Assembly: GCA_005778835.1 (NCBI GenBank)
Contig: SXMG01000001.1
Coordinates: forward strand, 1 to 42,703
From: Actinomycetota bacterium
GTDB taxonomy: Bacteria; Actinomycetota; Actinomycetes; Actinomycetales; Microbacteriaceae
DNA: 42,703 bases
Direction of reading: 5' to 3'
In this document: piece after piece, positions 1 through 42,703 of the stretch
How positions within the stretch are numbered: position 1 is the first letter of the stretch
Layout of the letters: each line of letters begins with the position of its first letter
The notes under the pieces: model-generated
What the model was told of the DNA's origin: nothing
Databases searched by the model: none
The model's input: the letters and a program-made list of their open reading frames with translations, nothing else
Translations under genes and position numbers: made by a program

Positions 1-1
1 C

Positions 2-841
2 CCGGTTGCTTTCGATGCGACGACGGGCACGACGGGCATGCTCGCTCCGGGCACCTACACGGTCTTCGGTGTCGATGGTGATGCTACGGATGACTTCGCG
101 GTCTCGGCCTTCGAGCAGGACTTCACGATCGACCCCTTCACTGAGGACTGCGGCGGTGAGCTCGGGTCTGTCGTCGTTCCGATCGTGACCTACGTGGACC
201 GATGCGAGGGGGAGGGCCCGAATGCCTTGCGCTTCGCGACCTTCACCGTGACCGATGTCGAGAACGCGTCGTACACCTACACGGTCAACGGTGGCGCGCC
301 GATCGCGGTCGACTTCGGTGGCGAAGAGACGGTGACGATTCCGGTCAATCCTCTCGACATGGTCGTCGTCACGGCGACGCCCGCCGAGGGCTTCGAGCTG
401 AACGACGGCTATGAGCCCTGGAGCCACTCGTTCATCGGCGCTGCGTTCTGCCCGGGTACATTCCCGGCAACTGTCGCGGCCGCCGACATCACCCCCGCCG
501 ACTGCGAGGGCAGCGACGTCGTGGTGACGCTCACCAATGAGCCGGGAGTGGTCTGGACCCTCAACGGCCAGGTCGTTGACGGAAACGCTGTTCACGAGCT
601 CGCGCCCGGTTCTGCTGTGACCTTGACGGCAGGGCTCGAGGGTCCGGAAGGTGCGTACACCTGGAGCGAACCTGACCAGCAGACCCTCTGGACGGCGGAC
701 GGCACGTCTGACGAAGACTGCCTGTCGAGCCTCGCCTACACCGGCACCAACGTCGGCACCGAGTGGATCGGGGTGGCGGCTGTTCTGATGATGATCGTCG
801 GAATGGGCTTCGTCATCCGTCGCCGGAGCGTCGAGATCTAG
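2..841 (+). CDS. LPXTG-like (LAYTG) cell-wall-anchored surface protein, C-terminal part (5' end outside window)
   Basis: Open frame from the window edge; C-terminus SLAYTGTN + hydrophobic helix + RRRSVEI tail, a class E-type sortase signal; Ig-like repeats with paired Cys. Confidence 0.75.
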   Translation, partial: PVAFDATTGTTGMLAPGTYTVFGVDGDATDDFAVSAFEQDFTIDPFTEDCGGELGSVVVPIVTYVDRCEGEGPNALRFATFTVTDVENASYTYTVNGGAPIAVDFGGEETVTIPVNPLDMVVVTATPAEGFELNDGYEPWSHSFIGAAFCPGTFPATVAAADITPADCEGSDVVVTLTNEPGVVWTLNGQVVDGNAVHELAPGSAVTLTAGLEGPEGAYTWSEPDQQTLWTADGTSDEDCLSSLAYTGTNVGTEWIGVAAVLMMIVGMGFVIRRRSVEI

Positions 842-861
842 CCAGAACCTCGACGAGCGCA

Positions 862-898
862 GATGCGCCGGGCCGACCCGAACACGGCCCGGCGCATC
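862..898 (+). terminator. Intrinsic terminator-like hairpin (14-bp perfect stem, 9-nt loop)
   Basis: GATGCGCCGGGCCG-ACCCGAACA-CGGCCCGGCGCATC about 20 nt after the stop at 841; no U-tract. Confidence 0.7.
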
Positions 899-1129
899 CT
901 CGTCGAGAAGGAACACCGGGTGGTCTCGTGGAGAGAGCACCCCCGTCCGAGGGCAGACAGACCGGTCTATGTAGCGATCTGATTCGAAAAACGAATATTG
1001 TTGGACTTTGCACGACCCCTGCACGTGCGCGTCGCACCCACGACGGCGCACGCACCACAACCCGAATACCCGAACACCTGCACTCTCCCCCCAAGAGAGC
1101 ACGGGCTCCCTACCCGAGGAACCCCCTTT

Positions 1130-4100
1130 ATGTTGCGCAAAGAGCAGCGCCGTCACGAGCGCCGCAGTACTCTCCGTCGTCGTCTTCTCGCGGGCTCCAC
1201 CGCCGCCATCCTCGCCCTCGGTATGGCCGCGGGCGGTGCGGCCCCGGCCTTCGCCGCCCCGCCGAGCAGCGGTCTGCCGACCCCGATCGTCGACGCCGGC
1301 GGCGTCACGACCTACGATCAGGGCGGCCTCGTCTGCAGCGCGTCGAGCATCGGCTTCCAGAAGCCTGACGCGCTCGACAGTCCGAACCTCGACAGCGACG
1401 GCTCCTACGCCGCCAACTGGGGCACCATCAGCTGGGATGAGTCCACGCGCACCGTCACGTGGTCGATCGTCGACGGCTGGGACGTCGACGTCTGCGTGAA
1501 GGGCGGCACCGTCCTCTCCCTCCTCGACACGAGCGAGACCGCGGGCACGAGCTACACCCACACCTATGCGGGCCTCTCGCACCTCGGCTTCCGTATCAAC
1601 GCCTCGACGCCGGGCAACGACCTCGACTGCGTCACGGCCACGAACTTCCAAGGCCGCGCGCTCACCAACGGCGACCACATCAACATGGACATCGTGCAGG
1701 GCGGCACGAAGTTCCAGATCAACGCCCAGATCGACATCCGTCAGAGTCAGGACCCGGCCAGCGAGTCGGGCCTGGTCGTGCGCGTGAACGCCCCCGGCGG
1801 GCCGTACACCCTGCCGCTCTCGAACGCCGAGCGCGACTCCGGGGTCTTCTCCTTCTCGTACTCGACCTACCTCTCCGGCCAGTGGACGGTCGAGTGGGTG
1901 CAGTTCAACAGCACGTACTTCAACCAGAGCCGCAACGCGGGCGCGTTCCTCGTCTGCGGCGATCTGCCGACCGAGAACCTCGTCACCCCGACCGCGCGCA
2001 TGGTCGACCTCGAGTGCGACACCGACGGCTCATACACGCTCGACGACATCGAGGGCGTGCGCTGGTTCATCGGCGACGCCGAGGTTCAGCCGGGCACCTA
2101 CACGGTGAAGACTGAGCAGACGATCGTGGTGCGCGCCGAGGCCGACGCGCCCGAGTTCGGGCTCGAGCCCGGCGCCACCGACGAGTTCACCTTCGTGTTC
2201 ACTGAGCCCGACGACTGCGTGCTGCCCTGCCTGCCCGCCAGTGCCGTCTCGTACACCTACTACAACCTGTCGAACGCCACGCTCGCCAACCCCGCCAACT
2301 CCGGTCTCATCACCGTGACGGCGCGCGAGGGCTACAGCGCCGAGCTGTGCGACCCGTTCTGGGTCGTCGCGGCCGCATGGGACTTCAGCTCATCGACGAG
2401 CATCTGGCCCCAGACGCTGAGGTCGACAGACCCTGCGGGCGACCACGTCGAGGGCTTCGTCGACTCGGTCGGCACGTACTTCTTCCACGCGCCGGTCGAC
2501 TGCGGGCAGGGCGATGTCTACGCCTCGTTCGACGCTATGCCGTACGTGGGCCCCGAACTGTTCGGACCGAGCAACCCCTTCACCGAGCGCTTCTTGCACC
2601 AGATGGGCTTCACGGGCCCGAACCCCACCTATTTTGTGACGGCTCCCGGCTGCAACCTGGCGAACCCGATCGCACCGACGGCGACCCCCATCGTCGAATG
2701 CGGCACCTACGGGTCGATCGACATCTCTGACGTCGCCAACCCCTACGTGGGCTACACCGTGTACCGCGGCGCTGCCGACGAGAATGGCTCAGTCGCGGGT
2801 CTCGACACAGTCGCGATCGACGACGCCACCGAGGGTGTCTTCACGGTCGTGGCAACGGCCCTCAATGGCCACATCTTCGCGCCGGGCACCGAGCGGCAGT
2901 GGGAGTTCGACCTGGGCGAGTACTACCCGTGCCCTGTCGAGGTCGAGCCGGTGGCGCAGAAGAGCACCTGCGAGACGGGTGGCGCGTCGATTCTGCTGCC
3001 CCCCGTCGAGGGCGTCGTGTGGTTCGTGAACGGCGTCGAGACGCCGGGCAGCCTGACGCCCATCGAGGTGCTCGAGGCCGGTGACTACACGGTGACTGTC
3101 GAGATCGACTCTGACGCCGACGGCGGCCCCTACGCCTTCGCCGACGGAGCCGTGATCTCCTGGCCGTTCGTCTTCACCGAAGACGAGCTCTGCGAGCTGG
3201 GTCAAGAGACGTTCACCAACGCCGCGATCGGGTTCATCGACCCGACGTGCGACCTGGGCCAGCGCCTCGACCCGACCAAGCTCGTCGTGGCCGACGACAC
3301 TCTTGCCGAGCTGCAGAGCTATGAAGAGTTCACCGACGGCTCGTACGAGGTCGTGTTCGTGACGATCGACCCGGATGCTCGCTTCGTCGAGTTCGAGACC
3401 CACGCTCCCGGGCGCACGGTGTCAGAGGGTGGCACGGTGCTCACGTTCACCGGGCAGCTGCTCGGGCCCGACCGCGGCAGCGAGTGCGTCACGACCGTGG
3501 AGCTGACCGACCCGGTCACCTACACCGACTCATGCATCTTCGGCGGCAGCTTCACGATCTACCGGGTCGTGGGCATCGCTTACACGGTGTTCATCAACGA
3601 CGAGACCCCCTTCGTCGTCGAGTGGGCCGATGGTGAGCGCACGCGCACTTACGACGTCGAGGAAGGTGACAGCGTGCGTGTCGAGCCCTCGCCGGAGAGC
3701 GACCGCTACACGATCTCGCCCGACCCGGCACCGTTCGAGCGCACCTTCGCGGTGTACGACGACGACTGCCTGCCGACCCTTCCGCTGACCGAGGCGAGCG
3801 TCACGTTCATTCCGGCCACCTGCCTCGACGCCACCAACCGGGTCGTGCTGCCGGAAGTCGAGGGTGTTCAGTGGTGGGTCGACGGAGATCAAACAGTGGC
3901 TGGCACGTGGCCCCTGCCCGCCGGCGAGGTTGTCGTCGAAGCGACTCCTCTGCAGGGCTACGGCTTCGGTCTTGAGACCGAGACCCGGTGGGAGTTCGAG
4001 TTCGCCGCAGCTGACGAGGCGTGCGACCTGTCGTCGCTCGCCGAGACGGGAGCGTCGAACGCTCTGGTCGGCATCGGACTCGCGGCCGTGCTCATCACGC

Positions 4101-4147
4101 TCGCCGGCTTCGGCGTGGTCATCGGCCGCCGCTTCCAGCAGGCCTGA
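1130..4147 (+). CDS. Large secreted, LAETG-anchored surface protein with Ig-like repeats
   Basis: ATG 1130 preceded by GAGGA; signal peptide MLRKEQRRHERRSTLRRRLLAGSTAAILALGMAAGGAAPAFA; C-terminus LAETGASNALVGIGLAAVLITLAGFGVVIGRRFQQA; start trimmed from the ORF-track 998. Confidence 0.8.
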   Translation: MLRKEQRRHERRSTLRRRLLAGSTAAILALGMAAGGAAPAFAAPPSSGLPTPIVDAGGVTTYDQGGLVCSASSIGFQKPDALDSPNLDSDGSYAANWGTISWDESTRTVTWSIVDGWDVDVCVKGGTVLSLLDTSETAGTSYTHTYAGLSHLGFRINASTPGNDLDCVTATNFQGRALTNGDHINMDIVQGGTKFQINAQIDIRQSQDPASESGLVVRVNAPGGPYTLPLSNAERDSGVFSFSYSTYLSGQWTVEWVQFNSTYFNQSRNAGAFLVCGDLPTENLVTPTARMVDLECDTDGSYTLDDIEGVRWFIGDAEVQPGTYTVKTEQTIVVRAEADAPEFGLEPGATDEFTFVFTEPDDCVLPCLPASAVSYTYYNLSNATLANPANSGLITVTAREGYSAELCDPFWVVAAAWDFSSSTSIWPQTLRSTDPAGDHVEGFVDSVGTYFFHAPVDCGQGDVYASFDAMPYVGPELFGPSNPFTERFLHQMGFTGPNPTYFVTAPGCNLANPIAPTATPIVECGTYGSIDISDVANPYVGYTVYRGAADENGSVAGLDTVAIDDATEGVFTVVATALNGHIFAPGTERQWEFDLGEYYPCPVEVEPVAQKSTCETGGASILLPPVEGVVWFVNGVETPGSLTPIEVLEAGDYTVTVEIDSDADGGPYAFADGAVISWPFVFTEDELCELGQETFTNAAIGFIDPTCDLGQRLDPTKLVVADDTLAELQSYEEFTDGSYEVVFVTIDPDARFVEFETHAPGRTVSEGGTVLTFTGQLLGPDRGSECVTTVELTDPVTYTDSCIFGGSFTIYRVVGIAYTVFINDETPFVVEWADGERTRTYDVEEGDSVRVEPSPESDRYTISPDPAPFERTFAVYDDDCLPTLPLTEASVTFIPATCLDATNRVVLPEVEGVQWWVDGDQTVAGTWPLPAGEVVVEATPLQGYGFGLETETRWEFEFAAADEACDLSSLAETGASNALVGIGLAAVLITLAGFGVVIGRRFQQA

Positions 4148-4159
4148 TCGCAGCGCATC

Positions 4160-4201
4160 GTCGAACCGGGCCCCGTTCTCTGAGCGGGCGCCCGGTTCGA
4201 C
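4160..4201 (+). terminator. Intrinsic terminator-like hairpin (12-bp perfect stem)
   Basis: GTCGAACCGGGC ... GCCCGGTTCGAC just after the stop at 4147. Confidence 0.7.
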
Positions 4202-4217
4202 GTGGCACGATGACGCC

Positions 4218-4625
4218 ATGATCAGCACAGGGCTCGCTCGGCAGCTGCGTGATGCGGGGCTGCGCTGGAAGCCCGCGTCTGGCGACCGATTCCAGATCGA
4301 CCGCAGCGAGTTCGATTCCGAGGTCTTCACCGTGAGCGAGCTCACGGTCGAGGCGCACGAGTACTCGACCGGCACCGTGCTCGGCTTCAACGGCACGACG
4401 GAGTGGGCCCTTGACTCCGTCGATGTGAACGACGCCCTCTGGCTGCCGCGCGAAGACCAGTTGCGCGACCTGCTTCGTGTCGCTTTCCGTTCGCTCGAGC
4501 GCACCGACTACGGGTACGTCGTCGCCCTCGACGTCGACGGCGACAGGCAGGTCTTCTCGAGCGTCTCGGCCCCCGAGGCCTACGGCCTCGCGCTGCTCGC
4601 TGTGCTCGATCGGGTCTCGGCCTGA
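4218..4625 (+). CDS. Conserved hypothetical protein (135 aa)
   Basis: ATG 4218; MISTGLARQLRDAGLRWKPASGDRFQID...; overlaps hemA 3' end convergently. Confidence 0.6.
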   Translation: MISTGLARQLRDAGLRWKPASGDRFQIDRSEFDSEVFTVSELTVEAHEYSTGTVLGFNGTTEWALDSVDVNDALWLPREDQLRDLLRVAFRSLERTDYGYVVALDVDGDRQVFSSVSAPEAYGLALLAVLDRVSA

Positions 4626-5851
4626 GAACCTGACGCATCGACCGAGGAGTCGATGTCGAGGCCGTAGAGGGTGCGGATCGCCTCCGTCACCCGGTCACCG
4701 CGGCCCGCGGCAGCGTGGCGACGGGCGAGGGTCGACGGCGTGTGCAGCAGCACGCTCGTCAGGTGCCGCAGAGCCTCTTCGACGCGTCCATCGTCTCCAC
4801 GAGCTCGTGCCCGGTCGATCTCGGCCTGCACGACGCCCAGCACGTGCTCCCGCAGGGCGACGACAGCGGGCTCGACGGAAGCCGCCGTGACATAGGAGTG
4901 GGCGGCCGCGTCGACGACAGCTCGCGCATCCTCTTCCGCCGACCAGTGCACGAGGGGCGCGTGCAGGCGGATGGTCTCGAGGTCGAGCAGCGCGATGCCC
5001 TCGAGGGTGCCGACCGCCGGGTCAACGTTACGGGGGAGTCCCAGGTCGACGATGAGAGCGCGTGTGCCACCAGGCACGTCGTCGACGCCGACGCTCAGGC
5101 GCGTCGTGCAGGTGATGACGACCTCGGCGCGCTCCAGTGCTGCGCGTAGGTCGTTGGTGGGCTCGAGCCCCTGACGCTGGGCGAAGAGTTGGGCGCGGCC
5201 CGTGGGCGAGTAGACCGTGATGCGCCGGGCGCCCCGCTCGCGCAGCGACGCCACGGTCGTCGCGGCATAGCGGCCGGTGCCGATGATGAGCACTTCGGTG
5301 GCCGACCAGTCGCTGAGACGGCTGCTAACGAGGTCGATGGCGAGGCGGGCGAGCGAGCGGCCCGTGCGGCTCGCGTCGCCTTGCGCGCGCGCGGCGCGCG
5401 CGGTGCGGATGGCCTCTTGCACGACGTGGTCGAGGCGGCCCGAGCTTGTGCCGGTCGCGCGCGCGCGGCTCGCGGCGCGGCGCACCTGCCCGGCGATCTC
5501 TTCTTCACCGACGGCGACCGAGTCGAGCCCGGCGCAGACCGAGAACAAGTGGTGCACCGCCGCGGCGTCGTCGAGCACCTCGGCGGTCGTCGAGAGGTTG
5601 CGCGCGGCCCCGCCGCCGAGCTCGGCGAGCGCTCGCTCAAAACCCTGGCGAGCAAGCGCATGGGCCGTGATCGCCGGCGCGTCGATATCGAGGTACAGCT
5701 CGACGCGGTTGCACGTCGAGATAGCGACCGCACCGCGCAGTTCGGGCGCTCCACCAGCAACGGCGTCGGCGAGCTGTGCTGGGTCGACCGCGAGCCGTTC
5801 GAGGATCTCGAACGGAGTGTTCCGATGGTTGGCGGTCACGCACAGCAGCAC
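4580..5851 (-). CDS. hemA: Glutamyl-tRNA reductase
   Basis: MLLCVTANHRNTPFEILERL..., STCNRVELYL, GLDSVAVGEEEIAGQV motifs. Confidence 0.93.
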   Translation of the reverse strand: MLLCVTANHRNTPFEILERLAVDPAQLADAVAGGAPELRGAVAISTCNRVELYLDIDAPAITAHALARQGFERALAELGGGAARNLSTTAEVLDDAAAVHHLFSVCAGLDSVAVGEEEIAGQVRRAASRARATGTSSGRLDHVVQEAIRTARAARAQGDASRTGRSLARLAIDLVSSRLSDWSATEVLIIGTGRYAATTVASLRERGARRITVYSPTGRAQLFAQRQGLEPTNDLRAALERAEVVITCTTRLSVGVDDVPGGTRALIVDLGLPRNVDPAVGTLEGIALLDLETIRLHAPLVHWSAEEDARAVVDAAAHSYVTAASVEPAVVALREHVLGVVQAEIDRARARGDDGRVEEALRHLTSVLLHTPSTLARRHAAAGRGDRVTEAIRTLYGLDIDSSVDASGSQAETRSSTASSARP

Positions 5852-5975
5852 GAGACACCAGTGTAGGCGGGCTTTCCCCGGAAACTCTGCGGACCCCGAG
5901 GGGGTATTGACGAGTGATGCTCGAACCCACCTCCCGTCGAGATTTCTTTCACCAGGGCCGCCCTATTCTGAGGGG

Positions 5976-7058
5976 GTGACCCTGCCCCCCGCGCATCCGA
6001 TCGTCGATGGCCGAACCGCGACCTCGCCGCTCGTGCGCGCCCTGCGCGGTGACCGTCCCGAGCGGCCGCCGGTGTGGTTCATGCGGCAGGCGGGGCGCTC
6101 GCTGCCCGAGTATCGCGCGCTGCGCGCGGGCGGCGACATGCTGCAGGCGTGCTTGACGCCCGAGCTCGCGAGCGAGATCACACTGCAGCCCGTGCGACGC
6201 CATGGTGTGGACGCCGGCATCTTCTTCAGCGACATCGTCGTGCCCGTGCTGCTCGCGGGGCTGCCTATCCGCATCGAGCCCGGGCGCGGACCCGTGCTCG
6301 ACGACCCGATCCGCACGGCTTCCGACGTGCTGCGACTGCGCCCCCTCGACCCGGGCGCGCTCGACCCGATTCGCGAAGCCGTCGCGATGACCGTCGCCGA
6401 GCTCGGCTCGACGCCGCTCATCGGCTTCGGTGGGGCGCCGTTCACGGTCGCTGCGTACCTCGTCGAAGGCGGACCCTCGAAAGATCAGCAGCGTGCGCGA
6501 GCCATGATGCACGCCGACCCTCGCTCGTGGGCAGTGCTGCTCAACTGGTGCGCCGACGTGACGGGCCAGTTCGTGCGAGCGCAGGTCGAGGCGGGGGCCT
6601 CGGCCGCGCAGCTCTTCGACTCGTGGGTCGGCTCGCTGTCGGCCGTCGACTACCAGCGCCGTGTCGCCCCCCACACCAGGCGGGCGCTCGACCACTTGCG
6701 CGGTCTCGACGTGCCGCGCATCCACTTCGGTCTCGGTACCGACCGCATCCTGCCGCAGATCGCCGCCCTGGGCGTCGACGCCGTCGGCATCGACTGGCGC
6801 ATCCCCCTCGACGAGGCGAGCGCGACGCTCGGAGACACGATGCCCGTGCAGGGCAACATCGACGCCGCCTTGCTGACCGCGCCCTGGCCCGTGCTGGGCG
6901 CGCACGTCGACGACGTGCTGCGCCGCGGTCGCCAGGCGCCCGCGCACATCGTCAACCTCGGGCACGGCGTGCCGTCCGACACCGACCCCGAGGTGCTCAC
7001 GCGCCTCGTGCAGTACATCCACGCGGGCGAGACGACCCCGACGAGGACCGACTGGTGA
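5976..7058 (+). CDS. hemE: Uroporphyrinogen decarboxylase
   Basis: PPVWFMRQAGRSLPEYRALR; IGFGGAPFTVAAYLVEGGPSKD; GTG start at 5976 chosen over the long upstream extension. Confidence 0.94.
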   Translation: MTLPPAHPIVDGRTATSPLVRALRGDRPERPPVWFMRQAGRSLPEYRALRAGGDMLQACLTPELASEITLQPVRRHGVDAGIFFSDIVVPVLLAGLPIRIEPGRGPVLDDPIRTASDVLRLRPLDPGALDPIREAVAMTVAELGSTPLIGFGGAPFTVAAYLVEGGPSKDQQRARAMMHADPRSWAVLLNWCADVTGQFVRAQVEAGASAAQLFDSWVGSLSAVDYQRRVAPHTRRALDHLRGLDVPRIHFGLGTDRILPQIAALGVDAVGIDWRIPLDEASATLGDTMPVQGNIDAALLTAPWPVLGAHVDDVLRRGRQAPAHIVNLGHGVPSDTDPEVLTRLVQYIHAGETTPTRTDW

Positions 7059-8377
7059 CAACGCCCGAACCTGTCGAGACGCTCGTCATCGGGGCGGGCA
7101 TCGCCGGTCTCGTGCTCGCGCGCGAGCTCGTGCTGCAGGGCCGCCGGGTGCGCGTGCTCGAGGCCACCGACCGCGCGGGCGGGCAGGTCGCCTCTGTTGA
7201 GCTCGACGGCCTGAGCCTCGATGCTGGCGCCGAAGCCTTCGCGACGCGTGGCGGCACCGTGCGCGAGTACCTCGAGCGCATCGGCCTGGCCGACCGCATC
7301 ATCGCCCCGCGCGAGGCCCCCGCCTGGTTGCATGCCGCCGCGGGGCAGACCGTGCCGCTGCCCGCAGTGAGCCTGCTCGGAATCCCTGCAGCGCCGCTCG
7401 CCGACGACGTCGTCGCGGTGGTCGGCCGTCGCGGAGCCTGGCGCGGCTTGCTGGATACCCTGCTGCCCGGCCCCGTCGGCTCGCGCCTGCCGACCGTGGG
7501 CGCCCTCGTACGGCGGCGCATGGGCGACGCCATTCTCGAGAAGCTCGTGGCGCCGGTCGTCGAGGGCATCCACTCGACGCACCCCGACGATCTGCCTGTC
7601 TCAGCAGTGCCCGGGCTCGTGCACAACCTGTTGCGCGAGAACTCTCTCGGCCGGGCCGTCGCCCGCATGCGCATCGACGCCCCGGCCGGGTCGCTCGTCG
7701 CGAGTCTCGAGGGCGGCATGTCGACCCTCGTCGACGCGCTGCTCGCCGAGCTCATGCGCTTCGGTGTGCCCGTCGAGTACGGCGCGCGCGTCGCCGAGGT
7801 GCACCCCGATCACGTCGTGCTCGCGAGCGACCGCGATGATGCCAAGCCCGAGGTGCGCCACGGCCACGTCGTCGTCGCCGCGCCCGGGCTCGTCGACCCC
7901 GCCGACGGCTCGAGCGCCCTGCAGACGGCGACGCACCTCGCGGTGCTCGTGCTCGCGCGCGATGAGCGACTCGCCGCAGCGCCGCGCGGCACGGGCGTGC
8001 TCGTCGCGCGCGGCACCAGCGTCGTCGCGCGGGCCCTCACGCACGTCACCGCCAAGTGGGCGACCGTGCAGGCCGCGGCCGACGGACGCGAGGTCGTGCG
8101 ACTGAGCTACGAGCGCACCCCCACCCTCGAGCGGGCACGGCTCGATGCCGAGGCGCTGCTCGGGGTGAGCATCCCGAGCGATCGCGTGATCGCCGGCGAG
8201 ATCGTGACCTGGCTGCGCGCCGGCCGCATCGCCGTGACCGACGACGGAATTCCGGTCGTGGGCGAGCAGGTCGCCGGCAGCGGCCTCGCCGCCGTGATCG
8301 CCCAGGCGCACGCGATGGCCGAACAGCTCGGCGCCCCCGACGACTCTGAGACCCTGACGAAAGAGAGCACCCCGTGA
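7055..8377 (+). CDS. hemY: Protoporphyrinogen/coproporphyrinogen III oxidase (HemY/CgoX type)
   Basis: FAD motif VIGAGIAGLVLARELVLQGRRVRVLEATDRAGGQV; operon context; GTG 7055 overlaps hemE stop. Confidence 0.9.
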   Translation: MTTPEPVETLVIGAGIAGLVLARELVLQGRRVRVLEATDRAGGQVASVELDGLSLDAGAEAFATRGGTVREYLERIGLADRIIAPREAPAWLHAAAGQTVPLPAVSLLGIPAAPLADDVVAVVGRRGAWRGLLDTLLPGPVGSRLPTVGALVRRRMGDAILEKLVAPVVEGIHSTHPDDLPVSAVPGLVHNLLRENSLGRAVARMRIDAPAGSLVASLEGGMSTLVDALLAELMRFGVPVEYGARVAEVHPDHVVLASDRDDAKPEVRHGHVVVAAPGLVDPADGSSALQTATHLAVLVLARDERLAAAPRGTGVLVARGTSVVARALTHVTAKWATVQAAADGREVVRLSYERTPTLERARLDAEALLGVSIPSDRVIAGEIVTWLRAGRIAVTDDGIPVVGEQVAGSGLAAVIAQAHAMAEQLGAPDDSETLTKESTP

Positions 8378-9039
8378 GCGAGACCCTCGCCTACACCGTC
8401 TACGTCGTGCTGCGGCGCGACCCCCAGCGCCACGCCGCGGGCGGCGGTGTGCAGGAGGCCGTCGAGGCGATCACAGCGCAGGGTGTGACCGTGCGCGGCG
8501 TCTACGACGTGAGCGGACTACGCGCCGACGCCGACATCATGCTGTGGCTGCACGGCGAGACCGTCGACGGCCTGCAGGCGGCCGTGCGCACGCTGCGCCG
8601 CGCGCCGCTGCTGCAGGACGCGCTGCCCACGTGGAATGCCATGGGCGTGCACGTACAGGCCGAATTCAGCCGCAGCCACGCGCCCGCCTTCATGCTCGGA
8701 AAAGAGCCGAAGGGCTGGCTGTGCGTCTACCCCTTCGTGCGCTCGTACGAGTGGTACTTGCTGCCCGAGGAGGAGCGCCGTGACATGCTCGCCGAGCACG
8801 GTCGTCGGGGCAGCGCCTTCACCGAGGTGCTGGCTAACACCGTGGCAAGTTTCGCGCTCGGCGATTACGAGTGGCTGCTGGGGCTCGAGAGCGACGACCC
8901 CCTCGACCTCGTCGACATGATGCGCGACCTGCGCTACACCGAGGCGCGCCGGCACGTGCGCGAGGAGGTGCCCTTCTTCACGGGGCGCCGGCTCGACGAC
9001 GCGGCCCTCGACGCCGAAATTCTGGAGGTTCTGCAGTGA
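8374..9039 (+). CDS. hemQ: Coproheme decarboxylase HemQ (chlorite dismutase-like family)
   Basis: LGKEPKGWLCVYPFVRSYEWYLLPEEERRDMLAEHGRRG; position between hemY and hemH. Confidence 0.92.
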   Translation: MSETLAYTVYVVLRRDPQRHAAGGGVQEAVEAITAQGVTVRGVYDVSGLRADADIMLWLHGETVDGLQAAVRTLRRAPLLQDALPTWNAMGVHVQAEFSRSHAPAFMLGKEPKGWLCVYPFVRSYEWYLLPEEERRDMLAEHGRRGSAFTEVLANTVASFALGDYEWLLGLESDDPLDLVDMMRDLRYTEARRHVREEVPFFTGRRLDDAALDAEILEVLQ

Positions 9040-10238
9040 GCATCACCAACGGTCAGTACCCCCTCGCGGCGACGGATGCGGCGCTCGCCGAATCCGCGGG
9101 CGGCCACGTGACCGTGCCGGTCGCCTATGACGCCGTCATCCTCGCCGGGTTCGGCGGCCCCGAGGGCCAGGACGACGTCATCCCCTTCCTCCGCAACGTC
9201 ACGCGCGGGCGCGGCATCCCCGACGAGCGCCTCGAGGAGGTGGCCCACCACTACCGCCACTTCGGCGGCGTGAGCCCCATCAACCAGCAGAACCGCGAGC
9301 TGCAGGCGGCGCTGCAGGCCGAGGCCGACCGCCGGGGGCTCGGTATTCCGATCTACTGGGGCAACCGCAACTGGGATCCCTACTTGCCCGAGGCCCTGCA
9401 GCAGTCCTTCGACGACGGCCACCGCACGATCCTCGGCCTCGCCACGAGCGCCTATTCGAGCTTCTCGAGCTGCCGGCAGTACCGGGAGGACTTCGCGAAC
9501 GCCCTCGAGGCGACCGGGCTCTGGGGCCAGGTGCGCATCGACAAGGTGGCGCAGTTCTTCGACGCGCCGGGCTTCGTCGCGCCCTTCGTCTCCGGGGTGG
9601 TGGATGCCCTGCGCACGCTCCTCGCCGACGGCGTCGACCTGGCCGGGGCGCGCGTGCTCTTCGCGACCCACAGCATCCCCACGACCGATGCCGAGCGCAG
9701 CGGGCCGCGCGACGTCGAGTGGGGCGAGGGCGGCGCCTACGCGGCCCAGCACCTCGCCGTGAGCGGCGTCATCATGCAGCGCGCGATCGCCGCGCTGCGC
9801 GAGGAGGGCGCCGACGTGCCCGACGTCGACTGGCAGCTCGTCTACCAGAGCCGCTCGGGCCCCCCGACGCAGCCGTGGCTCGAGCCCGACATCAACGACG
9901 CGATCGCCGAGCACGCCGCGGCGGGCGCGACGACGATCGTCATGGTGCCCGTCGGCTTCGTGAGCGACCACATGGAGGTTATGTGGGATCTCGACACCGA
10001 GGCGATGGAGACGTGCGAAGAGCACGGCGTTCGCGGCCTGCGCGTGCCGACCCCGGGCGTCGACCCCGTCTACGTGAGCGGGCTCATCGATCTCGTCGAG
10101 GAGCGGCTGCGCGGTACCGCACCCGCCGACCGCGTGCGCGAGACGACGCTCGGCCCCTGGTACGACGTGTGCCGCCCCGGCTGCTGCGAGAACGTGCGCG
10201 CGGGCTTCAAGCCCGCGATCTCGGGGCTCGAGCCGTGA
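9036..10238 (+). CDS. hemH: Coproporphyrin III ferrochelatase
   Basis: ILAGFGGPEGQDDVIPFLRNVTRGRGIP; SSFSSCRQYRED; C-terminal VCRPGCCENVR (Cys set compatible with a [2Fe-2S] cluster); GTG 9036. Confidence 0.92.
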   Translation: MSITNGQYPLAATDAALAESAGGHVTVPVAYDAVILAGFGGPEGQDDVIPFLRNVTRGRGIPDERLEEVAHHYRHFGGVSPINQQNRELQAALQAEADRRGLGIPIYWGNRNWDPYLPEALQQSFDDGHRTILGLATSAYSSFSSCRQYREDFANALEATGLWGQVRIDKVAQFFDAPGFVAPFVSGVVDALRTLLADGVDLAGARVLFATHSIPTTDAERSGPRDVEWGEGGAYAAQHLAVSGVIMQRAIAALREEGADVPDVDWQLVYQSRSGPPTQPWLEPDINDAIAEHAAAGATTIVMVPVGFVSDHMEVMWDLDTEAMETCEEHGVRGLRVPTPGVDPVYVSGLIDLVEERLRGTAPADRVRETTLGPWYDVCRPGCCENVRAGFKPAISGLEP

Positions 10239-11206
10239 CGCCGGGTTCAGCAAGCACGACGGCGCCGATCCGCCTCGGCACGCGCGGCTCTGCCCTCGCG
10301 CTCGCGCAGTCGCAGCGCGTCGCCGACTCGATCGCGGCGCGCACCGGCAGCCCCGTCGAGCTCGTGACGATCTCGACGCTCGGTGACCGCTCGACCGCTC
10401 CGCTCGAGAGCCTGGGCGGCGCGGGCGTCTTCGTGACGGCCGTGCGCGAGGCCCTGCTCGCGGGGGAGTGCGACCTGGTCGTGCACTCGCTCAAGGACCT
10501 GCCGACGGCCTCGCACCCCGAGCTCACTCTCTCGGCGATTCCGAAGCGGGTGGATGCTCGCGACGCGCTCGTGGCGCGCGACGCTGCGACGCTCGAGCAG
10601 TTGCTGCCCGGCGCTCGCGTCGGCACCGGGTCTCCCCGGCGCCGCGCGCAGCTGCGGAGGCGGCGCGACGACCTCGAGGTCGTCGACCTGCGCGGCAACG
10701 TCGACACGCGCATCGGCCGTGTGCTCGGCGACCGCGAGGGGGTCGAGGCCGACCTCGACGCCGTCGTGCTCGCCGTCGCCGGTCTCGAGCGCCTCGGGCG
10801 CGACGACGTGATCACCGAGCATCTCGGTATCGCTGGCTGGCCGACCGCGCCGGGACAGGGAGCCCTTGCCGTCGAGACGCTCGCGAGCGTCTCGGGCCCG
10901 TTGCGCTCGGCCCTGCAGGGCATCGACCACCCCGCGACGCGCACGAGCGTCGAGGCCGAGCGCGCCGTGCTTCGCCTGCTCGAGGCCGGCTGCTCGGCCC
11001 CGCTCGGCGCCCACGCCTTCATCGACGGCGGCATGCTCTTCCTGGCCGCGCGCGTCTATTCCGAGGCGGGCGAGCAGGTATCGGCCGCCCACGCCCTCTA
11101 CGTCGACGACACCCGCACGCCCGGTGAGGATGCCGCGAAGCGCGTGGTCGACGAGCTGCTCGAGCTGGGGGCCGCCGACCTCGCGCCGATGGGCGGCGCG
11201 CGGTGA
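10235..11206 (+). CDS. hemC: Porphobilinogen deaminase (hydroxymethylbilane synthase)
   Basis: IRLGTRGSALALAQSQRVADSI; VHSLKDLPT; RLLEAGCSAPLGAHA cofactor Cys. Confidence 0.94.
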   Translation: MTPGSASTTAPIRLGTRGSALALAQSQRVADSIAARTGSPVELVTISTLGDRSTAPLESLGGAGVFVTAVREALLAGECDLVVHSLKDLPTASHPELTLSAIPKRVDARDALVARDAATLEQLLPGARVGTGSPRRRAQLRRRRDDLEVVDLRGNVDTRIGRVLGDREGVEADLDAVVLAVAGLERLGRDDVITEHLGIAGWPTAPGQGALAVETLASVSGPLRSALQGIDHPATRTSVEAERAVLRLLEAGCSAPLGAHAFIDGGMLFLAARVYSEAGEQVSAAHALYVDDTRTPGEDAAKRVVDELLELGAADLAPMGGAR

Positions 11207-12213
11207 GCGCGCCCCCGTCGGAGAAGGCGGGCGACCTGCACCCGGGCATTCGTCCCCGCCGCCTGCGCGCGACGGCCGCCCTGCGTGGTCTCGTGCGCGA
11301 GACCGAGGTGAGGCCGCACCAGCTCGTGCTGCCGGTGTTCGTGCGCGAGGGCCTCGAGGCCCCGCAGCCGATCGCCTCGATGCCGGGTGTCGATCAGCAC
11401 TCGCTCGACAGCGTTCGCGCCATCGCCGCGCGCGCCGCCGCCGCGGGGCTCGGCGGCATCATGCTCTTCGGTGTGCCCGAGCGGCGCGACGCGATCGGCT
11501 CGGGTGCGACCGACCCCGAGGGCATCCTGAACGTCGCCGCCCGCGCAGTCGTCAGCGAGGTCGGTGACGCGCTGGTCGTGCAGACCGACCTGTGCCTCGA
11601 CGAGTCCACCGACCACGGGCACTGCGGGGTGCTGGATGCCCAGGGCCGCGTCGACAACGATGCGAGCCTCGAGCGCTACGCGGCCATGGCGGTCGCGCAG
11701 GCCGAGGCCGGCGCGCAGCTGCTCGGGCTCAGCGGCATGATGGACGGCCAGACTCGCGTCGCCCGTGCCGCGCTCGATGCGGCGGGCCATAGTGATGTTG
11801 CCCTGCTCGCCTACTCGGCCAAGTACGCCTCGGCGTTCTACGGTCCCTTCCGCGACGCTGTCGAGTCGCAGCTGCAGGGCGATCGCCGCACCTACCAGCT
11901 CGACCCGGCGAACGCGCGTGAGGGTGTGCGCGAGGCAGCGCTCGACGTGCAGGAGGGCGCCGACCTCGTCATGGTCAAGCCCGCGCTTGCCTACCTCGAC
12001 GTGCTGCGCCGTGTCGCCGACGCCTCGCCCATACCGGTGTGGGCGTACATGGTCTCGGGCGAGCACGCCATGATCGCCGCCGCCGCGGCGAACGGTTGGA
12101 TCGACGGTGATCGCGCGCAGCTCGAGGCGCTCATCTCGATTCGACGTGCGGGCGCCGACGCAGTGCTCAGCTATGCAAGCCTCGATCTCGTCGAGAGAGG
12201 ACTCATCACATGA
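11203..12213 (+). CDS. hemB: Delta-aminolevulinic acid dehydratase (porphobilinogen synthase)
   Basis: [23 protein letters not shown] (non-zinc-type metal loop); [24 protein letters not shown]. Confidence 0.94.
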
Positions 12214-13586
12214 CTCGCTTCGTCTCCGGCCGCACTCCCACCACCAATACGCTCGAGACGAATGCGGGGGCCTTCGAGCGTGCGCTGCGGGTCACGCCCG
12301 GCTGCGTCAACTCGCCCGTGCGCGCGTTCCGCGCGGTCGGCGGCACCCCTGTCTTCCTGGCGAGCGGCCGCGGCGCCTACGTGACCGATGTCGAGGGCAC
12401 CGAGTACGTCGACCTCGTGGGGCAGTGGGGTCCGGCGCTGCTCGGCCACGCGCATCCCGAGGTCATCGCCGCCGCGCACGCCGCGGTCGACCGGGGGCTC
12501 GGGTTCGGCGCCGCGTCGACGGGCGAGGTGGAGCTCGCCGAACTCGTGCTCGACCGGCTGACGCTCGGCAAGGGCGCCACCGAGCGGCGCGCGATCGAGA
12601 AGCTGCGCCTCGTCTCGACGGGCACCGAGGCAACGATGACGGCGATCCGCCTTGCGCGCGGTGCCACCGGTCGGCCGCTGCTCGTGAAGTTCGCCGGGCA
12701 CTACCACGGCCACTCCGACTCGCTTCTGTCGGAGGCTGGCTCAGGAGTCGCGACGCTCGGCATCCCGGGCTCGGCTGGCATCACGCCCGAGACCGCGGCG
12801 CAGACGATCGTGATCCCCTACAACGACGAGGATGCTCTTGCGGCGGTCTTCGCCGCGCACGGCGACCGCATCGCCGCGGTCATCACCGAGGCCGCCGCCG
12901 CGAACATGGGCGTCGTGCCGCCGAAGCCCGGCTTCAACCGGCTGCTCGCCGACACCGCGCACACGCACGGCGCTCTGCTCATCAGTGACGAGGTCATGAC
13001 GGGCTTCCGCTCGACGGCGGCCGGCTGGTGGGGGCTCGAAGAGCGGCAGGGCGTGCCGTACGACGCCGACCTCACGACCTTCGGCAAGATCATCGGCGGC
13101 GGCCTGCCGCTCGCGGGCCTCGGCGGCCGCGCGGACGTGCTCGACCTGCTCGCGCCGCTTGGTCCGGTCTACCAGGCGGGCACACTGAGCGGAAACCCCG
13201 TGGCCGTCGCGACGGGGGCCGCGATGTTGCGCGGCGCCGACGAGGTGGTCTACGAGCACCTGCCGCGCGCAGCCCGTGCGATCGGCGACGGCCTATCAGC
13301 GGCGCTGACCGCTGAGGGTGTCGAGCACGTGGTCGCCTGGGCGGGTTCGCAGTTCTCGATCTTCTTCCGAGCGGATGCTCCGCAGAACTACGCCGAGGCG
13401 CAAGATCAAGCGACCTGGCGTTTCGGGCCCTTCTTCCACGAGATGCTCGATCACGGGGTCTCACTGCCGCCGAGCGTCTACGAGGCGTGGTTCGTCTCGG
13501 CCGCGCACGACGATGCGGCGATCGAGAGGGTGCTCTCGGCCGCGCGGCCTGCTGCCCGGGCTGCTGCAGCCGCCGCGCGAGTGTAG
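12210..13586 (+). CDS. hemL: Glutamate-1-semialdehyde 2,1-aminomutase
   Basis: [48 protein letters not shown] lysine. Confidence 0.94.
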
Positions 13587-13707
13587 ACGATACCGCGCGG
13601 CCTGGGAATCCCCTCCGTATCGCTGGTGAGGGGCAGGGGGGTTCGCAGTACGCTGGGGGCGCCACCGCGATCTCGCCGAACCGGTCGGGTGGCGTGAGGA
13701 GATCGAC

Positions 13708-14055
13708 ATGAGAGGCAAGATTCTGTTCGCCGCCGGCCTGGCCGTCGGCTATGTGCTCGGCACCCGTGCTGGCCGCGAACGCTACGACGAGATCAAGCGC
13801 GCCGCCGACTCGTTCTGGAACAGCCCGCGCGTCAAGCGCCGCGTCGACCAGGTCGAAGACTTCGTGAAGGAGAAGGCCCCCGAGGTCGCCGAGTTCGTCT
13901 CGGATGGCGCGAAGAAGATCGTGAACCAGGTCACCGGCGCATCGTCGAAGAAGCCTGCAGCGAAGCCGGCCGCGAAGTCGAGCACGTCGTCGTCCGCCAC
14001 GGCGAAGAAGCCCGCGACTCGGTCGAAGGCGGCGAGCTCCGGCTCGTCGTCGTGA
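13708..14055 (+). CDS. YtxH-domain membrane/stress protein with Lys/Ala/Ser-rich tail
   Basis: MRGKILFAAGLAVGYVLGTRAGRERYDEIKRAAD; low-complexity KKPAAKPAAKSSTSSS tail. Confidence 0.75.
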   Translation: MRGKILFAAGLAVGYVLGTRAGRERYDEIKRAADSFWNSPRVKRRVDQVEDFVKEKAPEVAEFVSDGAKKIVNQVTGASSKKPAAKPAAKSSTSSSATAKKPATRSKAASSGSSS

Positions 14056-14074
14056 CCTGCAGGGCGCGATCACG

Positions 14075-14494
14075 ATGACCACCCCTGAGAGTTCTCCGCG
14101 CGAACGGCGCGGCCTCTTCACGCTCATCGCCGACATCCCCGGCCTGATTCGCGAGCTCATCGCCGCTGAGATCGAGTCGCTCAAGGCTGAAGTGGTCGGC
14201 AAGCTCAAGGCCGCCGGCATCGGCGCGGGCTTTCTCGTCACGGCGGGCGCGTTCGCTTTCTTCGCCGTGCTCGTGCTGACGGCTGCTGGCGTGCTCGCCC
14301 TGGCCCTCGTGGTGCCCGCGTGGGCGGCCGCGCTGATCGTGGGCGCAGCGCTTCTGCTGCTCGCGGGCATCGCCGCCGCGATCGGGGTCGCACAGCTGAA
14401 GCACGGGGTGCCGCCGACCCCCACCGAGACCATCGAGAGTGTGAAAGAAGATGTGCGCGTTGTGCGCGGCATCAGAAAGCGAGACAGATCATGA
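14075..14494 (+). CDS. Phage holin family / actinobacterial holin-X-type membrane protein
   Basis: Two hydrophobic helices after RELIAAEIESLKAEVVGKLKAAGIG; ATG 14075. Confidence 0.7.
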   Translation: MTTPESSPRERRGLFTLIADIPGLIRELIAAEIESLKAEVVGKLKAAGIGAGFLVTAGAFAFFAVLVLTAAGVLALALVVPAWAAALIVGAALLLLAGIAAAIGVAQLKHGVPPTPTETIESVKEDVRVVRGIRKRDRS

Positions 14495-14715
14495 GCGACA
14501 CCGTGTCGAACACCGTTGAGAGCGCCCGTGCCAAGCTCGAGCAGACCCTCGACGCTATCGACGAGCGCCTCGACGTCAAGAAGCAGGCGAGCGAGCTCAC
14601 CCACCGGGTGAAGAGCTCGTACGAGTCGAACCCCGTGCCGTGGATCATCGGCGCCACCGCGGCAGCCGTCGCCGTCGTGGGTCTGGTCGCCTGGGCGATC
14701 TTCAGCGACGACTGA
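14491..14715 (+). CDS. DUF3618-like single-TM protein
   Basis: ATG 14491 overlaps preceding stop; SARAKLEQTLDAIDERLDVKKQASELTHRVKSSYESNPVPW + TM helix. Confidence 0.7.
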   Translation: MSDTVSNTVESARAKLEQTLDAIDERLDVKKQASELTHRVKSSYESNPVPWIIGATAAAVAVVGLVAWAIFSDD

Positions 14716-14720
14716 GCCCT

Positions 14721-14737
14721 TCGAGCGCTGCGCTCGA
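14721..14737 (+). terminator. Short terminator-like hairpin after DUF3618 gene
   Basis: TCGAGCG-CTG-CGCTCGA followed by TTATGA. Confidence 0.5.
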
Positions 14738-14773
14738 TTATGACTCTCGTGCCGAGAGAGTCATCATGGAGTG

Positions 14774-15604
14774 ATGTCTTTTCTGCCTGAGGTGACCATC
14801 GAGCGCACGCCCACCGGCGCGCTGCCGGTGATCAAGCCGCTTCTCGGCTGGCGCGTGCTCGTACCCCGCGGCGGCAAGTGGGGCGACGGCATCGCAGCGC
14901 AGCTGCGGTCGCTCGGCGCGACGCCCGTCATCGCGCCCCTCATCAACTTCGCAGGCAGCGACGACCCCGATCGCCTCGCCGACGAGCTCGCCGCTCTGCA
15001 GCGCGGCGAGGTCGAGTGGCTCGTCGTCACGAGCGCGACAACCGTCGACGTGCTCGTGGGGCACGGAGTGAGCATCCCCGAATCGACGCGCGTCGCCGCC
15101 GTCGGCGAGACGACCGCGCACGCTCTGCAGCTGGCCGGCTACCCGGTCGACTTCGTGCCGAGCGATCACTCGGCGCGCGGGCTCGTCAAGGAGTGGCCCG
15201 CCGCCGAGGTGCACGGCCGCGTGCTCGTGCCGCAGTCGCAGATCGCCGAGCCGACGCTCGTGAGCGGTCTGCTCGAGCGGGGCATCGATGCCCGGTTCGT
15301 CACGGCGTACCGCACGGTGGGCGTCGAGGCTCCCGCCCAGGTCGTGCGCGACGTCGCCGAGGGGCGCATCACGGGCCTCATCATCAGCTCGGGCAGTGTT
15401 GCGCGCCAGGTGGCGGAGCAGTTTGCACCGCTGCCCGACTGCACCGCCGTCGTCTGCATCGGCCCCCGCACGGCGTTCGACGCCCGTGCCGCCGGGCTCA
15501 CGGTGCACCGCATTGCGGAAGAGCGATCGAGCCAGGCACTCGTGCGGGCGCTCGCCGACTACGCGATGGACCCCGACGACAACTGCCCGCCGGTCGTGCC
15601 CTAG
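14774..15604 (+). CDS. hemD: Uroporphyrinogen-III synthase
   Basis: GWRVLVPRGGKWGDGIAAQLRSLGATPVIAPLINF; VVTSATTVDVL; ISSGSVARQVAEQF; start may be GTG 14771 or ATG 14774. Confidence 0.85.
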   Translation: MSFLPEVTIERTPTGALPVIKPLLGWRVLVPRGGKWGDGIAAQLRSLGATPVIAPLINFAGSDDPDRLADELAALQRGEVEWLVVTSATTVDVLVGHGVSIPESTRVAAVGETTAHALQLAGYPVDFVPSDHSARGLVKEWPAAEVHGRVLVPQSQIAEPTLVSGLLERGIDARFVTAYRTVGVEAPAQVVRDVAEGRITGLIISSGSVARQVAEQFAPLPDCTAVVCIGPRTAFDARAAGLTVHRIAEERSSQALVRALADYAMDPDDNCPPVVP

Positions 15605-15999
15605 CCGTTGACCACGAGGGCGGCGATCGCGAGCAGCGGCACGCCACCCTGCGCGAGAGCGATCGGCAGCATGCGCCTCGGCGCGGTGACGGCCAGCGCG
15701 ATGCCGGCGAGCGCCATGAGCGAGCATCCGACGATGACGACGACGATGCCGATGCCCCACGAGTCGCGCGCCAGCACCAGGATGATGCCCACCAGCACCA
15801 CGAGCGCGAGCCCCAGGTTGTAGACCCCCTGGTTGACGGCGAACAGGCGCAGCGGCGCCGAGTCGTTCTCAGGGCGCACGCCGAAGATGCGCCGCCCGAG
15901 GGGCAGGCGGAAGAGCACGCTCTCGAGCACGAAGAACGCGAGGTGCAGCACGGCGGCCATGGCGGCGAGCACGAGGCCGATGATGAGCAGCGCGGTCAT
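15601..15999 (-). CDS. DUF1304 family membrane protein
   Basis: MTALLIIGLVLAAMAAVLHLAFFVLESVLFRLPLGRRIFG...; trimmed from ORF-track extension. Confidence 0.75.
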   Translation of the reverse strand: MTALLIIGLVLAAMAAVLHLAFFVLESVLFRLPLGRRIFGVRPENDSAPLRLFAVNQGVYNLGLALVVLVGIILVLARDSWGIGIVVVIVGCSLMALAGIALAVTAPRRMLPIALAQGGVPLLAIAALVVNG

Positions 16000-17003
16000 G
16001 GGAGGTCTCCGATCGATACCGAGAGTCGCCCCCGCACCCGGCCGGCGAGCAACTCGGCGGCCGCGGAGCGCGCCTCGGCGAGGGGGATGGGTCGAGCGAT
16101 GCGATCGACGATGACCGCATCGAGGTCGGTCGCCAGCCGCCGCCAGGCCTGCTGGCGCAGCGGGAGGGCGGAGACCGTCGAGTTGACGCCGAGCAGGGCG
16201 ACACCGCGCAAGATGAACGGCATGACCGTGGTCTCGAGGGCGGCGGAGGCCGCGTTGCCGCAGGCCACGGCGGCGCCGCCCTGCCGCAGCTGAGCGAGTG
16301 CCGTCGCGAGCGAGCGCCCGCCGACGGTGTCGACGACCGCGTCGAAGCGCTGCGACTCGAGCGGGCGCGATTCGCGGTCGAGCTCGCCGCGGTCGATGAC
16401 GGTCGAGGCCCCGAGCTCGTGCAGGTCGGCTGCGTGCTCGGCGCGGCCGGTCGACGCGGTGACGGTGAAGCCGGCGCGCGCGAGCAGGGCGATGGCGAAG
16501 CCTCCGAGTCCACCGCTGGCGCCGGTCACGAGCACGTCGCCCTCGGTGATGGCGTGCCGCTCGAGCGCGAGCACGGCGAGCATGGCCGTGAAGCCGGCGG
16601 TTCCGATGCCGGCTGCGTGGGCATCCGTGAAGACAGGCGGAGTGGCGACGAGGGTGTCGCCGTCGAGAACGGCGCGGCCCGCGAGGCCGCCGTGCCGCGT
16701 CTCGCCGGCACCCGCACCATTGAGCAGCACGCGGTCGCCGGCCACCCACGCCGCGTGCGTCGAGGCGGCGACCGTGCCGACCACGTCGATGCCGGGCACG
16801 AGGGGCGAGATGCGCGCGACACCGGGGTTGCCGCTGAAGGCGAGAGCGTCTTTGTAGTTGAGGCTCGACCACGTGACATCGACCGTCACGTCACCGCCCT
16901 GGTCGGCGGGTGGGTGCAGGGCGTCGTCGTCGAGGTCGACGAGGGCTACGGTGGCGTCGCCACCCTCAGCGGCGCTGCGGGTGATCTGCCAGCCGAGAGT
17001 CAT
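15996..17003 (-). CDS. MDR family oxidoreductase, AcuI/YhdH (acrylyl-CoA reductase) type
   Basis: DVTWSSLNYKDALAFSGNPGVAR; VTGASGGLGGFAIALLARAGFTVTASTGR. Confidence 0.85.
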   Translation of the reverse strand: MTLGWQITRSAAEGGDATVALVDLDDDALHPPADQGGDVTVDVTWSSLNYKDALAFSGNPGVARISPLVPGIDVVGTVAASTHAAWVAGDRVLLNGAGAGETRHGGLAGRAVLDGDTLVATPPVFTDAHAAGIGTAGFTAMLAVLALERHAITEGDVLVTGASGGLGGFAIALLARAGFTVTASTGRAEHAADLHELGASTVIDRGELDRESRPLESQRFDAVVDTVGGRSLATALAQLRQGGAAVACGNAASAALETTVMPFILRGVALLGVNSTVSALPLRQQAWRRLATDLDAVIVDRIARPIPLAEARSAAAELLAGRVRGRLSVSIGDLP

Positions 17004-17043
17004 GCGAGCCAGCCTAGGCCGCTCCGCACCGCGCGGCGAGGGC

Positions 17044-18069
17044 TCAGCCGAAGAGCAGAGCGGCCTCGTCGTAGCGCTCTTGCGGCACCGTCTTGAGCTT
17101 GCCCAGGGCCGCCTCGAACCCGACGGGCACGATGTCAGTGCCGCGCAGCGCCACCATCGAGCCCCACGCCTGATCGTTGACGAGGCTGATCGACGCCATG
17201 CCGAGCCGCGTGGCGAGCACGCGGTCGAACGCGCTCGGGGTGCCGCCGCGCTGAATGTGGCCGAGTGTCGTTGCGCGAGTTTCGATGCCCGTGCGCTGCT
17301 CGATCATCGGGGCGATGAGCTCGCCGATGCCGCCCAGCCGCGGCCGGCCGAAAGCATCGAGGCCGCGCTCGGAGTGCGGCTCGTCGGCGCCGTCGAGCGT
17401 GAAGCCCTCAGCGACCACGACGAGCGGGGCGCGGCCGCGGTCGTGGGCGCGCATGACCCAGGTGCAGAGCTGCTCCATGCTGGTGTTCTGCTCGGGGATG
17501 AGAATGGCGTGCGCACCCGCGGCCATGCCCGAGTGCAGGGCGATCCAGCCGACGTGGCGACCCATGACCTCGGCCACCATGCAGCGGTTGTGGGCGTCGC
17601 CCGTGGTGCGAAGGCGATCCATCGCCTCGGTCGCGATCTGCACGGCGGTGTCGAAGCCGAAGGTGTAGTCGGTGGCGTCGAGGTCGTTGTCGACCGTCTT
17701 CGGCACGCCGACGATGCGCACGCCCTCGTCGGTGAGGCGCTTCGCGGCCGCGAGCGTGCCTTCGCCACCGATGGCGATGAGCGCGTCGAGCTCGTTGGCG
17801 GCGAAGACCTCGTTGACGCGGTCGACGCCGCCGATGCCCTCGAAGGGGTTGGTGCGACTCGTGCCGAGAATGGTGCCGCCCTGCTTCGAGATGCCCTTCA
17901 CCTCGTGCCGGCCGAGCGGCACGGTGTGGTTCTCGACCACGCCCTTCCAGCCGTCTTTGAAGCCGACGAAGTCGTGGCCGTGCACCGTCGTGCCGGTGAG
18001 CACGGCGGCGCGGATGACCGCGTTGAGGCCGGGGGCGTCGCCGCCGGAGGTGAGCATTCCGATGCGCAT
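17044..18069 (-). CDS. pfkA: ATP/PPi-dependent 6-phosphofructokinase
   Basis: MRIGMLTSGGDAPGLNAVIRAAV; TSRTNPF; PKTVDNDLDATDYTFGFDTAV; MGRHVGWIAL; start trimmed from ORF-track 19146. Confidence 0.92.
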   Translation of the reverse strand: MRIGMLTSGGDAPGLNAVIRAAVLTGTTVHGHDFVGFKDGWKGVVENHTVPLGRHEVKGISKQGGTILGTSRTNPFEGIGGVDRVNEVFAANELDALIAIGGEGTLAAAKRLTDEGVRIVGVPKTVDNDLDATDYTFGFDTAVQIATEAMDRLRTTGDAHNRCMVAEVMGRHVGWIALHSGMAAGAHAILIPEQNTSMEQLCTWVMRAHDRGRAPLVVVAEGFTLDGADEPHSERGLDAFGRPRLGGIGELIAPMIEQRTGIETRATTLGHIQRGGTPSAFDRVLATRLGMASISLVNDQAWGSMVALRGTDIVPVGFEAALGKLKTVPQERYDEAALLFG

Positions 18070-18196
18070 GGTTCCATCATGGCCGCTCGGGGCGCGCCGC
18101 GCGAAAGCGAGCGGGGCCCGCGCCTTTCTCGGCGCATCCGAGGCGATGCGCACTACCGTGAGGGCACCCGCACCGCTGGCGCCCGACGGAGGATGC

Positions 18197-18610
18197 ATGA
18201 CCGACTCGACCGCCCTGCTCGCACTGGCTGATGAGCAGTACGTGCTGCTGACGACGACGCGCAGAACGGGAGTAGCCGTGCCGACTCCGGTGTGGGTCGC
18301 GCGCGACGGAGACACTCTCGTCGTGACGACCGGGGCCGAGTCGGGCAAGGTCAAGCGCCTGCGGCACACGCCCCGGGTGACGCTGCAGGCGTGCGACCGG
18401 GCAGGCACTCCCCACGCGGCGGCACCGGTCATCGAGGCGCATGCGACCGTGCATGACGATGCCGCGTCGCGAGACCGTCTCGACGCGGCCCTGAGCGAGA
18501 AGTACGGTGTGCAGTACGCGGCGATCCGTGCCATGGGAAAGCTGCGCGGCCGGCGCGCGAACGAGTCGGTCGTCGTGCGTCTCAGCGCCGTATCGAAGGA
18601 GCCGTCGTGA
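18197..18610 (+). CDS. PPOX-class FMN/F420-binding split-barrel oxidoreductase
   Basis: YVLLTTTRRTGVAVPTPVWVARDGDTLVVTTGAESGKVKRLRHTPRVTL. Confidence 0.8.
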   Translation: MTDSTALLALADEQYVLLTTTRRTGVAVPTPVWVARDGDTLVVTTGAESGKVKRLRHTPRVTLQACDRAGTPHAAAPVIEAHATVHDDAASRDRLDAALSEKYGVQYAAIRAMGKLRGRRANESVVVRLSAVSKEPS

Positions 18611-18936
18611 CTGCATCGCCCTACCCGACCCCCGCCCCGCCCGTGCCCGGCCGCACCATGGGCATCGTCTCGCTCGTGCTGTCGATCATCGGCCTGCACG
18701 TGGTCGGCATCATTCTCGGATTCGTCGCTCTCACGCAGTCGAAACGCGCGGGGCAGAAGAACGGCTTCGCCGTGGCGGGCATCATCGTCGGTTTCGTGCT
18801 GCTGGTGCTGAGCATCATCGTCATCGGGCTGGCCGTGGCAGGCGGGTTCGCGTTCTGGGGCTTCATCACCGAGGCGTGCCGTGATCTCGGCTCGGGCGTC
18901 TGGGTAGTCGACGGCATCACCTATTCGTGCCCCTGA
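18607..18936 (+). CDS. DUF4190-like membrane protein
   Basis: GRTMGIVSLVLSIIGLHVVGIILGFVALTQSKRAGQKNGFAVAGIIVGF; GTG overlaps preceding stop. Confidence 0.75.
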   Translation: MTASPYPTPAPPVPGRTMGIVSLVLSIIGLHVVGIILGFVALTQSKRAGQKNGFAVAGIIVGFVLLVLSIIVIGLAVAGGFAFWGFITEACRDLGSGVWVVDGITYSCP

Positions 18937-19032
18937 GGTCTGAGCAGAAAGTACTCTTCTGCAGGGTGCCCGCTGAACACTACGATTCGAGCGAACGGAG
19001 CCAACCCGGTTCCCCACCCCGCAGGAGCAACC

Positions 19033-19383
19033 ATGACCGACGCACCTCCTCCTAGCCCCGCCTACGCCGCAGCATCGCCCGCCCCCGTCAACCCCGGCAA
19101 GACCATGGGCATCGTCGCCCTGGTGCTCTCGATCATCGGTCTGCACCTGATCGGCGTCATCGTGGGCTTCATCGGTCTCAACCAGTCGAAGAAGGCCGGC
19201 CAGAAGAACGGGTTCGCGCTCGCCGGCATCATCATCGGCTTCATCGGCATGATCATCGTGCTCGCACTCATCATCGGCGGCGGCGCCCTGTTCGGCAGCC
19301 TCTTCGGCGGTCTCACTCAGGTCTGCGCCGAGCTCGGCACGGGCGTCTGGGAGGTCAACGGCGTCACCTACACGTGCCCGTAG
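19033..19383 (+). CDS. DUF4190-like membrane protein, paralog of previous gene
   Basis: GKTMGIVALVLSIIGLHLIGVIVGFIGLNQSKKAGQKNGFALAGIIIGF; preceded by GCAGGAG. Confidence 0.8.
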   Translation: MTDAPPPSPAYAAASPAPVNPGKTMGIVALVLSIIGLHLIGVIVGFIGLNQSKKAGQKNGFALAGIIIGFIGMIIVLALIIGGGALFGSLFGGLTQVCAELGTGVWEVNGVTYTCP

Positions 19384-19411
19384 TGACAGCGGGCTGACCT
19401 AGCCTGGTCGC

Positions 19412-20368
19412 GTGGTCGTCGCGACTCCGGATGCTGAGCTCGAGTTCGAGCCGTCGGAGCCGCGCGATCTCGCGGCCACGCTCGGCTTCATCCGGCGCGG
19501 ACGCGGCGACCCGACGCTGCACACCGCCGAGGGGCCGGGAGCGTGGCGCGAGGTCTGGCGCGCTCAGTGCACGCCCGAGGGTGCAGCGACGCTGCGGCTG
19601 ATCGTCGACGGGCGGCTGGTGCGCGCGCAGGCCTGGGGTCCGGGCGCGCCGTGGAGCGTCGCTCGAGCACCGCACCTCATCGGCGAGCACGACGATTGGA
19701 GCGGTCTCGACGCTCTGCTCGCCGAGCGCGACGACCCGGCGTCGAGCGCGCTCGCCCGCGTGCGGCGCCGCACCCGCGGGCTTCGCCTGACGAGCACGGG
19801 CGTCGTGCTCGAAGCGTCCGTGGCCGCGGTGCTCGAGCAGAAGGTGACAGGCGTCGAGGCGCGACGTGCGTGGCGCACGCTGGTGCGGCAGCACGGCGAG
19901 CGGGCGCCGGGCCCCGCACCCGAGGGGCTCACCGTCATGCCCGACGGGGTGGGGTGGCGCAGCATCCCCGACCACGACTGGCATCGCGCGGGGGTGGGCC
20001 CGCAGCGCATGGCGACCATTCGCCGGGTCGCCGCGGTGGCGTCGTCGCTCGACCGGCTGAGCGAGCGCGAGCCGACGGCGCTCGTGAGCGCGTTGCGGTC
20101 GATACCGGGCGTGGGCGAGTGGACCGTCGCCGAAGTGCTGCAGCGCTCGCACGGCCACCCCGACCTGCTGAGCGTGGGCGATGCGCACCTGCCGCACGTG
20201 ATCGGCACCTGGTTCACGGGAGACCGCACGGACGACGCCGGCATGCTCGAGCTTCTCGCCCCGTGGGCCGGGCATCGGCAGCGCGTTGTGCGAGTCATCA
20301 CGTCGCTCGGCGTCGAAGCGCCCCGCTTCGGTGCGAAGGCCACGATCGAGGATCACCGCGGGCGCTGA
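19412..20368 (+). CDS. DNA-3-methyladenine glycosylase-like (HhH-GPD, AlkA type)
   Basis: VAAVLEQKVTGVEARRAWRTLVRQHG; SIPGVGEWTVAEVLQRSHGHPDLLSVGDAHLP. Confidence 0.8.
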   Translation: MVVATPDAELEFEPSEPRDLAATLGFIRRGRGDPTLHTAEGPGAWREVWRAQCTPEGAATLRLIVDGRLVRAQAWGPGAPWSVARAPHLIGEHDDWSGLDALLAERDDPASSALARVRRRTRGLRLTSTGVVLEASVAAVLEQKVTGVEARRAWRTLVRQHGERAPGPAPEGLTVMPDGVGWRSIPDHDWHRAGVGPQRMATIRRVAAVASSLDRLSEREPTALVSALRSIPGVGEWTVAEVLQRSHGHPDLLSVGDAHLPHVIGTWFTGDRTDDAGMLELLAPWAGHRQRVVRVITSLGVEAPRFGAKATIEDHRGR

Positions 20369-20385
20369 GCACCTATCGTGGCGCC

Positions 20386-20934
20386 GTGAACAAACTCTTC
20401 CGGTTCTGGTGGGTGCTCTGGCGCGCTCGGCGCGCGGCAGCGCTCGCCCCGACCGACGTCGGCACGGTGCGCTTTCGCGTGCTGCCGAACGACCTCGACC
20501 TGCAGCGCCACATGAACAACGGCGTCTACCTCTCACTCATGGATCTGGGGCGCATCGACCTCATGGTGCGCTCGGGCGTCTGGAGCGAGCTCACCCGGCG
20601 CGGCTACTATCCCGTCATCGTGAGCTCGACCATCACCTACCGCCGTTCGCTCGAGCTGTGGCAGACCTACGAGCTCGAGAGCCGCATGGTCGGCATCGAT
20701 GACATCGCCGGCTATGTCGAGCAGCGCTTCGTGCGCGACGGCGAGATCTGCGCTCGAGCCGTCATCAAGGCGCGATTCTTGAAGAAGAGCGGCGGCGTCG
20801 TGCCGATTCCCGAGCTCGCCGAGCTGTTCGGCCTCGACCCCGACAATCACCCGCTGCCGGAGTGGCTCGCCGACTGGAGCGGCAACGCCGCCCTGCCCTC
20901 GCGCCGCGAGCCCGCGCCGAGCGTGTGGGAGTAG
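20386..20934 (+). CDS. Acyl-CoA thioesterase family (hotdog fold)
   Basis: VGTVRFRVLPNDLDLQRHMNNGVYLSLMDLGRIDLMVRSG; GTG 20386. Confidence 0.8.
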   Translation: MNKLFRFWWVLWRARRAAALAPTDVGTVRFRVLPNDLDLQRHMNNGVYLSLMDLGRIDLMVRSGVWSELTRRGYYPVIVSSTITYRRSLELWQTYELESRMVGIDDIAGYVEQRFVRDGEICARAVIKARFLKKSGGVVPIPELAELFGLDPDNHPLPEWLADWSGNAALPSRREPAPSVWE

Positions 20935-20961
20935 ACCCGCGTCAAGGGGTACACGCGGGTC
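20934..20961 (+). terminator. Terminator-like hairpin (9-bp stem)
   Basis: GACCCGCGT-CAAGGGGTAC-ACGCGGGTC, starting in the stop codon of the thioesterase gene. Confidence 0.55.
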
Positions 20962-20985
20962 GCCCGGGCGCGCTACCGTGCGGTC

Positions 20986-21372
20986 ATGACTGACGACGAC
21001 CGCCGCCCCCGCTCTGTCTACGGTGTCGGCGCCGAGCCCGAGGTGCAGGCTTCTCTCGCGAACGAACGCACGGCTCTGTCGTGGATTCGCACGGGCATGG
21101 CCCTCGTCGCCGGAGGAGTCGCGCTCGCGACCCTCTCGAGCTTCGGCGATCTGCCGCTCGTCATCCTCGCGATCGCCGGTCTTGCGAGCCTCGGCGGGGC
21201 TGCTCTCGGCATCTGGGCGCTCGTCTCGTGGCGCCGCACCGAGCGCGCCCTGCGGCTGCGTCAGCCTCTGCCCGAGCCCTCGGTACTGCCCTGGGTCGTG
21301 GCAGGAGTCGTCGCCGTCGGCCTGCTGCTCGCCGGCATCACGGCCTTCCAGGCGATCGAGCTGGTGCGATGA
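20986..21372 (+). CDS. YidH/DUF202 family membrane protein
   Basis: VQASLANERTALSWIRTGMALVAGGVAL. Confidence 0.85.
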   Translation: MTDDDRRPRSVYGVGAEPEVQASLANERTALSWIRTGMALVAGGVALATLSSFGDLPLVILAIAGLASLGGAALGIWALVSWRRTERALRLRQPLPEPSVLPWVVAGVVAVGLLLAGITAFQAIELVR

Positions 21373-21385
21373 TCGGGCGATCATC

Positions 21386-21700
21386 ATGAGCACTGCGGAT
21401 GCTCGCCGCGCGCCCGTCGATCGCACGAGCCTCTCGTGGCAGCGTACGGCGATGCACGCCGCCATCGTCGCGCTGTTCGCCGCGGTCACCTCGTTCCAGC
21501 TCGGTGAGCCCGCCGTCGCCATCTCGGCCGCGGTGCTCGCGGGCGTGACGATCATCGTCGGCGCGACGACCCCGCGCGTCACGCGCTCTGATGTCGAGCA
21601 GCGCGACCCCTGGATGCTCATGGTGCGCACCGTCGTCGTGCTCGGCGCCTCGGCGCTCGTGGCCCTGATGCTCGTGGTGGCGGTCGCCCTCGAGCTCTGA
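21386..21700 (+). CDS. DUF202 family membrane protein
   Basis: VDRTSLSWQRTAMHAAIVALFAAVTSFQLGEPAVAI; ATG 21386. Confidence 0.8.
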   Translation: MSTADARRAPVDRTSLSWQRTAMHAAIVALFAAVTSFQLGEPAVAISAAVLAGVTIIVGATTPRVTRSDVEQRDPWMLMVRTVVVLGASALVALMLVVAVALEL

Positions 21701-21705
21701 GTAGA

Positions 21706-23292
21706 TCAGCGGCTCTCGAGCACGGCCATCGCGGCGTTGTGGCCGGCGATGCCGCTGACGGCTCCGCCGCGGCGCGCGCCTGAGCCGCAGAGCAGCACGC
21801 CGGGCAGACCGGTGTCGACGCCCCAGCGCTGCGCCGGGGTGTCGAGCGGTGCGCCGTTCTCGACCCAGGGCCAGCCGAGGTCGCCGTGGAAGATGCTGCC
21901 CCCGGGCAGCCGCAGCGCGTGCTCGAGGTCGCGCGTCGTCTTGGTCTCGACGCACGGGTTGCCGTTCGCGTCGGTGAGCAGAAGCGACTCGATGGGCTCG
22001 GCGAGTACCGAGTCGAGCGAGTCGAGCACCGCGCGCTGCAGGGTCGCGCGCATCGCGTCGTTCGTGGTCTCGGTGATCAGCCGGTCGGGGGTGTGCAGGG
22101 CGAAGACCGTGAGCGTCTGCGCCCCGCTCGCGCGCAGCTCAGGACCGAGAATGCTGGGGTCGGTGAGCGAGTGGCAGTAGATCTCGGCGGGCACCGGGTC
22201 GGGCACGCGGCCGGCGACGGCCGCGTCGTGCGCGGCCTGCAGCTGCGTGAAGGTCTCGTTGATGTGGAACGTGCCGCCGAAGGCTGCGGCAGGGTCGAGC
22301 GCAGCATCCCGCAGCCGGGGCAGCCGGCTCAGCAGCAGGTTGACCTTGACCTGGGCGCCCTCCGCGGGCGGTGCGGCAAGGCCGTGGTCGGATGCTCCCA
22401 CCCCGCCGCCCGCCGCGAGCAGCCGCGCGAGCTCGTGCGGCGAGCAGTTGACGAGCACGTGCTCGGCGGCAGTGGCGTGCTCGACGCCCGCGCCGTCGAC
22501 CCAGTGCACGACGCGGTCGGGCGCGAGCGAGGTGACCTCGGCGCTCGTCGTGAGCGTCGCGCCCGCGAGCCGCGCGGCCCGCTCGAGCTCGCCCGAGACG
22601 GCGCCCATGCCGCCGACCGGAACATTCCAGTCACCCGTGCCGCCGCCGATGACGTGGTACAGAAAGCAGCGGTTGGCGAGCAGCGACTCGTCGTCGTTCG
22701 GGGCGAAGGTGCCGATGAGCGCATCGGTGTAGACGACGCCGCGCACGAGGTCGTTCTGGAAGGTGTCGGCGATCGTGCGGCCGACGGGCTGCTCGATGAG
22801 CGACCGCCAGAGGGCATCGTCGCCGACCGCGGCCCGCGCCTCGTCGCGCGTCAGCAACGGGTCGGTCACCGTCGGGAACAGGGCTCGCGCCAGGTGGGCG
22901 GTGCCCTCGTAGAACGTCGCCCACGCGAGGGCGTCCTCCGAAGCGCCGAGGGCAGCGAAGCTGTCGGCGGTCGCGAACGGATCCTGGTTGTCGACCAGCA
23001 GGCCGCCGTCGCCTCCCGGTACGGGCGTGTACGAGCTGTAGCGGCGCGGGGCGAGCGCGATCTGCAGCCCGAGGTCATCGATAATGCGCTGCGGCAGCAG
23101 GCTCACGAGGTACGAGTATCGACTCAGGCGAGCATCCACGCCCGCGAAGGCCTCGGCCGAGATCGCGGCGCCGCCGAGCACGTCGAGACGCTCGAGCACC
23201 TGCACGTCGAGGCCGGCCTGCGCCAGGTAGGCGGCGGCGGTGAGGCCGTTGTGGCCCCCGCCGATGATGACGACGTCGCGGCGTTCGGTCAC
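21706..23292 (-). CDS. Phytoene dehydrogenase/desaturase-like FAD-dependent oxidoreductase
   Basis: RRDVVIIGGGHNGLTAAAYLAQAGLDVQVLERLDVLGGAAISAEAFAGVDARLSRYSYLVSLLP; C-terminal GARRGGAVSGIAGHNAAMAVL; GTG start 23292. Confidence 0.85.
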   Translation of the reverse strand: MTERRDVVIIGGGHNGLTAAAYLAQAGLDVQVLERLDVLGGAAISAEAFAGVDARLSRYSYLVSLLPQRIIDDLGLQIALAPRRYSSYTPVPGGDGGLLVDNQDPFATADSFAALGASEDALAWATFYEGTAHLARALFPTVTDPLLTRDEARAAVGDDALWRSLIEQPVGRTIADTFQNDLVRGVVYTDALIGTFAPNDDESLLANRCFLYHVIGGGTGDWNVPVGGMGAVSGELERAARLAGATLTTSAEVTSLAPDRVVHWVDGAGVEHATAAEHVLVNCSPHELARLLAAGGGVGASDHGLAAPPAEGAQVKVNLLLSRLPRLRDAALDPAAAFGGTFHINETFTQLQAAHDAAVAGRVPDPVPAEIYCHSLTDPSILGPELRASGAQTLTVFALHTPDRLITETTNDAMRATLQRAVLDSLDSVLAEPIESLLLTDANGNPCVETKTTRDLEHALRLPGGSIFHGDLGWPWVENGAPLDTPAQRWGVDTGLPGVLLCGSGARRGGAVSGIAGHNAAMAVLESR

Positions 23293-23590
23293 GGATGCTC
23301 CCCTTCGAGTGCGGCGTTCTCTCGCGCCGCCCGGCCAGCCTACGTCGACGTGCTCGATCGGGTGAGACCGTGCTGCCCGCACGAGCGCCCGCGGCGCCTC
23401 ATCGCTACGATGGGGCGTGGCACCCCGAGTGCCCTCGCGCGGTCGATGACGAAGTGCTCGTCTGACACATTCGCGGAGAGGACTGGCATCGGCCAGGACA
23501 CGTCCGCGGTGGAGATTGCGCAACCGACCCCGACCGGGGTGGTTGTGTTCACCATGCCGCGAATGCGGCGCGAGAGAAAGGCGGGTCACC

Positions 23591-23953
23591 ATGCCCACGA
23601 CGAAGCCCGACAAGGCCCAGCAGGATCTCGAGGCGGTTCTGGCGAAGATCGCCGAATGGCCAGAGCCGTTCACCACGATCGGCACTCGATTGCACGACAC
23701 GATCGTCAACGCCGGCCCCAAGCTGAAGCCGCGCATCTGGTACGGCATGCCCGGGTACGCCACAGCCCGCAGCGCACCCGTCATGGTGTTCTTCCGCCTC
23801 GATGACGGTGTAATGTCGCTGGGTCTGTCGGAGAAGGCGACGGTCGAACGCGAGGTCGACAGCACCCTACGACCCAGCGCCTGGTTCCTCGACGAGGTCG
23901 ACGACCGCACGCTCGCGAAGGTCGCGGAGACGGTGCGCATAGCGTTCTCCTGA
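23591..23953 (+). CDS. DUF1801-domain protein
   Basis: ATG 23591 after GAGAAAGGCGG; PGPKLKPRIWYGMPGYA-like core (AGPKLKPRIWYGMPGYATARSAPVMVFF). Confidence 0.7.
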   Translation: MPTTKPDKAQQDLEAVLAKIAEWPEPFTTIGTRLHDTIVNAGPKLKPRIWYGMPGYATARSAPVMVFFRLDDGVMSLGLSEKATVEREVDSTLRPSAWFLDEVDDRTLAKVAETVRIAFS

Positions 23954-23980
23954 TCGCGCGCGCTCGCGCTGAGCGGTGGC

Positions 23981-24868
23981 TCACACGAGGGAGCCGACCG
24001 CCCGGGCGAGAACCTCCCTCACGGCGACGATCGCCGGTCGAGCCGCCGAGGAGACCCGCGTCGCAGTGAAGACTGAGCGATGCGGGTCTCCGTCGAGCGT
24101 GAGCAGGGGAACCCGTGGTGCTGCGCCACCCCAGACGAGGTCGGGCAGCAGGGCGACAGCGTGGCCCGTCTCGACGAGTCGGATGTGGGCTTGCAGGTCG
24201 GCGGTCTCGAAGCGCACGTCGGGTTCGAAGCCCGCGAGTCGGCACTGCTGCTCTGCCCAGTGGCGTGACGCGGTGCCGCGAGGCTCCATGACCCACGCCG
24301 AACGGGCTGCCTCGGCGAGCGAGTGGATGCTGCTGCCGACCGACACCCCGAGCTTCAGCCCGTCGTGCACGAGGGGCACCCGGTCGAGCTCGTGACGCCG
24401 CGGGGCGGCGTGCGCCGGGTACTCCTCGGCAATGACGAGATCGAACTCGCGGGCCCACACCTCGTCGAGCGCGCTCTCGGGCTCGCGCTGCGTGATCTCG
24501 ACCCGCAGCTGCGGGTACTCCTCGGCGAGCAGCGACAGCGCGCGCGGCACGATGCCGAGCGCCGCCGACTGGAAGACGGCGAGCCGCACGGTGCCGGTGA
24601 CCTCGTTGCTCGTGCCGACGAGCGAAGTCTCGAGCCGCTCAAGATCGTCAAGCAGGGCGCTCGACCCGTCGACGAGCACGTGGCCCGCGGGCGTGAGGTG
24701 CACGCGCCGCCCCGACCGCTCGAGCAGGGCGACGCCGACCTCGCGCTCGAGCAGGCTGAGCTGCTGCGAGATGGTCGAGGGGCTGTACGACAGCGCGCGA
24801 GCGACGGCGTGCAGGGTGCCGCGGCGGTGCACCTCGCGCAGCAGGCTGACGCGACGCAGGTCGAGCAT
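23981..24868 (-). CDS. LysR family transcriptional regulator
   Basis: N-terminal HTH MLDLRRVSLLREVHRRGTLHAVARALSYSPSTISQQLSLLEREVGVALLERSGRRVHLTPAG. Confidence 0.88.
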   Translation of the reverse strand: MLDLRRVSLLREVHRRGTLHAVARALSYSPSTISQQLSLLEREVGVALLERSGRRVHLTPAGHVLVDGSSALLDDLERLETSLVGTSNEVTGTVRLAVFQSAALGIVPRALSLLAEEYPQLRVEITQREPESALDEVWAREFDLVIAEEYPAHAAPRRHELDRVPLVHDGLKLGVSVGSSIHSLAEAARSAWVMEPRGTASRHWAEQQCRLAGFEPDVRFETADLQAHIRLVETGHAVALLPDLVWGGAAPRVPLLTLDGDPHRSVFTATRVSSAARPAIVAVREVLARAVGSLV

Positions 24869-24886
24869 GGGTGTCCCTCGGCTTAT

Positions 24887-24905
24887 TGTTCGGCTTTGTC
24901 GAACA
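24887..24905. promoter_or_regulatory. Inverted repeat in the LysR/putA divergent intergenic region, candidate LysR operator
   Basis: TGTTCG-GCTTTGT-CGAACA, perfect 6-bp arms, between divergent starts 24868 and 24962. Confidence 0.5.
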
Positions 24906-24961
24906 GAAGTGTACGGCGATCATCACTTTTCGTGCACAACATCGAGGGCCAGACTGTACTC

Positions 24962-27900
24962 ATGACTCTCGACCGCTCCACTGCCGCTCGCGACGCCGAC
25001 TCGGGCGACGCCGACTCTGCCGTCGGCCTGGTGCGGCAGTGGCTGCGCCAGACCGAGGGCGTGAAGCCCGACGCGAGCGCTGCGCGCCTCGGCGGGCTGC
25101 TGCAAGACCCGGTGGGGCTCGACTTCGCGATCGGCTTCGTCGACCGGGTGGCGCGGCCCGACGACCTGCGCGTCGCGGGCCGCAACCTCGAAGAGCTCGC
25201 GCGGAGCATCCCGAGCTTTCTGCCGTGGCCTCTGCGGGTGCTCATCGCGATCGGCGGCCCCCTCGCCCGCCTGCTGCCCTGGCCGATCGTGCCCATCGCA
25301 CGGCGCGTGCTGCGCGGCATGGTCGGGCACCTCGTCATCGACGCGACGCCGAACCGACTCGGCCGCACGCTCGAGCGGCTGCGCGGCGAGGGCGACCGCC
25401 TCAACATCAACCTGCTGGGTGAGGCAGTGCTCGGCGACGCCGAGGCCGACCGCCGCCTCGCGGGCATCACCGAGCTCGTCAAGCGCCCCGACGTCGACTA
25501 CGTCTCGGTCAAGGTGTCGGCCATCGTCAGCCAGCTGAGCATGTGGGCGTTCGACGAGACCGTCGAGCGCGTCGTCGAACGACTCACGCCGCTCTACGAC
25601 ACCGCAGCACTCGGCGTGAACCCCACGTTCCTGAACCTCGACATGGAGGAGTTCCGCGACCTCGACCTGACGATCGAGGTGTTCCAGCGGCTGCTCGACC
25701 GGCCGGCCCTCAAGAACTACGAGGCCGGCATCGTGCTGCAGGCCTACCTTCCTGAGGCGCTGCCCGCGCTCGACCGCCTCACGTCGTGGGCGCAGGCGCG
25801 TCGCGCTGCCGGAGGCGCGGGCATCAAGGTGCGCGTCGTCAAGGGCGCCAACCTCGCCATGGAGCGGGTGGATGCTGCGCTGCACGATTGGCCTGTGGCC
25901 GTGCTGCCCAGCAAGCGCGACAGCGACGCGAATTACAAGCGCGTGCTCGACGCCGCGCTGCGCGCCGACAGAGTGGACGCGGTGCGCATCGGCCTCGCCG
26001 GCCACAACCTCTTCGACATCGCGTGGGCGTGGAAGCTCGCCGAAGGGCGCGGGGTCACCGAGGGCGTCGAGGTGGAGATGCTGCTCGGCATGGCGCCCGA
26101 CCAGGCAGACGCCGTGCGCCGCACGGTCGGGCACCTGCTGCTGTACACGCCCGTCGTGCATCCGAGCGACTTCGACTCGGCCATCAGCTACCTCATTCGC
26201 CGACTCGAAGAGAACGCGAGCACCGACAACTTCTTGTCGGGCGTGTTCGAGCTCACGAGCTCGCCTGAGATCTTCGAGCGCGAAGAGCAGCGCTTCCGCG
26301 ACTCGCTCTCGGCCTTCGAGGCCGCACCCGGGGCGCCCGTGCGCCACCGTGTGCAGAACCGCCTCGACGAGCGGCCCCTCGACCAGTACGACGCGCTGCC
26401 CGTACCGGGAGGCGTGCGCTCGGGCTTCGAGAACGCGGCCGACACCGACCCGGCACTGCCGAGCAACCGCGAGTGGGGCCGCGCCATTCTGCAGCGCGCG
26501 CAGACCACCACGCGCGGGCAAGCGCTCGTCGACGCGAGCGGAGTCGCCTCGGTCGGCGCGATCGAGCGCATCGTCGCCGAGACTCGCGAGGCCGGCGCAG
26601 GGTGGGCTGCGCGGTCGGTCGACGATCGCGCGGGCATCCTGCACCGCGCTGGTCGCATGCTCGCCGCGCGCCGCGCCGACCTGCTCGAAGTGATGGCGGC
26701 CGAAGCGGGCAAGACGCTCGCCGAGGGCGACCCTGAGGTCAGCGAGGCCATCGACTTCGCGCACTACTACGCCGAGAGCGCGCGCGACCTGGCCCGCATC
26801 GACGATGCGACGTTCACGCCCGTGCGATTGACGCTCGTCGTGCCGCCGTGGAATTTTCCCGTCGCGATTCCCGCCGGGGGAGTGCTCGCGGCGCTCGCCG
26901 CAGGCAGCGCCGTGATCATCAAGCCCGCGCCGCAGGTGCGCCGCAGCGCCGCCGTCATGGTCGAGGCGCTGTGGGATGCCGGGGTGCCGCGCGACGTGCT
27001 GCGCTACGTCGATGTGCCCGAGAACGAGATCGGGCAGGCACTTGTCGCGCACCCGGCCGTCGACCGGCTCGTACTGACCGGCGCGTGGGAGACCGCCGCG
27101 CTGTTCCGCTCGTGGCGGCCCGAGCTGCCGATTCTCGCCGAGACGAGCGGCAAGAACGCGATCGTCATCACGCCCTCGGCCGACATCGATCTCGCTGTCG
27201 CCGACCTCGTGAAATCGGCGTTCGGCCACGCGGGGCAGAAGTGCTCGGCGGCCTCGCTCGCGATTCTGGTCGGCTCGGTCGCGACGTCGGAGCGCTTCGA
27301 GCGCCAGCTCGTGGATGCCGTCACGACGTTGCGCGTCGGCTCGGCACTCGACCCGACCACGGTCGTCGGGCCGCTCATCGAGAAGGCCAGCGGCAAGCTG
27401 CTCGGCGCCCTGACCCGGCTCGCGGAGGGGGAGGAGTGGCTCGTGCAGCCGCGAGCCCTCGACGCGACGGGGTCGGTGTGGTCGCCGGGCGTGAAGCGCG
27501 GCGTCGCCGACGGCAGCGAGTTCCACATGACCGAGTACTTCGGCCCCGTGCTCGGCCTCATGCGTGCGCGCGACCTCGACGAGGCCATCGACCTGCAGAA
27601 CGCCACGCCGTTCGGTCTCACGGCAGGCCTGCATTCGCTCGACGCCGATGAGGTCGAGCACTGGCTCGACCAGGTGCAGGCGGGCAACCTCTACGTCAAC
27701 CGCGGCACGACGGGCGCGATCGTGCGCCGCCAGCCGTTCGGCGGCTGGAAGCGCTCGAGCGTCGGCGGCTCGACGAAGGCCGGCGGCCCGTCGTACGTCA
27801 TGAACTTCGGCACCTTTGCGCCCGTGCCGCGTGAGCCCCGCGAATCGCTGAGCCTGCGCGGCCTCGACCGCGGCGTGCGCGCCGTGCTCGAGGCGAGCCA

Positions 27901-28495
27901 GCCCGGCATGGACTTCGCGGGCTTCGATGCCGCGCGCGCCGGCGCCGTGAGCGACCAGCACGCCTGGGACGACGAGTTCGGCATCGCGCGCGATGCGAGC
28001 GAGCTCGGCGGCTCGGTCGCGCACGTCGTCGAGCGCAACGTCCTGCGGTACCGCCCGACCCGCGTGACCGTGCGCGCGGCCGAGGGCGCGACGATGCACG
28101 ACCTCGTGCGGGTGCTGCTCGCTGCGGCTCGCGCCGGGTCGCGCGTCGAGATCAGCAGCGCGACCCCGCTGCCCGCGAGTCTGCTCGCGCTGCTCGACAC
28201 GGGCACCTCGACACTGCGCGCGGCCTCGATCGCGATCGAAGCGGATGCGCGGTTCGCCGAGCGCATGCGGGATGCCCGCCCCGCCCGCATCCGCCTCATC
28301 GCGCCCGACGGCGCAGCCGTGGCACGCGCCCTGCACGAGTCGCTCGACGGCGACCCCGATGTCGCCATCTGGTCAGGGCCGGTGACGGCCGCGGGCCGCG
28401 TCGAGCTGTTGCCCTTCCTGCGCGAGCAGGCCGTGTCGATGACGGTGCACCGCTTCGGCAACCCGTTTCCGGCGCTGGCCGAGGTCGAGCTCTAG
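24962..28495 (+). CDS. putA: Bifunctional proline dehydrogenase / L-glutamate gamma-semialdehyde dehydrogenase
   Basis: PRODH region (RLNINLLGEAVLGDAEADRR, VKVSAI, RVVKGANLAMERVD) and ALDH region (PPWNFPVAIPAGGVLAALAAGSAVIIKPAPQ, GHAGQKCSAASLAI, YVNRGTTGAIVRRQPFGGWKRSSVG). Confidence 0.93.
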   Translation: MTLDRSTAARDADSGDADSAVGLVRQWLRQTEGVKPDASAARLGGLLQDPVGLDFAIGFVDRVARPDDLRVAGRNLEELARSIPSFLPWPLRVLIAIGGPLARLLPWPIVPIARRVLRGMVGHLVIDATPNRLGRTLERLRGEGDRLNINLLGEAVLGDAEADRRLAGITELVKRPDVDYVSVKVSAIVSQLSMWAFDETVERVVERLTPLYDTAALGVNPTFLNLDMEEFRDLDLTIEVFQRLLDRPALKNYEAGIVLQAYLPEALPALDRLTSWAQARRAAGGAGIKVRVVKGANLAMERVDAALHDWPVAVLPSKRDSDANYKRVLDAALRADRVDAVRIGLAGHNLFDIAWAWKLAEGRGVTEGVEVEMLLGMAPDQADAVRRTVGHLLLYTPVVHPSDFDSAISYLIRRLEENASTDNFLSGVFELTSSPEIFEREEQRFRDSLSAFEAAPGAPVRHRVQNRLDERPLDQYDALPVPGGVRSGFENAADTDPALPSNREWGRAILQRAQTTTRGQALVDASGVASVGAIERIVAETREAGAGWAARSVDDRAGILHRAGRMLAARRADLLEVMAAEAGKTLAEGDPEVSEAIDFAHYYAESARDLARIDDATFTPVRLTLVVPPWNFPVAIPAGGVLAALAAGSAVIIKPAPQVRRSAAVMVEALWDAGVPRDVLRYVDVPENEIGQALVAHPAVDRLVLTGAWETAALFRSWRPELPILAETSGKNAIVITPSADIDLAVADLVKSAFGHAGQKCSAASLAILVGSVATSERFERQLVDAVTTLRVGSALDPTTVVGPLIEKASGKLLGALTRLAEGEEWLVQPRALDATGSVWSPGVKRGVADGSEFHMTEYFGPVLGLMRARDLDEAIDLQNATPFGLTAGLHSLDADEVEHWLDQVQAGNLYVNRGTTGAIVRRQPFGGWKRSSVGGSTKAGGPSYVMNFGTFAPVPREPRESLSLRGLDRGVRAVLEASQPGMDFAGFDAARAGAVSDQHAWDDEFGIARDASELGGSVAHVVERNVLRYRPTRVTVRAAEGATMHDLVRVLLAAARAGSRVEISSATPLPASLLALLDTGTSTLRAASIAIEADARFAERMRDARPARIRLIAPDGAAVARALHESLDGDPDVAIWSGPVTAAGRVELLPFLREQAVSMTVHRFGNPFPALAEVEL

Positions 28496-30033
28496 CTCGC
28501 TAGAGCCTCGGCGATGACCTCGCCGATGAGCACGGCACTGGCGGCCGGGCCACCCGTCGGAGTACTCGGCAGCATGCCCACATCGGCGACGTGCAGGCTC
28601 CGCGCCCCGTGCACCGCACCGCGACCATCGACGACCGACGTCGTGGGATCAGAGCCCATCGCCGTGGTGCCGCACGTGTGAAGGGCCGTCGACAGGTGCG
28701 CGAGCACCCAGGCATCGAGCTCACGGTCGTCGAGAGCAGTGAGGTTCGCATGCTCGGACCTCGCGCCCAGCTCGCGCATCGGGTCGCTGGTGAGAAGTGC
28801 GCTTGCGAACCGGGCCGCGGAGCGAAGAAGAGCTCGATCGATCTCGGTCTCGGCGTAGTGAAAGCGCACGTGCGGCGGCGCGCTGACGTCGACCGGGTCA
28901 AGGGCGAGGTGACCGCGAGCGTCGTGACGCAGCGTCGAGACCAGCAGACTCAGGTGGTTGTCGAGCGGGTCGGTGCCCAGCATTCCCGAGAGTGGACGCA
29001 GGAACGACAGCACCTCGATGTCGCCCGCTACCACCTCTGCTCCCAGCCCGGTGGAGGCATGCAGGGCGACACCGAGCGGAATCTCGACACGGTGGCGGTG
29101 AATCGACGCTGGCACCGTGAAGCGCAGGTCGAGGTTCGGGTGATCGCTCAGTCTCGCGCCCACCGCAGGTGAGTCGTGCACGACGGGGAGGTCGCGGTCG
29201 CGCAGCATCGCTGCGGGCCCGATGCCGCTGATGAGCAGCAGGTGCGGTGTGGCGATGGCACCCGCGCTGAGCACGACGAGCCCAGCGCGAAACGACTCGA
29301 TGCGACCTGTCACGAGTGCGCGCACTCCGACGGCACGCCCGTGCTCGAGCATGACCGAGACCACGTGGTGTCCGCCGCGCACGTCGAGGCGTGCAGGTGC
29401 CCCATGGGTATCGACCGCACGATCGAGATAGGCGCGGGCCGTGCTCCAGCGCTCGCCATCGTGTGTGTTCGTGGGAGTCGCTCCTACGCCGGGGTTCGCG
29501 TCGGGGCTGGAGTTCTTGTCGGGCTCGAGGGGCAGCCCTGCGGCGAGACCGGCCGAGACGAGAGCCGCGCTGACAGGGTGGGAGAGGTCTGCTCGCGACA
29601 CCGGCATGGGCCCCTGAGACCCGTGCCCCGCCGTGCCGCCGAACTCGCGGTCGTTCTCGATGCGGGGCCAGATCGCAGCGGTGCTCGATGCGCTCCAGCG
29701 CTCGTCGCCACTCTCGGCGGCCCAGCGGTCGAGATCGTGTGCTCTGGGGCGTCGAAAGTAGGCCCCGTTGATCGCCGTCGAACCACCAGATACCCGGCCG
29801 CGCGTCACTGTGTGCGGCCGACCACTCGTGAGCTCAGAGGGGTACGAGAAGGCAAGTGGATGACCCGGCATCGCCGCGGCGAGACGTGACGCATCGCGCG
29901 TCTCGCGAGGCGCCGGCACGGGCCCCGCTTCGAGCACGAGTACCGACAGCCCGCGCTCGGCGAGGCGCGCTGCCAGCGGAGCACCCGATCCGCCTGCTCC
30001 GACGACGAGCACGTCGGGCAGCGCGGGAGTCAT
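28492..30033 (-). CDS. mftG: GMC family oxidoreductase, mycofactocin-associated MftG
   Basis: DVLVVGAGGSGAPLAARLAERGLSVLVLEAGP; TRGRVSGGSTAINGAYFRR; LSAGAIATPHLLLISGIGP; C-terminal VADVGMLPSTPTGGPAASAVLIGEVIA; overlaps mftR. Confidence 0.88.
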   Translation of the reverse strand: MTPALPDVLVVGAGGSGAPLAARLAERGLSVLVLEAGPVPAPRETRDASRLAAAMPGHPLAFSYPSELTSGRPHTVTRGRVSGGSTAINGAYFRRPRAHDLDRWAAESGDERWSASSTAAIWPRIENDREFGGTAGHGSQGPMPVSRADLSHPVSAALVSAGLAAGLPLEPDKNSSPDANPGVGATPTNTHDGERWSTARAYLDRAVDTHGAPARLDVRGGHHVVSVMLEHGRAVGVRALVTGRIESFRAGLVVLSAGAIATPHLLLISGIGPAAMLRDRDLPVVHDSPAVGARLSDHPNLDLRFTVPASIHRHRVEIPLGVALHASTGLGAEVVAGDIEVLSFLRPLSGMLGTDPLDNHLSLLVSTLRHDARGHLALDPVDVSAPPHVRFHYAETEIDRALLRSAARFASALLTSDPMRELGARSEHANLTALDDRELDAWVLAHLSTALHTCGTTAMGSDPTTSVVDGRGAVHGARSLHVADVGMLPSTPTGGPAASAVLIGEVIAEALAS

Positions 30034-30662
30034 CACGGGGGGCCGGACTCGTCGAGCAGCATGAGGTCGCGCGCGGCGAGAAAGCCTTCGTCGAGCAAGT
30101 CGCTGAGCGAGGCATCGGGATGGGCCAGCCACTGCTCGTAGGCGGCGATCGACACCCCCAGGCACACCCAGGCGATGGTCTGCGGTCGAAGCTCGCCGGG
30201 CGAGCCGCCCAGGCGCTCGGCGACGAAGTCGGCGATGACCTGTCGCCAGGAGGCATAGCGGATCGTGGAGTGCGCGACGAGGGAGGGCACCGTGAGCAGC
30301 AGCGTCATGCGCTCGCGGTGGTACTGCAGCTCGTCGGCCGGAATGTGGTTGAAGACGACGATGGCGATGCGGAGGGCATCCCGCAACGGAAGGCTGCGCG
30401 GAAGAGAGTGCAGGTGATCGCGCATGCCCCGCAGCATGTCGTCGAACTGACCCCAGGGCAGATCGTTCTTCGAGGGGAAGTAGCGGAAGAACGTGCGGCG
30501 CCCGATGCCGCACGCGCTGGCGATCTCGTCGACGGTGACCCGGTCGAACCCGCGATCGATGAACAGCCGAAGGCCCGTGTGGCTGATCTCCGCATGCGTG
30601 GTGGCGGGGTGGCGGCCGATGCGCACGACCGGATTCGACGCTCCTGCTATGAGTTCACTCAC
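30033..30662 (-). CDS. mftR: TetR family regulator of the mycofactocin system, MftR
   Basis: RLFIDRGFDRVTVDEIASACGIGRRTFFRYFPSKNDLPWGQFDDMLRGMRDHL; divergent from mftA. Confidence 0.88.
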   Translation of the reverse strand: MSELIAGASNPVVRIGRHPATTHAEISHTGLRLFIDRGFDRVTVDEIASACGIGRRTFFRYFPSKNDLPWGQFDDMLRGMRDHLHSLPRSLPLRDALRIAIVVFNHIPADELQYHRERMTLLLTVPSLVAHSTIRYASWRQVIADFVAERLGGSPGELRPQTIAWVCLGVSIAAYEQWLAHPDASLSDLLDEGFLAARDLMLLDESGPP

Positions 30663-30687
30663 CGTTCGTCACCGCCCTCTTCCCTTC

Positions 30688-30745
30688 GGCACTGAGTGCC
30701 AATACAGTACTGATCATTGGCCATCTCTGACAGCTGTGTCAGAGA
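30688..30745. promoter_or_regulatory. Palindrome-rich mftR/mftA divergent control region, candidate MftR operators
   Basis: GGCACT-G-AGTGCC (30688-30700); CCAAT-N12-ATTGG (30699-30720) around CAGTACTG (30705-30712); TCTCTGACA-GCTG-TGTCAGAGA (30724-30745). Confidence 0.6.
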
Positions 30746-30766
30746 CTCGTTGCAAAGGAGCATGCC

Positions 30767-30871
30767 ATGAGCGTTCCCGGTACCCCCACTCCCGCGGTCG
30801 TCGACGAGCTCGTCGAAGAGGAATCGCTGGTCGAAGAAGTCTCGATCGACGGAATGTGCGGCGTCTACTAG
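30767..30871 (+). CDS. mftA: Mycofactocin precursor peptide MftA (34 aa)
   Basis: MSVPGTPTPAVVDELVEEESLVEEVSIDGMCGVY*; RBS AAAGGAG at 30754-30760; canonical IDGMCGVY C-terminus; directly upstream of mftB. Confidence 0.95.
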   Translation: MSVPGTPTPAVVDELVEEESLVEEVSIDGMCGVY

Positions 30872-30877
30872 GCCCTC

Positions 30878-31168
30878 ATGGACGCCGTCACTCTGGATAG
30901 CACGCTCGTCGTTCACCCCAGGGTCTCGATTCGACCCGAACCCTTCGGAGCTCTGCTGTACCACTTCGGCACGCGTCAGCTGAGCTTTCTGAAAGACCTC
31001 ATGCTGCTCGAGGTTGTGCAGGCTTGCGACGGAACTCGCACGTTGGATGAGGCGCTTGCCGTGGCCGGCGTGCCCGACGCGCACATCGAGCGCTATCGGC
31101 GCGCGGTCGCAACCCTCGTGCGGTCGACGATGCTGCAGCAGCACGCAGCGAGCGAGGTGGCGGCATGA
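30878..31168 (+). CDS. mftB: Mycofactocin RiPP recognition/chaperone protein MftB (PqqD-like)
   Basis: LVVHPRVSIRPEPFGALLYHFGTRQLSFLKDLMLLEVVQACDG; between mftA and mftC. Confidence 0.93.
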   Translation: MDAVTLDSTLVVHPRVSIRPEPFGALLYHFGTRQLSFLKDLMLLEVVQACDGTRTLDEALAVAGVPDAHIERYRRAVATLVRSTMLQQHAASEVAA

Positions 31169-32466
31169 CGCTCGTCGCCCCGGCCTCGACCACGGCCCTG
31201 CCGACGTCGGCCGCTCGCACGTCGAGCACCCTCATCGGTCACTTCGAGCGCGGTCTCGATGCACCGATCTGCCTGACATGGGAGCTCACCTACGCCTGCA
31301 ACCTGTCGTGCAGCCACTGCCTCTCGAGCTCGGGCCGCCGCGACCCGCGCGAGCTGACCACCGACGAATGCAAGGGCATCATCGACGAGTTGCAGCGCAT
31401 GCAGGTGTTCTATGTGAACATCGGCGGCGGTGAGCCCACCGTGCGCAGCGACTTCTGGGAGCTCGTCGACTATGCCACTGCGCACCAGGTCGGAGTGAAG
31501 TTCTCGACGAACGGCGTGAAGATCACGCCCGACGTCGCACAGCGTCTCGCCGCGAGCGACTACGTCGACGTGCAGATCTCGCTCGATGGTGCCACGGCCG
31601 AGGTCAACGACCGTGTGCGCGGCCCTGGCTCGTACGACCTGGCGATGCGCGCCATGCAGAACCTCGCCGACGCAGGTTTCAGCGGCTTCAAGATCTCGGT
31701 CGTCTGCACGCGCGAGAACATTCCGCAACTCGATGAGTTCAAGGCCATCGCCGATCGCTTTGACGCCCAGCTGCGCCTCACCCGGCTGCGGCCGAGCGGG
31801 CGTGGTGCCGACGTGTGGGACGACCTGCACCCGCTGCCGCACCAGCAGCGCGAGTTGTACGACTGGCTCGTCGCCCACGGCGACGGCGTGCTCACCGGCG
31901 ACTCGTTCTTCCACCTTTCGGCGTTCGGAGAGGCGCTGCCCGGCTTGAACCTGTGCGGCGCCGGCCGGGTTGTGTGCCTCATCGATCCCATCGGTGATGT
32001 CTACGCGTGCCCGTTCGCTATCCACGACGAGTTCCTCGCCGGCAGCATTCGCGAGCCAGGGGGATTCGAGGCGGTCTGGCGCGAGAGCGAACTCTTCCAG
32101 CGCCTGCGCGAACCCACCGGAGGAGGCGCATGCGGCAGCTGCTCGTTCTACGACTCGTGCCGCGGCGGCTGCATGGCGGCCAAGTTCTTCACCGGACTGC
32201 CGATCGACGGCCCCGACCCCGAGTGCGTGCGCGGCTTCGGCGAGCAACTGCTGGCTGAGCGGTCGACGGATGCGGTGCCGAAGCCCACGGGCGACCACTC
32301 GCACCGCACGTCGCCGCCCCGGCCGCGCGGCTCGACAGGGCCCGTTCCCCTCACCCTCAGCGTGCGTCGCCCCGGGGCCGCCCCCGTGCATGCCTGCGCC
32401 GAGAGCCCTCTGGCCGGCTTCGCGCCCACGGTGTCGAACGACTGCGCCTGCGGGGGCGCTCACTAA
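31165..32466 (+). CDS. mftC: Mycofactocin radical SAM maturase MftC
   Basis: LTWELTYACNLSCSHCLSSSGRRDP (CxxxCxxC); NIGGGEPTVRSDFWELVDYATAHQVGVKFSTNGVKI; SPASM CGAGRVVCLIDPIGDVYACPF and CGSCSFYDSCRGGCMAAKFFTGLPIDGPDPEC. Confidence 0.96.
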   Translation: MTLVAPASTTALPTSAARTSSTLIGHFERGLDAPICLTWELTYACNLSCSHCLSSSGRRDPRELTTDECKGIIDELQRMQVFYVNIGGGEPTVRSDFWELVDYATAHQVGVKFSTNGVKITPDVAQRLAASDYVDVQISLDGATAEVNDRVRGPGSYDLAMRAMQNLADAGFSGFKISVVCTRENIPQLDEFKAIADRFDAQLRLTRLRPSGRGADVWDDLHPLPHQQRELYDWLVAHGDGVLTGDSFFHLSAFGEALPGLNLCGAGRVVCLIDPIGDVYACPFAIHDEFLAGSIREPGGFEAVWRESELFQRLREPTGGGACGSCSFYDSCRGGCMAAKFFTGLPIDGPDPECVRGFGEQLLAERSTDAVPKPTGDHSHRTSPPRPRGSTGPVPLTLSVRRPGAAPVHACAESPLAGFAPTVSNDCACGGAH

Positions 32467-32467
32467 C

Positions 32468-32500
32468 TGCCGCGAACACCGCGCCGCGCGGTTCGCGGCA
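32468..32500 (+). terminator. Hairpin in mftC-SDR1 gap (10-bp stem); attenuator, processing or terminator element
   Basis: TGCCGCGAAC-ACCGCGCCGCGCG-GTTCGCGGCA beginning 1 nt after the mftC stop. Confidence 0.5.
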
Positions 32501-32537
32501 CCACACCTTCACAACCGATCACCGAAGGAGGCACGCG

Positions 32538-33344
32538 ATGGGGCGTGTATCAGGAAAAGTAGCGTTCGTCACCGGAGCAGCACGAGGTCAAGGGCGTGCC
32601 CACGCACTGCGACTGGCAGAAGAGGGCGCCGACATCATCGCCATCGACCTCTGCGCACCTGTGCCCGACCTGCAGTACCCGCCGGCGACTCCCGAGGACC
32701 TCGCCGAGACCGTGAAGCAGATCGAGGCGCTCGACCGTCGCATTGTGGCGCATCAGGCGGATGTGCGCGACATGGCCGCGCTGCAGGCCGCCGTCGACGA
32801 CGGAGTGGCGAAGCTCGGCGGCCTCGACATCGTCGTCGGCAACGCCGGCATCTGCATCATCGCCGACTCTGAGAGCACGACGCCGGAAATCTGGAAGAAC
32901 ACGATCGACACGAATCTCACGGGCGTGTGGCACACCGTGCAGGCCGCGGTACCGCACTTGAAGGCGCGCGGTGGCGGCTCGATCATCCTCACCAGCTCGG
33001 CGGCCGGCCTCGTCGCACTGCCCTTCCTCACGGCCTACATCGCGGCGAAGCACGGTGTCACGGGGCTCGGCAAGGCCTATGCGCTCGAGCTGGGCCGCTT
33101 CGGCATCCGCGTCAACACGCTGCACCCGGGCGGCGTCAACACCGCCATGGGCGGCATGGGCGCGGCCTTCCCCGAGTACATCGAGAAGAACCCCGGCATC
33201 GTCATGGGCGGCTACGGGGTGCTGCCCGAGACGACGACTGAGCCCGTCGACCAGGCCAACGCCGTGCTCTGGCTCGCTTCTGACGAGGCGAAGTTCGTCA
33301 CCGGCACGCAGGTCTCGGTCGACGCTGGCATGGTCGTGTGCTGA
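32538..33344 (+). CDS. Mycofactocin-coupled SDR family oxidoreductase 1
   Basis: MGRVSGKVAFVTGAARGQGRAHALRLAEEGADIIAIDLC; YIAAK catalytic motif; GAAGGAGG RBS; context. Confidence 0.9.
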   Translation: MGRVSGKVAFVTGAARGQGRAHALRLAEEGADIIAIDLCAPVPDLQYPPATPEDLAETVKQIEALDRRIVAHQADVRDMAALQAAVDDGVAKLGGLDIVVGNAGICIIADSESTTPEIWKNTIDTNLTGVWHTVQAAVPHLKARGGGSIILTSSAAGLVALPFLTAYIAAKHGVTGLGKAYALELGRFGIRVNTLHPGGVNTAMGGMGAAFPEYIEKNPGIVMGGYGVLPETTTEPVDQANAVLWLASDEAKFVTGTQVSVDAGMVVC

Positions 33345-33360
33345 TCAGCTGCTGAGCCCT

Positions 33361-33386
33361 GACGGGGGCGGTGCGCCGCCCCCGTC
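33361..33386 (+). terminator. Hairpin in SDR1-SDR2 gap (11-bp stem, TGCG/UNCG-type loop)
   Basis: GACGGGGGCGG-TGCG-CCGCCCCCGTC; a second weaker IR CCCCGGT...ACCGGGG at 33393-33420. Confidence 0.65.
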
Positions 33387-33443
33387 GCACCACCCCGGTC
33401 CGCAGCCGCGGGAACCGGGGAACCCACCAGAAAGGAGAACGCA

Positions 33444-34277
33444 ATGGGGCGTTTAGACGGAAAAGTGGTCTTCATCACCGGCGTCGCGCGAGGGCAGGGT
33501 CGCAGTCATGCGATCCGGTTCGCTGAAGAGGGCGCTGACATCATCGGCATCGACGTCGTCGAACCGATCGCGGGCAGCACGTCGCCGCCCGCCACTCAGG
33601 CAGACATGGATGAGACGGTTGCCGCGGTCGAAGCTCTCGACCGTCGCATCGTCGCGACGAAGGCCGACGTGCGCAGTCTTGCGCAGGTGAAGAAGGCCGT
33701 CGACGACGGCGTTGCCCAGCTCGGCCGACTCGACGTCGTGATCGCCAACGCCGGGGTCTCGACGTTCATGGGGCCGGCAGAGTCGCTCACCGAGGAGGCC
33801 TTTGTCGACATGGTCGACATCAACCTCACCGGAGTCTGGCGTTCGTGCGCAGCGGCCATTCCCCACATCAAGGCGGGTGGACGAGGAGGTTCGATCATCA
33901 TGACCAGTTCGGCCGCCGGACTCATGGCCTACCCCAATGTCGGCCACTACGTCGCGGCCAAGCACGGTGTCGTCGGCCTCATGCGCACGCTCGCGCTCGA
34001 GCTCGCTTCCGACAGCATCCGCGTCAACTCGATTCATCCGACCACGGTCGACACGCCGATGGTCAACAACGAGGCGACGTTCAAGCTGTTCCGCCCCGAC
34101 CTCGAGAACCCGACGGCCGATGACTTCGTCGAAGCGGCGAAAGTCATGAACGCACTGCCGATCGGATGGGTCGAGTCGGTCGACATCTCCAACGCCATGG
34201 TCTGGCTCGCCTCCGACGAGGCGCGCTATGTCACCGGCGTGACGCTTCCGGTCGACGCCGGAGCGGTCATCAAGTAG
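33444..34277 (+). CDS. Mycofactocin-coupled SDR family oxidoreductase 2
   Basis: MGRLDGKVVFITGVARGQGRSHAIRFAEEGADIIGIDVV; YVAAK; AGAAAGGAG RBS. Confidence 0.92.
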   Translation: MGRLDGKVVFITGVARGQGRSHAIRFAEEGADIIGIDVVEPIAGSTSPPATQADMDETVAAVEALDRRIVATKADVRSLAQVKKAVDDGVAQLGRLDVVIANAGVSTFMGPAESLTEEAFVDMVDINLTGVWRSCAAAIPHIKAGGRGGSIIMTSSAAGLMAYPNVGHYVAAKHGVVGLMRTLALELASDSIRVNSIHPTTVDTPMVNNEATFKLFRPDLENPTADDFVEAAKVMNALPIGWVESVDISNAMVWLASDEARYVTGVTLPVDAGAVIK

Positions 34278-34299
34278 TCGCGGCGCGCAGCCGCACCCC

Positions 34300-34331
34300 G
34301 CCTGGGTCTGCGGGAGACCGCAGACCCAGGC
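34300..34331 (+). terminator. Hairpin in SDR2-SDR3 gap (14-bp perfect stem, GAGA/GNRA loop)
   Basis: GCCTGGGTCTGCGG-GAGA-CCGCAGACCCAGGC. Confidence 0.7.
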
Positions 34332-34359
34332 ATCCACCATCACAGAAAGGAAACCCACC

Positions 34360-35193
34360 ATGGGACGGTTGGACGGAAAAGTCGTACTCATCTCGGGCGT
34401 CGCCCGCAGCCAGGGACGCAGTCACGCACTGAGGTTTGCCGAAGAAGGCGCCGACGTGATCGGCTTCGATTTGCTCGATGAGATCAAGGGCTCGCCATCG
34501 GCGCCCGCGACGCAGGCGGACATGGACGAGACGGTGCGGCAGGTCGAAGCACTCGACCGACGCATCGTCGCGACCAAGGCCGACGTGCGCGACATGGCCG
34601 CCGTGAAGGCCGCCGTCGACGAGGGCGTCGCGCAGCTCGGTCGCCTTGACGTCGTGCTCGGCAACGCCGGCGTGTTCACCGCGCCGTCGCTCGCCGAAGA
34701 CATGGAGGACGACATCTTCATGGACACCCTCGACATCAACGTTGCGGGAGTCTGGCGCACGGCGAAGGCGGCCATTCCGCACCTGAAGAAGAACGAGAAC
34801 GGCGGGTCGATCATCATCACGAGCTCGGTCGCCGGGCTCATGGGCTACCCGAACTTCGCGCACTACGTGGCGTCGAAGCACGCGGTCGTCGGGCTCATGC
34901 GTACCCTCGCGCTCGAGCTCGCGCCCCACCACATCCGCGTGAACTCGGTGCACCCCGGCTCGGTGAACACCGTGATGGTGACTAACGACACCATTGCGCG
35001 TCTGTTCCGGCCCGACCTCGAGAATCCGACGGCAGCCGACTTCGCCGAAGCGGCAAAGCAGATGAATCCCATGGGCATCGAGATGCTCGAGTCGTACGAC
35101 ATCTCGAACGCGATGGTGTTCCTCGCTTCCGACGAAGCCCGCTACATCACGGGCGTCACCCTGCCGGTCGACGCCGGAACGATGGTCCAGTGA
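34360..35193 (+). CDS. Mycofactocin-coupled SDR family oxidoreductase 3
   Basis: MGRLDGKVVLISGVARSQGRSHALRFAEEGADVIGFDLL; YVASK; AGAAAGGA RBS. Confidence 0.92.
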   Translation: MGRLDGKVVLISGVARSQGRSHALRFAEEGADVIGFDLLDEIKGSPSAPATQADMDETVRQVEALDRRIVATKADVRDMAAVKAAVDEGVAQLGRLDVVLGNAGVFTAPSLAEDMEDDIFMDTLDINVAGVWRTAKAAIPHLKKNENGGSIIITSSVAGLMGYPNFAHYVASKHAVVGLMRTLALELAPHHIRVNSVHPGSVNTVMVTNDTIARLFRPDLENPTAADFAEAAKQMNPMGIEMLESYDISNAMVFLASDEARYITGVTLPVDAGTMVQ

Positions 35194-36104
35194 CCCCTGA
35201 ATCCACCGTCTCGGCGAGTCGGCAACGGGTCGCTGAGCACCTCGTCGGCCGCGAGCGTGAGGTCGAACTCACGCTCGCGGCCGTCGCGGCCGGCCGAGAC
35301 ATCGTGCTCGAGGGCCCGCCAGGAACGAGCAAGACGACGATGCTGAAGGCCATCACCGACGAGTGGGGGATTCCGCTCATGTTCGTCGAGGGCAACGCCG
35401 ACCTCACGCCGGCGAAACTGGTGGGGCATCACAATCCGTCGCGCGTGCTGCGCGAAGACTATTCGCCCGACAACTTCGTGGCGGGCCCGTTGACTGAGGC
35501 CATGCAGACCGGCGGCTTTCTCTACATCGAAGAGTTCAACAGAGCCCCCGACGACACCCTCAACACGCTGCTGACGGCGATGGCCGACCGCAGGCTCGCT
35601 ATTCCGCGGGTGGGCATGATCGAGGCACTGCCGACCTTTCGCGTGATCGCCTCGATGAACCCCTACGACAACGTCGGCACCACCAAGCTGTCGTCGTCGA
35701 TCACCGACCGGCTCAACCGTCTGTCGGTCGACTACCAGAACGCCGAGGCCGAAGAGCGCATCGTGCATTTGCGGGCGAAGCCCGAGGGGGCGCTCGCCGA
35801 CCGGCTCGTGGCCGACGCCGTCGCCGTGACGCGCGCGACGCGCGAGCATCCGTATGTCCGACAGGGGTCGAGCGTGCGCGGCGCCATCGACCTCGTCGCG
35901 GTGGCGGTGCAGCTCGCCGAGCTGCGCTCGATCGAAGCGACCGACGATTCGCGCTACCCCGAGCTCGTCTTCGACTCGATGGTCGTGTCGCTGTCGGGGC
36001 GCATCCACATCGACGAAGCCGTCGACATTTCGCCCGAAGCCGTCTTGCGCGAGATCTGGCAAGACCACTTCGTGCTCGACCCGGCATTGGCTGAGCCGGG
36101 ATGA
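35190..36104 (+). CDS. MoxR-family AAA+ ATPase
   Basis: Walker A GPPGTSKTTML; Walker B FLYIEEFNRAP; GTG start overlaps SDR3 stop. Confidence 0.9.
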   Translation: MTPESTVSASRQRVAEHLVGREREVELTLAAVAAGRDIVLEGPPGTSKTTMLKAITDEWGIPLMFVEGNADLTPAKLVGHHNPSRVLREDYSPDNFVAGPLTEAMQTGGFLYIEEFNRAPDDTLNTLLTAMADRRLAIPRVGMIEALPTFRVIASMNPYDNVGTTKLSSSITDRLNRLSVDYQNAEAEERIVHLRAKPEGALADRLVADAVAVTRATREHPYVRQGSSVRGAIDLVAVAVQLAELRSIEATDDSRYPELVFDSMVVSLSGRIHIDEAVDISPEAVLREIWQDHFVLDPALAEPG

Positions 36105-36110
36105 AGAGAA

Positions 36111-37091
36111 CTGCAGGTCGAGTCGCCGATTCAGCGCAAGCGGCCCGGTCAGCGATCGACCACGCCCAGTCGACCCCTCCCGCGCACTCCGAAGCAGCTC
36201 GACCAGAAGCCGACGGTCTTCGAGCCGGGGCAGGGCGGGGCCGGCATGGTGTTCCGCGCGCGTCCGGGGACTCAACCAGGGCACCAGAAGCAGCGCGCGG
36301 GAGGCACGGCAGAGGGGTTCACCGACGAAGTCGCCGAGCTGGTGCCGATCGACGCGACCGGAACCCTCGACCCGGCCGTGCGCGCACTGGCGCGGCAGAT
36401 CGCGTCGAGGCTCATGATTCCGCGACCGAAGAAAGACTCGCGGTCGCAGCGCGGATCAGGAGCGCTCGCGAGTGTTCCCTATCGGCGCGGCAGCGACGAG
36501 ATCGACCTCGACAAGACGATCGAGATGCTCGCCGAGAAACCGGTGCCCGACGACGAAGACATCATCGTGCGCGAGCGCGTGCGAACGCGCCGTTCGCTCG
36601 TGCTCGTCGTCGACGTGTCGGGTTCTATGAAGGGCGAGAGGATTCGCACGGCAGCGGCGATCGTCGGCGCTCTCGCCGGCGAGCTGGCGAACGACGACCT
36701 GGCACTCATCGCGTTCTGGTCGGATGCCGCCGTCCTGCAGACCTTCGGCCAGCATCAGAGCCCCGACCGGCTGCTCGATCTGCTGACGAGCATTCCGACA
36801 CGGGGACTCACGAACGTGGGTTTTCCGCTCGAGCTGGCCGCGAAAGAGTTGCGCAAGCGGCCTGCGCGCGATGCCCGGGTGCTGCTGCTGTCAGACTGCG
36901 TGCACAACGCCGGCCCAGACCCGCGGCCCATTGCTGCCCTGCTGCCCCGACTCGACGTCATGCTCGACCTGAGCGGCGAGCACGACACCGACCTCGCTCG
37001 CGAACTGACGCGGGCCGGCCGTGGTGTCATGCAGACCGTGCTGACGCATCGTGATGTCGCGACCGCCCTCACCCGCATCTTCGCGTCGTAG
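36111..37091 (+). CDS. VWA-domain (CoxE-like) protein, MoxR partner; 5' end uncertain
   Basis: MIDAS LVLVVDVSGSMKGERIRTAAAIVGALAGEL; first in-frame ATG at 36246 but the coding-like frame runs up to the moxR stop, with CTG at 36111. Confidence 0.8.
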   Translation: MQVESPIQRKRPGQRSTTPSRPLPRTPKQLDQKPTVFEPGQGGAGMVFRARPGTQPGHQKQRAGGTAEGFTDEVAELVPIDATGTLDPAVRALARQIASRLMIPRPKKDSRSQRGSGALASVPYRRGSDEIDLDKTIEMLAEKPVPDDEDIIVRERVRTRRSLVLVVDVSGSMKGERIRTAAAIVGALAGELANDDLALIAFWSDAAVLQTFGQHQSPDRLLDLLTSIPTRGLTNVGFPLELAAKELRKRPARDARVLLLSDCVHNAGPDPRPIAALLPRLDVMLDLSGEHDTDLARELTRAGRGVMQTVLTHRDVATALTRIFAS

Positions 37092-37143
37092 CCTGAGCCG
37101 CTGACGCGCGACCCGCCCGCACCACCGAGAAAGAGAGAGAACG

Positions 37144-38316
37144 ATGAGCAGAAACGCCTGGTTCGAGACCGTCGCCGAGGCGCAGCGTCGAGCCAAGAAG
37201 CGGCTGCCTAGCCCGGTCTACGGTGCTTTGATCGCCGGATCGGAGAAGGGCGTCACCCTCGACGACAACATTGCCGCCTACAGCGAGCTGGGCTTCGCCC
37301 CGCGCATCGCCGACCACCACGCGCAGCGCGACCTGTCGACCTCGGTGATGGGCATCGATATCGCGATGCCCGTGATCATCTCGCCCACCGGAGTTCAGGC
37401 CGTGCACCCGCAGGGCGAGGTCGCCGTCGCCCGAGCGGCCGCCAACCGAGGCACGATCATGGGGCTCAGTTCGTTCGCGTCGAAAGCGGTCGAAGATGTC
37501 GTCGCGGCGAACGCCAACACGCTCTTTCAGGTGTATTGGAGCGGAGAGCGCGACGAGATGGTGCACCGCCTCGAACGCGCGAAAGCGGCCGGAGCCAAGG
37601 GTCTCATCGCGACCCTCGACTGGTCGTTCTCGCACGGGCGCGACTGGGGAAGCCCGCAGATTCCCGAGAAGCTCACGCTGGGCGCTGCGATCAATTTCGC
37701 CCCGCACGCTCTGCCGCGCATCCCGTGGCTGTGGAGTTTCGCGAAGACCTTCCGCATTCCCGATCTCAAGGCGCCGAACCTGAAGCCGAAGGCGGGCGGA
37801 GAGCCGCCGACGTTCTTCGGCGCCTACGGCGAGTGGATGGGAACGCCGCCGCCCAGCTGGGACGACGTGAAGTGGCTGCGCGACCAGTGGGACGGCCCGT
37901 TCATGCTCAAGGGCGTCGGCCGCATCGACGACGCCAAGCGCGCGATCGACATCGGCGCGACGACGATCTCGGTCTCGAACCACGGCGGCAACAACCTCGA
38001 CACGATTCCTGCGCCGATCCGCATGCTGCCGGGCATCGCCGAGGCGGTGGGCGATCAGATCGAGATCGTGCTCGACGGCGGCGTGCGCCGCGGTTCTGAC
38101 GTCGTCAAGGCGGTCGCGCTGGGCGCTCGGGCCGTCATGATCGGCCGCGCCTACCTGTGGGGCCTCGCCGCCAACGGGCAGGCGGGGGTCGAGAACGTGC
38201 TCGACGTCATGCGCAACGGCATCGACTCGGCACTGCTCGGCCTCGGTCGTGGATCGCTCGGCGAGCTCTCGCGCGACGACATCTACGTGCCCGAGGGCTT
38301 CGAGAAGATCCGCTGA
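37144..38316 (+). CDS. mftD: Mycofactocin biosynthesis FMN-dependent deaminase MftD
   Basis: FMN-dependent alpha-hydroxyacid dehydrogenase-like: MPVIISPTGVQAVHPQGEVAVARAAANRGTIMGLSSFAS; VSNHGGNNLDTIPA; VLDGGVRRGSDVVKAVALGARAVMIGRAYLWGLAA. Confidence 0.94.
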   Translation: MSRNAWFETVAEAQRRAKKRLPSPVYGALIAGSEKGVTLDDNIAAYSELGFAPRIADHHAQRDLSTSVMGIDIAMPVIISPTGVQAVHPQGEVAVARAAANRGTIMGLSSFASKAVEDVVAANANTLFQVYWSGERDEMVHRLERAKAAGAKGLIATLDWSFSHGRDWGSPQIPEKLTLGAAINFAPHALPRIPWLWSFAKTFRIPDLKAPNLKPKAGGEPPTFFGAYGEWMGTPPPSWDDVKWLRDQWDGPFMLKGVGRIDDAKRAIDIGATTISVSNHGGNNLDTIPAPIRMLPGIAEAVGDQIEIVLDGGVRRGSDVVKAVALGARAVMIGRAYLWGLAANGQAGVENVLDVMRNGIDSALLGLGRGSLGELSRDDIYVPEGFEKIR

Positions 38317-38362
38317 GCACGGCACTCGTCGCCAGGCGGGTCGACCGCGGTACGGTGGCGGC

Positions 38363-39076
38363 GTGACGCGACTCGACGAGACGCCCTGGCCGGGCATCCC
38401 GGCCCAGCCCCTGGTGATCGTGCCACTCGGTTCGACCGAGCAGCACGGGCCGCACCTGCCGTTCGACGTCGATGCGCGCATCGCGGCGGCGGTGGCGCAG
38501 GCGGCGGGTGCGCGACTCGGCGCGGTCGTCGCCCCGGTGCTGGCATACGGTTCGAGCGGAGAGCACCAGCAGTTCGCGGGCACACTCTCGATCGGTCGGG
38601 ATGCACTGCGCATGCTGCTGGTCGAGCTCGTGCGCTCGGCGCGCACGTGGGCGCCGCGAGTCGCTCTGGTGACCGGGCACGGCGGCAACGCGCCGGTGCT
38701 GTCGGAGGTCGTGCCGACTCTGCGCGGCGAAGGCCATGACGTGGCCTGGCTGGCGTGCGGCGCGCCGGCGACGATCGACCCGCCTGCCGACGCGCACGCC
38801 GGACGACTCGAGACCGCCCTCATGCTGCACCTCGAGCCGACGCGCGTCGGCCCCTTCGACGACGTGGTCGGCGCGACGACTCCGCTCGCCGAACTCATGG
38901 GCGAGCTCGAAGCGGGACGATTGCGCGAGGTGACGCCCACTGGAGTGCTCGGTGACCCTCGCGGTGCGACCGCGGCAGAAGGGCGCGCCCTGCTCGCGGC
39001 ACTCGTCGACGATGCCGTCGGCCGCATCGAAAAGTGGAGCATCGGTGCGCGCGGTCTACTGCGAGCGGAGTGGTGA
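38363..39076 (+). CDS. mftE: Mycofactocin creatininase-family peptidase MftE
   Basis: VIVPLGSTEQHGPHLPFDVDARIA; YGSSGEHQQFAGTLSIG; TGHGGN; GTG 38363. Confidence 0.93.
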   Translation: MTRLDETPWPGIPAQPLVIVPLGSTEQHGPHLPFDVDARIAAAVAQAAGARLGAVVAPVLAYGSSGEHQQFAGTLSIGRDALRMLLVELVRSARTWAPRVALVTGHGGNAPVLSEVVPTLRGEGHDVAWLACGAPATIDPPADAHAGRLETALMLHLEPTRVGPFDDVVGATTPLAELMGELEAGRLREVTPTGVLGDPRGATAAEGRALLAALVDDAVGRIEKWSIGARGLLRAEW

Positions 39077-40518
39077 GCGGGCGACTGCCCGACGGCTTCG
39101 TCGTGCGACTCAACCGGCGCACCCACGTTGCCGATCGCGGCGCGACGCTCGTCGGAGGGGTTCCGACCCGGGTGCTCTACCTGACCGCCCTCGCACGGGC
39201 TCTGCTCGAGCCCGACCGAGCCCACCGCGACCGCCTCGTCGTTCGCTCCGCCGCGAGTGCGGCGCTCGCCGAGCGGCTGCTCGAGGCGGGCATCGCCGAC
39301 CCCGTGGTGGCCGAGCTGCCTGATCCTCACGGCTCGGCGGCGGGGGAGCCACTCGCAGCCGTGACGGTGGTCGTGCCTGCGCACGATCGGCCCGAGGCGG
39401 TCGCGCGGCTGCTGGCGAGCATCCCGGCGTCGGTGCCGGTGATCGTCGTCGACGATGCCTCGCAGCGGCCCACGGCGGTGCGCCGCGTCGTCGAGCAGCA
39501 CGGAGGAAGACTCATCGCGCTGCGACAGAACGTCGGTCCGGCCGGCGCGCGCAACGCGGGACTCGCCGCCGTCACCACCCCGTTCGTGGCGTTCATCGAC
39601 AGCGACATGGTGATCGATGCCGACACTCTGCCGCTGCTGCTGCGGCACTTCAGCGACCCGCGCGTGGGGCTCGTGGCTCCGCGGGTGGCAGGCCTGGAAC
39701 CGGCCGAAGGGCCGAACTGGATCACCCGCTACGAGGCCGCCCGCTCATCGCTCGACCTCGGGTCAGAACCCGCGAACGTGCGCCCCGGTGCGAAGGTGTC
39801 ATGGCTGCCGGCGGCCTGCCTCGTCGCGCGCACCGAGGCCATCGGAATCGGGTTCACGCCGGGGATGCGGGTAGCCGAAGACGTCGATCTCGTGTGGCGG
39901 CTCGTCGACGCAGGGTGGCGCGTGCGCTACGAGCCCGCGGTCGAGGCGCGGCACGAGCATCGGCGCACTGTGCTCGATTGGCTCGGTCGCAAGGCGTACT
40001 ACGGCACCGGAGCCGACGACCTCGCCGCGCGCCACGGTGACACCGTCGCGCCCGCCGTCTACACGCCGTGGACCCTCGTGTTCGTCGGTGCCCTGCTGGC
40101 CCAGCGGCGCTGGTCGCTGCCCGTCGCCGTCGGGGCCGCCGCCGTCGCTGCCGTGCGCATCGGCTCGCGTTTGCGGCCCACGCCCGACCGAGCGCGCATC
40201 GCCCTGCGGCTCACCGGCCAGGGGGCGCTCGCCGCCGCCGCGCAGAGCGCTGAGCTGCTGACCCGTCACTGGTGGCCGCTCGCGGTGGTCGGCTCGTTCG
40301 CGTCACGGCGGCTCCGTCGGGCGACCGTCGTCGCCGCCGTCGCTGACGCGGTCTACGAGCATCGTCGCACCGAGACCGGCATGGGCCTGCTGACGTTTGC
40401 AGTCGCGCGCCGGCTCGACGACCTCGCCTACGGCGCCGGGCTGTGGTGGGGTGCCGTGCGCGCGCGGTCGATCCGGGCGCTCAGGCCGGTGGTGCGGCTG
40501 CGGTCGCGCCTCCGGTAG
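39073..40518 (+). CDS. mftF: Mycofactocin glycosyltransferase MftF
   Basis: VTVVVPAHDRPEAVARLLASIPASVPVIVVDDASQRP; PAGARNAGLAAVTTPFVAFIDSDMVID; GTG overlaps mftE stop. Confidence 0.93.
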   Translation: MSGRLPDGFVVRLNRRTHVADRGATLVGGVPTRVLYLTALARALLEPDRAHRDRLVVRSAASAALAERLLEAGIADPVVAELPDPHGSAAGEPLAAVTVVVPAHDRPEAVARLLASIPASVPVIVVDDASQRPTAVRRVVEQHGGRLIALRQNVGPAGARNAGLAAVTTPFVAFIDSDMVIDADTLPLLLRHFSDPRVGLVAPRVAGLEPAEGPNWITRYEAARSSLDLGSEPANVRPGAKVSWLPAACLVARTEAIGIGFTPGMRVAEDVDLVWRLVDAGWRVRYEPAVEARHEHRRTVLDWLGRKAYYGTGADDLAARHGDTVAPAVYTPWTLVFVGALLAQRRWSLPVAVGAAAVAAVRIGSRLRPTPDRARIALRLTGQGALAAAAQSAELLTRHWWPLAVVGSFASRRLRRATVVAAVADAVYEHRRTETGMGLLTFAVARRLDDLAYGAGLWWGAVRARSIRALRPVVRLRSRLR

Positions 40519-40534
40519 TGAGCGATTCGGATGC

Positions 40535-40891
40535 TCAGCCGCGCTGGGCGGCGCGCACCAGGTCGAGCGCGTCCGCGTCGTCGAGGCCGAGCCGCCGAGC
40601 GCGGTCGACGAACTCGCGCGCGGCGAGCTGCGCCCGCTGTCGCCCGGCATCGCCCTGCGGCGCGACGAACGAGCCGGCGCGGCCCCGCGTCTCGATGAGG
40701 CCGTCGGTCTCGAGCTCGCGGTAGGCGCGCGCGACGGTGTTGACGGCGAGCCCCAGCTCGTCGGCCAGCGCTCGCACGGTCGGCAGCTTGGCCCCCGCGG
40801 CGAGCTCGCCCGCCGCGACGGCGTCGCGCACCTGCACGCGCAGCTGCTCGAACGGCGGCGTCGCCGCGCTCGCGTCGATCGTGAACCTCAC
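40535..40891 (-). CDS. GntR family transcriptional regulator (short, YtrA-like)
   Basis: PPFEQLRVQVRDAVAAGELAAGAKLPTVRALADELGLAVNTVARAYRELETDGLIETRGRAGSFV; GTG overlaps stop of upstream gene. Confidence 0.87.
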   Translation of the reverse strand: MRFTIDASAATPPFEQLRVQVRDAVAAGELAAGAKLPTVRALADELGLAVNTVARAYRELETDGLIETRGRAGSFVAPQGDAGRQRAQLAAREFVDRARRLGLDDADALDLVRAAQRG

Positions 40892-42366
40892 GCAGCACCG
40901 CCGCTCGGCGCGTGGCGCTCGAGGAAGCCGAGCACCTCGGTCTGATCGACACCCGGAAATGACTCGGTCGGCAGCGTCGCGAGCAGGCTGACGGGGATGC
41001 GCGCTTGCGGCCGCGCGCGCCCCGACCAGCGGGCGGCCAGCGACTCGGGGGCGGTGCGGCAGCACTCCGGCGAGGGGCACGTCGACGCCCCGCGCCGATC
41101 GGTCTCGCGCCCGCGGAACCACTTGACGTGCGCGAACGGCGTGCCGACCGAGATCGAGAAGTCGCCGCCAGCCCCCGACTCGATGCGCGAGGTGCACCAG
41201 TAGGTGCCCGTGGGCTTGTCGGTGTACTGGTGGTACGGGCTGAAGCGGTCGGGCTCGTCGAAGACCTGGCGCGCCGACCACTTGCGGCACACGAGCTGCC
41301 CCTCGACCGCGCCGAGGGCATCCGTCGGAAACTGCACCGAGTCGTTCTCGTAGGCCTTCGACAGCACGCCCTGCGACGACACCTTCAAGAAGTGCACCGG
41401 AATGCCGAGGTGCTCGGTCGCCAGATTCGTGAAGCGGTGCGCAGCCGTCTCGTACGACACCGCGAAGGCGTCACGCAGATCTTCGACGGCGAGCTCGCGG
41501 CGCTCTTTGGCGCGCTGCAGGAAGGTCACGGCGTCGGCCTCGGGAATGAGCAGTGCGGCGGCCAGATAGTTGGTCTCGACGCGCTGGTGGAGGAACTCGG
41601 CGTAGTCGTGCGGCTCCGACCGCCCGAGCACGTGACCGGCGAGCGCCTGCAGGAGCGTCGTGCGGGCATCCCGACCCGGGGCATTGTTGACGGGAAGGTA
41701 GATGCGCCCGTGCTCGAGGTCGGTGACCGAGCGCGTCGAGGCGGGCAGGTCGCCGACGTAGTGCAGGGTGAAGCCGAGGTGGGTGGCGAGCTCGGCGGCG
41801 AGGCGCTGCGAGAGCGGGCCGCCCTCGTGCCCGACGGCCTTCAGCAGCTGTGCGGCCTGCTTCTCGAGCTCACCGAAGTAGTTGCCGCGCGCGCGCATGG
41901 TGCGGCGCAGCTCGGTGTTCGCTCGCCGGGCCTCTTCCGGCGTCGCGGCACGTTCGCTGTGGACGCGCTGCAGTTCGGCGTGCAGGGCGAGCACCGTCTC
42001 GATCGCCTCGTCGCTGACGCTCTTGCGCAGCGGCAGGGGCGGGATGCCCAGACTCGCGAACAGCGGACCGCTCTGCACCCGCGCGAGCTCGACCTCGAGC
42101 GCCGCGCGCCCGGTGAGCGGTTCGACGCTGAGCAGGTCGTCGAGGCTCGCGCCGACGGCCCGCGCGATCGCCTGCAGCTCGCTGAGCTTCGCCTCGCGCT
42201 TTCCGTTCTCGAGCACGCTCAAGTGCGAGGTGGCGATGCCGATGGCCTCGGCGACCTCGGCGAGGGTCAGGCCGGCGCCCGTGCGCAGGGCGCGGATGCG
42301 GTGGCCGAGGGTCAGAGGATCGAGCACGTCTTCAGACTGCGGGCCGGTGGTCGTCGATTCGAGCAT
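40888..42366 (-). CDS. XRE/IrrE-domain regulator, RamB-like (acetate/glyoxylate control)
   Basis: HTH LGHRIRALRTGAGLTLAEVAEAIGIATSHLSVLENGKREAKLSELQAIARAVG; ImmA/IrrE-like middle; Cys-containing C-terminus; divergent from aceA. Confidence 0.85.
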   Translation of the reverse strand: MLESTTTGPQSEDVLDPLTLGHRIRALRTGAGLTLAEVAEAIGIATSHLSVLENGKREAKLSELQAIARAVGASLDDLLSVEPLTGRAALEVELARVQSGPLFASLGIPPLPLRKSVSDEAIETVLALHAELQRVHSERAATPEEARRANTELRRTMRARGNYFGELEKQAAQLLKAVGHEGGPLSQRLAAELATHLGFTLHYVGDLPASTRSVTDLEHGRIYLPVNNAPGRDARTTLLQALAGHVLGRSEPHDYAEFLHQRVETNYLAAALLIPEADAVTFLQRAKERRELAVEDLRDAFAVSYETAAHRFTNLATEHLGIPVHFLKVSSQGVLSKAYENDSVQFPTDALGAVEGQLVCRKWSARQVFDEPDRFSPYHQYTDKPTGTYWCTSRIESGAGGDFSISVGTPFAHVKWFRGRETDRRGASTCPSPECCRTAPESLAARWSGRARPQARIPVSLLATLPTESFPGVDQTEVLGFLERHAPSGGAA

Positions 42367-42400
42367 CTGGCGAGCCTGGCACGGCGTGAATTTCGGCGCA

Positions 42401-42424
42401 ACTGAAATCCGCAGGTATTTCAGT
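42401..42424. promoter_or_regulatory. Inverted repeat in RamB-like/aceA intergenic region, candidate operator
   Basis: ACTGAAAT-CCGCAGGT-ATTTCAGT, perfect 8-bp arms. Confidence 0.55.
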
Positions 42425-42505
42425 CCTCGAGAGCCGGTTGCGGGTGTTGTTCTTCACACAGAGTTGCTCACACGACCTCGAACCACCGACCTTCAGGAGC
42501 ACCTC

Positions 42506-42703
42506 ATGACCACGAACCGACCGGGCGACCAGACCGAGACCGCCGCCGAGCTCGAGACCCGCTGGAAGACCGACGCCCGCTGGAACGGCGTGCGCCGCGA
42601 CTACACCGCCGAGGACGTCGTCGCGCTGCGCGGCCCCGTGCGCGAAGAGCGCACGCTCGCCCGCCGCGGCGCCGAGAAGCTCTGGGAGCAGATCCAGGCC
42701 AAC
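42506..42703 (+). CDS. aceA: Isocitrate lyase, N-terminal fragment (runs off the window)
   Basis: TAAELETRWKTDARWNGVRRDYTAEDVVALRGPVREERTLARRGAEKLWEQIQAN; CAGGAG RBS. Confidence 0.9.
   Translation, partial: MTTNRPGDQTETAAELETRWKTDARWNGVRRDYTAEDVVALRGPVREERTLARRGAEKLWEQIQAN

Follow-up and report, generated by a model that had tools for sequence, protein, structure and literature searches.

A MoxR-family ATPase and a VWA domain separated by one conserved in-frame UGA: a candidate remodelling system for mycofactocin-dependent dehydrogenases

The window, which is the whole stretch of 42,703 nucleotides analysed here, belongs to an assembly of 2.46 Mb that is 81% complete, and it contains a complete mycofactocin cluster. 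The minus strand carries mftR and an mftG-like gene, and the order mftA-mftB-mftC-three SDR genes-moxR-VWA-mftD-mftE-mftF was found on the plus strand (Table 1). The GTG start codon of moxR shares the four nucleotides GTGA (35190-35193) with the TGA stop codon of SDR3, as the original prediction had described. The succession of moxR, VWA and mftD given in that prediction was also found, but its description of the VWA part as a gene of its own did not hold: the VWA domain is present, but it continues the frame of moxR after a single conserved UGA. In the genome collections, the nearest relatives belong to Microbacteriaceae, Microcella among them. The arrangement of MoxR and VWA is not a product of chance, because it was seen again in more than 80 genomes.

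Table 1. Positions of the mycofactocin genes and of the moxR-VWA features in the window
Feature	Position	Strand	Remark
mftG-like GMC oxidoreductase	28492..30030	-	best match TIGR03970, 338 bits, below the cut-off of 387
mftR, regulator	30033..30662	-	above NCBIfam cut-off
mftA, mycofactocin precursor peptide, 34 aa	30767..30871	+	above NCBIfam cut-off
mftB	30878..31168	+	above NCBIfam cut-off
mftC, radical SAM maturase	31165..32466	+	above NCBIfam cut-off
SDR1, TIGR03971	32538..33344	+	
SDR2, TIGR03971	33444..34277	+	
SDR3, TIGR03971 mycofactocin-coupled SDR	34360..35193	+	4-nt overlap with moxR
moxR, MoxR-family AAA+ ATPase, CbbQ/NorQ type, 304 aa (short product)	35190..36104	+	
Walker A of moxR, GPPGTSKT	35313..35336	+	
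Walker B of moxR, FLYIEE	35517..35534	+	
In-frame UGA, candidate readthrough codon	36102..36104	+	context GAG CCG GGA UGA AGA
Nine codons 3' of the UGA, RELQVESPI	36105..36131	+	selected at the protein level in the frame of VWA
VWA extension, 328 codons up to the TAG; a flexible linker precedes the MIDAS-containing VWA domain	36105..37091	+	
First in-frame ATG, codon 48 after the UGA	36246..36248	+	likely start for gene callers; not conserved
MIDAS motif of VWA, DVSGS	36612..36626	+	
mftD	37144..38316	+	above NCBIfam cut-off
mftE	38363..39076	+	above NCBIfam cut-off
mftF, glycosyltransferase	39034..40518	+	above NCBIfam cut-off

The moxR product is assigned to the CbbQ/NorQ group of MoxR AAA+ ATPases, an assignment that domain, Walker motifs and fold all fit. 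It matched Pfam AAA_5 (E=2e-23) and AAA_3 (E=3e-14), its sequence profile matched CbbQ (E=2e-17), and its fold was nearest those of CbbQ and NorQ in Foldseek comparisons (E=7.6e-19 and 1.8e-18). The downstream part is assigned as a VWA partner with a MIDAS, based on its VWA fold and a complete DxSxS-T-D set (DVSGS, then T and D); it matched Pfam VWA_2 (E=4e-15) and VWA_CoxE (E=4e-9), and its top structural matches were NorD VWA chains. The Walker motifs and the MIDAS, already noted in the original prediction, are intact and conserved in relatives, Walker A and Walker B being invariant or nearly so among 38 of them. In the predicted model, residues 302-326 form a disordered linker around the putatively recoded residue. 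Assignment to the MadB-family ATPases of NCBIfam was rejected (54 bits against a cut-off of 475), as was a defence system, since in PADLOC the ATPase matched IetA only weakly and VWA had no match.

The scan of one genome per species yielded 147 relatives of MoxR, and the best 80 of these, which were read, mostly form part of mft operons, where at least one TIGR03971-like SDR gene lies directly upstream and VWA directly downstream. In a sample of 300 genomes of the same family, mftC was found in 20, MoxR in 18 and both in 16 (Fisher p=5e-21, shared ancestry ignored), and in a phylum-level sample of 397 genomes the corresponding numbers were 53, 30 and 27 (Fisher p=6e-24, shared ancestry likewise ignored). 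The proposal that MoxR–VWA is a conserved module of mycofactocin systems was thus borne out by co-occurrence with mftC in 16/18 and 27/30 cases, and the count of joint occurrence suggested along with it was strongly positive and extended well beyond this genome. mftC was also detected in 24 of the 26 genomes with a checked MoxR locus, most of which had been chosen as mftC was absent from the stretch read. Gene content indicates that the MoxR–VWA pair is almost certainly associated with mycofactocin systems. Not every nicotinoprotein needs the pair: it was found in 0/20 of the loci checked in mycobacterial-family genomes, which do carry mftC and NDMA-type ADH genes. Mycobacteria are where TIGR03971 SDRs were studied. 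A literature search found no published account that connects MoxR with mycofactocin or with readthrough; a co-mention of mycofactocin and MoxR appeared unrelated by its title and abstract.

The gene directly upstream of moxR in 117 members of the clade encodes an SDR of TIGR03971 in 81 cases, an ADH of TIGR03989 in 26, a tandem MoxR in two, and another product or none in eight. The upstream genes tested against the family models all matched TIGR03971 in the closer clade (34/34) and the NDMA-dependent alcohol dehydrogenase family TIGR03989, the usual neighbour there, in the deeper clade (18/18), which are exactly the two kinds of target, an SDR or an NDMA-type ADH, that had been named in the original prediction. 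A general neighbour bias of MoxR genes was rejected, as neither kind of enzyme was found within the flank examined at any of 32 control MoxR loci, of which 28 lie in twelve of the same genomes and the other four in the assembly of the window. A 4-nt overlap was present at 26 of 83 SDR-moxR junctions. In Geodermatophilus aquaeductus, which was counted as SDR-linked, the upstream SDR gene is a remnant with an internal deletion. MoxR and VWA are mostly separate genes in the ADH-linked members, and covalent linkage is therefore not always needed.

There is no relationship between the SDR and MDR enzyme families; the NDMA-dependent ADHs are known as nicotinoproteins. Since both families share mycofactocin dependence and non-exchangeable NAD, their common problem would be a trapped cofactor and not a metal. 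In crystal structures of TIGR03971 SDRs, an insertion buries the NAD, which is non-exchangeable (PMC5264612). The dehydrogenase encoded nearby is probably the enzyme serviced by the ATPase and VWA, and SDR3 is the most likely client in the window. As a counterpoint, eight of the 117 clade members have neither an SDR nor an ADH gene next door.

The stop codon of moxR shares the frame of VWA, which is open from the codon directly after it. One in-frame UGA, and never TAA or TAG, splits moxR and VWA in 89/89 SDR-linked loci of the clade, and a separate, class-level sample searched with the read-through protein added 10 full-length matches, all with a single internal TGA. The UGA-split module was found in Microbacteriaceae, Micrococcaceae, Streptomycetaceae, Kineosporiaceae, Geodermatophilaceae and Nocardiaceae. 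In the SDR-linked clade the context of the junction is CCN-GGN-UGA-AGR. The stop is UGA in 80/80 unique junctions, compared with 339 of the 534 stops of neighbouring genes (63%); the +4 base is A in 80/80 compared with 73/534; and the codon that follows is AGA or AGG in 79/80 compared with 10/534. The Pro-Gly codons before the UGA (CCN GGN) hardly vary except at their third positions, which are free. Only 6% of the arginine codons in the genes of these loci are AGR, and the context is therefore held at the RNA level too. Both the stop and its context are kept over long distances, as expected of readthrough. A sequencing error as the source of the UGA was ruled out, because the same UGA recurs in 89 loci across many assemblies, and a frameshift at the junction is not required because moxR and VWA share one frame. 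An RNA stem-loop as a stimulator was also rejected: RNAalifold found no conserved pairs at the junction, and single-sequence folding energies downstream of the UGA were barely under those of codon-shuffled controls (mean z -0.62).

Read in the VWA frame, the codons that follow the UGA show selection on the encoded protein. In codons 1-9 after the UGA, pN/pS was 0.377 in this frame, compared with 1.01 and 2.20 in the other frames, and it was 0.306 in the last 20 codons of moxR; serine codons alternate between TCN and AGY at the same position, a signature of selection at the protein level. An in-frame UGA with coding selection behind it is a signature of recoding at the level of sequence, and programmed readthrough of the moxR UGA is considered likely. 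Unbroken relatives of the module were also found. In genome G707 (locus L180), PG-H-IALDADNPIQ aligns without gaps to PG-*-RELQVESPIQ of the window, with His at the stop, and moxR and VWA also form an unbroken fusion in G648 (L179). These two SDR-linked fusions adjoin the UGA clade in the tree (bootstrap 84-86, SH-aLRT 97-99), a position that fits a fused ancestor in which the UGA was gained once. In two other genomes (L181 and L182), a free-standing moxR lies in tandem with a gene for a MoxR-VWA fusion, and this gene duplication is another route to the same two products.

Other explanations were also weighed. At the junction, ribosomes might end translation at the UGA and begin again at a non-conserved start that is close by or internal (codon 3, 9, 37 or 48 being possible), so that VWA is made alone as in NorQD and CoxDE and the shared frame is left from the ancestral fusion. 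The separate genes of most ADH-linked relatives and the predicted disorder of the linker agree with such a pair of proteins, as do the RefSeq annotations of Rhodococcus plasmids, where VWA starts 45 nt after the stop in R. qingshengii and 144 nt after it in R. ruber; the purine-rich UGAAGR could also favour reinitiation. However, no VWA start codon is conserved across the SDR-linked clade, so that AAA+ and VWA were not found there as two genes each with its own start, and in six loci ATG, GTG and TTG are absent from the first 60 codons after the UGA, the earliest possible start lying at codon 78-109. A downstream start would also leave the selection on codons 1-8 after the UGA unexplained, and UGA is invariant although UAA and UAG terminate equally well. 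Synthesis of two independent proteins is thus regarded as unlikely. A single invariant in-frame UGA could also reflect selenocysteine insertion or a genome-wide reassignment of UGA, which is extremely improbable. Selenocysteine is not a general answer, because SelB was above the cut-off in only 3/24 genomes, with none above it in the window's own assembly, itself 81% complete; furthermore, no conserved SECIS-like structure was found at the junction, and the residue aligned with the UGA in the L180 fusion is not Cys. Reassignment conflicts with the use of UGA as the commonest ordinary stop among the neighbouring genes.

With regard to function, the pair might be a metal-loading chaperone in the role of NorQD and CoxDE, for example inserting zinc into the alcohol dehydrogenase or acting on a distal metalloenzyme, in line with NorQ and NorD as the nearest solved folds, with the VWA_CoxE match and with the zinc-type fold of the TIGR03989 ADHs. 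The commonest partner is nevertheless the TIGR03971 SDR, a family that is not known to require a catalytic metal, and in the loci read the SDR-linked modules have no conserved metalloenzyme gene as a neighbour. Metal loading is less likely because the SDRs, which make up one of the partner families, are not metalloenzymes, and it is considered rather improbable. It is also very unlikely that the machine serves mycofactocin biosynthesis, through MftD, MftC or MftF, instead of the dehydrogenases. Its location between SDR3 and mftD, in the window and likewise in many Microbacteriaceae, and its co-occurrence with mftC would suit such a role, but in Rhodococcus, Williamsia, Aldersonia and others the SDR-MoxR-VWA unit lies apart from all mft genes. 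Moreover, a few genomes, such as those of Homoserinimonas and Cryobacterium sp. Y50, have the module without mftC (the absence of mftC from Herbiconiux was already noted in the MftG paper, PMC11778925), and separate SDR-linked and ADH-linked units occur in one genome, either near each other (L179) or apart (G562 and G379). The genomes that lack mftC also fit poorly with the reading preferred below.

The reading preferred here, which has a reasonable probability on the comparative evidence, is that moxR and VWA encode, in a single frame interrupted by a programmed leaky UGA, an AAA+ machine dedicated to remodelling mycofactocin-dependent nicotinoprotein dehydrogenases. The majority of ribosomes would halt at the UGA and release the 304-aa MoxR, and a minority would decode it, probably with tRNA-Trp in the UGA-A context, and so produce a fusion of MoxR, linker and VWA with 633 aa. 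In E. coli, a UGA with A as the next base has been described as especially liable to misreading by tRNA-Trp (PMC5289835). The two products would assemble into mixed hexamers that hold roughly a single VWA, as was measured for CbbQ6O1, and readthrough of 10-20% would supply about one tethered VWA per hexamer. One CbbO is bound per CbbQ hexamer, and the authors of that study expect this one-per-ring ratio to hold for VWA proteins in general (PMC4660213). The MIDAS of VWA might then grip the adjacent SDR, and ATP-driven movement of the ring might open the enzyme around its trapped NAD, so that NAD is loaded or a damaged or dead-end cofactor is expelled. Such a machine would track two unrelated dehydrogenase folds because they share the problem of a cofactor unable to exchange. 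Given the association and the readthrough, action on the trapped cofactor has a slightly better than even chance. The fuller proposal, in which readthrough sets the ratio of free to VWA-fused AAA+ and the asymmetric hexamer would be the first activase known to act on enzymes whose NAD is permanently trapped, is more tentative and falls somewhat short of even.

A close parallel is the CbbQO rubisco activase, which strips inhibitors from the active site of an enzyme and has a measured stoichiometry of CbbQ6CbbO1 (PMC4660213). The MoxR fold is closest to CbbQ and both systems have a VWA with a full MIDAS, but the client indicated here by gene linkage is a nicotinoprotein dehydrogenase, VWA extends the frame of the AAA+ gene past a UGA, and the N-terminal region of about 550 residues as in CbbO is absent. 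In structure, MoxR and VWA match NorQ and NorD best or nearly so, and a finger-in-pore mode has been proposed as general for MoxR/VWA pairs (PMC13036017, PMC9976466). Unlike the present module, NorQ/NorD and CoxD/CoxE insert metal into metalloenzymes, are encoded by two separate genes, and have no link to mycofactocin. The use of recoding to obtain two subunits resembles chlD of the Mg/Co chelatases, where programmed frameshifting yields a short AAA+ subunit and a long AAA+-integrin/VWA-type subunit from one gene (PMC9227772, PMC3711429) and fused homologues also exist in other taxa, although the event there is -1 frameshifting and not an in-frame UGA, and both the AAA+ family (chelatase) and the client differ. 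In-frame stops with a conserved downstream frame have been reported under purifying selection in prokaryotes (PMC7918605); that work concerned nonsense substitutions in general, whereas one stop in a fixed context is kept here across several families. The mycofactocin-dependent SDRs already described (PMC5264612) belong to the same family, TIGR03971, as those directly upstream of moxR, and a helper ATPase for them was not described in the papers found.

If the preferred reading of a leaky-UGA machine is correct, mycofactocin systems would have an ATP-driven maintenance step, for which no description was found, and the way in which nicotinoproteins acquire, repair or refresh permanently bound NAD would become testable. 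It would likewise represent a rare programmed stop-codon readthrough kept over several families of Actinobacteria, whose logic would be to provide one VWA per AAA+ ring. The data suggest deliberate readthrough of a stop codon by bacteria as the source of a rare, fused repair machine, and the parallels with chlD frameshifting and with the duplicated-gene lineages suggest that recoding may be a recurrent way to build asymmetric AAA+ rings. The conserved UGA is a larger finding than the partner association; the original prediction had made a good guess at the partners and had missed the UGA. Because the start of VWA is annotated at inconsistent internal positions, constructs cloned from the current annotation would be without part of the linker and without the fusion.

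Clusters consisting of mftR, SDR genes and a MoxR-UGA-VWA unit, in which moxR and the VWA gene share one frame split by a single in-frame UGA, were identified in Homoserinimonas (loci L071/L176), Cryobacterium sp. Y50 (L060) and genome G132 (L177), and some of these clusters also contain mftD and mftF. A genome-wide search found no mftC, which encodes the radical SAM maturase of mycofactocin, in any of them, suggesting either that mycofactocin is imported or that the SDRs of these clusters function without it.

Among the 80 unique junctions compared, the codon following the UGA was AAA (Lys) rather than AGR only in Nesterenkonia alkaliphila (L076). The frame shift in Microbacterium elymi (see table) reflects either a sequencing error or decay.

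Coordinates of individual MoxR-type loci in relatives
Locus	Organism	Position	Feature
L088	Microbacterium elymi	from 10895 on	UGA context retained; VWA frame shifts shortly downstream
L110	Geodermatophilus aquaeductus	9880-9990	SDR 5' of moxR, shrunk to 36 codons
L181		8629-11545	MoxR, then MoxR-VWA fusion, in tandem downstream of an SDR
L182		7420-10265	MoxR, then MoxR-VWA fusion, in tandem downstream of an SDR
L288	Trujillonella (G303)	2768-3586	MoxR linked to NDMA-dependent alcohol dehydrogenase (ADH); 55% to ADH-type query

The shortened SDR at L110 has an internal in-frame deletion that joins its N-terminal end to its C-terminal end. The Trujillonella genome carries, in addition to its ADH-linked MoxR, a UGA-type MoxR-VWA without an adjoining SDR. 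At six ADH-linked loci (L183, L184, L185, L186, L198 and L209), MoxR and VWA are encoded as a fusion in a single 620-673-aa ORF, and the linker between them is unlike that of the SDR-linked clade.
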